A program made the translations under genes and the position numbers. A stretch of DNA of 35,746 nt, taken from Acidobacteriota bacterium (GTDB lineage Bacteria > Acidobacteriota > Holophagae > Holophagales > Holophagaceae). Shown in pieces: positions 1-35,746 of the stretch (position 1 is the stretch's first letter; each line of letters begins with the position of its first letter). The DNA is taken from positions 1 to 35,746 of the forward strand of contig JAJZQW010000021.1 in the NCBI GenBank assembly GCA_021802985.1, read 5' to 3'. Below the pieces are notes generated by a model that was not told the origin of the DNA, searched no databases, and saw only the letters and a list, made by a program, of their open reading frames with translations.

Positions 1-354
1 AAAGAGCCCCACCCCCAGGCAGGAGGAGACGCCGAGGCCCGATCCCTGAGGCACCGGGCTGTGGATGGAAATGGCGGCCGGGGGATGGGGCGCCGCATTC
101 AGCACGCGCCACACCCAGGCGAGTCCGGGCGGGGCCTCCGCCGGCCAGGTGTCGAACCGCAGGTCCAGGCCGAGATCGCGGCTGGACAGCCGGTGTCCGG
201 TTCCGGCGCGCTGGATATCCAGCTCGATCCAGAGGTCCACCGCTGCGTTGACCGTGACGCATCCATCCAGCAAGGCGTAGATCGGCCAGAGATCAAGGGT
301 TCCCCCCGCGAAATCGATGCGGACGGGGACGCGCCAATGTTCCACGGCAGCCAT
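1..354 (-). CDS. GHMP-family sugar/small-molecule kinase, N-terminal part (cut by window edge)
   Basis: This is the first 118 codons of a gene running off the window start. Residues 8-17 read RVPVRIDFAG, the usual N-terminal substrate-binding strand of GHMP kinases (compare the RAPxRxxFAGG start of heptose and fucose kinases). Around residues 103-113 comes PVPQGSGLGVS, matching the glycine/serine-rich ATP phosphate-binding motif of the family (PxGxGLGSS). Such enzymes phosphorylate sugars, mevalonate-type compounds or homoserine in the cytosol with ATP. The substrate cannot be told from this fragment; a heptose- or fucose-kinase-like sugar kinase is my best guess. The ATG at 354 shares one base with the stop codon of the CpoB-like gene (TGATG), so the two are translationally coupled at the end of the tol-pal group. 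Confidence 0.8.
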   Translation of the reverse strand, partial: MAAVEHWRVPVRIDFAGGTLDLWPIYALLDGCVTVNAAVDLWIELDIQRAGTGHRLSSRDLGLDLRFDTWPAEAPPGLAWVWRVLNAAPHPPAAISIHSPVPQGSGLGVSSCLGVGLF

Positions 355-1091
355 CAGAGCCCCAGGTCGCTCAGCTCCTGTTGGGCCGTGTGCGCCTCGG
401 GGGAATCCGGGAACCCGTCCACCAGCTCCCGGAAGGCCTTCACCGCGGCGGGCTTGAAGCCCTGCTTCAGCAGACACTGGCCGCGCTTGAGTTTGGCGGC
501 CAGGAATTGCGGGGAGGCCGCATGGTCCTTGATGATCCGTTCAAAAGCGGCCTGGGCCTGATCGTACATGTGCTGGTTGTAGAAGCAGAGCCCCAGGAAG
601 AAGAGCGCGTCGGGCCGCTTGGCGCTCTGGGGGTAGTTCTTCAGGAAGAGCTTGAGCCCCTCGGCCGCCAGGGAGTAGTTGCCCCGGTTGTAGTCCAGCA
701 CCGCAGCGTTGAAGGCGCGCTCATCCTCGGGGGAGGGCACGGTCACGGGGGGCTCACCGGGAATCTCGACCACGATGGGCCGTGTAGCCCCCCTGCGCAT
801 ATCGCCCATGCGGTTGTTCAGGACGCGGGTGGTGTCCTGCAACTGCCGCAACGTCTCCTGCAGATCGGCCTGGAAACGGCGGTCCTGGCCGCGGCTCTCC
901 TCGGCCGCCTTCTGTTCCGTGGACGCCGCCTTGTTGCCATCCTCCACCTGCTGCCGGAGCTTGAAGACTTCCAGCTTGAGATCACCGACCTCCTGCTCCA
1001 CGCGGTGGAGCTGGTCCTCGGACGTGCAGCCGACGGACAGGGCGGCCACGAGGGCCAGGACCGGGATGGACAGCCTGCGAAGGATCGGCAT
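354..1091 (-). CDS. cpoB: CpoB/YbgF-like Tol-Pal accessory protein (TPR lipoprotein)
   Basis: This is a 245-residue periplasmic protein. Residues 1-22 form a lipoprotein signal ending in ALSVGC (lipidation Cys22). A coiled coil rich in Glu, Gln and Lys covers about residues 25-100, and three TPR-like units fill residues 120-245, the YbgF/CpoB domain order. In E. coli, CpoB binds TolA and tunes PBP1B during envelope constriction; there it is a soluble periplasmic protein, so the lipobox is a difference. I chose the ATG at 1091 because AGGAGT lies 7 bases upstream and the signal peptide then starts properly. An in-frame ATG at 1121 would add ten residues and lies just past the terminator. It follows tolB and pal, as in most tol-pal clusters, but is separated from pal by an intrinsic terminator. 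Confidence 0.88.
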   Translation of the reverse strand: MPILRRLSIPVLALVAALSVGCTSEDQLHRVEQEVGDLKLEVFKLRQQVEDGNKAASTEQKAAEESRGQDRRFQADLQETLRQLQDTTRVLNNRMGDMRRGATRPIVVEIPGEPPVTVPSPEDERAFNAAVLDYNRGNYSLAAEGLKLFLKNYPQSAKRPDALFFLGLCFYNQHMYDQAQAAFERIIKDHAASPQFLAAKLKRGQCLLKQGFKPAAVKAFRELVDGFPDSPEAHTAQQELSDLGL

Positions 1092-1129
1092 GGGCGCACT
1101 CCTGGTTGGTTGCCCCTCCATGCTAGACG

Positions 1130-1152
1130 AAAAACGGGGGCCGAAGCCCCCG
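1130..1152 (-). terminator. Intrinsic terminator between pal and cpoB
   Basis: Read on the minus strand, a perfect 7-bp stem (CGGGGGC/GCCCCCG) closes a TTCG tetraloop and is followed directly by TTTTT. This is a textbook rho-independent terminator 24 bases after the pal stop codon and 39 bases before the cpoB start. It should reduce read-through from tolB-pal into cpoB and the GHMP kinase. Confidence 0.88.
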
Positions 1153-1175
1153 CTTTATCCGGATGAATGCGAGCG

Positions 1176-1781
1176 CTACTTGAGGTGGAACTCGTCGCGG
1201 CGGTTCTGGCTCCAGCAGGATTCCTTGGCCTCGGTGCAGAGGGGCTTTTCCTTGCCGAAGCTGATGGTGCTGAAGCGGGCTTCGTCCACTCCCAGGGTCT
1301 TCAGGTAGGCCAGCGCGGCGGAGGCGCGGCGGTTGCCGAGCGCCAGGTTGTACTCGTTGGTGCCCCGCTCGTCGCAGTTGCCCTGGATCTCGATCTGGGC
1401 GGAGGGATAGGCCTTCATGAAGTCCGCGATGCCCTGCAGGATGGCTCGGTCGGACTCCTTGATATCGGACTTGTCGTAGTCGAAGTGGATGTTCACGAGC
1501 GCCTTGTCGGCGGCGGCCTTGAAGGCGGCGGCCTGGGCCTCGGCGGCGGCCTTGCGCGCGGCCTCCTCGGCAGCGGCCTTGCGGGCGGCTTCCTCGGCGG
1601 CGGCCTTGCGCGCGGCTTCCTCGGCAGCGGCCTTGCGGGCGGCTTCCTGGTCGGCGGCATTCTTGGCGGCGTCAAGCTCGGCCTGGGTCGGACCCGTGGG
1701 GGCGGGGGCCGGCTTCTTGCAGGCAACCGTGCCCATGACAAGGGCGAGGGTGGCAATGGTTATAAGGCGGGAAGGGTGCAT
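1176..1781 (-). CDS. pal: Peptidoglycan-associated lipoprotein Pal
   Basis: This is a 201-residue outer-membrane lipoprotein that tethers the outer membrane to peptidoglycan in the Tol-Pal system. Residues 1-21 form a lipoprotein signal ending GTVAC. Residues about 25-85 are an Ala/Glu/Lys-rich linker made of near-identical nine-residue units, predicted helical. The OmpA/Pal domain fills residues 95-201 and contains the Pal signature GNCDERGTNEYNLALGNRRA, including the Asp and Arg that bind diaminopimelate. I chose the ATG at 1781 because GGAGG lies just upstream with good spacing; a start at 1811 would add residues before the signal peptide. It lies 70 bases downstream of tolB, the usual order. 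The repetitive linker is longer than in E. coli Pal and is probably length-variable. Confidence 0.96.
   Translation of the reverse strand: MHPSRLITIATLALVMGTVACKKPAPAPTGPTQAELDAAKNAADQEAARKAAAEEAARKAAAEEAARKAAAEEAARKAAAEAQAAAFKAAADKALVNIHFDYDKSDIKESDRAILQGIADFMKAYPSAQIEIQGNCDERGTNEYNLALGNRRASAALAYLKTLGVDEARFSTISFGKEKPLCTEAKESCWSQNRRDEFHLK
1540..1647 (-). repeat. Four tandem 27-bp repeats in the pal linker (two 54-bp units)
   Basis: Four direct copies of a 27-bp unit occupy 1540-1566, 1567-1593, 1594-1620 and 1621-1647, each coding for a nine-residue EEAARKAAA-type unit. Copies 2 and 4 are identical, and copies 1 and 3 differ by one base, so the array looks like a duplicated 54-bp unit. The repeats stay in frame. 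Confidence 0.93.
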
Positions 1782-1851
1782 GGTGTTTCCTCCGGTGTTA
1801 GAGAGTAGCAACTTGAAAACTGATGGAGAAAAAATTCAGTGAAAATTTTGA

Positions 1852-3141
1852 TCACCGGGCCCGTGTCCACACGGGGCTCTGGCAATTCGAAAGACCCGAA
1901 AGCCGCACCACCTGCCGACCTGAGAGGTCGGTGGTGAAGAGCTGCATGGACCCGAAGCGGTTGCTTGTAAACACGAGCTGGCGCTCATCAGGAGACCAGG
2001 CAGGGGATTCGGAAGTGTTGACACCAGTTGTGATCTGATAGGACTTCCCTTCGCCTAACTTGTAGATGAAAAGATCAAATTTGCCCTCAAATCGCGAGAC
2101 ATAAGCGACCATGGCTCCATTCGGACTCCATGCCGGACTCGCGTTGTAGGTTCCCTCGTTCGTCAGGCGGCGGAGGTTGGATCCATCGCTCTGCATGAGG
2201 TAGACCTGAGGGCCGCCTTCGCGGTCCGAGGTGAAGGCCAGCTGGGTGCCATCGGGATTCCAGCTGGGTTCGGTGTTGATGCCCGACCCGTCCGTGAGCC
2301 GCCGGGCGTGGCCCGTCGCCAGGTCCAGGACCATGATGTCCGTGTTCCCCCGGCGGTCGCCCTGCACGAAGGCGATGCGCTTGCCATCCGGTGACCAGGC
2401 GGGACTGGATACCATGCCGCCGCCAGGGGCCGCGTAGAGCTTCACCTGGGCGCCCCCTTTGACACGCTGCCCCCAGATCTCAGGAGCGCCCCCCTTGTAG
2501 GTCACAAAGGCCAGGCGGCCATCCGAGGCCACACTGGGCGAGAGCGTGAGGCTGGCGTTCCGAGTGAGCTGGAGCAGGCTGGCGCCATCCCGGTCCACCT
2601 GGAAGATCTCCTTTACGCCGGGGTGGAGCTGCCGAACGAAGACGATGCGGCTGGAGGCCACGCCGCGCACGCCGGTCAGCTGAAACACGAGATCGTCCGC
2701 CAGGGCGTGGGCCAGGCGACGCATCGGGACGAGGCGGTCAGCCTTGTAGGGTTTGGTGAACACCGCCTTCTCGGCGCCGGTGTCGATGGCGGTGGCCTCG
2801 AGCTGGAGCTCGCCGGTGGCGGCCCGGGTGAGCTTGGTGACCAGCAGCCACTGGGCGCCGGCCTCCTTCCACGCCTTGTAGCTGGAGGGATCGGTAGCCG
2901 TCGGCAGCTTGTCCTTCAGCAGACCGAACACGCCGGTCTCATCCAGGTCGGTCTGGAGCACGCCGGTGAATTCCTGGGTTGCCGTGGCCTCGTCCACGCC
3001 AGCGAGCTTGGGCGGCGCTACGGCCATGACCAGCTTGGACCCGCTGGTGGCGCTCAACACCACTTCCGTCTGCTGGGCCGAGAGGCTCAGGGCAGTCGCG
3101 GCGATGGCGCAGAAGAGGATCCGTACAAGGGCTCGCGTCAT
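1852..3141 (-). CDS. tolB: Tol-Pal system beta-propeller protein TolB
   Basis: This is a 429-residue periplasmic protein. A Sec signal peptide covers residues 1-22 (cleavage near LSAQ). An N-terminal TolB domain follows to about residue 165, then a six-bladed propeller of PD40/WD40-like repeats, visible as repeated [15 protein letters not shown]- and [12 protein letters not shown]-type strands from about residue 200 to the end. TolB links Pal to TolA and helps maintain outer-membrane integrity and division. The length is close to that of E. coli TolB. The start overlaps the stop of the upstream Nudix gene by four bases (ATGA at 3141-3138), implying translational coupling. The inner-membrane partners tolQ, tolR and tolA are not in this window. 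Confidence 0.96.
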
Positions 3142-3593
3142 GGTGTCTCCGGGCCGGGCACTTCGTTCAGACTATCAGATCGAATCGGCCCCCCAGGTCG
3201 AATGGCGCCGCACTGCAACTCTCTGATGCGGCGAAGGAGTGGCAGGTTCGCTTCGGGCAGGGGCAGACGGATCGCCTCCTCCGGCGTGAACCAGCCCCAG
3301 GCCAGGCCGGTGCGGGGGTCGCCCCTGAGCTCCACAAGGTAGGGGTGAAGGCGAATCCGGCGGTCTGGATAGGCGTGCTCGATGAGGGCCAGGGGCTGGA
3401 CTGCGGCGGCCGCCAGACCGACCTCCTCGCGAAGTTCGCGCCGCAGTGCCTGCTCAAGGGACTCCCCGGGCTCCACCTTGCCGCCTGGAAATTCCCACCT
3501 GCCGGGAAGCACCGCCCCGGCGGGATCCCGGCGCTGGAGGAAGACCCGGCCCCCGCGGCAGACCAAAGCGATGGCCACTTCCACGGTCTTCAC
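3138..3593 (-). CDS. Nudix hydrolase, MutT-like
   Basis: This is a 151-residue cytosolic NTP pyrophosphohydrolase. The Nudix box lies at residues 38-60 and matches GX5EX7REUXEEXGU completely, including the metal-binding REVREE-type core (Arg52-Glu53 and Glu56-Glu57). The flanking sequence ([16 protein letters not shown]) is typical of MutT-type 8-oxo-dGTP hydrolases, though Nudix substrates cannot be fixed from sequence alone. I place the start at GTG 3593, which overlaps the RNase HII stop as GTGA. A longer reading from 3662 would run 70 bases into rnhB and adds only low-complexity residues. The stop overlaps the tolB start. Pairing a nucleotide-pool sanitiser with RNase HII suggests a shared genome-maintenance transcript. 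Confidence 0.88.
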
Positions 3594-4402
3594 GCCAGTC
3601 CATCGGCCGCGGCCAGCTGGGCCAGCCGCTCCGCGTAACGGCGGCGGAGCGTCTCCACCCACACGAGTTTGAGGCGGCCATAGGCCGGGCGGAGCCCGAA
3701 GGCCACCCAGGCCTGCAACTCGCCCACGGTGGCGCAGTGTTCCAGGCTGCCGCGCAGCTCGTCCCGCAGGGCCTCATCCACCTGCTGCAGGGCCGCCACG
3801 GGCGCGTAGCTGATGCGGTGGACGGGTGACACCCCCAGTTCGCGGAGGCGGGCCCGGTGGAGGGCCGTGCCGTAACCCTTGTGCTGGGCGAATCCATAGC
3901 CCGGGTGCTGCGCCTCCAGCTCTGCCATCAGGGCATCCCGGTGGACCTTGGCCAGGATGCTGGCCGCACCGATGGCGCAACTGACCGCGTCACCCTCCAC
4001 CACCAGCCGTTCTGGCAGGCCCGTGCGGGGAGCGCGATTCCCGTCCACCAGGAGCAGGCGCGGCCGCAGCACCAGGCTGGAGGTGGCCTGGCGCATGGCC
4101 ATGAGGGTGGCCTCCAGGATGTTCTCCCGGTCGATGGCCAGCGCGTCCACCTCGGCGATGGCCCAGCCGGCCAGCACCGACTTCAGCTCCCGCGCAAGAA
4201 CCCCCCGCTTCTCCGGAGACAGTTGCTTGCTGTCCCGCACGGCGCGGAGCACGTGGCTCCATTTGTGGACCGACGCCGGATCCAGCACCGCGCAGGCGGC
4301 CACCACCGGGCCCGCCCAGGCCCCCCGCCCCGCCTCGTCCACACCGCCCCACGCGATGCCCGGCGGCACATTCCCAAGATCCCAGTCCAGCGGATTCACC
4401 AT
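3590..4402 (-). CDS. rnhB: Ribonuclease HII
   Basis: This is a 270-residue enzyme that nicks RNA in RNA/DNA hybrids, including single misincorporated ribonucleotides. The DEAGRG motif gives Asp22 and Glu23. Asp120 (LLLVDG) and Asp138 (EGDAV) complete the four-carboxylate metal site, with spacing that fits E. coli Asp16, Glu17, Asp108 and Asp126. [14 protein letters not shown] is the conserved motif after the fourth carboxylate. The start at ATG 4402 follows the glycosyltransferase stop by 13 bases; an upstream in-frame start at 4486 would overlap that gene by about 70 bases. The protein is about 65 residues longer than usual: residues 205-270 form a charged, helical C-terminal extension I do not recognise. 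Confidence 0.94.
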
Positions 4403-4415
4403 GCTGAAGACGTTA

Positions 4416-5111
4416 TCAGCACCGGAGCGAGAATTTGGCGATGAGCCACGTATCCAGGGCCCCGCGAAAATGGCTCCCGCCCCCATGGTAGATGGCCTGG
4501 ATGGGGATATGGGCCCAGGCCAGTTTCCAGTCGGCGGCCTTCATCGCGATCTCCATCTCGATGGCGAAACCTGTGGCCCGGAGGTCCAATCGCTCCAGCA
4601 CCTTCTTGCGGATCATGCGGAAGCCGCTCTGGCTGTCCTCCCACTGGACGCCGGCGATGCGGCCCAGCGTCCAGGTGCCCAGGGCGTTGGTGCGCCACCG
4701 CCGGGGCGGGATCCGGGCGCGGTCCTGGAGCCGCGAACCGATGAGGAAGTCCGTGCGGGGGTGGGCCGCGAGGTGATCCAGGAACCCCTGCAGATCGGCA
4801 GGATCATGCTGGCCGTCGCCGTCCAGGAACAGGTAGTAGTCGAAGCTGTCCGGCTTCAGGTGGGCGATGCCCGCGCGCAGGACCTGCCCCTTCCCACCGC
4901 CCTGACCGGGTTCCAGGCGGAGCACCTCGGCGCCTTCCGCGGCCGCGACCAGGCCGGTGCCGTCCGTGGAACCATCGTCCAGGACCAGGATGCGGTAGAG
5001 CCCGAAGGCCTTCAGCCCGCGCACCACGGCACCGATGTGCTCGGCCTCGTCATGGGCGGCGATGAGGGCCGCGATCCGTGGGGGCTTCGAGTCCCCTCCC
5101 GCCCCGCTCAC
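4416..5111 (-). CDS. Family 2 glycosyltransferase (DPM1/polyprenyl-phosphate type)
   Basis: This is a 231-residue GT-A fold enzyme with no obvious membrane segment. Family motifs appear in order: an N-terminal IAALIAAHDE strand, LDDGSTDGT near residues 44-52 for nucleotide binding, LDGDGQHDP (DXD-type metal site) near residue 95, and DSQSGFRMI near residue 158, typical of polyprenyl-phosphate glycosyltransferases such as dolichol-phosphate mannosyl/glucosyl transferases. It probably moves a sugar from a nucleotide donor to a lipid or envelope acceptor at the cytoplasmic face; donor and acceptor are unknown. The start is GTG 5111, overlapping the M61 peptidase stop as GTGA, so the two are coupled. 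Confidence 0.88.
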   Translation of the reverse strand: MSGAGGDSKPPRIAALIAAHDEAEHIGAVVRGLKAFGLYRILVLDDGSTDGTGLVAAAEGAEVLRLEPGQGGGKGQVLRAGIAHLKPDSFDYYLFLDGDGQHDPADLQGFLDHLAAHPRTDFLIGSRLQDRARIPPRRWRTNALGTWTLGRIAGVQWEDSQSGFRMIRKKVLERLDLRATGFAIEMEIAMKAADWKLAWAHIPIQAIYHGGGSHFRGALDTWLIAKFSLRC

Positions 5112-6919
5112 GCGACCGTCTTCCCGCGGGTCGCCGCGCGGGGGAAGGGCTGGCCGTAGGCGGCGGCGAAGGCGGCGCGCTGGGAGGCCGTGGCCCTCGT
5201 CTCGGGCACAAGCCGGTGGGTCCGTTCGGGGCTCTCCACCACGGGCACCTCGCGTTCGAAGACCCGGCCCCGTTCCGAGGCCAGCACCTGCACTCGCCCG
5301 CCGGGGCCGGGCTCCGCCATGGCGCGCTGGGCCTCGGCCGGGGTGGTGGTCCGCCAGCCGTCCACGGCGAGGATCTCCATGCCGAAGCTCAGGCCGGCGG
5401 CGGAGGCCGGGCTTCCCGGGATCACATTCAGCACGGTCGGTGCGGGTCCGGGGCCCAGGACCAGGCCGGTCCAGGCCTTCGCCCGGCGCAGGGCCACGGG
5501 ATCCTTCTGGTCTTCCGGCGCCAGGGCCTCCCAGGGGGCCCTGGGCACCATCCTCAGCCCGAAGGCGCGGATGAGGGCAGCGCCATCCAATTCGGCCCGT
5601 CCGGAGATGTAGGCATTCCAGAACAGCACCGGATTGCGGCCGGAGAGTTCCTGGTAGGCCCGGCGCACGTCCGCATCGGTGAGACCGCCCTCTCCGTGGC
5701 GCTTCCAGAGCAGGGTGAAGAGGTCCGGCAGGCCTGCCTTCCCGCGGCTGCCTTCCCGGATGGCCGCGTCCATGAGCCAGGCCACCATTTCACCCTTGTC
5801 GTAGTAGCTGATGGAACTGTTCGGGCTGAACTCGTGCTGCTTGTAGAAGCGGATCCAGGCGTCCCAGCTGGATTCCTCCAGGCTCTGCTCCAGGCGCCCT
5901 GGACGCTGCACCTGCTCACTCCAGCACCTGGCCAGCTCCTTGGCGGTATGGCTCCAGGGGACCACCCCGGCCCGGAGGACGATCACGTGTTCCAGGTAGG
6001 ACGTCAGGCCTTCGTGGAACCAGAGCATCCGCGTGGGATTCTCGCGGCTGTAGTCGAAGGGGCCCAGCGCCGGATCGTGCAGCCGCTTCACGTTCCAGGC
6101 GTGGAAGAACTCGTGGGCGATGAGCTGGAACAGCGCGTAATAGCCCTCCAGCCGGTCGAAGGAAAGGCTGTCGGCGATGAGGCTGGTGCAGTCGCGGTGT
6201 TCCAGGCCGCCCCGGACCTTCGGGGCGAAGGTGAGAAGGAACACGTACCGCTTGAACGGGAAGCCTCCGAAGATGGCGCCCGCCGCCTCCACGATGTTCC
6301 GGGTGGCCTCGGCCATGCGGGCCTCGTCGCCATTGTGGGCGCCGGTGAAGGCCAGCTCGAAGGTGGTGCCGCCGGTCCTGAAGCTCCGCGTCCGGAAGGT
6401 GCCCAGCTCGAAGGGGGAGTCCACCAGGGTATCGAAATCCTTGGCCAGGAATCCGGTCTTCCCCTTGGGCAGGGCCGTGGCGATCTGCCAGGCCTTCGGA
6501 AAGCCCTGGAACCGAACGTCGAAGGGCCGATCCAGCTGGCCTTCGAGGTACAAGAAGGTGGCGGCGGGGATGATCTGGGCGTGGCTTGCGTCCACGTGGT
6601 TGGTGCGGACCGTGAGTTCGTTCCCGTAGACGCGGTAGCGAAGCACCACGGCGCGCTTCGAGGGCGGAATCTGCCAGCGCTGCTTGTCCAGCTTCAGGAG
6701 GGGCCGCTCGCGGCCGTCGGCCTCGAGGATCCTCACCCGATCGACGAAGCGGGCATAGTCGCGCACCAGGTACGAGCCCGGCGTCCAGGCCGGCAGGGCC
6801 ACCACGGCTCCGGCGGAGATGGATTCGGGAGGCAGCACCAGTTCCACTTCGATCAGGTGCTGGGCGAGATCCAGGGGCCGGAGGGTGGCCCGGACCGGCG
6901 TCATCTGCTTGGCCATCAT
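5108..6919 (-). CDS. M61-family metallopeptidase (glycyl aminopeptidase-like) with PDZ domain
   Basis: This is a 603-residue protein with the M61 layout: a beta-rich N-terminal domain (residues 1-165), a gluzincin catalytic domain with HEFFHAWNVK (zinc ligands His269 and His273, catalytic Glu270) and FHEGLTSY supplying the third ligand Glu303, a GGLEH substrate motif near residue 237, and a C-terminal PDZ domain around residues 485-560 (VIPGSPASAAGL). Characterised M61 members release N-terminal Gly or Ala. No signal peptide is visible, so it may be cytosolic or exported by another route. I chose the first ATG of an ATGATG pair, 5 bases after GGAG; GTG 6925 is a less likely alternative. It follows the TetR gene by 12 bases. 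Confidence 0.9.
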   Translation of the reverse strand: MMAKQMTPVRATLRPLDLAQHLIEVELVLPPESISAGAVVALPAWTPGSYLVRDYARFVDRVRILEADGRERPLLKLDKQRWQIPPSKRAVVLRYRVYGNELTVRTNHVDASHAQIIPAATFLYLEGQLDRPFDVRFQGFPKAWQIATALPKGKTGFLAKDFDTLVDSPFELGTFRTRSFRTGGTTFELAFTGAHNGDEARMAEATRNIVEAAGAIFGGFPFKRYVFLLTFAPKVRGGLEHRDCTSLIADSLSFDRLEGYYALFQLIAHEFFHAWNVKRLHDPALGPFDYSRENPTRMLWFHEGLTSYLEHVIVLRAGVVPWSHTAKELARCWSEQVQRPGRLEQSLEESSWDAWIRFYKQHEFSPNSSISYYDKGEMVAWLMDAAIREGSRGKAGLPDLFTLLWKRHGEGGLTDADVRRAYQELSGRNPVLFWNAYISGRAELDGAALIRAFGLRMVPRAPWEALAPEDQKDPVALRRAKAWTGLVLGPGPAPTVLNVIPGSPASAAGLSFGMEILAVDGWRTTTPAEAQRAMAEPGPGGRVQVLASERGRVFEREVPVVESPERTHRLVPETRATASQRAAFAAAYGQPFPRAATRGKTVA

Positions 6920-6931
6920 CCCCACTCCGCC

Positions 6932-7633
6932 TCAGCCCTGGATGCCGTGCAGCCAGCGCCGCACGGCCCACTGGAGCTCGGCCTCGGTGATCTCGTATTC
7001 GGGGTGCCGAAGCTTCTCCTCCACGAGGGCGCCGAACAGGGAGGTGAAGACCAGCACCTCCTTCCGCGCCTGTTCCAGCCCGATGCCGAAGACATGGTTG
7101 ACGAAGAGGCCCAGGGGGCTGAGTCCCTTCTCCACCAGAGGCATCAGGTCGCGGAAGCCGGAATCGGGCGAGGGCACGGCGATGGACCGGAGGATGAAGC
7201 CGGTGAATTCCTGGCTTTCCATCAGGAGGTCGAGGTAGGCGCGGGAGAGGTCCAGGCAGGCCTGTTCGACCGCCGGTTTTCCCTTGATGGGCGTCTTGAG
7301 GAAGGGCTCCACCATGGCCTGGATGCGGGCGGAAGTGCTGGTCAGGGACACCAGGCAAAGCTGCCGGAACAATCCCTCCTTGCTGCCGAAGTGATAGTAG
7401 AGCGTGGGCTTGGAAACCCCCGCATCCTCGGCCACCTCCCGCACCTGCACGCCGTCATAGCCCTTGGCGGCGAAGTGGGACAGGGCGGCCAGCAGCAGGC
7501 GGGCCTTCAGGTCCCCGTTCTGGCTCAGACATTCCAGGGCCTGGTGGAAGCTGCCGCCCTTGCAGGTGCCCAACACGTCGGGTCCGAAGACCGGAGACAT
7601 CTCTTTGAGACCGTGGTCGGGAAGGGAAGACAT
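6932..7633 (-). CDS. TetR/AcrR-family transcriptional regulator
   Basis: This is a 233-residue DNA-binding repressor. After a 40-residue N-terminal extension, residues 42-90 form the TetR helix-turn-helix (VREVAEDAGVSKPTLYYHFG, then SKEGLFRQ), a near-consensus recognition helix. The remaining ~140 residues are the helical ligand/dimerisation domain with no assignable ligand. The ATG at 7633 has GAGG six bases upstream. It is followed after 12 bases by the M61 peptidase, so it probably heads or sits within the operon it controls. A 12-bp perfect palindrome lies 16 bases upstream of its start and is a candidate autoregulatory site. Confidence 0.9.
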   Translation of the reverse strand: MSSLPDHGLKEMSPVFGPDVLGTCKGGSFHQALECLSQNGDLKARLLLAALSHFAAKGYDGVQVREVAEDAGVSKPTLYYHFGSKEGLFRQLCLVSLTSTSARIQAMVEPFLKTPIKGKPAVEQACLDLSRAYLDLLMESQEFTGFILRSIAVPSPDSGFRDLMPLVEKGLSPLGLFVNHVFGIGLEQARKEVLVFTSLFGALVEEKLRHPEYEITEAELQWAVRRWLHGIQG

Positions 7634-7649
7634 GCGCTGCCTCGAAAGA

Positions 7650-7661
7650 ATGCTTCAGCAT
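7650..7661. promoter_or_regulatory. Palindrome upstream of the TetR gene (candidate operator)
   Basis: ATGCTTCAGCAT is a perfect 5-2-5 inverted repeat just upstream of the TetR start codon, between the miaE-like stop and tetR. Position and symmetry fit a TetR-type autoregulatory operator, but it is short and no second copy was searched for. Confidence 0.4.
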
Positions 7662-7706
7662 GCCACGAACTGACCTACCCGGAGCCAAGGTCCCCCCGAA
7701 CGGGTC

Positions 7707-8327
7707 CTAATGCACCGTGGACCGCCAGGGCAGGCCCTGGACCACCTCTGCCTCCCGGTCCAACCACCAGTCCAGCCGCGTCCGGGCCTCGGCGCCGAAG
7801 CGTTCCTCCGCCAGGCCCCGATAACTCAAGGCATGGCCGGCCTCGCAGCGCTCCAGTTCCAGCAGGAAGGCCAGCCAGGGGGCGGACCCCAGAACCGGAT
7901 GCCCCGTTGCGGCCCGCTCCAGCAGCCAGAGCCGCTCGCAACTCCGGGCCTCGATCAGGGCCGCGATGAGCAGCCGGTCCAGCAGGCCCTTCGCCGCCAG
8001 ACGGTGCAGGGACTGGGCGTAGACGTTGCCCCGGTCCGGCCGGAGCGTCCACCCGAAGCCCTGGAGGGCGTCCAACACCCGCCGGAAATGGTCCATCTCC
8101 TCCTCTGCCAGTCGGACCAGCAGCCCAGAGGCCCGCGAGGCATTTCCGAAGGACCGGGCCAGCGTGAGGGCGGAGAGGGCCGCCTTCTTCTCGCAATGGG
8201 CATGATCCGACAGCAGGGCCTCGGGATCGGCCAGGGCGGCCTCCGCCCAGGCGGAGGGCGTCTCCGACCGCAGGGGCAGGGGCGGCTGGAAAGTGGACGG
8301 CACCGTCGGAAGCTCAATCAAGCGCAC
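7707..8327 (-). CDS. miaE: MiaE-like tRNA hydroxylase (ferritin-like di-iron protein)
   Basis: This is a 206-residue four-helix di-iron protein. Ligand motifs are in order: Glu46 in DHAHCEKKAA, E77xxH80 in LAEEEMDH, Glu126 in LIEARSCERL, and E162xxH165 in ERCEAGH, the two-half carboxylate pattern of MiaE. In Salmonella, MiaE hydroxylates the isopentenyl group of ms2i6A at tRNA position 37 using oxygen. The start is probably GTG 8327, overlapping the upstream gene's stop by 14 bases. A TTG at 8321 has better spacing from the GGGGGG tract and is an alternative. It is coupled to a DUF2520 protein; no miaA or miaB lies in the window. Confidence 0.88.
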   Translation of the reverse strand: MRLIELPTVPSTFQPPLPLRSETPSAWAEAALADPEALLSDHAHCEKKAALSALTLARSFGNASRASGLLVRLAEEEMDHFRRVLDALQGFGWTLRPDRGNVYAQSLHRLAAKGLLDRLLIAALIEARSCERLWLLERAATGHPVLGSAPWLAFLLELERCEAGHALSYRGLAEERFGAEARTRLDWWLDREAEVVQGLPWRSTVH

Positions 8328-8949
8328 CCCCCAGCTTCAGGAAGATCTCCCGCCAGGGCTCCGGCAGGACCGCCGCGTCCCGCTCGATGGTGGCCGCATC
8401 CTGGCGGCTGAAGGGGCCGGTCCGTCCCGCCGGCCCGTGGCGTTCCACGTTGTGCAGGGTGGCTTCCGCCAGGGGCAGCAGGCCCCGACCGGGGAGGGCC
8501 ACGCCCTGGGCGCGGAGGAGGGCCTCGGCCCCCAGCCAGAGGGTGGCCGCATGGCCCGAGGTGAGCACGGCAGCGGCATGGTAGAGGGGTTTCAACTCCG
8601 CCGGCAGGTCGAAGGCGGCGAAACCCAGATCCCCGAAGGCCCGCCGGAGGGCATCCGGCACCGCGCCGGTGACCGCCAGGGGGGTGCCGTTCCAGTCGCG
8701 GGGTTCCCCATCGAAGCTGGTCAACGGGTGGGCGCAGGGAACGCCGGCGAGATGCAGGCTGCCCGCCAGGTGGACACAGCGGCCCGGGAAGGCCTCCGCC
8801 AGTTCCGCCACGGCCCGATCCGGCACCGCCAGCACCACCAGCCCCTCCGGTCGCCCCGTATGGGGGAGCAGCGCCACCCGCGGTCCCCAGGCCGTCGCCA
8901 GGGCCCGCCCCGCACGGCCCCGGCCCAGGATGGAGAATTCGGAGGACAT
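8314..8949 (-). CDS. Rossmann-like/DUF2520 domain protein
   Basis: This is a 211-residue protein with an N-terminal NAD(P)-binding fold (SILGRGRAGRALA, residues 6-18, a GxGxxG-like loop) and a C-terminal helical DUF2520 domain with the typical LKPLYHAAAVLTSGH segment and a GRTGPFSRQD loop. The family resembles short 6-phosphogluconate/ketopantoate-type dehydrogenases, but no reaction is established. I prefer ATG 8949 over TTG 8967 because the Rossmann strand then begins close to the N-terminus. It overlaps the MiaE-like gene by 14 bases. There is no Shine-Dalgarno before the ATG; instead ACACTGTCC lies immediately upstream, mirrored before the divergent gene. Confidence 0.88.
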   Translation of the reverse strand: MSSEFSILGRGRAGRALATAWGPRVALLPHTGRPEGLVVLAVPDRAVAELAEAFPGRCVHLAGSLHLAGVPCAHPLTSFDGEPRDWNGTPLAVTGAVPDALRRAFGDLGFAAFDLPAELKPLYHAAAVLTSGHAATLWLGAEALLRAQGVALPGRGLLPLAEATLHNVERHGPAGRTGPFSRQDAATIERDAAVLPEPWREIFLKLGGALD

Positions 8950-9025
8950 GAGGACAGTGTGACGCAAAACGATCCTGAGTCTTCAGTACTCAGTCTCCAG
9001 GCGCTGGACTCCCTACACTGTCCCC
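8950..9025. promoter_or_regulatory. Symmetric divergent start region (possible leaderless promoters)
   Basis: The 76 bases between two divergent start codons are bounded by a perfect 9-bp inverted repeat: GGACAGTGT at 8952-8960 and ACACTGTCC at 9015-9023. Each copy therefore puts CACACTGTCC or TACACTGTCC two bases before a start codon. A second perfect 6-bp inverted repeat (CTGAGT 8975-8980, ACTCAG 8988-8993) lies near the centre. Neither gene has a Shine-Dalgarno. CACACT and TACACT resemble -10 boxes, which would give transcripts starting at or near the start codon. No good -35 box is visible. Confidence 0.5.
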
Positions 9026-9730
9026 GTGTTCCATCCCACCCCCATCTCCTGGGCCCTGCCGCCGGAACTGCCCTGGCCGCGGTTCCTGCGGCTGTTGCGC
9101 CATCCGGATCCGCCCCGGGAGTGGCTGGCGGCGGCCGCGGACCTGCCGGAGCTGAAGAAGCGGCCCCTGCTGCTGCGCTGGATCGCCCAGCATCCCAAGG
9201 CCCCGGCCCACCTGCGTTCCACGCTCATGGCACGCCTGCCCTGGCGGGCCCTGGCGGCCATCGCGTCCGACGCCGCGGCCCATCCCCAGGCCCGCCAGCA
9301 GGCCACGGAGAAGCTCCAACAGCTGTGGACGGCCATGACCCAGGGCGAGCGTCGCAGCCTGGCCCTCCACGCTCCCCGGCCGCTCTGGGGGCTGGTGTGG
9401 CGCACCCCCACTTCCGGGGTGCTGGCCGCCTTCCTCCAGCACCCGAAGCTGGGCCTGGAGCAGCTCGTGGCGCTCATCCAACCGCCCCTCCGCCCCGTGC
9501 AGGCCGACGCCCTCGCCGCCTCCCGCTGGCGCGACCTGAGCCCCGTGGCCGAGCAGGTGCTCCGGGCCCTGGATCGCAGCCTCGCCCTGCCCGATTCCGG
9601 CCTCGCCCTGGGCCATGCGGTCCCCTGGATCAAGGCCATGGACGACGAGACCCGCATCCTCGCCGCCAGCCGCACCCTGACGCCCGCCCTGCGGCGGATG
9701 GTGCATCCGCGCCGCGGTCCCGAGGATTGA
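9026..9730 (+). CDS. Unknown protein, HEAT/leucine-rich-repeat-variant-like
   Basis: This is a 234-residue soluble protein that I do not recognise. Third codon positions are strongly G/C, unlike the reading frames opposite, so it is a real gene. The sequence consists of short amphipathic helices (for example RPLLLRWIAQHPKAPAHLRS and GVLAAFLQHPKLGLEQLVAL) in about six repeating ~30-residue units with an HP(K/Q)A-type turn, which suggests an alpha-solenoid such as the leucine-rich repeat variant found in bacterial proteins of unknown role. It starts with GTG, has no Shine-Dalgarno and no signal peptide. It is convergent with the acyl-CoA dehydrogenase, 16 bases apart, with no terminator visible. 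A scaffold or protein-binding role is only a guess. Confidence 0.75.
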   Translation: MFHPTPISWALPPELPWPRFLRLLRHPDPPREWLAAAADLPELKKRPLLLRWIAQHPKAPAHLRSTLMARLPWRALAAIASDAAAHPQARQQATEKLQQLWTAMTQGERRSLALHAPRPLWGLVWRTPTSGVLAAFLQHPKLGLEQLVALIQPPLRPVQADALAASRWRDLSPVAEQVLRALDRSLALPDSGLALGHAVPWIKAMDDETRILAASRTLTPALRRMVHPRRGPED

Positions 9731-9746
9731 GCCCGGGTTCCAGCAA

Positions 9747-11003
9747 TCACTCGTAGATCTTCTCGTCCGGCGCCTCGGCGTTCTCGGCATCGGCTTCGAG
9801 GTCGCGGCCAGTTGGGGGCCTCTTCAGGAACTCGCGATAGAACTCGTGCTGGATGACGAGGTCCATGATCTCGTTGGTGCCGGTCCAGATGAGGATGAGC
9901 CGGATGTCGCGGAGGAGGCGCTCCACAGGATAGACATTGGTATAGCCGATGCCACCCATCACCTGCATGGCGTGGTTCACCACGGTCCAGGCCGTTTCCG
10001 TGGCGAACTTCTTGGACTCGGACACCATGCGCCGCACCCGGCCGGGCGCGATCCCACGCTGGTCGATGGCCCGGCCGGTCTCGCGGCAGAGGGCGCGGGC
10101 GGCCTCCAACTGCGTGAGGGAATCGGCGATCTTGAACGAGACTCCCTCGAAGCGCCGGATCTCCTGACCGAAGGCCTTGCGCTTCGCCGCATAGCGGGCG
10201 GCGATCTCGAGGCCGGCCCGGGCCATGCCCAGGGCCCCGCCGGCGCTGGTCATCCGCTCGGGGATCATCATCTGATCGAAGACGGCGGCCCCCTGACCGA
10301 TCCCCGCCTCCCCGCCGAGAACGTTGGCCATGGACAGCCGGCAGTTCCGGAACCGGATGCGGCCGGTCCCGCCGCCCCGGGTGCCCATCAATCCATAGAC
10401 GTGCTCCACGGTCACACCCTCGCCCCGCTCGACCAGGAAGGCCGTGATGGCCTGCCGCGGATCACCGCCCTCCGAAGTACGGGCGTACACCAGGAAGAAG
10501 TCCGCCCCTTCGGCCCCCACCACGAATCGCTTCTGGCCATCGAGGGTGAAACCGTCTCCGTCGCGAACCGCCCGTGTGGCGGCCCCGAAGAAGTCGGAGC
10601 CGCCCCGGGGCTCGGTCAGGGCCTCCGCCGGGGTCAGCCGCCCCGCGATCATGGGGACGAGGTAGCGGTGCCGCTGCTCCTCGGTGCCGAAATGGACGAG
10701 GGCCTCGCCCACGATGGACACCAGGGAATAGAGACAGGCCAGGGCCGTGCCCAGCACCCCGACTTCCTCCAGCGCGGCCAGCTCGGCGGTCCAGGGCAGA
10801 TCTCGCCCGCCATAGGCGCCGGGGAAACGCAGGCCCAGAAGCCCCCGCCGCCCCGCCTCCGCGAGAAAATTCTTCGGATAACGCACCCGGTCCGCATCCA
10901 TGTCCAGCAGGAGTTCCCGGGGCACCGATTTGACGAAGTCCCGGGCCTCCTCCCGGACCTGGCGGGCGTTCTCCTCGAGGAGTTCAGCGGGATAGGTCGT
11001 CAT
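9747..11003 (-). CDS. Acyl-CoA dehydrogenase family protein
   Basis: This is a 418-residue FAD flavoenzyme that oxidises acyl-CoA thioesters to enoyl-CoA and passes electrons to electron-transfer flavoprotein. The N-terminal helical domain, the middle beta domain ([10 protein letters not shown] near 128-136, the FAD/substrate loop) and the C-terminal helical domain ([13 protein letters not shown] near 275-287, [21 protein letters not shown] near 346-366) are all present. At the MCAD catalytic-Glu position this protein has Thr374 (IWTGTNEI). Glu249 in [10 protein letters not shown] aligns by eye with the catalytic Glu of isovaleryl- and long-chain dehydrogenases, which suggests that subclass, possibly branched-chain acyl-CoA. 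ATG 11003 is preceded by GGAG. It is the last gene of a probable marR-elbB-like operon. Confidence 0.9.
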
Positions 11004-11041
11004 GGTTCACTCCATGTCTGGGGCGGGACCTGTCCAGGTGC

Positions 11042-11719
11042 CTAGCAGCGCTTCAGGACCTCGGCCACGCACCGCTCGATCCCCACCCAGACATCGCTCA
11101 GCCTCGCGTCGTCGAACATGTAGGCGGGGGTGGTGACAAGCTTGTGGGCCTCGTCGATGACGATGTCGCGGGCGCTGGGGGTGTTCCGGTGGTGCTGGCC
11201 GAGTTTCTCCACGGCGGCGGCGCAGCCCGCATCGTTGCCCAGGGTGAGCTGGGCGGAATCGCGGCCGGCCAGGGCGAGGGCCACCAGGGCCGGGGCGATG
11301 CAGATGGCGCCCACTGGCTTCTTCGCGTCGATGAAGGCACGCACGAAGGCGGCCACATCGGGCCGCACCTCGGCATCAGCTCCCTTGAAGGCGAAGCTGC
11401 AGTGGTTCTTGGCCACGCCGTAGCCACCGGGCATCACCAGCGCATCGTAGTCCGCGGCCTTCACCGTGGCCAGGTCCAGGCACTGGCCCACCCGCGCGAT
11501 GCGGCTGGACTCCTCCAGGATGTTGCGAACGACGCCCGGCACGGGCTGGCCCGTGACGTGGTTGATGACATGGTGCTGGGGCGCGTTGGGTGCGATGCAC
11601 TGGAAGGCGGCCCCGTGCTGGTCCAGGGCCAGGAGGGTAAGGACGGATTCGCGCACCTCCGCACCGTCCAGGTGGCCGCAACCGGCCAGCAGCACCGCAA
11701 CCTTGGGGGACTTCGCCAT
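11042..11719 (-). CDS. elbB: ElbB-like DJ-1/PfpI superfamily protein (glyoxalase III-like)
   Basis: This is a 225-residue cytosolic protein of the class I glutamine amidotransferase/DJ-1 fold. The N-terminus (VAVLLAGCGHLDGAEVRESVLTLLALD) matches the ElbB family, and the nucleophile elbow has Cys140 in GAICIAPAL, followed by the PAYMFDDARLSDVWVGI C-terminal segment. E. coli ElbB has weak glyoxalase activity and was named for an early isoprenoid-synthesis phenotype; its real role is unclear. ATG 11719 has GGAGG five bases upstream. It sits 50 bases after a MarR gene and 38 bases before the acyl-CoA dehydrogenase, so the three may be co-transcribed. Confidence 0.92.
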   Translation of the reverse strand: MAKSPKVAVLLAGCGHLDGAEVRESVLTLLALDQHGAAFQCIAPNAPQHHVINHVTGQPVPGVVRNILEESSRIARVGQCLDLATVKAADYDALVMPGGYGVAKNHCSFAFKGADAEVRPDVAAFVRAFIDAKKPVGAICIAPALVALALAGRDSAQLTLGNDAGCAAAVEKLGQHHRNTPSARDIVIDEAHKLVTTPAYMFDDARLSDVWVGIERCVAEVLKRC

Positions 11720-11769
11720 GGGGGCCTCCGGGGATCAGGAGGCATTGTCCCACCAGGAGGGACGGGAGG

Positions 11770-12237
11770 TTACGTCTCGGAGAAGAAGAACTGCGCGTCC
11801 AGGTCCTCCGCCTCCATCACCCGCACGAGGGTGCCCAGGGCGCGCTGGATCTCGACAACGCGGCGGTCGCTCATGGCCTGGAGCCCGTGGACCAGCCGGC
11901 CCTGGGCCGGATGCGGCGCCTGCTTCAGGAGCGCCCGTCCCTTGAGGGTCAGCCCGATCCGGATCCGCCGGCCATCCGCTGGGTCCGGTTCGCGGAGGGC
12001 CAGCCCCTTGTCCTCCAGGCGATCCACCACCCCCACCATCGTGGAGGGATGAAGCTGGAGGGCCTGGGCCAGGGCGCCCAGGGCCAACGGCCCATCCCGC
12101 CCCAGCTCCCACAGGGCCCATAGCTGCGGCGCAGTGAGTCCGAACCGGGCGTTCACGTCCTTGGAGTAGAGCTCCAGGGCATGCACGACGCGCCGGAGGT
12201 CCCGGAAGATGCCCTCAATGTTCCCCGCTCTGTCCAT
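11770..12237 (-). CDS. MarR-family transcriptional regulator
   Basis: This is a 155-residue winged-helix regulator. Residues 30-100 show the MarR pattern: FGLTAPQLWALWEL, LALGALAQALQLHPSTMVGVVDRLEDKGL (recognition helix) and the wing with the conserved DPADGRRIRIGLTLKG. Terminal helices form the dimer interface. The only start in frame with the domain is ATG 12237, with GGAAGG directly against it, an unusually short spacing. It is divergent from a ClC-type channel gene and upstream of elbB-like and acyl-CoA dehydrogenase genes; the AT-rich intergenic inverted repeat at 12265-12278 is a likely binding site controlling both directions. The ligand is unknown; phenolic compounds are common for the family. 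Confidence 0.92.
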   Translation of the reverse strand: MDRAGNIEGIFRDLRRVVHALELYSKDVNARFGLTAPQLWALWELGRDGPLALGALAQALQLHPSTMVGVVDRLEDKGLALREPDPADGRRIRIGLTLKGRALLKQAPHPAQGRLVHGLQAMSDRRVVEIQRALGTLVRVMEAEDLDAQFFFSET

Positions 12238-12264
12238 CCTTCCATTTTAATATGAGCTCCAATC

Positions 12265-12278
12265 ATTTGTGGTCAAAT
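12265..12278. promoter_or_regulatory. Inverted repeat between marR and ClC gene (candidate MarR operator)
   Basis: ATTTG-TGGT-CAAAT is a perfect 5-bp inverted repeat with a 4-bp spacer, in the AT-rich 72-base gap between divergent marR and ClC genes (12238-12309). MarR proteins typically bind such TTG/CAA dyads over their own promoter. It lies about 28 bases from the marR start and 32 from the ClC start, so one bound dimer could block both. Confidence 0.5.
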
Positions 12279-12309
12279 AAATGTGAAGACAGTTCTCTCG
12301 AGAGCCCCC

Positions 12310-13587
12310 ATGCGCATCCCCTCCCGGCACAACAACCTCCGCCTCTTCGCCCACACCCGGCGGATCCTGCTCTCGATCCTGCCCCTGGGCGCGGCCGTGG
12401 GGCTCGTCATGAGCCTGACCATCCTCCTGCTGGATGCAGGCGTGGCCCGCCTGCTCCGCGGCCTCGGCAGCAGCCACCTGCGACTCGCCATGCCCTTCCT
12501 GGCCCTCACCCTCTGCACCCTCTGGCTCACCTGGACCCGCACGGGGGAGGTATCCCTCTTCGAAGACCTGGACCTGGCCAAGCACAGCCCCTTCGAGGCC
12601 TTTCCGTTCTGGGGCTCCCTGGCCAAGGTGGTGGGCTGCGCGTTCACGATCGGATTGGGCGGAAGCACCGGGCTGGAGGGCCCCGCCAAGTGGCTGGGGG
12701 CGGCCCTGGGCGTGCAGTTTCACCGAGGCCTGAGCACCCTCGCCCGCCGCTTCCGTTTCCTCCGGCGCCTCAAGGGCCAGCCCCTGCCGACGGTGATGGC
12801 GGGGGCCGCCGCGGCGGTCGCCGTGGTCTTCCGGGCCCCGCTCTCCGGGGCCCTTTTCGCCGCCGAGCATGACGGCGAACTCCGGTCCGAGGAGTTCTTC
12901 CCCGCGGTGGTCGCCGCCGCGGCGGGGTACGCCGTCTTCGTGGCCCTCGCCGGTTCCCGCCCCCTCCTGCCCATCGCCGGCCCCTACACCGTGAATCTCC
13001 GCGAGCTGCTGATCGCCCTTCCGCTGGGGCTCACCTGCGGGCTCGGGGCGAGCCTCTTCCTCTCGGTGAGGGACTGGATGAAGGCCGTCCTGGAGCCTCT
13101 TCCGCTGTGGGCCAGAGGCCTGGCCGGCGGCCTGGGGCTGGCCCTCCTGGCGGCACCCGGCCACTTCTTCTTCCACGACCTGGCCATCACCCAGCGTGGG
13201 GGCCTGGGATTGGTGGTGTCCCTCCTACGCGGTCCCACGGCCCCGGCCGAGGCCCTGCTCTTCATGATCCTGAAGATCCTCGCCACGGCCCTTACCCTGG
13301 CTGCCGGTGGCGTGGGCGGCATGTGGCTCTGCACCATCGCCATGGGCGCGGCCCTGGGATCGGCGTTCGGCGCCTGGTTTCTGCCGGCCTATCCGGGGCT
13401 CATGACCATGCTGGGCGCCGCGGCCTTCGCCGGCGCCAGCCAGCGCACCCTCTTGGTGCCCGTCGTCTTTCTCGCGGAAACCACCGGGCAGGCGGGGCTC
13501 GTGGTCCCGGGCATCCTCGCCTGCGCCCTGGCCGTCCTGGTGGTGCGGGTCCACCTTCCGCCGAGGCCTTCTCCGATCCGGCACTGA
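12310..13587 (+). CDS. Divergent ClC-family chloride channel/transporter-like protein (copy 1)
   Basis: This is a 425-residue polytopic inner-membrane protein with about ten hydrophobic segments. ClC landmarks: GLEGP carrying the gating glutamate (E. coli Glu148 position), FRAPLSGALFAAEH (helix F/H region), GGVGGMWLCTIAMGAALG (normally GGIFAP) and FLAETTGQ near the end. The N-terminal GSGIP chloride motif is not recognisable; the segment reads RTGEVSLFEDLDLA. The proton-pathway glutamate (Glu203) is replaced by His in AEH, and the C-terminal part that would hold Tyr445 is absent. It may be a passive channel, or transport another anion. I prefer ATG 12310; GTG 12283 is possible but would overlap the operator area. 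A close paralogue lies at 20050-21321. Confidence 0.85.
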   Translation: MRIPSRHNNLRLFAHTRRILLSILPLGAAVGLVMSLTILLLDAGVARLLRGLGSSHLRLAMPFLALTLCTLWLTWTRTGEVSLFEDLDLAKHSPFEAFPFWGSLAKVVGCAFTIGLGGSTGLEGPAKWLGAALGVQFHRGLSTLARRFRFLRRLKGQPLPTVMAGAAAAVAVVFRAPLSGALFAAEHDGELRSEEFFPAVVAAAAGYAVFVALAGSRPLLPIAGPYTVNLRELLIALPLGLTCGLGASLFLSVRDWMKAVLEPLPLWARGLAGGLGLALLAAPGHFFFHDLAITQRGGLGLVVSLLRGPTAPAEALLFMILKILATALTLAAGGVGGMWLCTIAMGAALGSAFGAWFLPAYPGLMTMLGAAAFAGASQRTLLVPVVFLAETTGQAGLVVPGILACALAVLVVRVHLPPRPSPIRH

Positions 13588-13607
13588 GCGTGGCTAACCT
13601 GGAACCC

Positions 13608-14765
13608 ATGCGCCGATCCTCCCGCCTGCCGGACCACTTCGAATCCAATCCCCTGTCGCGCCTCCTCGCCGAGCTGCAGGCGGCCGGAGCGCCGGTGCTG
13701 GACCTCACGCGCTCCAACTCCACGGCCTGCGGCTTCAGCTATCCCGAAGCGGCCATCCGCGCGGCGCTGTCCGGCCCCTCGGTGCTGCGCTACGCGGCGG
13801 ATCCTCGCGGTTCAAGCGAGGCCCGGGAGGCCGTGGCGACCCACCATGGCCACGGCCTGCGCGCCGAGGACCTGCTGCTCACGGCCTCCACCAGCGAAGG
13901 CTACGCCCTGCTGTTCAAGCTCCTGGGCGACCCGGGCGACGAAGTACTGGTGCCCAGCCCCAGCTATCCGCTCTTCGAATGGCTGGCGCGGCTGGAAGGG
14001 CTCCAGGCGCGGACGGTGCCCTCCTACTTCCACGAGCGCTGGCACCTGGACCTCGGGGCCCTGGAATCGGCGGTGGGGACGCGTACCCGCGCCATCGTCG
14101 TCGTGAACCCGAACAACCCCACTGGACATTTTCTGTCCAGATCGGAATGGGCCGGCCTCACGGAATTCTGCGCACGGCAGGACCTGGCCCTGCTGGTGGA
14201 CGAGGTCTTTGCGGACTACGCGCTGGAACCCCCGGTGGACCGGTTGCCCACCGCCCTGGACGACCTCGACCCACCCTGCCCTGTCTTCCTGCTCTCGGGC
14301 CTGAGCAAGATTGCCGCGCTGCCCCAGGTGAAGCTGGGCTGGATCGCCGCCCGGGGGCCCGGGAGTGCCGCCAGCCTGGAAGCCCTGGCCTTCCTGGCGG
14401 ACCAGTATCTCTCCGTCTCCGCCTCCGCCCAGGCGGCGGCGCCCGCCCTGCTGGCCCTGGCTCCGGCCATCCGTGGGCAGGTGCTGGCCCGGCTCCGCGC
14501 CAACCTTGCCACCCTGGACGCAGCCCTGGCGGACCGCCCCCACCTGTCGCGCCTGCCGGTGGAAGGTGGCTGGTCGGTCCTGCTGCGCCGCCCGGCGCTG
14601 GATGCGGACGACACCTGCGCCCTGCGGCTGCTGCGGGAAGCCGGGGTGCTCACCCATCCAGGTTCCTTTTTCGATCTGCCCGGGGATGGGCACCTGGTGC
14701 TGAGCCTGCTGACACCTGAATCCGACTTCAGGGAAGGCCTGGCCCAGGCCCTTCCGTCCCTGTAG
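13608..14765 (+). CDS. PLP-dependent class I/II aminotransferase
   Basis: This is a 385-residue fold-type I PLP enzyme. Landmarks in order: LTASTSEGYALLFKLLGDPGDEVLVPSPSYPLF (cofactor phosphate and aromatic stacking region), NPNNPTG at 168-174, LLVDEVFADY with Asp198 binding the pyridine nitrogen, and LSGLSKIAALPQVKLGWI with Lys234 as the Schiff-base lysine. Arg near the C-terminus for the substrate carboxylate is not obvious; HLVLSLLTP replaces the usual (I)R(I/L)S pattern, so substrate use may differ. It most resembles AlaT/MalY-like members, but the substrate cannot be fixed. ATG 13608 follows the ClC stop by 20 bases; GTG 13590 in frame is an alternative. Its 3' end overlaps the opposing reductase remnant by 38 bases. 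Confidence 0.88.
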   Translation: MRRSSRLPDHFESNPLSRLLAELQAAGAPVLDLTRSNSTACGFSYPEAAIRAALSGPSVLRYAADPRGSSEAREAVATHHGHGLRAEDLLLTASTSEGYALLFKLLGDPGDEVLVPSPSYPLFEWLARLEGLQARTVPSYFHERWHLDLGALESAVGTRTRAIVVVNPNNPTGHFLSRSEWAGLTEFCARQDLALLVDEVFADYALEPPVDRLPTALDDLDPPCPVFLLSGLSKIAALPQVKLGWIAARGPGSAASLEALAFLADQYLSVSASAQAAAPALLALAPAIRGQVLARLRANLATLDAALADRPHLSRLPVEGGWSVLLRRPALDADDTCALRLLREAGVLTHPGSFFDLPGDGHLVLSLLTPESDFREGLAQALPSL

Positions 14766-15108
14766 GGGCGAGGGGGGCCGCCTTGGACAGGTCCCGCTGG
14801 GATCGTAGCTCCAACGTGACCGTCCCTTCGGCGGGCACATGCACGACCCAGAGCGGATCGTAGTCGTCCCAGGACCAGTGGGGCACGGCGCCCTTCATGC
14901 CCTGGATGACCTCGCTGTGGCCCTTCGTGTAGATGTTGGCCGTGTCGAGGAAGTTGCCACCGGCTCCGAGGTAGCGTTCTAGGATGGCCCCGCTTTCGAC
15001 CTCATCGGCCCCCCAGTCCCACTCGGTGCCGAAGGTCATGGTGCCCAGGCAAAGCGGACTCACCCGCAGCCCCGAGCGCCCCAGGGTGCGATACGCATCC
15101 AGCCTCAT
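14728..15108 (-). pseudogene. Truncated aldo/keto reductase remnant with unrelated tail
   Basis: Residues 1-69 of this 126-residue frame are a good aldo/keto reductase N-terminus (YRTLGRSGLRVSPLCLGTMT, then LDTANIY with catalytic Asp55 and Tyr60, then GHSEVI). The similarity stops there. The catalytic Lys and His and about 250 residues of barrel are missing. Residues 70-126 are a short, unrecognised tail with WVVHVPAEGTVTLEL-like beta strands, as if the end of another gene had been joined on by deletion. It cannot work as a reductase. The start is well made (AGGAGGG 4 bases before ATG 15108), so it may still be translated. Its 3' end overlaps the convergent aminotransferase by 38 bases, which also points to a rearranged end. 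Confidence 0.8.
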
Positions 15109-15251
15109 GGAACCCTCCTGAAAACATCATTGTCACTCGTATATCTCCATTGGAATTAATAATTTTGCTTGACGATCCAGGACGGCGGGTCTGCCATGGA
15201 GGCCATCATTCCACCTCGGCATCCATAAACTCCCTCCGGAAGGCCAGACCC
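15109..15251. promoter_or_regulatory. AT-rich divergent intergenic region
   Basis: This region separates the reductase remnant from the large membrane-protein gene. Bases 15117-15168 are markedly AT-rich (ATATCTCC, AATTAATAATTTTG) in an otherwise GC-rich neighbourhood, as expected of a promoter. Several weak -35/-10 pairings are possible, and I do not assign one. No terminator or RNA structure was seen. Confidence 0.4.
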
Positions 15252-17045
15252 GTGGTTCCGTCTCATCGTGATCCGTCCCCCACGACTTCGACCCCTCCGT
15301 CCCCAAGGGATCTGGAGGCTCGGATCGACCAGCTGACCCGGGCCCTGGCCCGGCTGGAGGACCGGATCCATCGCCTGGAAGGCTATGGTGGAGCCCCCCT
15401 CACCACCGGCCTGATGCCTCCGGAAGCCATCCAACCCGCGGACCAGGCCCAGGAAGACGCGTCCAGCCTGGCGCCCATCCTAGGGATGGTCGGCCGGGTG
15501 TGTCTGATCCTCGGCGGCGCCTTCTTCATCCGCGCCCTCACCGATGCGGGGACGATTCCCCACGGGGCTGGTGTGGCCCTGGGGCTCGTCTACGCCTTCA
15601 CCTGGGCCCTCGTGGCCTGGCGCACGGCAGCCCCGCTCCACGCCACTTTCTACGCCCTGTCCTCCATCCTGATCACCTACCCCCTGCTGTGGGAATCCAC
15701 CACCACCTTCAGAACCCTCCAGCCCCCTGTGGCCGCGGCCCTCCTCTTGGTGGCGGCTGGCCTCCAGGTCGGGGTGGCCTGGACCCGCTCCCTGAAGGCC
15801 GTGGTCTGGATCGCCACCCTTGCGGCCCTCGGCACGGCCTTCGGCCTGATGGCCGCCACCCAAGCCATCGAATGCTTCTCGGCCCTCTTCCTTGCCTTCG
15901 GCGCAGGGTCCCTCTGGCTGACCTACGGCCGGAAGTGGCATGCGCTTCGGTGGCCCGCTGCCCTGGCGGCGGATCTCGCCGTCCTGGTGCTGACGGTCCT
16001 CGTCGCCTGGCCCGGGGGCCCGCCGGATGGCTATCGGGGCCTGTCGGTCAACCGCGCCATGGCCATGGCCCTGGCCCTGGTCGTGATCTACCTCGGCAGT
16101 TTCGCCACCCGGATGCTCCAGCGTCGCCGCACCCTGAACGCCTTCGAGGCGGTCCAGACGGGCCTGGTCCTGCTGGTGGGATTCGGGGGCGCCGTCCGGG
16201 TGGCCCTGGCCTCTGGCTCGGGCGCCGGACTGCTGGGCGGCGGGGTGCTGATCGCCGGCCTCGGTTGTGGCGGCGCGGCCTATCCCTTCGCCGAGGACCG
16301 CGAGGATCTCCGGGCGAATTTCAGCTTCTTCACCACCCTCGCGCTGGTGTTCCTCCTGCTGGGCGGCCCCATCGTGCTGCCGCGGGAGGTCTTCGCCCTC
16401 GTCGCTGGCCTTCTCGGATTGGCGGCCGCGGCCCTCGGACTTCGCCTCCGGCGGACCATCCTGCTCATCCATGGGACCGTGTTCCTCACCGCGGGAGCCC
16501 TGGCGTCCGGCTTCCTGGCCTGGGCCCTCGCGGCCTTCCTTGGTGCCATGGGAAAGCTGGTCCCACCCTCGATTCCCGCCATGGCCATCCTCGTGCTCCT
16601 GGTGGCGGCCCACACCCTCATGGTGGCGAAGCGGACTCCGGCCCCCCTCTCCTGGCGCTTCAGGCTGCCCTCCCTCCTCCTCGGCTCGCAGGCGGTGCTC
16701 GGTCTGGGCGCCCTGACGATCTGGGCCTGCGTCCGACTGGTCTCGTCGGGGGCCCCCGACCCTGGCCTTCTCGCCGCCTTCCGGACCGCGGTCCTCTCCG
16801 CCGCCGCCATCGGCCTTGCGGCCCTGGGCCGCCGTCTCCCCACCAGCGAACTCCGCTGGCTGGTCTACCCGCTGCTCGCCCTCGCCGCCCTGAAGTTCCT
16901 CCTCGAAGACCTGTCCGTGGGACGCCCCCTGACGCTGTTCCCCACCTTCATGGTCTACGGTGCGGCCCTCATCCTTGCTCCGCGATTCATGAAGACGCTG
17001 CAGACCGCGGAAGAGGACGGGCCCACGCTTGGGCAGGGAACCTGA
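15252..17045 (+). CDS. Large polytopic membrane protein, DUF2339-like
   Basis: This is a ~597-residue integral membrane protein. After an N-terminal coiled coil (ARIDQLTRALARLEDRIHRLEG, about residues 20-41) and a Pro-rich linker, about 18 hydrophobic segments follow one another with very short loops. The layout (N-terminal coiled coil, many short helices, EDLSVGRPLTLF-like C-terminal segment) resembles DUF2339 proteins, which have no known function. The start is uncertain: the frame is open from TTG 15150, and I prefer GTG 15252 because GGAAGG lies eight bases upstream; there is no early ATG. It precedes the cytochrome/NrfD module by about 180 bases, so a link to that module or to the flanking ClC genes is possible but unproven. 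Confidence 0.75.
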   Translation: MVPSHRDPSPTTSTPPSPRDLEARIDQLTRALARLEDRIHRLEGYGGAPLTTGLMPPEAIQPADQAQEDASSLAPILGMVGRVCLILGGAFFIRALTDAGTIPHGAGVALGLVYAFTWALVAWRTAAPLHATFYALSSILITYPLLWESTTTFRTLQPPVAAALLLVAAGLQVGVAWTRSLKAVVWIATLAALGTAFGLMAATQAIECFSALFLAFGAGSLWLTYGRKWHALRWPAALAADLAVLVLTVLVAWPGGPPDGYRGLSVNRAMAMALALVVIYLGSFATRMLQRRRTLNAFEAVQTGLVLLVGFGGAVRVALASGSGAGLLGGGVLIAGLGCGGAAYPFAEDREDLRANFSFFTTLALVFLLLGGPIVLPREVFALVAGLLGLAAAALGLRLRRTILLIHGTVFLTAGALASGFLAWALAAFLGAMGKLVPPSIPAMAILVLLVAAHTLMVAKRTPAPLSWRFRLPSLLLGSQAVLGLGALTIWACVRLVSSGAPDPGLLAAFRTAVLSAAAIGLAALGRRLPTSELRWLVYPLLALAALKFLLEDLSVGRPLTLFPTFMVYGAALILAPRFMKTLQTAEEDGPTLGQGT

Positions 17046-17153
17046 GGGACTGGGACCCGTCCATCAGTTGTGACCAAGGTCCGCCCTTCTCCCCTGGCCC
17101 TCGGGTTCTGAGGTAGCCATATTGGGAAGCACAGCACATCAAAGCACCCTGAC

Positions 17154-17165
17154 ATCTTCAAAGAT
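17154..17165. promoter_or_regulatory. Palindrome upstream of the cytochrome module (candidate regulator site)
   Basis: ATCTTCAAAGAT is a perfect 5-2-5 inverted repeat 62 bases before the cytochrome start, in the 182-base gap after the membrane-protein gene. The gap shows no clear terminator. The site lies where an activator or repressor of the respiratory module could bind; it is not an FNR-type TTGAT-N4-ATCAA box. Confidence 0.35.
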
Positions 17166-17227
17166 ATTTCACGGCCCGCAGGATGACTCCGGCCACCCTG
17201 CATGGCTCCCTTTTCGAAGGAGACACC

Positions 17228-17797
17228 GTGTCGCCGCTCACCACCCGATCCCGCTCTCTGGCCTGGGGTCTCAGTCTCCTGCTGGCCCTCGCCCCCGCGG
17301 CGCTCCGGGCCCAGGCCCCCCCTCCACCGAGTGCGGACGGGTCCACGCCGGAAGGGATCCAGGTCCCCAAGCCCCCCTTCAGCGAGGGGATCTTCCCCTG
17401 TACCAACTGCCATGACGGCAAGACCGTGAAACTCAACACCCAGCGCCGGCAGCTCAAGGACATGCATGAGGACATCGTCCTGAAGCACGGGCCCGCGAGC
17501 CGCTGGTGCCTGGACTGCCACGATGCCAAGGACCGGGACAAACTCCACCTGGTCAGTGGGGAGAAGATCGATTTCACCGTGTCCTACCGGCTCTGCGGCC
17601 AGTGCCACGGGGACAAGTACCGCGACTGGCGGGTCGGGGTCCATGGCAAGCGGACCGGGTATTGGAACGGCCAGAAGCAGTACCTGCTTTGCGTGAATTG
17701 CCACAACCCGCATTCACCCCACTTCCGGCCCCTGAAACCCCTGCCTCCACCCACCCCGCCCCAGCTGATCCAGGGCACGAAAGGGGGTTCCCGATGA
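17228..17797 (+). CDS. Periplasmic tetrahaem c-type cytochrome
   Basis: This is a 189-residue exported protein. A Sec signal peptide covers residues 1-29 (LAWGLSLLLALAPAALRAQA). Four CXXCH haem-attachment motifs lie at 58-62, 94-98, 123-127 and 155-159. Additional histidines (His80, 87, 107, 139, 162, 165) can supply distal ligands, so bis-His haems are likely. The size and position fit the cytochrome partner of NrfC/NrfD- or DsrJOP-type complexes that move electrons between menaquinol and the periplasm. The GTG at 17228 was chosen because AAGGAG lies five bases upstream and the signal peptide then begins correctly. The stop overlaps the next gene's start (ATGA, 17794-17797). Confidence 0.92.
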   Translation: MSPLTTRSRSLAWGLSLLLALAPAALRAQAPPPPSADGSTPEGIQVPKPPFSEGIFPCTNCHDGKTVKLNTQRRQLKDMHEDIVLKHGPASRWCLDCHDAKDRDKLHLVSGEKIDFTVSYRLCGQCHGDKYRDWRVGVHGKRTGYWNGQKQYLLCVNCHNPHSPHFRPLKPLPPPTPPQLIQGTKGGSR

Positions 17798-18723
17798 CCG
17801 ACGAACTGAACCCCCGGGGGCCACACGAACCCTGTGACTGCGAAGGAGAGGGCTCTCGTCGGCTCTTCCTCGGCACGGCCGTCGCGGCCGTCGCAGGTGC
17901 GCTTACTGGCTGCGGCAAGATCAGTCGGGAGGAATTCCTCCAGCACAACTTCAGGGAACTCTCCAAGGACGAGGTCAACAGCGTCATCGCCCGCCTGGAG
18001 CAGGAATACCGGGAGAAGTACGGCAAGGAAGTCCATGTGGGCAACGAGCCGCCCCTGCCCGGCGTGATCTTCGGGTACGCGCTGGATCTCAGCCGCTGCG
18101 TGGGCTGCCGCCGCTGCGTGTATGCCTGCGTGAAGGAGAACAACCAGTCCCGCGATCCGCAGATCCAATGGATCCGCGTCCTCCAGATGGACAAGGAGGA
18201 TGGCGTCGACCTCCAGCATGCGAACCAGTACTACAACCCCGAAGAGGTGCCCGAGGAGGGTCACTTCTACATGCCGGTCCAGTGCCAGCAGTGCTCCAAC
18301 CCTCCCTGCGTCAAGGTGTGTCCTGTGGGCGCCACCTGGCGCGAGAAGGACGGCATCGTGGTGGTGGACTACAACTGGTGCATCGGCTGCCGGTACTGCA
18401 TGGCAGCCTGCCCGTACGGGGCCCGGCACTTCAATTGGGGTGAGCCGCATGTGCCGTCCGCGGACGTGAATCCCGAGACCCACTACCTGGGCAACCGGCC
18501 GCGTCCCAAGGGCGTCGTGGAGAAGTGCACCTTCTGCATCCAGCGGACCCGCAAGGGACGCTATCCCGCCTGCGTGGAGATCTGCCCCACAGGCTCCCGC
18601 AAGTTCGGGAACCTCCTGGATCCGAAGAGCGAGATCCGCTACATCCTTGAGAACAAGCGGGTCTTCAAGTTCAAGGAAGATCTGAACACCAAACCCAATT
18701 TCTTCTACTTCTACGGGGTCTGA
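17794..18723 (+). CDS. Tat-type lipoprotein ferredoxin with four [4Fe-4S] clusters (NrfC/DsrO/HmcB-like)
   Basis: This is a 309-residue electron-transfer protein. SRRLFLGT (residues 21-28) is a twin-arginine signal, and LTGC at 37-40 forms a lipobox, so it is probably exported folded and lipid-anchored. Sixteen cysteines make four ferredoxin sites: C102-C105-C108-C112, C164-C167-C172-C176, C196-C199-C202-C206 and C245-C248-C260-C264. This is the pattern of the iron-sulfur subunit in Nrf, Psr, Dsr and Hmc complexes, which wires a membrane quinol subunit to periplasmic haems or a catalytic subunit. It sits between the tetrahaem cytochrome (4-base overlap) and NrfD (4-base gap), so the three form one operon. 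Confidence 0.93.
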   Translation: MTDELNPRGPHEPCDCEGEGSRRLFLGTAVAAVAGALTGCGKISREEFLQHNFRELSKDEVNSVIARLEQEYREKYGKEVHVGNEPPLPGVIFGYALDLSRCVGCRRCVYACVKENNQSRDPQIQWIRVLQMDKEDGVDLQHANQYYNPEEVPEEGHFYMPVQCQQCSNPPCVKVCPVGATWREKDGIVVVDYNWCIGCRYCMAACPYGARHFNWGEPHVPSADVNPETHYLGNRPRPKGVVEKCTFCIQRTRKGRYPACVEICPTGSRKFGNLLDPKSEIRYILENKRVFKFKEDLNTKPNFFYFYGV

Positions 18724-18727
18724 GGCC

Positions 18728-19996
18728 ATGGCTACCCTGCGCACCTTCGGACGCTTCCTCCTCGATACCCTCCGGATCCTGGTGAGGGGCAACCGCACCT
18801 ACTTCATCTGGGTGGGTTTCCTCCTGGCCCTCATCGCCCTCGGCGCCTGGGCCTACATCGGGCAGTTGCACCAGGGGCTGATCGCCACCCACATGCGCGA
18901 CCAGGTCTCCTGGGGCTTCTACATCGGCAACTTCACCTTCCTGGTGGGCGTGGCCGCGGCCTCAATCATGCTGGTCATCCCGGCCTACATCTACGACTGG
19001 GAGCCCATCAAGGAGATCACCATCCTGGGCGAGATGCTGGCCATCAGCGCCCTGATCATGTGCCTCGGGTTCGTGATGGTGGACATCGGCCGTCCCGATC
19101 GCTTCTGGCACATCATGCCTTTCGTGGGCCGGCTGAACTGGCCCCATTCCCTGCTGGCCTGGGACGTGCTGGTGCTCAACACCTACCTGCTCCTGAACTG
19201 CTTCGTGGTGACCTACCTGCTGTACTGCGCCTACACCGAGAAGCACTACGTGAAGAACCTGGTGCTGCCACTCGTTCTGCTGTCCATCCCTGTGGCCGTG
19301 AGCATCCACACCGTGACGGCCTACCTCTACAACGGTTTGGCGGCCCGGCCCTTCTGGAATTCCGCCATCCTCGCCCCCAAGTTCCTGGCCTCGGCCTTTT
19401 GCTCTGGCCCCGCCATTCTGCTTATCCTGCTCCAGATCCTGCGGAAGACGACCAAGCTCCGCATCACCGACGCAGCCATCTTCAAGGTCGCCGAGTTGAT
19501 GGCCTACACCATGGGCTTCAACCTCTTCCTCACGGCGGCGGAAGCCTTCAAGGAGTTCTACTCCAACACCGAGCACGTGGTGTACAGCCAGTACCTCTAC
19601 TTCGGGCTCAAGGGGCACAACACCCTCGTCCCCTTCGCCTGGGCGTCGGTCCTTTGCGGACTCGCCGCTTTCCTGCTCTTCCTCGTCCCCCGGACGCGGA
19701 CGAACTGGATCACCCTGAACATCGGATGCGTGCTGATCTACAGCAGCGTCTACATCGAGAAGGGCATGGGGCTCATCATCCCCGGGCTCACGCCGGACAC
19801 CCTGGGCGAGATCTACGTGTACCGCCCATCGGTCACGGAAGTCCTCGTCGCCGCGGGCATCTTCGCCATCGGCTTCCTGGTCTTCACCCTCCTGCTGAAG
19901 GCCGCGGTGCCCATGATGCTGGGCGAGTTCACCCACCGGAAGAACGGGGGCGCCTCGGACCATCCCGAGGCACCCATCCCCATCACCACCCACTAG
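18728..19996 (+). CDS. NrfD/PsrC/DsrP-family quinol-interacting membrane subunit
   Basis: This is a 422-residue inner-membrane protein with about ten transmembrane helices. It begins with a cytoplasmic helix, then repeats long hydrophobic spans (WGFYIGNFTFLVGVAAASIM, EMLAISALIMCLGFVMVDIG, and so on). The IGRPDRFWHIM segment after helix 3 and the SLLAWDVLVLN segment are hallmarks of the DsrP/NrfD group. These proteins bind menaquinol or menaquinone and hand electrons to or from the iron-sulfur subunit without haem. TGAGG precedes the ATG. It forms a three-gene module with the two upstream electron carriers. No molybdopterin, DsrK-like or nitrite-reductase catalytic subunit is present, so the terminal partner is unknown. 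Confidence 0.93.
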   Translation: MATLRTFGRFLLDTLRILVRGNRTYFIWVGFLLALIALGAWAYIGQLHQGLIATHMRDQVSWGFYIGNFTFLVGVAAASIMLVIPAYIYDWEPIKEITILGEMLAISALIMCLGFVMVDIGRPDRFWHIMPFVGRLNWPHSLLAWDVLVLNTYLLLNCFVVTYLLYCAYTEKHYVKNLVLPLVLLSIPVAVSIHTVTAYLYNGLAARPFWNSAILAPKFLASAFCSGPAILLILLQILRKTTKLRITDAAIFKVAELMAYTMGFNLFLTAAEAFKEFYSNTEHVVYSQYLYFGLKGHNTLVPFAWASVLCGLAAFLLFLVPRTRTNWITLNIGCVLIYSSVYIEKGMGLIIPGLTPDTLGEIYVYRPSVTEVLVAAGIFAIGFLVFTLLLKAAVPMMLGEFTHRKNGGASDHPEAPIPITTH

Positions 19997-20049
19997 GGCC
20001 GTTGCCGTAGACTCATTCGGAGACGCACCCCGCGCGGATCCGGAGCCCG

Positions 20050-21321
20050 ATGGCAACCCTTCCCGACGATCTCCTTCCCAATCGGTTCAAGCAACTGCGC
20101 CTCCTGGCCCACAGCCGGCGGCTGGTGTTCGTCGTGATGCCCCTGGGGGCGCTCATCGGGCTGCTCGTCACCGGGGCCCTGCTCGGCATGCAGCGTCTCG
20201 AACCCCTGATCTCCACCTGGGGCGGTCGTACCCACCTGGCCATCCTGCTCCCCGCAACAGGGCTTTTTCTCACCACCCTCTGGCTGTCCCTCTCGGGCAT
20301 CGGCGAGGTCTCCCTTTTCAAGGACCTGGACCTGGCCCACGTCGCCCCCCACACCGCCTTCCCCTTCCGCAGGTCCATGGGCAAGGTCCTGGCCTGCGTG
20401 CTGACCATCGGCTTCGGCGGCAGCGCCGGCATCGAGGGCCCCGGGAAATGGCTGGGCGCGGCCCTCGGGCTGCAATACCACAGGATCTCGCGCTGGATGG
20501 GCCGGCACGTATCCCCCTTCCGGCGGCTCCACGCGAACCCGCTGGTCATGGTGGAGGCCGGCGCCGCCTCGGCCCTATCCGCCGTCTTCCGTGCGCCACT
20601 TTCCGGGGCACTGATGGCCGCCGAGCACCACGGGCAGGTCACGCCGGAGGCGCTTATCCCCTGCGTGGTGGCCTCCGCCACGGGCTACGTGGTCTTCTCC
20701 AGCATCATGGGGACCTCCCCGCTGTTCCCCCAGGCGCGGCCCTACCATCTCCACGCCTGGGAACTGGCCTGGGCCTTCCTGCTGGGCCTCGCCATCGGCG
20801 CGGGAGCCAACGCCTACTTCTGGGTGCGACGGGCCTTCGGCAGCCTCTTCGGGCGGATCCCCCTGCTCTGGCGGGGCCTGGCCGGCGGCGTGGGCCTGAC
20901 GATCCTCCTCCTGCCCGCGCACTTCTTCTGGGGCGGGCTGCCCGTCACCGAGTCCGGCGGTCTCGACCTGGTCCAGAAGCTGCTCACGGGTGGCACCCTG
21001 CCCGCCCAGGCCGTGATGTTCCTCGCCCTGAAGCTCCTGGCCACCGCCGTGACCTTCGCGGCGGGCGGCGTCGGGGGGCTGTGGCTGCCCTCCTTCACCA
21101 TGGGCGCGGCCATCGGCGCGGCCTTCGATGCGGTGCTGGGCCTGGGCCAGCCTGGCTACATGACCCTGGTGGGCGCCGCGGCCTTCGCCGGCGCCACCCA
21201 CGAGTCCCTGCTCATCCCAGTGGTATTCCTAGCCGAGACCACCGGCCAGGTGGCCCTGGTGGTGCCGGCGCTGGTGGGCTCCACCGTGGCCTACCTCATG
21301 GTGCGCGAAACGGCCCCCTGA
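20050..21321 (+). CDS. Divergent ClC-family chloride channel/transporter-like protein (copy 2)
   Basis: This is a 423-residue polytopic membrane protein, clearly paralogous to the one at 12310-13587. Both share EVSLF(K/E)DLDLA in place of GSGIP, GIEGP with the gating glutamate, FRAPLSGAL(M/F)AAEH with His at the Glu203 position, and GGVGG(L/M)WL(P/C) near the selectivity filter. Copy 2 keeps a proline in that last motif (GGLWLP), and copy 1 has cysteine. Both end soon after FLAETTGQ, lacking the Tyr445 region and any CBS domains. The ATG at 20050 has GGAG five bases upstream. It follows nrfD by 53 bases and may belong to that operon. It may move chloride or another anion to balance charge during respiration; this is inference. 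Confidence 0.86.
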   Translation: MATLPDDLLPNRFKQLRLLAHSRRLVFVVMPLGALIGLLVTGALLGMQRLEPLISTWGGRTHLAILLPATGLFLTTLWLSLSGIGEVSLFKDLDLAHVAPHTAFPFRRSMGKVLACVLTIGFGGSAGIEGPGKWLGAALGLQYHRISRWMGRHVSPFRRLHANPLVMVEAGAASALSAVFRAPLSGALMAAEHHGQVTPEALIPCVVASATGYVVFSSIMGTSPLFPQARPYHLHAWELAWAFLLGLAIGAGANAYFWVRRAFGSLFGRIPLLWRGLAGGVGLTILLLPAHFFWGGLPVTESGGLDLVQKLLTGGTLPAQAVMFLALKLLATAVTFAAGGVGGLWLPSFTMGAAIGAAFDAVLGLGQPGYMTLVGAAAFAGATHESLLIPVVFLAETTGQVALVVPALVGSTVAYLMVRETAP

Positions 21322-21356
21322 CCATCCCTCATACCGATTTACCTTCAGCCAGGAAG

Positions 21357-21546
21357 GATCCACCACGGAGCCACGGAGCATGGGCCCACGGAAGGCGCCG
21401 GGCGCGGATTCCCCTAAAAGGATCCGGGTCCGGCGCCTCCCGTGGCTTCCGGCGCAGCCGGAAGCGGCCTCCGGCCGGCCCATGCACGGAGGCGGCACGG
21501 AGGCCTCTGTGCCATCTCCGTGGGTTCAGTGCCTCCGTGGTGGATC
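21357..21546. repeat. 190-bp intergenic element with 14-bp terminal inverted repeats (MITE- or REP-like)
   Basis: The element starts with GATCCACCACGGAG (21357-21370) and ends with its exact reverse complement (21533-21546). CACGGAG units occur in tandem at both ends. Inside are a 14-of-16 matched hairpin (21394-21409 with 21422-21437) and a perfect 9-bp hairpin (21445-21453 with 21457-21465). No open frame of interest is contained. It lies between the convergent ClC and HD-GYP genes, ending 24 bases from the latter's stop. GATC at both outer edges could be a target duplication or part of the repeat. I see no second copy in this window. Confidence 0.7.
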
Positions 21547-21570
21547 TCTATCATTGACGGCGGACTGGTA

Positions 21571-22653
21571 TCAGATTCCCGGATCCTCGTCATGGGACTC
21601 ATCGGGATGGGCCTGGAGGATGGCCCGGAAGCGGTCCAGGTGCGTCAGGAAGAGGCTCACCAAGGCCGGGTCGAAGTGGAACCCGGTGTTCTTCCGGATC
21701 AGCCCGATCACCTGGTCCTCGGGCCAGGGTTCCTTGTAATACCGTCGGTTGCTGAGGGCGTCGTAGACATCCACGAGGGTGGTGATGCGGGCCTCGAGGG
21801 GGATCTGCCCGCCCTGAAGCCCCTTGGGATACCCGGTCCCGTCCCACTTTTCGTGGTGGCCGATGGAGATGCGCGCCCCCATCTGGATGAAGGGTACGGT
21901 GGAACCCTTGAGGATGGTGGCGCCCATGGTGGTGTGGCGCTTCATCACCACCCACTCCTCCTCCGTGAGGGCCCCGGGCTTCTGGAGGATGGCGTCGGGG
22001 ACGCCGATCTTGCCGATGTCATGCATGGGGGCCGCCGCCTGGATGGTCTCGACGCTGTCCTCGTCCCAACCCAGGAGTCGGGCCATCTCCGCGGCGAAGA
22101 GACCGATGCGGCGCACATGCATGCCCGTCTCGTTGTCCCGGTGCTCGCTGGCGGCGATGAGCCGGAAGGCGATCTCCTCCCGGGATTCGCGGATCTCCAG
22201 GGTCTGCTCGCGCACCTTCCGGGCCAGGAGCGCCTCCCGGTCCCGGAAGGCGATCTCCAGCATCCGCCGGCGCAGGGCCCCGTTCACCTGCACCAGGATC
22301 TCCCGGGGCTGGAAGGGCTTGAGGACGTAGCCGAAGGCACCTTCCTGCAAACATTCAATGGCGGTTTCGGCGTCCTCCATCGAACTGACCATCACCACGG
22401 AAATGTCAGGGATCCTCGGTTTCAGGGCCTTCACGAGATCCAGCCCCGAGGCCCCCGGCATCTGGATGTCGGAGAGCACCAGATCCGCGGGTTCCTCCTC
22501 CAGGGCGGCCATGGCCTGGGGCACGTCTTCGGCCTCCCGGCAGCGATAGCCCGCCTTCCCCAGGATGCGCTGAAGGGAGAACCGCACGATCGGCAGGTCG
22601 TCCACGATCAGGATGCTCGCCTGGTCCGGCACCACCTGGATCCTGTCGGGCAT
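21571..22653 (-). CDS. Response regulator with HD-GYP domain (RpfG-like cyclic-di-GMP phosphodiesterase)
   Basis: This is a 360-residue cytosolic signalling protein. The receiver domain (residues 12-125) has acidic pocket Asp18-Asp19, phospho-acceptor Asp62 (SDIQMPG) and the conserved Lys112 (LKPF). A coiled-coil linker (130-165) leads to an HD-GYP domain with His211-Asp212 in MHDIGKIGVPD, HHEKWDGTGYP at 266-276 and the LVDVYDALSNRRYYK motif. The intact HD and GYP motifs predict hydrolysis of cyclic di-GMP, controlled by phosphorylation. I chose ATG 22653 because AGGGGGG lies six bases upstream. No histidine kinase lies next to it, so the partner is elsewhere. It is preceded by two hairpins at 22696-22740. 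Confidence 0.94.
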   Translation of the reverse strand: MPDRIQVVPDQASILIVDDLPIVRFSLQRILGKAGYRCREAEDVPQAMAALEEEPADLVLSDIQMPGASGLDLVKALKPRIPDISVVMVSSMEDAETAIECLQEGAFGYVLKPFQPREILVQVNGALRRRMLEIAFRDREALLARKVREQTLEIRESREEIAFRLIAASEHRDNETGMHVRRIGLFAAEMARLLGWDEDSVETIQAAAPMHDIGKIGVPDAILQKPGALTEEEWVVMKRHTTMGATILKGSTVPFIQMGARISIGHHEKWDGTGYPKGLQGGQIPLEARITTLVDVYDALSNRRYYKEPWPEDQVIGLIRKNTGFHFDPALVSLFLTHLDRFRAILQAHPDESHDEDPGI

Positions 22654-22695
22654 CGCCACCCCCCTGCTTTCCTGAACGGACGATACCCCTCAGCC

Positions 22696-22740
22696 CTGGA
22701 ATCCTGGCTGATTCCAGTGCTTAAAAAATACGAAAAGCAC
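22696..22740 (-). other. Two adjacent hairpins between unknown gene and HD-GYP gene
   Basis: A perfect 8-bp hairpin with a 6-base loop (CTGGAATC/GATTCCAG, 22696-22717) abuts a 6-bp inverted repeat around an A/T-rich loop (GTGCTT/AAGCAC, 22717-22740). Neither is followed by a T-run on the transcribed strand, so this is not a standard terminator. The structure lies 43-87 bases upstream of the HD-GYP start and could shape its leader or mark an mRNA 3' end. Confidence 0.5.
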
Positions 22741-22749
22741 AAGAAATTC

Positions 22750-23196
22750 CTACCGGGCCCAGTCCAGGGAGTCGCGTTTCGCCTGGTAGTGGGCACCGAG
22801 GTCCAGCGCCAGGGCTCGTTCGCAAAGGTCCAGCGCCGAGTGGAAGTTCCCCAGCTCACTGTGGGCCTGGATGCCCCGTTCAAAACACGTCATCCCCGCC
22901 AGCATTCGCCGGTACTCGTGCGGAAAGGCCGCCTCCAGATCCGGCAGGTACCCCAGCACCAGCGCCACCGAGGCCACGCAATCCTCCCACTGACCGCCTT
23001 GGGCCTGGGCCTCGGCGGAGAGGTCGTAGGCCACGGCCTTGACCGCGTTCGGCAGGCTGGCCTGGCCCTCGAAGGTGCGGTTCAGGTACTTGAGGGCGGA
23101 TTCCGGCCCGTTGAAGGCGGCCTCCCGGTGCCCTGCGAGCAGGTTTTCCAGGGTGTCCTTCACGGACTTGCGGACGGGTTCCTGTCGCTTGGCCAC
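22750..23196 (-). CDS. Unknown 148-residue protein, TPR-like helices
   Basis: I do not recognise a family for this soluble, mostly helical protein. It has no signal peptide or metal motif. The C-terminal part (SELGNFHSALDLCERALALDLGAHYQAKRD) looks like one tetratricopeptide-type helix pair, and the middle carries a possible second pair. The start is GTG 23196, which shares one base with the guaA stop (TAGTG), so it is translationally coupled to guaA and is probably co-expressed with it. G/C-rich third positions support a real gene. No link to GMP synthesis is evident beyond position. Confidence 0.75.
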   Translation of the reverse strand: MAKRQEPVRKSVKDTLENLLAGHREAAFNGPESALKYLNRTFEGQASLPNAVKAVAYDLSAEAQAQGGQWEDCVASVALVLGYLPDLEAAFPHEYRRMLAGMTCFERGIQAHSELGNFHSALDLCERALALDLGAHYQAKRDSLDWAR

Positions 23197-24725
23197 TACT
23201 CGTACTCAATCGTGGCAGGCGGTTTCGAGGTGATGTCGTAGACGACGCGGTTGATGCCCTTCACCTCGCGGACGATGCGCTGGCCGATGCGGTCAAGGAG
23301 CTCGTGCGGCAGGCGGGCCCAGTCGGCGGTCATGAAATCCTCGCTGGTCACGGCCCGCAGGGCGCACATCCACTCGAAGGTGCGCTCGTCACCCATGATG
23401 CCCACGGTCTGCACCGGCAGCAGCACGGCGAAGGCCTGGCTGGTCTTCCGGTACCAGCCGCTGTCCCTCAGCTCCTGCATGAAGATGGCATCCGCGTTCT
23501 GGAGGATGGTGACCCGCTCGCGCGTGATGGCGCCGGGCAGGCGCACGGCCAGGCCCGGGCCGGGGAAGGGATGGCGCTGGTTCATCTCCTCGGGCAGGCC
23601 GAGCGCGAGGCCCGTGGCCCGCACCTCGTCCTTGAACAGCTCACGCAGGGGCTCCACCAGTTTCAGCTTCATGCGCTCCGGCAGGCCGCCCACGTTGTGG
23701 TGGGACTTCACCAGGATGGCCCCGCCGATGCCGCTGGATTCGATCACGTCCGGGTAGGTGGTGCCCTGGCCCAGGAAGTCGGCCTGCACCTTCTTCGCCT
23801 CCCGCTCGAACACCTCGATGAACTGGCCGCCGATGATCTTCCGCTTCTGCTCGGGATCGGTGACGCCGGCCAGGGCCCCCAGGAACTCGTCGGAGGCATC
23901 CACCCAGATCACCTTCAGTTCGAAGGGCGCGAAGTAGGCCTGCACCTGCTTCATCTCGTCCTTGCGCAGCAGGCCGTGGTCCACGAACACGCAGGTGAGC
24001 TGGTTGCCGATGGCCTTGTGCAGCAGCAGGGCCGCCACGCTGGAATCCACCCCGCCGCTGAGGCCCAGCACCACGGTGCCCTGCCCCACCTGTGCGCGGA
24101 TGACCTGCACCTTCTCCTCGATGAAGTTCCCCGCGTTCCAGTCCAGGGCCATGCCGCAGGACTTGAGGAAGTTCAGCAGGAGGGGCGTGCCCTGGGCGCT
24201 GTGGGTGACCTCGGGATGGAACTGCAGGCAGTAGAGGCGCCGCTTGGGATCCTCCATGGCCGCCACGGGCACGCTGGGGGTCTTGGCGGTGACCGTGAAC
24301 CCCGCCGGCGCGACCTCCACATGGTCACCGTGGCTCATCCACACCTGCTGGAGGTGGGGCAACCCCGCGAAAAGGACCGAACCCTCCGGCGCGGCCGTGA
24401 TCTCCGCCTTCCCATACTCCCGGCTGGTGCTGCGGTGGATCTGTCCGCCGAGATCCCGCGCCAGCAGTTGCTGGCCGTAGCAGATGCCCAGGATGGGCAC
24501 GCCCAGCGCCAGGATGGCCGGATCCAGGCCCGGCGCGCCGGGCTCCAGCACCGAGTTCGGTCCGCCCGAGAGGATCACGCCCTTCAGATCGGCCCCCCCG
24601 ATCTCCTTCGCCGTGGCGCCGCTGCTGTAAACCAGGCCGAAGGCCCCCAGCTCCCGCAATCGCCGCGTGATGAGCCGCGTGTACTGGCTGCCGTAGTCGA
24701 TGATCGCGATGCGTTCGTGGTGCAT
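23196..24725 (-). CDS. guaA: GMP synthase (glutamine-hydrolysing)
   Basis: This is a 509-residue enzyme converting XMP, glutamine and ATP to GMP in purine synthesis. The N-terminal class I glutamine amidotransferase (residues 1-200) has the nucleophile in GICYGQQLLA and a His/Glu pair in LQFHPEVTHS. The ATP pyrophosphatase domain carries LGLSGGVDSSVAALLLHKA (P-loop-like SGGVDSS). The C-terminal dimerisation domain ends in the conserved KPPATIEYE. The length matches the family. ATG 24725 has AGAGG five bases upstream. It precedes an unknown coupled gene and follows the DUF1570 gene by 118 bases; a leader hairpin is possible there (24758-24804). Confidence 0.97.
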   Translation of the reverse strand: MHHERIAIIDYGSQYTRLITRRLRELGAFGLVYSSGATAKEIGGADLKGVILSGGPNSVLEPGAPGLDPAILALGVPILGICYGQQLLARDLGGQIHRSTSREYGKAEITAAPEGSVLFAGLPHLQQVWMSHGDHVEVAPAGFTVTAKTPSVPVAAMEDPKRRLYCLQFHPEVTHSAQGTPLLLNFLKSCGMALDWNAGNFIEEKVQVIRAQVGQGTVVLGLSGGVDSSVAALLLHKAIGNQLTCVFVDHGLLRKDEMKQVQAYFAPFELKVIWVDASDEFLGALAGVTDPEQKRKIIGGQFIEVFEREAKKVQADFLGQGTTYPDVIESSGIGGAILVKSHHNVGGLPERMKLKLVEPLRELFKDEVRATGLALGLPEEMNQRHPFPGPGLAVRLPGAITRERVTILQNADAIFMQELRDSGWYRKTSQAFAVLLPVQTVGIMGDERTFEWMCALRAVTSEDFMTADWARLPHELLDRIGQRIVREVKGINRVVYDITSKPPATIEYE

Positions 24726-24757
24726 GGGGGCCTCTGCATAATCGTCCAGGACGGCCA

Positions 24758-24804
24758 GAAAACGGTCCCGGAGCTACCTCCAGTGTGCCCGATTCGCCGT
24801 TTTC
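24758..24804 (-). other. Inverted repeat in the guaA leader
   Basis: GAAAACGG (24758-24765) and CCGTTTTC (24797-24804) are perfect 8-bp inverted repeats around a 31-base loop that itself contains a small GGAG/CTCC hairpin. It lies 33 bases upstream of the guaA start. It could fold in the mRNA leader. It does not resemble the purine-riboswitch core, so I give it no ligand. Confidence 0.4.
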
Positions 24805-24843
24805 CCTGGGCCACGGCCGTCCATCACCCGCCAAGGCATCCCC

Positions 24844-26877
24844 TCAATATCCAGCCTTCCTGGCCTTGAGGTGATCCAGCAGGGCCTTGAGGGAAGCTTT
24901 TTCGTAGGGGCCTTTGGCCTTGGGGATGGCGGCCTTGACCAGCTGGATCGCCTCATCCAGCCGTCCCTGCATCACCGCAACCTGCACCTCTCGGCCCAGG
25001 GCAGCCTGGGTATCGGGCAGCCAGAACTTAAGAGGTTTGACGCCTGGCTGGGCCGGCGGGGTCGAAGGGCCGGACTCGGGTGTCGCCGGAAGGGGCGCGG
25101 CGGAGGCCTTCGCTGCGGCAGCTCGCTTCCGGAGCGTCACCAGCAGGGAACCGAGGACTCGGCGGTCGTAGGCCTGCTTCGCCCCCGCGAGGGCCTCTTT
25201 TACCTTCCGGATGGCCTCGTCGGTCTTGCCCTCAGCCACCAGCCGCAGGACTTCGTTCCCGAATGGCGCCAGGTAGGTGGGCAGGCTGAATTTGAGGGGC
25301 GGGCCCAGGTTGACGGGCGGAGGCGCTCCCACCGTGGGAGCGGGCTTAGGAACCGGGGGAACGTTGGCCGAGGCCAGGGCCCTCCTTCGCTCAAGGAACT
25401 GAGCCAACCCCGAGGCGTAGGAGGCGGCGATCCGCTTGTCGTCCTGGGTGGTGGCGAGCTGGTCCAGCTGACTCCCGATCGTTTTCGCCTCGTTTTCCAG
25501 GTCCAGGTTCATGCAGGCAATGCCCAGGTTGGCCCGGTTGGCAAGGTTCTGGGGTTCCAGTTCCACCGCCGTCCGGCCTTCCTGAAGGGCCTTGGCCGGA
25601 TCCCTGGGCTCCCAGGCGTACTGCCGGCAAAGCGCCATGTGAATTCCGGGGAAATCCGGACGAAGGCTGCGCGCAGACTCAAGCCATCGCAGGATCTGCG
25701 CGGAGTCCTGGGGGCCCTGGCCGGTTCCGCCCTGCGCCAGCGTGGCAAGGTAGTAGGGCGCACGGAAATCCTGGCTTCCGAGCCGGAGCGCGGCCTCGAA
25801 CTCCGAGCGGGCTTGTTCCTTCTCGCCCTGGAGGAAATGGCCCACCCCAAGCGCCACATGGACCTCAGGGAGCTGCGGCGCCAGGGCGAGGGCCCGCGCC
25901 AGAAGGGGCCGGGACGCTTCCTCGTGCTGGGTGTACTGAAGAAATTCCGCCTGGACCAACAACGCATCCGCTTCCCCAAGCTTACGCGACTGGAAGTCCT
26001 GATCCGTCAGCTTCACGGTCAGAGGCAGGTTCCAGTATCTGAAGCCGGATTGGCGGTTATAAAGGTTGAGCGTTCCTTGCAACCTGGCTAGATCACCCAG
26101 ACCCTCCCGGGCAGCCGCCAAGGGGTCACCTCCCTGAAAAAAGGCCTTCAAATATGCGCGGAGCAGCCCTGCCTTTTGGGCCTTCGCGTCCATGAACAGG
26201 TAGTGTACGAACGCCCAGCTCTGCGCATAGAAGATCCCGGTCTTCGCCCCTTCATGGTAGTAGGGCGAATCGTGGGTCACCGTCAGCAGTGTCTCGAGGG
26301 GAAGGCAGAAGGGCCCCTGCAGAAGGATCAAACGCCCCACCGGCACTCGGCCCACCAAGACATGACCCGACTTGATCTCGGTGGCGCCGTAGAAATCGGC
26401 GATGCCTTCGTCGAGCCAGGTAGGCAGCGAGGGGAAGTTCTGGTGGACGATGCTGTGGGTGTACTCGTGGAAGAGGACGAAGTAGGGCTGGTCCATCTGA
26501 TGGTCGACGTCCAGGCGGAGGATGGCGTAGTTGCGATCGGGCCCGGAGACGAAGACGCCTGCAGGGCGCTTGGGATCCTTCCCCTCGAATTCCTCGGGAA
26601 GAAAGCGCTTCATGGACGCCTCGTCCTCGACCACGAGGACGATCATCGGTTTCGGCGGATCCACCCGGATGCCGGGGAAGACCTGGCTGAAGACGCTCCG
26701 GATCCCCTCGAAGCCCTTGAGGGCCCTGCGCGCCTCGGCTTCCCCCGCATCGCTGTAGGCCACGAAGTGCGGCGACTTCACCTCCACCCAAGTGTCCGGC
26801 TTGGCCGCCTGCAACCCGGCTCCGCAGGCAAGGGCGGAGAAAAACAGCAAGATCCGGAACAGTTTCGCAGGAGGCAT
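24844..26877 (-). CDS. DUF1570/gluzincin-type peptidase-like protein with TPR repeats
   Basis: This is a 677-residue exported protein. A Sec signal peptide covers residues 1-24. Residues 30-170 form a zinc-peptidase-like domain with HEYTH (His137, Glu138, His141) and Glu157 in WLDEGIADFYG, the DUF1570 pattern. Four or five TPR-like repeats follow (about 310-490). The C-terminus holds a tandem duplicate of a ~60-residue unit: LKFSLPTYLAPFGNEV... and LKFWLPDTQAALGREV... (about 525-590 and 612-677). Substrate and role are unknown; a periplasmic peptidase or scaffold is likely. ATG 26877 is preceded by GAGGA. Its neighbours are housekeeping genes (glyS, guaA), which gives no functional hint. Confidence 0.86.
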   Translation of the reverse strand: MPPAKLFRILLFFSALACGAGLQAAKPDTWVEVKSPHFVAYSDAGEAEARRALKGFEGIRSVFSQVFPGIRVDPPKPMIVLVVEDEASMKRFLPEEFEGKDPKRPAGVFVSGPDRNYAILRLDVDHQMDQPYFVLFHEYTHSIVHQNFPSLPTWLDEGIADFYGATEIKSGHVLVGRVPVGRLILLQGPFCLPLETLLTVTHDSPYYHEGAKTGIFYAQSWAFVHYLFMDAKAQKAGLLRAYLKAFFQGGDPLAAAREGLGDLARLQGTLNLYNRQSGFRYWNLPLTVKLTDQDFQSRKLGEADALLVQAEFLQYTQHEEASRPLLARALALAPQLPEVHVALGVGHFLQGEKEQARSEFEAALRLGSQDFRAPYYLATLAQGGTGQGPQDSAQILRWLESARSLRPDFPGIHMALCRQYAWEPRDPAKALQEGRTAVELEPQNLANRANLGIACMNLDLENEAKTIGSQLDQLATTQDDKRIAASYASGLAQFLERRRALASANVPPVPKPAPTVGAPPPVNLGPPLKFSLPTYLAPFGNEVLRLVAEGKTDEAIRKVKEALAGAKQAYDRRVLGSLLVTLRKRAAAAKASAAPLPATPESGPSTPPAQPGVKPLKFWLPDTQAALGREVQVAVMQGRLDEAIQLVKAAIPKAKGPYEKASLKALLDHLKARKAGY

Positions 26878-26923
26878 GAACGTCCTCAGTCTGTTGGGTC
26901 CAGATTCGAGGAGAGGTGAAATC

Positions 26924-29023
26924 CTATTGCCAAAGGCTGAAATCCGCCACGCGCAGGAAGGCTTGGCGCAGGCGGTGGAGCAGGCTGATCCGCGCGGCGC
27001 GGAGGGCGGGGTCCTCGCACTTCACCATCACGGCGTTAAAGAAGGCTTCGAGAGGTTGCGAAAGCTCGGCGAGGTGACCGCAGATCATCTGGTACTGGTT
27101 GCGGTAATGGGCTCCACCAAACACGCCTTCAAGGTAGATGAGCCGGTTGTAGAGATCAATCTCGGCGGGTTCGACGAGGACTGTCCTATCGAACGCTTCA
27201 ACGGGAGCTTCATCCTTGAGGATGTTGCCGATGCGCTTGGCGCTCTCTTTCAGACTGTCGAAAGATGGATCCGCTTCGACCCGCTTGAGCACATCGCCAC
27301 GAGCCTTCAGATCGAGGAGATCCATCCATCCCGCCCCGAGGGTTGCGCGCCGAACCTTACCGGAGTATTCCGCCAGTTCCAACTGGTAGGCCACACGGTC
27401 CTTGAAGAAGGCCAGCAGGGCCTCGCGGGTCTCAGGTTCGGGCTTGGTGGCCTTGGGACTCACGACCTTCAGGGCGGCGTCGATGAGGTCGGAAGGCGTC
27501 AGTGCCCAACCCTGCTCCCACAGGATCCGCACGATGCCCTGGCCGGCGCGGCGGAGGGCGAGGGGGTCCTTGGAGCCGCTGGGGATGAGGCCCACGGCGA
27601 AGCAGCCCACCACGGTATCCAGCTTGTCGCAGAGGGACAGGAGGCAGCCCATGGGGGTGCCGGGGATGGCGTCGTCGGCGCCGACGGGGCGGTAGTGCTC
27701 CTTGACGGCCTTCCAGACGTCCTCGTGGGCGCCCTCGTGGCGGAGGTATTCGCCGCCCATGACGCCCTGCAGCTCGGGGAACTCGCCGACCATCAGCGTG
27801 CGCAGGTCGCACTTGGCCATGCGGGCCGCTTCCAGGGCCCGGTCGATGTGCGCGTCGTCGGTGGAGAGCCGCGTGGCGAGGGCCTTCGTGAGGGCCACGA
27901 CGCGACCCGTCTTCTCGTGGTAGCTGCCCAGCTCCCGCTGGAAGGTGAGGGCCTTCAGCTTCTCCAGGCGGTCGGAGAGGGGGTGCTTGCGGTCCTCGGC
28001 GAAGAAGAAGCGGGCGTCGTAGAGCCGCGCCTTGAGCACCCATTCGTTGCCGGCCTTCACGAACCCCTCGGGATCATCGGGGCGGTTGGCGGCGGTGAGG
28101 AAACAGGGCAGCAGGTCGCCATCGGGCCGCTCGATGCAGAAGGCCTTCTGGTGCTCCCGCAGGCTCACCACCAGCACTTCCTTCGGCAGTTCCAGGAAGT
28201 TCGCGGGGAAGTCGCCCCGCACCACCTTCGGGAACTCCACGATCTCAGCCAGGGTGTCCAGCAGCTGTTTGTCCTCGTCATCGTGCATCACCACGCGACC
28301 GCCAACCTCCTCGGCCAGTCGGTGGAGCTGCGCCTCGATGAGGGACCGGCGCTTGTCCACGCTCACCACCACGCCCGCCGCTTCCAGGGCGGCCTCATAG
28401 GCCTCGGGCGAGGCGATCCGGATGGCCTCGGGATGCTGGCGATGGAAGAGGCGGTGGCCCCAGGTGGTGTTTGTGGCGGCCACGCCATCCACGGTGATGG
28501 GCACCACCTGCTCGCCGAAGAGACAGAGGATGTTGCGGATGGGGCGGACAAACTCGAACTCTGACGAACCCCAGCGCATCGCCTTGGGCACGTGCAGCCC
28601 AGCGATGAGCCCCGGCAGCGCCTCCGCCAGCAGCTCCACCGTGGGCCGCCCCTGCTTCGTGACCGTCACCACCGCGCAAGGTTCCTTCTTCCCCGCCGGC
28701 TCGAACTTTATATCCCAGAAATTCACTCCCCACTTTTCTGCGAATTTCTGGCCTTGAATCGTGGGCTTTCCCTCCAAGTCGATGCAGAGACGTTCGGGCG
28801 GACCAATCTGCACCTCCGTTCGATCCCGTTCCTGAACCGGAAGGTTAATAGACCAAGAGAGTTTTCTGGGTGAGAAGTATCCCTTTGGAAGCCCCATCGT
28901 CAGAAGGGTACCTCCCATAGCAGTCATCAACCTCGCACCAAATTCATCAGAAAGCGGTCTCAGGAACCGCGCCGGAATCTCCTCGCAGTGCAGCTCCAGC
29001 AGGAAGGTCTTGGTGGCGCTCAC
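26924..29023 (-). CDS. glyS: Glycyl-tRNA synthetase beta subunit
   Basis: This is a 699-residue subunit of the bacterial alpha2-beta2 glycyl-tRNA synthetase. The N-terminal [14 protein letters not shown] segment is family-typical, the middle contains the HD-like beta-subunit core ([28 protein letters not shown] near 415-445), and the C-terminus is the anticodon-binding domain ([12 protein letters not shown]-like region near 660). It supports tRNA recognition, while the alpha subunit catalyses. GTG 29023 overlaps the glyQ stop as GTGA. Codon use changes inside the gene: codons 22-120 (about 28660-28960) use AGA, TCT, TTG, GGA, AAA and ATT far more than the rest, as if that block came from elsewhere. 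The protein reads through intact. Confidence 0.96.
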
Positions 29024-29949
29024 TTCGCACCTCCCTTCCCAGCAGCTGCGCCATTCTTATCTGCGCCCTCTGCGACATCTGCGGTTTCATGTTCCAGATA
29101 CGCCCGTGCGCACGCACATGCCAGGTCGCGCACGCGCTTGATGATGCCGGGGCGCTCGGTGGTGCTCACGGCGCCGCGGGCGTCCAGCACGTTGAAGGTG
29201 TGGCTCATCTTGAGGGCCTGTTCGTAGGCGCTGAGGAAGTGGCCGTGGTCGTTCAGCAGGCGCCAGCCCTCCTTCTCGAAGGCATCGAAGAGGGTGCGGT
29301 GCAGGTCGATGTCGGCGTGCTCGAAGCTGTAGGCGGAGAGCTCGAACTCTTCGCGCTGGCGCATCTGGCCGTAGGTCACAGGGAACACGCCATCATCCGT
29401 GGTCACGTTCCCGTGGATGAGGTCGAAGATGTTGTCGTAGCCGCCCAGGAACATGCAGATGCGCTCGATGCCGTAGGTCAGCTCGGCGCTCACGGGCCGG
29501 CAGTCCAGGCCGCCCACCTGCTGGAAGTAGGTGAACTGGCTGATCTCCATGCCGTCCAGCACCACCTGCCAGCCCACCCCCCAGGCGCCGAGCGATGGCG
29601 ACTCCCAGTTGTCCTCTTCGAAGCGGAGGTCGTGCTTGGAGAGATCGATGCCCAGGGCCTCCAGGCTCTCGATGTAGAGGTCCTGCACCTTGGCGGGCGA
29701 GGGCTTGAGGATCACCTGGAACTGGAGGTGCTTGTAGACGCGGAAGGGGTTCTCGCCATAGCGGCCATCCGCCGGGCGCCGCGAAGGCTCCACGTAGGCC
29801 ACGTTCCAGGGTTTCGATCCGAGGGCGCCGAAGAAGGTGAGCGGGTTCATGGTGCCCGCGCCCTTTTCCAGATCGTAAGGCTGGCCGATGAGGCAGCCCC
29901 GGTCGGCCCAGAACCGCTGGAGGCGGAGAATCAGTTCCTGGATGTGCAT
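29020..29949 (-). CDS. glyQ: Glycyl-tRNA synthetase alpha subunit
   Basis: This is a 309-residue class II catalytic subunit that activates glycine and charges tRNA-Gly. Family motifs include [19 protein letters not shown] near residue 21, [19 protein letters not shown] near 52-70, [22 protein letters not shown] near 116 and [21 protein letters not shown] (motif 3, ATP Arg/Glu) near 144. The C-terminal 20 residues are Ala/Gly/Lys-rich and dispensable-looking. I start at ATG 29949; reading further upstream to 30093 would cross into the divergent carbamate kinase gene. The stop overlaps glyS by four bases. The upstream gap (29950-30074) is shared with the divergent carbamate kinase gene. Confidence 0.97.
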
Positions 29950-30046
29950 GGGGAGACGTCCGTAAACCTTCGATTCTAGCCGCTCTGAACGTGGATCAGA
30001 ACCGTGACCTTTGCCCGGTATCACTGGCATTCCCGGGCCCTTAGGG

Positions 30047-30052
30047 TAGACT
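30047..30052 (+). promoter_or_regulatory. Possible -10 element (TAGACT) upstream of the carbamate kinase gene
   Basis: TAGACT lies 22 bases before the start codon at 30075, with CTGGCA 18 bases upstream of it (30023-30028) as a 4-of-6 -35 match. It is the best sigma-70-like pair in the glyQ-carbamate kinase gap, but is weak. Confidence 0.3.
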
Positions 30053-30074
30053 TCTCGTTTTTCCAGGTGCCCGC

Positions 30075-31022
30075 ATGGCCCAGAAAATCGCACTCCTCGC
30101 CATCGGCGGCAACGCGCTGCTCAAAGAGAAGGAGCGCGGACTCCAGGAAGAGCAACTGGAGAACGCCCGGGAAACGGCGGAGATGCTGGCGCGGGTGGTG
30201 TCCGAGGGCTATGCGCTCTGCGTGGTCCACGGCAACGGGCCCCAGGTGGGCAACCTGCTCATCCAGCAGGAGGCGGCCTCGGGCCAGATCCCGGGCTACA
30301 GCCTGGACATCTGCGGCGCCATGACCCAGGGCTCCATGGGCTACATGCTGGAGCGCATGCTCATCAACCGCCTGCGCTTCATGAAAATCGACGCGCCGGT
30401 GACTTCGGTGTTGACCGAGGTGGTGGTGGACAAGGAGGACAAGGGCTTCCAGGATCCGACGAAACCCGTGGGCCCCTTCTACCCCGAGTTCCGCGCCCTG
30501 GAGCTGATGCGCTCCAAACGCTGGAAGATGAAGGAGGACTCGGGCCGCGGCTGGCGCAAGGTGGTGCCCTCGCCCCGCCCCCTGGAGATTGTCCAGTTGG
30601 ACGCCATCAAGACGCTGCTCGAGAAGGGCCACAGCGTCATCGCCGGCGGCGGCGGTGGCATCCCTGTGATCCGCGACGCCAGCGGCTTCCTGGTGGGCGT
30701 GGAAGCCGTCATCGACAAGGACCGGCTGAGCGCCTTGCTGGCCGCCCAGCTTGAAGCTGACCTCTTCATCATCCTCACCGGCGTGGCCAAGGTCGCCCTG
30801 GACTTCGGCAAACCCACCCAGCGCTGGGTGGACCGCCTCACGGCCAGCGAGGCCCGGAAGCACCTGGCCGAGGGCCAGTTCCCCGCCGGCAGCATGGGCC
30901 CCAAGATCGAAAGCGCCCTGGGCTTCCTGGACGCTGGCGGCCACGAAGTGCTCATCACCACCGCCGAGGCCCTGGCCACGGAGGATCCGGCCACCGTGGG
31001 GACCCGCATCGTGCACGATTGA
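30075..31022 (+). CDS. arcC: Carbamate kinase
   Basis: This is a 315-residue amino-acid-kinase-fold enzyme that makes ATP and carbamate from carbamoyl phosphate and ADP (or the reverse). Motifs: [10 protein letters not shown] at residues 7-16, [17 protein letters not shown] near 50-66, [13 protein letters not shown] near 81, [12 protein letters not shown] near 188-199, and [16 protein letters not shown] near 208-223. GSMGPKI near 274 is the family's C-terminal ATP site. The length equals the family norm. No arcA or arcB lies near it, so it is probably not part of an arginine deiminase operon here and may serve another carbamoyl-phosphate route. It is followed by a YciI-like gene 16 bases on, which may share its transcript. 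Confidence 0.94.
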
Positions 31023-31038
31023 AGCCGAGGAGGCCGCC

Positions 31039-31332
31039 ATGTACGCCCTGATGATCGTCCGCTACCGCCGCCCCATCGCCGAAATCGAGGCCGCCACAGA
31101 GGCCCACCGTGCCTACCTGCGCACGCTCCAGGCCCAGGGCATCCTGCTGGCCTCGGGGCCCATGGACCCCCGCAACGGCGGGGTCGTCCTGTTTCGCGTG
31201 CAGGACGCGAACCCGCTGGCGGATCTGGATGCCATCCGCGACGGCGATCCCTTCTTCCAGCAGGGCCTGGCCACCTACGAGCCCCTGGTGTGGAACGTGA
31301 ACTTCGGCAGGGAAGGTCTGGACCGGCTGTAG
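31039..31332 (+). CDS. YciI-like family protein
   Basis: This is a 97-residue single-domain alpha/beta (dimeric ferredoxin-like) protein. Family features are the N-terminal MYALMIVRYRRP strand, an invariant-looking His24 in TEAHRAYLRTLQAQG, SGPMDPRNGGVVLF and the acidic DANPLADLDAIRDGDPFFQQGLA segment, with His24 and Asp41 forming the likely polar site. YciI relatives include some dehydrochlorinases, but most have no known function. ATG 31039 is preceded by GAGGAGG, a strong ribosome-binding site six bases upstream. It follows carbamate kinase by 16 bases, and its stop lies three bases from the convergent MlaD stop, with no terminator between. Confidence 0.9.
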   Translation: MYALMIVRYRRPIAEIEAATEAHRAYLRTLQAQGILLASGPMDPRNGGVVLFRVQDANPLADLDAIRDGDPFFQQGLATYEPLVWNVNFGREGLDRL

Positions 31333-31335
31333 CCG

Positions 31336-32301
31336 CTATTTCGGCGCCGGGGCCTGCTTCGCCGCTTCCACGGCCTGCCGCGCCTTCGCGTGCTCGGCCT
31401 CGCTGGGCGTGCCCCAGACCACCCGGTTCGGCTTCTGTTTCAGGATCTGGAGCAGCTCCTCCACGGAGTCCAGGGAGCGGCGCAGGGTCTTGAGGCTGGC
31501 CGCCAGTTCGGGCTGGTCCTCGGTGCGGAACTGGCCCAGCAGCGCGTCCGCCTGCTGGAGCGTGGACGCCAGGCTCACCAGGATGCGGTCCAGCTCCGGC
31601 TTCCGCGTCTCCAGCAGGCTGCGGGTCACGGCCAGGCTCTTCTCCAGATCCGCCAGCGCCTTGTCGGCCTCGCCCATGCTCTTGTCCGCATGCCCCACCA
31701 GACCGCGGCTCTCCTTGGCCAGGGCCTGGAATTCCTGGAGCGTGCCGTTCAAAGCCTGGAGGGCCTGCTTCACGGAGGGATGGTCCAGCACATCGCCCAG
31801 CCCCTTGGTGCGCAGGCGGTCCCGCAGGGCCTCCACGCTTGCGTTGAGGGTGTCGAGCAGGCGGTCGGCCTTCTCCAGCACGCCGTTGATGGAGACGCCC
31901 TGGTCGCCGGGGATCTCGTCACCCGGGGCCAGGGCCACTTGCCGATCCGCGGGATCCGGCAACTGCAGGTCGAGGAAGGCGCTGCCCAGCCCCCGGGTGG
32001 CCACCAGGGCGCGCGTGCCGCGCCAGAGCCGGATGTCCTGGCGGATGGAGAGGGTGGCGAGGAAGTGGTAGTCCACACCCTCCTGGCGCATGTCCACCCG
32101 GTCCACCGCGCCCACACGGTAGCCCCTCAGCTGCACATCGCTGCCCGGCGCCAGGCCCTCCATGCTGTCCAGGCGCACCACCAGGGGATAGGTCTTCTCC
32201 ACCACGGCGCGGGCGTTCTTGAAGACCAGCAGGCCCAGGAACAGCACGATGGCTGCGAGGACGAAGACACCCAGCCGGACATCCTGCTTCTCGAAGTTCA
32301 T
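31336..32301 (-). CDS. mlaD: MlaD-like MCE-domain lipid-transport protein
   Basis: This is a 321-residue inner-membrane-anchored periplasmic protein. Residues 8-27 form the N-terminal signal anchor (LGVFVLAAIVLFLGLLVF). The single MCE domain (about 37-135) begins YPLVVRLDSMEGLAPGSDV and contains RGYRVGAVDRVDM, the usual six-stranded barrel that makes a hexameric lipid tunnel. A long helical C-terminus with heptad-like Leu spacing (140-300) is longer than in E. coli MlaD, more like the PqiB/YebT or MCE needle families, and may form a coiled-coil tube. It is the last gene after mlaE and mlaF; its start overlaps the mlaF stop (ATGA). No mlaB or mlaC partner is present. Confidence 0.92.
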   Translation of the reverse strand: MNFEKQDVRLGVFVLAAIVLFLGLLVFKNARAVVEKTYPLVVRLDSMEGLAPGSDVQLRGYRVGAVDRVDMRQEGVDYHFLATLSIRQDIRLWRGTRALVATRGLGSAFLDLQLPDPADRQVALAPGDEIPGDQGVSINGVLEKADRLLDTLNASVEALRDRLRTKGLGDVLDHPSVKQALQALNGTLQEFQALAKESRGLVGHADKSMGEADKALADLEKSLAVTRSLLETRKPELDRILVSLASTLQQADALLGQFRTEDQPELAASLKTLRRSLDSVEELLQILKQKPNRVVWGTPSEAEHAKARQAVEAAKQAPAPK

Positions 32302-32972
32302 CGGGGCTCCTCGGCGGATGGGGAGAGGTGGTTCGACGACAGGTGCAGACGCCGCGCGGGAAGGCCGGCGAAGGGGCCGGGTTCCTCCAGGGCCAGGACG
32401 ACGGTGCGGGCCGGATCCTCCGCCCAGCCCCGGATCAGGTCCAGGACGCCGGGCCGGTCGTCGCTCTCCACGCCCTCCAGTGGATCGTCCAGCAGGATCA
32501 GCTCCGGCTCCAGGGCCGCCACGCGGGCCAGGTTGGCCAGCTTGCGATCCCCGGCGCTCACCGCATGGGGCCGCCCATCCGCCACGGATGTCAGCCCGAA
32601 GCGGGCCAGGGCGGCGCTCGTCCGCGCGGCGGCCTCCGCTTCGGGCACGCCCGCGAAGCGCAGGGGCAGGGCCACGTTGTCCCGCAAGGTCTGATTGGAC
32701 AGCAGGCCACCCTGGGCAAAGACAAAACCCAGGCGCAGGTGGCCCACCAGGGCCAGGACGCCCGCCCCTGGCCAGGTATCCACCCCGCCCACGCGGACGC
32801 GCCCCGCGCGGGGCGGAAGCGTGCCCGCGAGCACCCGCAGGAACTGGCTCTTGCCACTGCCGCCCGGGCCCAGCAGCAGCAGATCTGCGCCCCGTTCCAG
32901 GGACAGGTGAAGGCCCGCCAGCAGGGGCCGGCCATCGGGGGCGTCCAGGGCGAGATCGTCGATCTGGATCAT
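32298..32972 (-). CDS. mlaF: MlaF-like ABC ATPase with degenerate catalytic motifs
   Basis: This is a 224-residue ATP-binding subunit of an Mla-type phospholipid transporter. Walker A is intact (GPGGSGKS, 35-42), and the Q-loop region FVFAQGGLLSNQTLRDNV (84-100) matches MlaF. The rest is unusual: the signature LSGGQ is VSAGD (138-142); Walker B reads LILLDDP (158-164) with Asp163 where the catalytic Glu should be; the D-loop is LEGVES (165-170) without its Asp; and the H-loop His position is Glu196 in LALEEPG. It lies between mlaE (stop 2 bases upstream) and mlaD (4-base overlap). ATG 32972 is the only sensible start. It may bind ATP with little hydrolysis, or use altered catalysis. Confidence 0.85.
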   Translation of the reverse strand: MIQIDDLALDAPDGRPLLAGLHLSLERGADLLLLGPGGSGKSQFLRVLAGTLPPRAGRVRVGGVDTWPGAGVLALVGHLRLGFVFAQGGLLSNQTLRDNVALPLRFAGVPEAEAAARTSAALARFGLTSVADGRPHAVSAGDRKLANLARVAALEPELILLDDPLEGVESDDRPGVLDLIRGWAEDPARTVVLALEEPGPFAGLPARRLHLSSNHLSPSAEEPR

Positions 32973-32974
32973 GG

Positions 32975-33760
32975 TCAGAAGTAGAAGAAGGCGGTCACGA
33001 GGCCGTCCAGCAGGAAGACCGCCACCAGGGCGGAGACGACCGTCTTGGTGACGGCCTGGGGAATCTCGGTCTGGCTGCGCCGGATGCGCAGGCCGTAGTG
33101 GCAGGCGTGGAAGGTGATGGCCCCGCTGAAGAGGACCACCTTCAGCAGCGTGGCCACCAGGTCGCGGTTCATGAGGGCATCGCGCACCGAGTCCATGAAG
33201 AACCCCAGCGTCACGCCATGCTTGAGCCACGCCACCAGGAAGCCACCGGCCAGGGCCGCCGCGTCGAAGAACATGACCAGGGCGAACACAGACAGCATGA
33301 CCCCCAGCCAGCGGGGCAGCAGCAGGTACTGGTAGGGATTGACGCCGTGGGCCGCCAGGGCGTCCACCTCCCCGTTCAGTTGCATGGTGCCCAGCTCGGC
33401 GGCGATGGCCGTGGCACTGCGGCCGATCACCAGCACCGCCGTGAGCAGGGGCCCCAGCTCGCGGATGATAATGAGCACCATGAGCAGGCCGAGGTAGTTC
33501 TCGGCGCCCAGGCCCGAGAGCTGGCTGAAGGCCTGGATCAACGTCACGGCCCCCAGCAGCAGGGCCGTACCGCTGACCAGCAGCAGCGCGTCCAGGCCCG
33601 TGAAGCGGACCTGAAGCCGGGTCTGGCCCCCCACCACGCCGAGCTGGTCCAGGCGCAGCGACAGACCGTAGCGGAGGGTCTGTGCCACCAGGTGCGCCTG
33701 ATCGCCCAGGAACACCAGGAAGCCGCGCACCGGCGCACCCAGCCTCGCCAGAAAGCCCAT
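32975..33760 (-). CDS. mlaE: MlaE-like ABC transporter permease
   Basis: This is a 261-residue inner-membrane permease of the MlaE/Mce4-YrbE family. Five or six hydrophobic segments are present: an amphipathic interface helix (about 1-30), TM pairs around 55-75 and 90-115, and a C-terminal group at 150-175, 205-220 and 235-255. The family's coupling motif is conserved (RELGPLLTAVLVIGRSATAI then AAELGTMQLNGEVDALAAHG, residues 102-141). It dimerises and, with MlaF and MlaD, moves phospholipids between inner and outer membranes. ATG 33760 is preceded by GGAGCGGAG. It is first in the mlaE-mlaF-mlaD operon and follows a CAP-domain gene by 46 bases. Confidence 0.95.
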   Translation of the reverse strand: MGFLARLGAPVRGFLVFLGDQAHLVAQTLRYGLSLRLDQLGVVGGQTRLQVRFTGLDALLLVSGTALLLGAVTLIQAFSQLSGLGAENYLGLLMVLIIIRELGPLLTAVLVIGRSATAIAAELGTMQLNGEVDALAAHGVNPYQYLLLPRWLGVMLSVFALVMFFDAAALAGGFLVAWLKHGVTLGFFMDSVRDALMNRDLVATLLKVVLFSGAITFHACHYGLRIRRSQTEIPQAVTKTVVSALVAVFLLDGLVTAFFYF

Positions 33761-33806
33761 CTCCGCTCCACGTAGGGATGGCCCAGGCTAGCAGGAAACC
33801 CCGCCC

Positions 33807-34430
33807 TCAGCGGTCCGCCACGAACCCGTCCGCGTAGTCGATGACGCAGACCGTGCCGTACTCCGTGTGGGGCGCGGCGCCGGCACCGGCCTGGTGGAGA
33901 TCGGGATTGAAGAGGTTCTTGCGATGGCCCCGGCTCGGCACACCGTCATCCACCAGCAGCTGGATCACCACCATCCGGGCATCGTCCTCCCCGGCGCTGA
34001 TGTTCTCCGCGACCCTCGTGTTCCAGTGCCCCAGCCGGTCCAGGCGCGCCGCGGGCCCGCTGCCGTCCGCCCCCTGGTGGCTGAGCAGCCCATGAGAGCC
34101 CAGATACTGGGCATGCTGGCGCGCGGCCCGGGCCAGGCCCGCATTGAAGCGCAGGGGCCCAGCCGGCCGCACCGTTTCGAGGAATCGGATGGCCTCGTCC
34201 AGGGCCGCCACGCCCTCCTGTGTTCGCAGGGGGATCTTCCCGGGCAGCCGCCAGAGGGTGCCCTCGAAGTCCGATCGCAGCGCTTTCAGGCGTCCTGCAT
34301 AGACCAGCGGCGCCACGCGGGCATCGCTCATTTCCTGGACCACCGCCCGCTCAAAGGCGGTGGGGCGCTCGGGCACGGAAGCTCCCGCCGGGAGGAGCAG
34401 GACGGCAAAGAGGGGTGCAGCGAGTCTCAT
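33807..34430 (-). CDS. CAP/SCP-domain secreted protein
   Basis: This is a 207-residue exported protein. Residues 1-19 form a signal peptide (MRLAAPLFAVLLLPAGASV). The C-terminal half is a CAP (CRISP/antigen-5/PR1) domain: LRFNAGLARAARQHAQYLGSHG, then HQGADGSGPAARLDRLG, then VAENISAGED, then SRGHRKNLFNPDLHQAGAGAA, with the His/Glu residues of the cavity (His and Glu near 117, 145-146, 173). Bacterial CAP proteins are secreted or periplasmic and mostly of unknown function. I chose ATG 34430 over an upstream in-frame start at 34493, which would lie inside the cysK gene end. It sits between cysK and mlaE. Confidence 0.9.
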   Translation of the reverse strand: MRLAAPLFAVLLLPAGASVPERPTAFERAVVQEMSDARVAPLVYAGRLKALRSDFEGTLWRLPGKIPLRTQEGVAALDEAIRFLETVRPAGPLRFNAGLARAARQHAQYLGSHGLLSHQGADGSGPAARLDRLGHWNTRVAENISAGEDDARMVVIQLLVDDGVPSRGHRKNLFNPDLHQAGAGAAPHTEYGTVCVIDYADGFVADR

Positions 34431-34464
34431 GGGATCCCCGGATGATCCAACCCAGGATAGGCCC

Positions 34465-35421
34465 TCAGACCGCGGGCCCGTCCATCTCGGCATAGAGCGG
34501 ATGGCTCAGGTAGCGCTCGCCGGTGTCGCAGAGTACGGCCACCACCGTCTTGCCCCGGCCCAGTTCCACCGCCACCTGCACGGCGGCGTGGACGATGGCG
34601 CCGGTGCTGATGCCGGAGAGCAGCGCCTCCTCGCGGGCAAGGCGGCGGGCCATGGCCAGGGCATCGTCGTAGGCGACGTCGGTGATGCGCTGGAAGGCCG
34701 CGCGGTTGAGGATCGAGGGCACGAAGTTGGCGCCGAGGCCCTGGATCTTGTGCGGGCCCGCCTTCCCTTGGGTGAGGATGGGCGAATCCAGCGGTTCCAC
34801 GGCCACCACCAGGGTGCCGGGCTTCTTCTGCGCCAGCACCTCGCCCACGCCCGTGATGGTGCCGCCCGTGCCGATGCCCGCCACGAAGGCATCCAGCTCA
34901 GGCACCTGGGCCAGCACTTCCAGGGCGGTGGTGCGCCGGTGGATCTCGGGATTGGCGGGATTGTCGAACTGGCGCACCACGAAGAAGGTTGGATCCGCGG
35001 CGGCCAGCTCCTCCGCCTTGTCCACGGCGCCCTTCATGCCCAGGGAGCCCGGCGTCAGCACCAGCTCCGCGCCGTAGGCCTTCAACAGCGACCGGCGCTC
35101 CTGGGTCATGGTGTCGGGCATCACCAGCGTCGAGGGGTAGCCCTTGGCCGCGGCCACGAAGGCCAGGCCCACGCCCGTGTTGCCGCTGGTGGCCTCCAGG
35201 ATGCGCATGCCGGGCTTCAGGACCCCGCGGGCCTCGGCGTCCTCGATCATGCTGAGGGCGATGCGGTCCTTCACGGAGCCGCCGGGGTTGGCGCTCTCCA
35301 GCTTCAGGTAGATCGTGGCGGCGCCTGCGGGCACCACCCGGTTGAGGCGCACCACCGGCGTGTGGCCGATGAGCTGGTAGGCGTGGTCGACGCGGTTCGG
35401 GCGGTCGGTCGGATGGCTCAT
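34465..35421 (-). CDS. cysK: Cysteine synthase (O-acetylserine sulfhydrylase)
   Basis: This is a 318-residue PLP enzyme making cysteine from O-acetylserine and sulfide. LESANPGGSVKDR (residues 41-53) contains the Schiff-base Lys51, EATSGNTGVGLAF (near 75-87) binds substrate, and GIGTGGTITGVGE (near 180-192) holds the cofactor phosphate. ISTGAIVHAAV near 280 completes the active site. The length matches CysK. I prefer ATG 35421, eight bases after GAAGGAG, over an in-frame start at 35442. It is divergent from an Rrf2 regulator and has a good promoter (TTGACA, 16-base spacer, CATACT) overlapped by a near-palindrome, so Rrf2 probably controls it in response to sulfur or iron-sulfur status. Confidence 0.95.
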   Translation of the reverse strand: MSHPTDRPNRVDHAYQLIGHTPVVRLNRVVPAGAATIYLKLESANPGGSVKDRIALSMIEDAEARGVLKPGMRILEATSGNTGVGLAFVAAAKGYPSTLVMPDTMTQERRSLLKAYGAELVLTPGSLGMKGAVDKAEELAAADPTFFVVRQFDNPANPEIHRRTTALEVLAQVPELDAFVAGIGTGGTITGVGEVLAQKKPGTLVVAVEPLDSPILTQGKAGPHKIQGLGANFVPSILNRAAFQRITDVAYDDALAMARRLAREEALLSGISTGAIVHAAVQVAVELGRGKTVVAVLCDTGERYLSHPLYAEMDGPAV

Positions 35422-35460
35422 CGGGGCTCCTTCAGGGTCCAAGCGAGGCTCGGATCCTGA

Positions 35461-35488
35461 AGTATGAGGAAGAAATGTTAATTGTCAA
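35461..35488 (-). promoter_or_regulatory. cysK promoter (TTGACA - 16 - CATACT)
   Basis: On the minus strand, a consensus -35 box TTGACA (35483-35488) lies 16 bases from CATACT (35461-35466), a 4-of-6 match to the -10 box, 39 bases upstream of the cysK start. It lies in an AT-rich stretch in otherwise GC-rich DNA. Confidence 0.65.
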
Positions 35489-35499
35489 GTTTGTCAATT
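35480..35499. promoter_or_regulatory. Near-palindrome over the cysK -35 box (candidate Rrf2 operator)
   Basis: The 20-bp sequence AATTGTCAAGTTTGTCAATT matches its own reverse complement at 16 of 20 positions and overlaps the cysK -35 box. It also contains TGTCAA as a direct repeat at 9-bp spacing. It lies between cysK and the divergent Rrf2 gene, the usual site for a local regulator. Confidence 0.6.
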
Positions 35500-35543
35500 G
35501 TTTTAATTATATATTCCATTAAACTGGTGAGGGAGGTCCAGCG

Positions 35544-35746
35544 ATGAAGGGTTCGGCGAAGGGACGCTACGGGTTGCAGTTCATGGTGGGACTCGCGATG
35601 CAGGCGGGCCGAGGCCCCGTCCTCGTGGACACCCTCGCCGCCCGCCAGGCCCTGCCCCCCAAGTTTCTGCGCGTGTTGCTGGGCCCCCTCAAAGCGGCGG
35701 GCCTGGTGAAAGTCCAGCGCGGTCCTATCGGCGGCTGCGAATTGGC
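35544..35746 (+). CDS. Rrf2-family transcriptional regulator, N-terminal part (cut by window edge)
   Basis: This is the first 67 codons of an Rrf2 winged-helix regulator. GRYGLQFMVGLAMQAGRGPV matches the family start, and ARQALPPKFLRVLLGPLKAAGLVKVQRGPIGG contains the recognition helix and the wing's conserved RG..GG turn. Rrf2 members include IscR (iron-sulfur sensing) and CymR (cysteine control). The cysteines that would decide between them lie beyond the window, so the sensing mode is unknown. The ATG has GGGAGG seven bases upstream. It is divergent from cysK across an AT-rich gap (35422-35543) with a candidate operator, which favours a cysteine- or sulfur-responsive role. Confidence 0.9.
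   Translation, partial: MKGSAKGRYGLQFMVGLAMQAGRGPVLVDTLAARQALPPKFLRVLLGPLKAAGLVKVQRGPIGGCEL

Follow-up and report, generated by a model that had tools for sequence, protein, structure and literature searches.

A degenerate MlaF subunit conserved across Holophagaceae and a possible ATP-free mode of MCE lipid transport

Can an MCE lipid transporter be maintained when its only ATPase subunit has lost most of the residues expected for ATP hydrolysis? The question is raised by an operon in the window, by which we mean the whole analysed stretch of 35,746 nt, from a genome of the group of Geothrix, a genus of soils and sediments (Holophagaceae, Acidobacteriota; 72% complete). Three adjoining genes, all on the minus strand and in the order mlaE-mlaF-mlaD, encode an MlaE-type permease (32975..33760, (-); Pfam MlaE, PF02405, 1.1e-61), an MlaF-like putative pseudo-ATPase of 224 aa (32298..32972, (-); ABC_tran, PF00005, 3.9e-19, above the Pfam cut-off) and an MlaD-type MCE protein of 321 aa (31336..32301, (-); Pfam MlaD, PF02470, 2.6e-12; MCE family, 7.3e-23). 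The mlaF frame starts with ATG and is open throughout, and its stop and the mlaD start share 4 nt; an earlier note on this DNA had called the operon intact, in agreement with this arrangement. The membrane subunit belongs to the MlaE family and not to the PqiA/LetA type. With this permease, an MCE protein and an NBD fold in the MlaF position, the system is, judged from sequence, an MlaEFD-type MCE lipid transporter by descent. Its single NBD gene accompanies a single permease gene, and no second NBD is present that could complete one good site. No RNA element was found in the region around the operon. Directly upstream of mlaE lies a gene for a CAP-domain protein (PF00188; window positions 33807-34493, (-)), and in G. 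fermentans (L131) a similar CAP gene sits between a cysK-like gene and mlaE.

An AlphaFold2 model of the MlaF-like subunit shows an ABC fold (pLDDT 92, pTM 0.88). A fold search with this model returned Z values of 24-26 to ABC NBDs and 23.9 to MlaF (6xgz), a tie that singles out no MlaF among ABC NBDs; the membership of the window's NBD in the MlaF family rests on operon and sequence. The MlaD structure was predicted poorly (pLDDT 51), and its long helical C-terminal part is a hint from that model only.

Catalytic motifs of the window's MlaF

In ABC ATPases, the Q-loop serves coupling, the signature completes the ATP sandwich, and the Walker B glutamate and the H-loop histidine serve hydrolysis. 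We set the positions of these motifs by alignment with E. coli MlaF. Walker A, GPGGSGKSQ (residues 35-43; 32844..32870, (-)), is intact here, although it is lost in most other genera. At the Q-loop position, Ala86 (32715..32717, (-)) replaces Gln92 of E. coli MlaF, with a Gln present one residue further on. The signature reads VSAGD (residues 138-142; 32547..32561, (-)) in place of LSGGM, Asp163 of the Walker B motif LILLDD (32484..32501, (-)) occupies the position of the catalytic Glu170, and Glu196 (32385..32387, (-)) of the H-loop LALEEP that of His203. Among the residues of a functional ATPase, Walker A is thus present, and the Q-loop Gln, the LSGG signature, the Walker B Glu and the H-loop His are all absent. 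Also missing is the C-terminal "handshake" extension (224 aa in total, compared with 269 in E. coli MlaF and 269-278 in the canonical paralogue discussed below), the loss of which abolishes function in E. coli MlaF (PMC5016091, PMC7367683). In the E. coli MlaF and MlaE reference sequences used for alignment, the motif residues match the published positions (K47, E170 and G147 in PMC7367683; MlaE E98, K205 and D250 in PMC7790496).

The earlier note, written by eye, had described a perfect Walker A next to a changed signature, Walker B and H-loop, and feared that its positions might be off by one or two. The alignment reproduces all four readings, and a shifted register restoring canonical residues could be ruled out; the Q-loop and handshake losses are additions to that list. 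Its D-loop without Asp is correct for the window, where Glu169 (32466..32468, (-)) of LEGVES stands for Asp176 of E. coli MlaF, but does not describe Geothrix as a whole: Asp is kept in 37 of 42 Geothrix sequences, and its loss is confined to the five-genome subclade of the window.

Orthologues across the lineage

Our survey covered Acidobacteriota. The degenerate-type permease occurs in 56 of the 77 genomes of the family, spanning seven genera, and in three genomes of two other Acidobacteriota classes; wherever the contig extends far enough, NBD and MCE genes adjoin it. We aligned 58 orthologues of the MlaF subunit (42 from the Geothrix group, 14 from six other Holophagaceae genera and two from outside the family) with 37 canonical MlaF controls (21 same-genus paralogues and 16 from other Acidobacteriota). 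Motif losses were found in all 58 orthologues. Neither the H-loop His nor an intact signature is present in any of them (0/58 each), the Q-loop Gln is absent in 56 and the Walker B Glu in 50, the remaining eight being six Geothrix sequences and two others; 17 of 57 have lost the Walker A Lys. All these motif residues are present in every control (37/37). A 59th sequence (L153), read by eye, is without the P-loop Lys, the signature, the Glu and the His.

The operon is carried by the cultured isolates G. fermentans, G. rubra, G. limicola, G. campi, G. fuzhouensis, G. oryzisoli, G. paludis and G. terrae as well as by single-contig genomes, which rules out decay or an assembly artefact in one genome, and the frame stays open at near-constant length over seven genera. 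Homologues with normal residues in the same clade would, according to the earlier note, have marked this copy as merely decaying; none of the 58 carries the full canonical set. The alignments thus place the motif loss at the level of the clade, not of one decaying copy, and the same note's judgement that the losses are not random decay is borne out by their recurrence in seven genera, the open frames and the purifying selection described below. Five genomes of the window's genus (G023, G027, G038, G043 and G045) are without the degenerate operon, two of them more than 90% complete though fragmented, and possibly form a subgroup that lost it. In two loci (L114, and L038 in G026) the mlaF frame extends past its usual end to 253 aa, probably through a frameshift in a fragmented assembly.

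The residues that took the place of the canonical ones bear on a further proposal of the earlier note, that an altered catalytic set is kept across the lineage. The orthologues give this proposal no support, as their replacements do not converge: the equivalent of E170 became D, A, G, R, Q or L, that of H203 E, D, G, A or S, and that of K47 R, A, S, C or G. Within Geothrix, the change of the H-loop His to Glu is invariant (42/42) and 32 of 42 sequences have Asp in place of the Walker B Glu, a pattern that could reflect a different catalytic arrangement with slow hydrolysis. However, the same Walker B position varies among D, E, A and G inside Geothrix, no convergence is seen outside it, where the P-loop is lost, and the Q-loop and the signature are gone as well; we therefore regard an active ATPase of this non-canonical kind as very improbable.

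The P-loop, in turn, bears on nucleotide binding. In Geothrix its Lys persists in 37 of 41 sequences, its glycines are invariant in the alignment, and the Walker B Asp is present in 42 of 42. This retention would be hard to explain in a genus with no use for ATP binding, and it makes an ATP-binding gate the main rival of the reading we prefer: Geothrix MlaF would bind ATP without hydrolysing it and thereby gate a passive conduit, with the other genera losing binding later. Against this, the motif reads GxxGxGRG in G. terrae, G. paludis and Geothrix sp. SG200 (Lys to Arg, Ser to Gly), and the P-loop is missing altogether from most non-Geothrix genera, which argues that the clade does not need ATP binding; nor is there an intact signature to sandwich the nucleotide. 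ATP binding without hydrolysis is possible, in Geothrix only, where the P-loop mostly persists, and an ATP-sensing gate appears unlikely. The most basal relative (L135, in G143) has kept the P-loop and the Q-loop Gln and lost the signature, the Walker B Glu and the H-loop His, which suggests that ATP binding was lost later than the catalytic residues.

Among MlaF mutants of E. coli (PMC5016091, PMC7367683), K47R has neither ATPase activity nor function, and complementation fails with K47A and with E170Q. Three isolates carry a natural equivalent of K47R in addition to losses in four further motifs, so that transport powered by ATP as in E. coli is very unlikely for the degenerate system. The motif comparison gives good support to a loss of hydrolysis throughout its lineage, the Walker B Glu still found in six Geothrix and two other orthologues being a point against the pseudo-ATPase reading.

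Selection, the permease and the canonical paralogue

We estimated dN/dS by the Nei-Gojobori method from 22 close pairs for degenerate mlaF and 8 pairs for canonical mlaF, the values being approximate. For degenerate mlaF the median is 0.28 (0.11-0.47), and all 22 pairs lie below 0.5; its operon partners mlaE and mlaD reach 0.095 and 0.16, and canonical mlaF 0.11. Identities to the window's genome point the same way. In the degenerate operon, MlaE is 79-86% and MlaF 53-61% identical over most of Geothrix (higher in the closest genomes, lower in G035), whereas in the canonical operon MlaF (86-94%) and MlaE (82-92%) stand in the inverse order. From the dN/dS values and these inverted identities, selection on degenerate mlaF appears relaxed but not neutral.

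A two- to threefold higher dN/dS than in the canonical paralogue, the absence of the operon from some Geothrix genomes and the overlap of the mlaF stop with the mlaD start could together suggest a gene on its way out, its frame persisting mainly through translational coupling to mlaD. Such slow decay is very improbable in view of the values below 0.5 in every pair, the near-constant frame length in seven genera, the confidently predicted intact fold and the pattern of conservation within the protein. In the ABC architecture, the contact with the coupling helix of the permease is expected just after the Q-loop. This segment (residues 88-106; 32655..32711, (-)) is the most conserved stretch of degenerate MlaF among divergent representatives (100th percentile), followed by RPHAV ahead of the signature. 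In the comparison of degenerate with canonical MlaF, Walker A stands at the 48th versus the 94th percentile, the signature at the 46th versus the 99th and the H-loop at the 25th versus the 86th. Conservation has thus shifted away from the catalytic motifs and onto the segment where ABC architecture leads one to expect the permease contact. Altogether, residues assigned to coupling, the ATP sandwich and hydrolysis are gone in essentially all aligned orthologues, and the fold, the expected contact segment and the operon bear the marks of selection.

The permease has changed as well. In the MlaE tree, sequences from degenerate operons form one clade (100/100) on a long branch, apart from canonical MlaE including that of E. 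coli. Two loci from another Acidobacteriota class (L134 in G235 and L153 in G525) have degenerate mlaEFD operons whose MlaE groups with that of the non-Geothrix Holophagaceae genera, a placement that suggests horizontal transfer of the pseudo-ATPase system. The MlaE coupling helix lies between TM2 and TM3 (PMC7790496); with this location and an alignment to E. coli MlaE, we predict it in the window at 33335..33400, (-) (AELGTMQLNGEVDALAAHGVNP), where the TEQ-like motif has become NGE. Throughout the degenerate clade this motif is NGE or SGE, with G, D or R where canonical proteins mostly have E or Q. The alteration of the coupling helix alongside MlaF points to a joint change of permease and NBD, and the "ordinary" MlaE of the earlier note does not fully hold up. 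Of the E. coli MlaE residues E98, K205 and D250, the first two have retained equivalents in the degenerate clade, and the third has one in Geothrix but has been lost in several other genera.

A second mlaF with canonical residues, for which the earlier note proposed to search, is present in the window's own genome: an MlaEFD operon (G000:C16, L066) with the same three gene families in the same order. Its MlaD measures about 488 aa from the likely start, compared with 321 aa in the degenerate operon, and its C-terminal portion seems rich in strands, a trait of barrel-bearing MlaD. All ATPase motifs of the canonical paralogue are intact in 21 of 21 genomes, and almost all genomes bearing the degenerate operon also have canonical MlaEFD. 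A canonical ATPase from elsewhere, such as this paralogous MlaF, could energise the degenerate permease as a homodimer or as a heterodimer with degenerate MlaF, much as the unlinked mycobacterial MceG serves several Mce systems (PMC9947336). With signature and Walker B/H-loop lost in one chain, however, a heterodimer with canonical MlaF would have both composite sites damaged, and the restoration of one good site is argued against by the location of all losses in that same chain. The departure of the MlaE coupling helix in parallel with its own MlaF and the selection on the operon's own NBD also weigh against a borrowed motor, as does a genome (G017, L152; 96% complete, 340 contigs) with the degenerate operon in which canonical mlaE and mlaF were undetected. 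We consider a borrowed motor improbable. If the absence in G017 is real, the degenerate system would be independent of the canonical one.

A possible passive conduit and its relation to known systems

The explanation we favour, with a probability of roughly 0.52, is a clade-wide pseudo-ATPase kept as a clamp on MlaE, giving an ATP-free MCE lipid conduit. Two copies of degenerate MlaF would sit on the cytoplasmic coupling helices of an MlaE dimer and hold it together in a conducting form; the dimer would be kept in a nucleotide-free, outward-open state or be allowed to settle there. Following their gradient and with no power stroke from ATP, lipids might then move between the inner membrane, the cavity of MlaE and a tube formed by a long helical MlaD, a mode also proposed for the ATPase-less MCE systems PqiAB and LetAB. 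The canonical MlaEFD paralogue in that genome would take care of ATP-driven transport. That the lineage conducts lipids in a stably ATP-independent manner, with both nucleotide sites dead and the NBD only a permease clamp, is about an even bet. Passive lipid flow was among the readings offered by the earlier note and is possible; one study (PMC10212509) reports that lipids pass from MlaD to MlaC without ATP and that hydrolysis suppresses this transfer. The family does not function passively by default, since inactive MlaF in E. coli (PMC5016091, PMC7367683) and inactive MceG in Mycobacterium tuberculosis (PMC9947336) abolish transport.

The ATP need of Mla and MCE systems and the direction of ATP-free lipid movement are still argued, and the degenerate lineage offers a natural experiment: it coexists with the canonical paralogue in the same cells, including several cultured isolates, in which ATP-free lipid movement is directly testable. 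If our reading is right, a passive conduit has been separated naturally from an ATP-driven pump that is kept as a paralogue in the same cell. Annotation by family models blind to motifs would label degenerate MlaF an ordinary ABC ATP-binding protein. Our search of the open-licence literature found no degenerate MlaF or pseudo-ATPase in MCE systems.

Among known systems, MlaFEDB of E. coli and MlaEFD of Veillonella parvula (PMC10665443) are alike in permease, NBD fold, MCE protein, E-F-D order and mlaF/mlaD overlap, and the latter also in its long MlaD and in an operon without MlaA or MlaC; both differ from the window's system, in which the catalytic motifs and the handshake are lost and the MlaE coupling helix is changed, and the window's MlaD is the shorter one (321 aa, compared with 419 in Veillonella). 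The canonical paralogue shares families and order and differs by its intact motifs, the higher identity of its MlaF (range given above) and a longer MlaD. PqiABC and LetAB are MCE tubes without an ABC ATPase (PMC12436622) and resemble the degenerate system in the proposed mode of action only, as their membrane subunit is PqiA/LetA with no NBD-like subunit, in place of MlaE and an NBD. Mce1 and Mce4 of M. tuberculosis with their shared MceG (PMC9947336) have YrbE/MlaE-type permeases and MCE proteins, and their ATPase also stabilises the complex; MceG, however, is a canonical ATPase that needs its Walker B, whereas the window's MlaF is degenerate. Heterodimeric ABC exporters with one degenerate site (PMC7756269) likewise have an NBD that lacks the Walker B Glu and the H-loop His yet keeps its fold and serves a structural purpose, but one active site remains in their dimer; with one NBD gene, the operon described here would have both sites dead and, if our reading is correct, would represent an ABC transporter unlike those degenerate exporters.
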